The position numbers were made by a program, and so were the translations under genes. This document shows, piece by piece, positions 1 through 6,320 of a DNA stretch of 6,320 nt; positions within the stretch are counted from its first letter, which is position 1, and each line of letters starts with the position of its first letter. The notes beneath the pieces are model-generated. The model had not been told where the DNA came from, searched no databases, and was given only the letters and a program-made list of their open reading frames with translations. Origin of the DNA: Synergistota bacterium (GTDB lineage Bacteria > Synergistota > JAGHAJ01); contig JAGHAJ010000034.1 in NCBI GenBank assembly GCA_021161545.1, positions 1 to 6,320 of the forward strand. The letters run 5' to 3'.

Positions 1-122
1 ACAATGTAACGATGAAGGTGAGTTTGATAAAGCCGATAGCGTTAGAGAAGGGGTTGCGGTTTGCTATAAGAGAAGGTGGAAGGACAGTAGGTGCTGGTGT
101 TGTCACCGAAATAATAGAATAA
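1..122 (+). CDS. tuf: Elongation factor Tu, C-terminal end (partial)
   Basis: The reading frame enters from the left edge (first full codon at position 3) and gives 39 residues before a TAA stop at 120-122. The end reads [20 protein letters not shown] followed by [10 protein letters not shown], the conserved last strands of EF-Tu domain III. EF-Tu is the GTPase that delivers aminoacyl-tRNA to the ribosome in the cytoplasm. The GTPase domain lies outside the window, so nothing can be said about its nucleotide-binding motifs. The next gene, rpmG, starts 13 bases after the stop, which fits co-transcription and matches the common bacterial order tuf-rpmG-trnW. The family call is very secure from the C-terminal signature and the neighbours. 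Confidence 0.96.
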
Positions 123-135
123 TGGAGAGATAAAA

Positions 136-288
136 ATGGCGGCAGAAGTAGTAACACTTATGTGTACAGAATGTAAAAATAGGAACTATACTACCTATAG
201 AAACAAGAAGACAAATACCCAGAAATTAGAGCTAAGGAAGTTCTGTCCTGTGTGCGGTAAACACACCCTCCATAAAGAGATAAAGTAA
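136..288 (+). CDS. rpmG: 50S ribosomal protein L33, zinc-binding form
   Basis: This 50-residue protein has the usual length of L33. It starts at ATG 136, preceded by a GGAGAG ribosome binding site at 124-129. It carries two CxxC pairs, Cys10/Cys13 (MCTEC) and Cys37/Cys40 (FCPVC), which in this family bind one structural zinc ion. This is therefore the cysteine-containing (C+) version, not the zinc-free paralogue that some bacteria express under zinc limitation. The middle is rich in basic residues ([16 protein letters not shown]), typical of the family and suited to 23S rRNA contact near the tRNA exit site. It lies between tuf and tRNA-Trp with 8 bases to the tRNA, so all three are probably one transcript. 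Confidence 0.97.
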
Positions 289-289
289 G

Positions 290-381
290 CTGGCATAGGC
301 CCGTGGCTCAATTGGCTAGAGCACCGGACTCCAAATCCGGGGGTTGCAGGTTCAAGTCCTGCCGGGCCTGCCAGTTTTTTT
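290..381 (+). terminator. tRNA-embedded intrinsic terminator of tuf-rpmG-trnW
   Basis: CTGGC at 290-294 is the exact complement of GCCAG at 370-374. These pairs stack on the tRNA acceptor stem, separated only by a two-base bulge (A295, T296), giving an interrupted helix of about 12 pairs. It is followed at once by seven T (375-381). A GC-rich helix ending in a T run is the layout of a Rho-independent terminator, with the whole tRNA as its apical part. The pairing and T run are direct observations; the terminator role is inferred. It would separate the translation operon from nfeD. The pairing would also mask the tRNA CCA end until processing. Confidence 0.6.
297..373 (+). tRNA. trnW: tRNA-Trp (anticodon CCA)
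   Basis: A complete cloverleaf can be read. The acceptor stem is AGGCCCG (297-303) with CGGGCCT (363-369), the discriminator is G370, and the CCA end is encoded at 371-373. The anticodon stem is CCGGA/TCCGG (324-328 and 336-340), enclosing loop CTCCAAA with anticodon CCA at 331-333, which reads the UGG tryptophan codon. The T stem is GCAGG/CCTGC (346-350 and 358-362) with loop TTCAAGT. The D arm has GGCTC opposite GAGC with TTGG in the loop. The gene begins 8 bases after rpmG with no room for its own promoter, so it should be cut from the tuf-rpmG transcript. Bases on both sides extend the acceptor stem (see the terminator entry). Confidence 0.98.
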
Positions 382-429
382 ATGCCTTTTGCTATATTGA
401 ATTTGGCAGGTATAAAAATACCTTCCCCA

Positions 430-438
430 TGTTATAAT
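430..438 (+). promoter_or_regulatory. Extended -10 promoter for the nfeD operon
   Basis: TG at 430-431, one base, then a perfect TATAAT at 433-438 form a consensus extended -10 element for the housekeeping sigma factor. No good -35 box lies 16-18 bases upstream (a TTGGCA at 403-408 is 24 bases away, too far), but extended -10 promoters can work without one. Transcription would begin near 444-446, leaving a very short leader of about 15 bases before the GTG start at 460. The element sits in the loop of an inverted repeat. The sequence match is direct; promoter activity is inferred. Confidence 0.6.
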
Positions 439-443
439 AGTAT

Positions 444-450
444 GGGGAGG
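444..450 (+). promoter_or_regulatory. Ribosome binding site that fixes the nfeD start at GTG 460
   Basis: GGGGAGG lies 9 bases before GTG 460. Two upstream in-frame ATG codons (382 and 442) are poorer: 382 directly follows the T run and has no Shine-Dalgarno site, and 442 overlaps this one. The GTG start also gives a clean signal peptide. Confidence 0.7.
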
Positions 451-459
451 TATTTAAGA

Positions 460-1764
460 GTGGGGAAATATGTGTTGCTTCTTTTGCTTTTCTTGTATCC
501 TTCTTTTTGTAGTGCATCTTCCATTGTGTATATTTCTAAGATAAATGGCTTTATAAATTCCATTACTGTGAAACATGTAACGAGTGTTATAAAATCAGCG
601 GAAAATAGCAGCGGAAAGATTGTGATATTCTTAATGGATACACCTGGAGGACTATTAGAGTCTGCTCGGCAGATTGTCAAACTCTTCTTGTCATCGAAGG
701 TTCCAATAGTTGTCTTTGTGTATCCGAAAGGTGCAAGGGCAGCTTCGGCAGGTACATTTATAGCAGCATCCGCAAATGTGATTGCTATGTCTCCTGGAAC
801 AGTTATAGGTGCAGCACATCCTGTAAGTATAAGTGTATCACATATTAGTGCGGATACCAAGAAAAAAATTGTAAACTATTTGGTTGCATACATACGAGCT
901 ATTGCAAAGGATAGAAACAGACCCTTTGAATGGTTTGAGAATGCTGTTAAAAACAGTGCTACCTTGACGGCAGATGAAGCATTTAAGAGACATGTTGCGG
1001 ATTTTCTGGTGAGCGATGTTGGTTCTCTTCTAAAAAAGCTGAACGGATACCCCGTGGTTGTAAATGGTAAGAAACTATATTTAAATACAAATGGTGTGGA
1101 AAAGAAAATATACAGTATGTCATGGGATGATAAATTTTTGCATGCAATAGGTAACCCCAATATGGTGTATGTGTTGCTTTTGATTGCGTTTTACGGGATA
1201 ATATTTGAACTTGCAAGCCCGGGTGCCATATTTCCCGGTGTTGCAGGAGCAATCGCGCTATTGTTGTTCTTATTTGCTCTTCATATAATACCTGTAAACT
1301 CTGTGGGAGTTGCCTTAATAGTCTTGGCTATAATACTGTTTATAGTGGATTTAAAGGTTCCATCGCATGGAATACTCTCTGCGGGGGGAATAGTATCTCT
1401 GTTATTGGGGTCATTTATGCTTGTTGGTAGTAAGAGTTCTCCTATGGTTTCTGTCTCTATCAGTCTTATATTTGGGGTGGCTGGAGCTACGGCTGCATTT
1501 TTTGTCTTTGCGCTTTCTAAGGCAATTGTGGCTCAAAGAAGAAAGGCAGTATCAGGAAAAGAGGGTATGATAGGAGAGATGGGGTATGTAATTGAGTGGA
1601 ATGATAGAGGTGGAGTTGTCCTTGTGCATGGGGAGAGGTGGAATGCAGTAGCGGGAAGGGGTGTGTATACCTTAAAGAAGGGCGACAGGGTAAGGGTAAA
1701 AGGGATAATAGAGGGATTAACGCTTGTTGTTGAGGAGCTAAAGGAGGAGATAGGTGATGGATAG
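460..1764 (+). CDS. nfeD: Long-form NfeD membrane-bound serine protease (ClpP-class, 1510-N type)
   Basis: The product has 434 residues from GTG 460. A hydrophobic signal or anchor (about 4-19, [17 protein letters not shown]) leads into a ClpP-fold protease domain (about 20-215). The likely catalytic serine is Ser96 in [10 protein letters not shown] and the likely general base is Lys136 in [13 protein letters not shown], matching the Ser97/Lys138 dyad of Pyrococcus PH1510. The oxyanion-type MDTPGG motif is at 60-65. Residues about 235-352 hold four to five membrane segments, and 366-427 form the C-terminal NfeD OB-fold domain. Archaeal relatives cut the hydrophobic C-terminus of their stomatin partner. 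That partner, a slipin, follows with an overlapping start, supporting the same role. It is the first gene of a five-gene operon. Length and domain order are normal for the long NfeD class. An ATG at 382 would add 26 residues but is disfavoured. Confidence 0.93.
1743..1749 (+). promoter_or_regulatory. Ribosome binding site for the slipin gene, inside nfeD
   Basis: GGAGGAG lies 7 bases before ATG 1757 and only 4 bases before an alternative GTG at 1754, so ATG 1757 is preferred. The site is within the last codons of nfeD, which suggests translational coupling. Confidence 0.7.
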
Positions 1765-2545
1765 TATATATTCTGCTGTTTCTGTGGGTTCGTGGATAGG
1801 GGTCATAATAGTTGTGGCCATAGTTGTCTTTTCTGCGATAAGGGTGCTGAGGGAATATGAAAGAGGTGTTGTATTTCGCCTTGGGAGATTGATAGCTGCT
1901 AAGGGACCGGGTCTTGTATTTCTAATACCGATAGTGGACAAGATGGTTAAAGTGAGTTTGAGAATAGTAACTATGGATGTTCCTGTTCAGGAGGTTATAA
2001 CAAAGGATAATGTACCTATAAAGGTAAACGCTGTCGTATATTTCAGGGTGATAGATCCAATAAAATCAGTTATAGAAGTGGAAAATTTTGTAAATGCGAC
2101 TTCGCAGATTGCTCAGACTATTCTCAGGAGTGTAGTTGGACAGATAGAATTAGATGAGTTATTATCGCAGCGTGAGAAGGTAAATCAGACTCTTCAGAGA
2201 ATAATAGATGAGCACACAGGACCATGGGGAATAAAGGTTAGTGCAGTGGAAGTAAAGGATTTGGAACTTCCTGAGGGTATGAAAAGGGCTATGGCAAAAC
2301 AGGCGGAGGCAGAGAGAGAAAGGAGGGCAAAGATAATAAATGCTGAAGGGGAGTTTCAGGCAGCGCAAAAATTGGCAGAAGCATCCAAGATAATGTCCTC
2401 CCAACCTATGGCACTTCAATTAAGATTCTTGCAGACTATGAGGGAAATATCCTCGGAGCACAATACTACCACTATACTGCCGTTCCCAATAGAGCTTATC
2501 AAGCCGCTTTTGGGCAAGAATTTATACGAAAAGGAAGGAGAGTAA
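1757..2545 (+). CDS. Slipin (bacterial stomatin-like SPFH/band 7 membrane protein)
   Basis: The product has 262 residues and starts at ATG 1757, overlapping the end of nfeD by 8 bases. One membrane segment (about 12-30) precedes the slipin signature [13 protein letters not shown] (33-45) and [10 protein letters not shown] (49-58). The SPFH/band 7 domain runs to about 170, with typical blocks [19 protein letters not shown] (80-98) and [18 protein letters not shown] (123-140). An Ala/Glu-rich coiled coil follows (about 172-213), then the stomatin tail [15 protein letters not shown] and a hydrophobic end with [15 protein letters not shown]. Family members form large ring-like oligomers at the membrane and organise lipid domains. 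The hydrophobic tail corresponds to the region cut by the NfeD protease in archaeal pairs. It is the normal partner of long-form NfeD. It is not the related QmcA/HflK group, judging by length and the nfeD pairing. Confidence 0.94.
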
Positions 2546-2550
2546 AAAAT

Positions 2551-3684
2551 ATGAAGAACATACCTCTATTGAACTTAAAGGCTCAATATGAATCTATTAA
2601 GGGAGAGATTAATTCCGCTGTAATGGAAGTGCTTGAAAGTCAACAGTTTATTTTGGGGGGCAATGTAAAAGAGCTTGAAAGAGCTGTGGCCAAGAAGAGT
2701 GGAGTTAGATACGGAATAGGTGTTGCCTCTGGTAGTGATGCATTATTGTTATCTCTCATGGCGATAGGGATGAAAGAAGGAGATGAAGTGATAACTACCC
2801 CTTTTACATTTTTTGCGACAGTGGGTTCTATAGTAAGGCTAAAGGCTAAGCCTGTTTTCGTGGATATTGATCTAATGGATTTTAACATGCGTTTAGGAGA
2901 TGTAGAATCATCAATAACTGAAAGGACAAAGGCAATACTTCCTGTTCATCTGTATGGACAGATGATAGATATGTGTGAACTTAGGAAGATAGCAGACCGT
3001 CATGATGTTGCACTTGTGGAGGATGCAGCACAGTCAATATTTGCTTATCAGAGAGCGGGAGATACCAAGGTTATAGCAGGTTCGGTTGGTATGACTGGTT
3101 GTATATCATTCTTCCCATCGAAGAATCTTGGTGCATATGGGGACGGTGGAATGATAGTTACAAACGATGAAAAGCTTGCAGAATTGCTGATGCAGTTAAG
3201 GGTTCACGGGGCATCTAAACAATATTATCATAAATATGTGGGAATAAACAGTAGACTTGACGAGTTACAGGCAGCTATCCTTAGAATAAAGTTAAAGTAT
3301 GTAGATAAATGGATAGAAGCTCGTAGGGAAAAAGCGGATAACTATAGGAAGCTGATGAGAGAGAAGGGTTTGGATGAATTTGTGGAGTGTCCAAAGGAAA
3401 AAGAAGGGTTTTATCATACATATCATCAGTTTACAATTAGAGTGAAGAAAGACAGAGATGCACTTATGAAATATTTGAATGAGAACGGTGTTTCATGTAG
3501 AGTCTATTATCCACTACCACTCCACCTGCAGGAGAGCTTTGCTTCTTTGGGGTACAAGAAAGGGCAATTTCCTAATGCTGAGAAAGCTTCTGATGAAGTC
3601 CTTTCTATACCGGTGTATCCAGAGCTCTCTTTTGGGGAGCAGGAATATATAGTAAACAAAATAGGTGATTTCTATGGACTATAG
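2551..3684 (+). CDS. DegT/DnrJ/EryC1 sugar aminotransferase, WbpE-like
   Basis: The 377-residue PLP-dependent fold-type I enzyme starts at ATG 2551, after GGAGAG at 2537-2542 and only 5 bases from the slipin stop. Visible motifs are the phosphate-binding ASGSDA (59-64), aromatic TPFTFFAT (83-90), Asp158 in VEDAAQS (pyridine nitrogen contact), and Lys191 in SFFPSKNLGAYGDGG (the lysine that forms the PLP Schiff base), with Ser186 five residues before it. GINSRLDELQAAIL (231-244) supplies an active-site Asn across the dimer, and YYPLPLH lies in the small domain. The motif wording, especially VHLYGQ, EDAAQS and FFPSKNLGxYGDGG, resembles WbpE, which aminates C3 of a UDP-3-keto-sugar using glutamate. 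The exact sugar is not determined: TDP-3-keto-sugar aminotransferases are close relatives. No partner dehydrogenase or acetyltransferase is visible in the window. Confidence 0.9.
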   Translation: MKNIPLLNLKAQYESIKGEINSAVMEVLESQQFILGGNVKELERAVAKKSGVRYGIGVASGSDALLLSLMAIGMKEGDEVITTPFTFFATVGSIVRLKAKPVFVDIDLMDFNMRLGDVESSITERTKAILPVHLYGQMIDMCELRKIADRHDVALVEDAAQSIFAYQRAGDTKVIAGSVGMTGCISFFPSKNLGAYGDGGMIVTNDEKLAELLMQLRVHGASKQYYHKYVGINSRLDELQAAILRIKLKYVDKWIEARREKADNYRKLMREKGLDEFVECPKEKEGFYHTYHQFTIRVKKDRDALMKYLNENGVSCRVYYPLPLHLQESFASLGYKKGQFPNAEKASDEVLSIPVYPELSFGEQEYIVNKIGDFYGL

Positions 3685-4837
3685 AGAGATACCATTCTTT
3701 AAACCTTATATAACGGATGCGGAGATAAAAGAAGTTGAGGATACTCTGAGAAGCGGATGGCTTACACTTGGTCCAAAGACAAAGGTATTTGAGAAAATGT
3801 TGGCAGACTTTTTGGGTGTTAGGAATGTTGTTGCATTGAATTCTGGTACAGCTGCCCTTCATTTGTCACTCGTAGCCCTTGACATAAAAGAAGGAGATGA
3901 AGTGATTACTACACCTTATACGTTTGTCTCTACGGTAGCAGTCATAATACAGAGTGGTGCAAAACCCGTCTTTGTTGATATAGAACCATCTACTATGAAT
4001 ATTGATGTTTCTTTAATAGAAGAGAAGATAACTGAGAGGACAAAGGCAATAATGCCAGTTCATATTGCAGGGCAACCTTGCGATATGGATGAAATAACAG
4101 ACATTGCACATAAATATAAACTCTTTATCTTGGAGGATGCGGCACACGCTTTACCTGCCTACTACAAAGGCAGAATAATAGGGACTATAGGTCATACGAC
4201 TTCGTTTAGCTTTTACGCAACGAAGAATCTTGTGACTGGTGAGGGAGGAGCTTTAGCTACTGACGATACGAATTTAGCGGAAAAAATAAGGGTTTTGAGC
4301 CTTCATGGTATAAGTAAGGATGCATGGAAAAGATATACTTCATCCGGTAGCTGGTATTATGAGGTTGTCCACTTGGGCTTCAAATATAACTTTACCGATA
4401 TACAAGCGTCTCTTGGTATAGTACAACTGCAAAGATTACAAGAAATGCAGAAGATGAGAAGGCATGTGGCAGAAATGTATTATAGTATGCTTTCTGATAT
4501 TGAGGAAATGGAATTGCCGTTTGTAAAGGAAGATAGAGAGACAGCGTGGCACCTCTTTATAATCAAGTTGAATCTGCATAAGCTTAATATTAGCAGAAAC
4601 GAGTTTATAGATAGGCTCTCAGAAAAAGGCGTAAAAACAAGTGTTCACTTTATACCTGTGCATTACCATCCTTATTATCAGAAAATGGGGTACAGGAAAG
4701 GCATGTATCCTATGGCAGAGGCAGTATATCGGCGTTCTGTATCTTTGCCATTTTATCCTCAAATGACGGAAGATGATGTTAGGTATGTAGCAAACAGTAT
4801 TAAGGACATAATATCTAAGGAGAGATTAAAGGTTTGA
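3674..4837 (+). CDS. DegT/DnrJ/EryC1 sugar aminotransferase, ArnB/PseC-like
   Basis: The 387-residue paralogue of the preceding enzyme starts at ATG 3674, chosen because AGGTG at 3663-3667 lies six bases upstream. The start overlaps the previous gene by 11 bases. A GTG at 3665 has no binding site. Motifs are SGWLTLGPKT (27-36), NSGTAALH (56-63), TPYTFVST (80-87), Asp155 in LEDAAHA, YYKGRIIGTIG, PLP lysine Lys184 in SFSFYATKN with Ser179, then TGEGG, FKYNFTDIQA (236-245) with Asn239, AWHLFIIKL and VHFIPVHYHPYYQ. EDAAHA, YYKGR.IG, KYN.TDI and AWHLFII are the wording of ArnB and PseC, enzymes that aminate C4 of UDP-4-keto sugars for lipid A modification or pseudaminic acid. The substrate is inferred only to the level of a 4-keto nucleotide sugar. 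It probably has a different specificity from its neighbour. Confidence 0.9.
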   Translation: MDYREIPFFKPYITDAEIKEVEDTLRSGWLTLGPKTKVFEKMLADFLGVRNVVALNSGTAALHLSLVALDIKEGDEVITTPYTFVSTVAVIIQSGAKPVFVDIEPSTMNIDVSLIEEKITERTKAIMPVHIAGQPCDMDEITDIAHKYKLFILEDAAHALPAYYKGRIIGTIGHTTSFSFYATKNLVTGEGGALATDDTNLAEKIRVLSLHGISKDAWKRYTSSGSWYYEVVHLGFKYNFTDIQASLGIVQLQRLQEMQKMRRHVAEMYYSMLSDIEEMELPFVKEDRETAWHLFIIKLNLHKLNISRNEFIDRLSEKGVKTSVHFIPVHYHPYYQKMGYRKGMYPMAEAVYRRSVSLPFYPQMTEDDVRYVANSIKDIISKERLKV

Positions 4838-5517
4838 AAATAGGAGCAATACTGTTAGCAGCAGGAAAAGGCACAAGGGCAAATCTGAACATACCAAAGC
4901 AATTTATAAGAATAAATGGCAAAGAGATGTGGGAATACTCGTTTGAAATAGCTTATAGGATAAGTAAAGTGGAAGACATTATCGTTGTGACATTGGGGGA
5001 ATGGATAAAACATATAGAAGAAAAAGTAGGATGTAAGAGGGAAAAATCCATTACCGTAATAGAAGGAGGAAATAAAAGGCAGGAATCCGTTTATAACGCT
5101 CTTAAGTTTATGTCTGATAGAGATATAGATGTAGTTGCTATACATGACACAGCAAGACCTATGGTATCAGAAAATAACTTCATAGATTGTATAAATATGG
5201 CAATAACGCATAGTGCTTGTACTGTAGTTTCTGGGGTGGTAGATACTATGGTTATAGTACGAAATGATAGTATAGAAGATATTGCACCACGTCTGGTATT
5301 GTATCATGTTCAGACACCACAGTGCTTTCAATTTGATGTTATATGGAGAGCTCATAATAATGCAAGGGAGAAATATAATGCATACACAGACGATGCAACC
5401 TTGGTTTTGAAAGAGCTTTCCATGGATGTAAAGGTTGTCAAAGGGAACAGATTAAACATAAAAGTTACATCTTCAGAAGATATAGAGCTTGTAAAATACT
5501 TAATGTCAAGAAAGTAG
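4834..5517 (+). CDS. ispD: 2-C-methyl-D-erythritol 4-phosphate cytidylyltransferase (IspD family)
   Basis: The 227-residue protein has the standard IspD length. It starts at TTG 4834, overlapping the previous stop by four bases (TTGA), with AAGGAGA at 4817-4823. Motifs in order are the CTP-binding ILLAAGKGTR (6-15) with Arg15, PKQF with Lys22, EGGNKRQESVYNAL (77-90), HDTARP (104-109) with Asp105, VVDTMV (136-141), HVQTPQCF (158-165), DDATLV (186-191), and NIKVTSSEDIEL (208-219) with Lys210. These match Arg20, Lys27, Asp106 and Lys213 of the E. coli enzyme. IspD joins CTP to methylerythritol 4-phosphate in the MEP isoprenoid pathway. HDTARP replaces the common HDAARP. The related TarI (ribitol 5-phosphate) enzymes usually have HDAVRP, so IspD is favoured, but the surrounding sugar genes keep a polyol or sugar cytidylyltransferase possible. 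No ispF is adjacent. Confidence 0.85.
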   Translation: MKIGAILLAAGKGTRANLNIPKQFIRINGKEMWEYSFEIAYRISKVEDIIVVTLGEWIKHIEEKVGCKREKSITVIEGGNKRQESVYNALKFMSDRDIDVVAIHDTARPMVSENNFIDCINMAITHSACTVVSGVVDTMVIVRNDSIEDIAPRLVLYHVQTPQCFQFDVIWRAHNNAREKYNAYTDDATLVLKELSMDVKVVKGNRLNIKVTSSEDIELVKYLMSRK

Positions 5518-5552
5518 ATTTCTATTTATTAATGTCCGATAATATATGTTAT

Positions 5553-5577
5553 GTAAACTTCATATGTAAAAGTTTAC
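5553..5577. repeat. Perfect 8-bp inverted repeat in the convergent intergenic gap
   Basis: GTAAACTT (5553-5560) and AAGTTTAC (5570-5577) are perfect complements around a 9-base spacer. A direct repeat TATGTAAA (5550-5557 and 5563-5570) overlaps it. It lies 35 bases after ispD and has no clear T run on either side, so it is a weak terminator candidate and could equally be a protein-binding palindrome. Nothing else recognisable lies in 5518-5552. Confidence 0.5.
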
Positions 5578-5601
5578 CTTTGCTCCGCTTCTGCTCCACT
5601 C

Positions 5602-5636
5602 GGAGGCACAAAAGTTTGCGCCTCCCAAGGTTTATC
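5602..5636 (+). terminator. Possible terminator hairpin after ispD
   Basis: GGAGGC (5602-5607) pairs with GCCTCC (5620-5625). After one A-C mismatch, CAA (5609-5611) pairs with TTG (5616-5618), giving about nine pairs and a small loop. A loose T-rich stretch follows on the + strand (TTTATCTTT, about 5631-5639), so it may end the nfeD-ispD transcript. On the - strand no T run follows it. The stem is clear; the terminator role is tentative. Confidence 0.45.
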
Positions 5637-5637
5637 T

Positions 5638-6320
5638 TTACAATATAGTATATGGAATCTTTTTTAGGTTGCAGAAATGGATAAGTTCGTCTACGTAATC
5701 TCCATATACGCCGTGGATATGGTTGCATGGATAGTATTTCATAAAGTTATCCATCGTAGTGTTCAATTTTATGTATGCATGCGGCCATTCTATCTGTACT
5801 CTATTGGCAAGCTCTTTCATCTGACTTTCAGGCATTTCCACGACTTTACCCGTTACTATAGTCATGTGATACTGACCGTTTTTCCTCGTAAGTCTTGCCA
5901 GTGTCATATCTCCTGGTGCGGCGAAGTGCTTAACTGCTGCGCCTCCTGCAGGAAAATAAAAGCTTTGCGGATAAAATGTGACTTTTTTGAGGTTTTCCTC
6001 TGGATTGAACGAACGCCCTGCGTAGTATGTGGCATGATTTCCAGAATTACATAGATCTAATAGACCTTCCTTCTCAAAGTAGTGTCTTACATCGGCAAAC
6101 AATACAGGTGTCTGTGCAATGTGCTTAAATACTTCCATGGTTAAAGCGCCATCCATGTCTGTTTCTGTGGCAGCAACTATGGGTTCTTTTGGGCCGTCCC
6201 AGTCGTATGGGTCATTCAAAAGCGCCTCTACTACATCCAGAGTTGCGTAGTTATTTGTTATCTCGGGTTGCCCCTTGAACCCAACAAAGTCCAACTCGTA
6301 TTCATCTATAATCTCCCTTG
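5638..6320 (-). CDS. L-fucose isomerase family protein, C-terminal part (partial)
   Basis: The - strand frame stays open to the window edge and stops at TAA 5640-5638, giving about 226 residues of the C-terminal part; the start lies beyond 6320. The TTG at 6294 is internal, because the frame continues upstream as REIIDEYE. Family motifs are DFVGFKGQPEIT, AATETDMDGALTM with a Glu, then VLFADVRHYF with an Asp exactly 24 residues later. This is the spacing of metal ligands Glu337 and Asp361 in E. coli FucI. The C-terminal barrel block FPAGGAAVKHFAAPGDMTLARL and the final NHIHGVYGD, holding the probable third ligand His, follow. The Asp-to-His distance (about 124-126) is shorter than in E. coli FucI (167), so this belongs to a more compact subfamily. 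Such enzymes interconvert L-fucose/D-arabinose-type aldoses and ketoses using Mn2+. The exact sugar is unknown. Sampled blocks look more GC-rich than ispD. Confidence 0.88.
   Translation of the reverse strand, partial: REIIDEYELDFVGFKGQPEITNNYATLDVVEALLNDPYDWDGPKEPIVAATETDMDGALTMEVFKHIAQTPVLFADVRHYFEKEGLLDLCNSGNHATYYAGRSFNPEENLKKVTFYPQSFYFPAGGAAVKHFAAPGDMTLARLTRKNGQYHMTIVTGKVVEMPESQMKELANRVQIEWPHAYIKLNTTMDNFMKYYPCNHIHGVYGDYVDELIHFCNLKKIPYTIL

Follow-up and report, generated by a model that had tools for sequence, protein, structure and literature searches.

Gene organization at the nfeD locus

The window analysed here spans contig C73 from end to end (6320 bases). The draft genome to which it belongs (G000) is 82% complete, has a coding density of about 95% and comes from an uncultured, probably heat-loving bacterium. 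The contig opens inside tuf and carries, in order, the 3' end of tuf, rpmG, trnW, nfeD, a slipin gene, two DegT-type aminotransferase genes and ispD; the other strand carries a fucose-isomerase-like gene. The features that matter for the analysis all lie on the forward strand:

1..122, + strand: 3' end of tuf (EF-Tu), recognized by its C-terminal reading
136..288, + strand: rpmG (ribosomal protein L33), an open reading frame matching PF00471 (E 2.6e-23)
297..373, + strand: trnW (tRNA-Trp, CCA anticodon, CCA encoded), found by ARAGORN; Rfam tRNA, 71 bits
375..381, + strand: T7 tract directly behind trnW, from the sequence and the fold of 285-392
390..398, + strand: possible second extended -10 box, TGCTATATT, with one mismatch, upstream of the hairpin; an RNA started at about 405 would carry both arms
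408..423, + strand: small competing hairpin, AGGTAT-AAAA-ATACCT, -4.4 kcal/mol by RNA folding, which also uses the left arm
416..430, + strand: left arm of the hairpin, AAATACCT (416-423), bulged T424 and CCCCAT (425-430), from the sequence, repeat searches and folding
430..438, + strand: extended -10 box TGTTATAAT in the loop, with no good -35 box, from the sequence and motif counts
442..455, + strand: right arm of the hairpin, ATGGGGAGGTATTT, composed of ATGGGG (442-447) and AGGTATTT (448-455), from the sequence, repeat searches and folding
446..450, + strand: Shine-Dalgarno (SD) sequence of nfeD, GGAGG, in the right arm, 9 nt before GTG 460
460..1764, + strand: nfeD, NfeD1b type, matching Pfam PF25145, PF24961 and PF01957
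1754..2545, + strand: slipin/stomatin gene (SPFH, Band 7), the partner gene overlapping nfeD, matching PF01145 (E 1.3e-40)

According to Pfam, the nfeD product combines a ClpP-like N-terminal domain, a membrane domain and the NfeD C-terminal domain. Its most likely start codon is GTG 460, which opens a plausible signal peptide; upstream of it the frame continues without a stop past ATG 442, a codon that no SD precedes. Behind trnW, the terminator candidates were limited to the hairpin (tail TATTTAAG) and the T7 tract. The latter, together with an extended trnW acceptor stem (about 287-294 / 370-377), possibly forms a weak terminator, but a T9 tract is also found behind trnW in the relative L205, where secE comes next.

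An extended -10 box in the loop of an inverted repeat

The initial annotation described an inverted repeat of 14 pairs, interrupted by a single bulged T, that surrounds a consensus extended -10 box and holds the nfeD ribosome binding site in its right arm. Sequence reading and repeat searches recovered each of these elements: 416-430 faces 442-455 in Watson-Crick pairs throughout apart from the bulged T424, an exact TGTTATAAT occupies 430-438, and GGAGG lies at 446-450. T430 is both the first base of the box and the last base of the left arm. The feature had been drawn from 416 to 460, of which the hairpin takes up 416-455; the end at 460 merely brings in the start codon.

From the spacing, nfeD transcription is predicted to start at about 445, inside the right arm, and ATG 442 would be absent from this RNA because the start lies past it. 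The motif TGNTATAAT occurs 236 times in the genome versus 62 times for its reversed control (about 4-fold enrichment), and most of its one-mismatch forms are less enriched. Many TGNTATAAT sites precede a gene by a few dozen bases, and the motif often gives very short leaders; at L124:15553 and L099:4950, short-leader promoters likewise have an SD almost at the predicted 5' end. This enrichment and the frequent very short leaders make the loop promoter of nfeD credible, and an RNA from about 445, GGGAGGUAUUUAAGA-GUG, would therefore be ordinary in this genome. A second TGNTATAATNNTATG site (C40, L044) was rejected: it falls within a gene coded on the other strand and lacks a hairpin like that of nfeD.

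Stability of the hairpin and the role of chance

In the computed RNA fold, four weaker inner pairs are added on top of the 14, giving 18 pairs and -19.7 kcal/mol at 37 °C (z = -4.4; none of 200 shuffles equalled it). The SD at 446-450 was fully paired in the folds of both 374-480 and 414-457. Only tRNA was found among the Rfam families above the gathering score, and none matched the hairpin.

Stem statistics were taken from about 815 kb of sampled stretches of G000. Stems with at least 14 Watson-Crick pairs and at most one interruption were observed 10 times, compared with 1.1 +/- 0.9 in dinucleotide-shuffled copies, an excess of about 9-fold. Because stems of this quality exceed the shuffled expectation, the inverted repeat is probably not a product of chance. 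About half of the other stems of at least 14 pairs are intergenic and terminator-like. Taken alone, the energy that hides the SD is less remarkable and makes a weaker case against chance, since shuffling of upstream DNA predicts energies as low at about 2-4 of the 647 gene starts; a C-rich stretch fortuitously complementary to the G-rich SD is nevertheless highly improbable, as 14 Watson-Crick pairs with one bulge are expected 1.1 times per 815 kb anywhere and this stem coincides with a promoter.

Position of nfeD behind trnW

The relatives compared were other families of the phylum, plus Atribacterota, and G000 was the sole genome of its class in the comparison. In the phylum relatives, trnW is followed by secE-nusG (e.g. 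L205 and L209), and nfeD lies behind radA, with frames that overlap or abut and with no promoter or hairpin there. In G000, nfeD-slipin is found behind tuf-rpmG-trnW, the slot of secE-nusG in the relatives; searches of the draft bin found neither nusG nor rplK. No second tRNA similar enough for a chimeric join at trnW was found in the genome (best match 78% over 54 bases), which makes such a join less likely. In its new place nfeD would need its own promoter, and insulation might be helpful, which explains the arrangement without proving it.

A proposed switch of nested promoter and ribosome binding site

We consider it plausible, at somewhat below an even chance, that the hairpin is a nested promoter/ribosome-site switch in a cellular gene, following the logic of T4 gene e. 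The proposal builds on features shown by the sequence and its analysis: the inverted repeat with its SD and promoter box, the computed folding, and a genome-wide enrichment of promoters of this type. The extended -10 box in the loop would start the nfeD mRNA near 445, three bases into the right arm, so that the leader would open with the SD and measure about 15 nt. The left arm ends at 430 and is missing from this predicted RNA, which would be translatable for that reason. RNA arriving from tuf-rpmG-trnW would carry both arms and bury the SD in the 18-pair stem, so that nfeD translation from upstream-started RNA would be lowered.

At 37 °C, exposing the SD was calculated to cost 12.3 kcal/mol in RNA from 374 versus 6.2 kcal/mol in RNA from 445, a difference of 6.1 kcal/mol. 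Amino-acid composition is used to estimate growth temperature by the IVYWREL rule, and this estimate, from rough gene models, indicated that the organism seems to be thermophilic, at about 67 °C. At 65 °C the hairpin weakens to -8.7 kcal/mol and, as a result, the long-versus-short difference shrinks to about 2.5 kcal/mol (5.1 versus 2.6 kcal/mol for RNA from 445). At the likely growth temperature, damping by at most tens-fold would be expected rather than complete silencing. The start site, the read-through, the effect size and selection for the switch are the parts of this reading that we infer.

The nfeD promoter ranked first among 81 short-leader promoters in the complementarity of its flank to the SD, and 7 of the 6480 mismatched pairings matched it. 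Over the 81 promoters as a whole, there was no excess of flank/SD complementarity (mean -7.43 versus -7.29 permuted). Moreover, SD-hiding hairpins were not in excess at the 647 gene starts (43 versus 47.4 at -8 kcal/mol or lower). A genome-wide class of such promoters was therefore rejected. The idea that the long RNA is silenced was partly borne out: it held for the anatomy, for the pairing of the SD in the computed fold, for a physically sound mechanism and for the precedent of T4 gene e and I-TevI; it did not extend to general use in the genome. The possible promoter at 390-398, upstream of the hairpin, also counts against the switch.

Two further layouts were observed in this genome. At about 826-856 of L092 (C17), a like but weaker layout combines the arm ATCCTTCC, TGTTATTAT in the loop and the arm GGAGGGAT with the SD. 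At about 140-172 of L126 (C245), the native short leader upstream of a membrane signalling-type gene has its SD wrapped in a hairpin (TTAGCATCCTGAAATAGGAGGTGCTAA).

Comparison with known systems

In the transposase genes of IS10 and IS50, read-through RNA folds over the ribosome binding site, and RNA from the inside promoter does not. The likeness to nfeD is that the long RNA hides the site and RNA from the internal promoter leaves it free; the nfeD locus differs in being a cellular operon with no transposase and no insertion-sequence ends. No transposase gene was found in the window, whose genes are nfeD, slipin, the two DegT-type genes, ispD and the fucose-isomerase-like gene, in addition to tuf, rpmG and trnW. 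In phage T4, a hairpin hides the SD of gene e (lysozyme), soc, 49 and I-TevI in long RNA started upstream (PMC3014915). For gene e, RNA from the promoter next to the ribosome binding site lacks the 5' strand of the hairpin and is translated well, and 100-fold less lysozyme is made from the long transcripts (PMC3014915). The hidden SD in long RNA and an RNA from a proximal promoter that lacks the 5' strand are shared with nfeD, where the latter is predicted. T4 uses a temporally switched phage late promoter, whereas the extended -10 at nfeD belongs to a cellular gene for which no temporal switch is known. Additionally, the T4 case was shown by experiment, whereas the nfeD case, in a probable thermophile, is known from sequence and computed folds.

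Operator, terminator and thermosensor readings of the hairpin

The dyad over the -10 box had also been put forward as an operator. A dimeric regulator would then bind it and control transcription of nfeD-slipin, with the SD in the arm by crowding; we regard this as unlikely. The 815 kb contain two inverted repeats with 12 pairs or more across an exact extended -10 box, versus 0.24 expected, and SPFH/NfeD genes are tied to envelope stress in other bacteria. Besides the nfeD repeat, the other of these two, at L131:4054-4084 (C108), is a perfect 14-bp AT-rich palindrome, TATTTCATATTATA-TGA-TATAATATGAAATA on the minus strand, with an extended -10 box at its centre; the gene that follows looks like a metallo-beta-lactamase/flavodiiron-type one. 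This palindrome looks like an operator and leaves the SD outside its arms; therefore, promoter palindromes unrelated to the SD do occur in this genome, which favours the operator reading. The nfeD dyad shares with such operator palindromes its position over the -10 box but differs from them in its one-base bulge, in its lack of recurrence and in the arm that doubles as SD. The bulged T displaces one half-site by a single base and so breaks the exact symmetry; an RNA stem would tolerate this better than a symmetric protein site. No other AATACCT...AGGTATT was found in the sample, and CCCCAT(7-15)ATGGGG occurs at five places genome-wide; their spacers are unrelated, and none of the others holds a promoter box. 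A recurring operator motif was thus rejected, the dyad being absent at other promoters, and no regulator gene is adjacent; an operator with a single site would be compatible with this.

On the minus strand of L097 (C22), at about 150-200 from its start, an 11-bp inverted repeat, AACAAATCTTG / CAAGATTTGTT, flanks an extended -10 box; the SD that closely follows belongs to a gene resembling one for a LIV-type ABC substrate-binding protein.

The hairpin might instead end, pause or process the tuf-rpmG-trnW RNA, with the nfeD promoter and SD nested inside it in this densely coding genome; as an account of the hairpin this is improbable. Most strong hairpins outside genes sit at gene ends, many of them without a good U-run (tails TAAAGTGA, TTATCAGA and TACAAATT), so the nfeD hairpin may still act as a terminator. 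Here the tail TATTTAAG follows the last G-C pair, and in L206 and L207, relatives in which trnW appears to be operon-final, a hairpin with T7-8 lies directly behind trnW. However, the 8-base tail contains four T, partly within the stem, the hairpin was missed by the terminator scan, and its loop is a promoter box, unlike those of other gene-end hairpins. The roles are compatible: the same hairpin could end part of the transcripts and conceal the SD in the others.

On the minus strand of L148 (C53), at about 9440-9496, a terminator hairpin with a T6 run abuts an extended -10-like box (TGGTAAAAT), and its right arm can pair with the SD, so that terminator, promoter and ribosome binding site lie within about 60 bases.

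It is very doubtful that the hairpin regulates translation, for example as a thermosensor, in an nfeD mRNA that natively starts further upstream, at about 405 (TGCTATATT), with the loop -10 box secondary or silent. In the sample, the motif TGNTATATT, the type of the box at 390-398, was counted 89 times and its reversed control 40 times (about 2-fold), and the nfeD mRNAs of Atribacterota may have a hairpin over the SD, preceded by an extended -10 box. Against this, the loop box is a better match than that at 390-398, and the Atribacterota hairpin is unlike the present one in sequence, with covariation in just 1 of its 8 pairs. In the Atribacterota stretches L197-L200, L211, L213 and L214, the extended -10 box is followed by a C-rich/purine-rich SD-overlapping hairpin about 45 bases before nfeD.

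Possible implications for gene insulation in compact genomes

Returning to the nested switch, a fuller account would be that a housekeeping operon is insulated from the strong tuf-tRNA transcript by the nested hairpin, which was acquired as nfeD moved behind trnW and works at high temperature; we offer this tentatively, as rather less likely than not to hold in all its parts. If it is true, a cellular gene would employ a form of insulation against read-through that is known from T4 and from insertion sequences. Translatability in a thermophile would then be set just by where transcription starts. It would also suggest a simple way of shielding rearranged genes from strong neighbours in very compact genomes.
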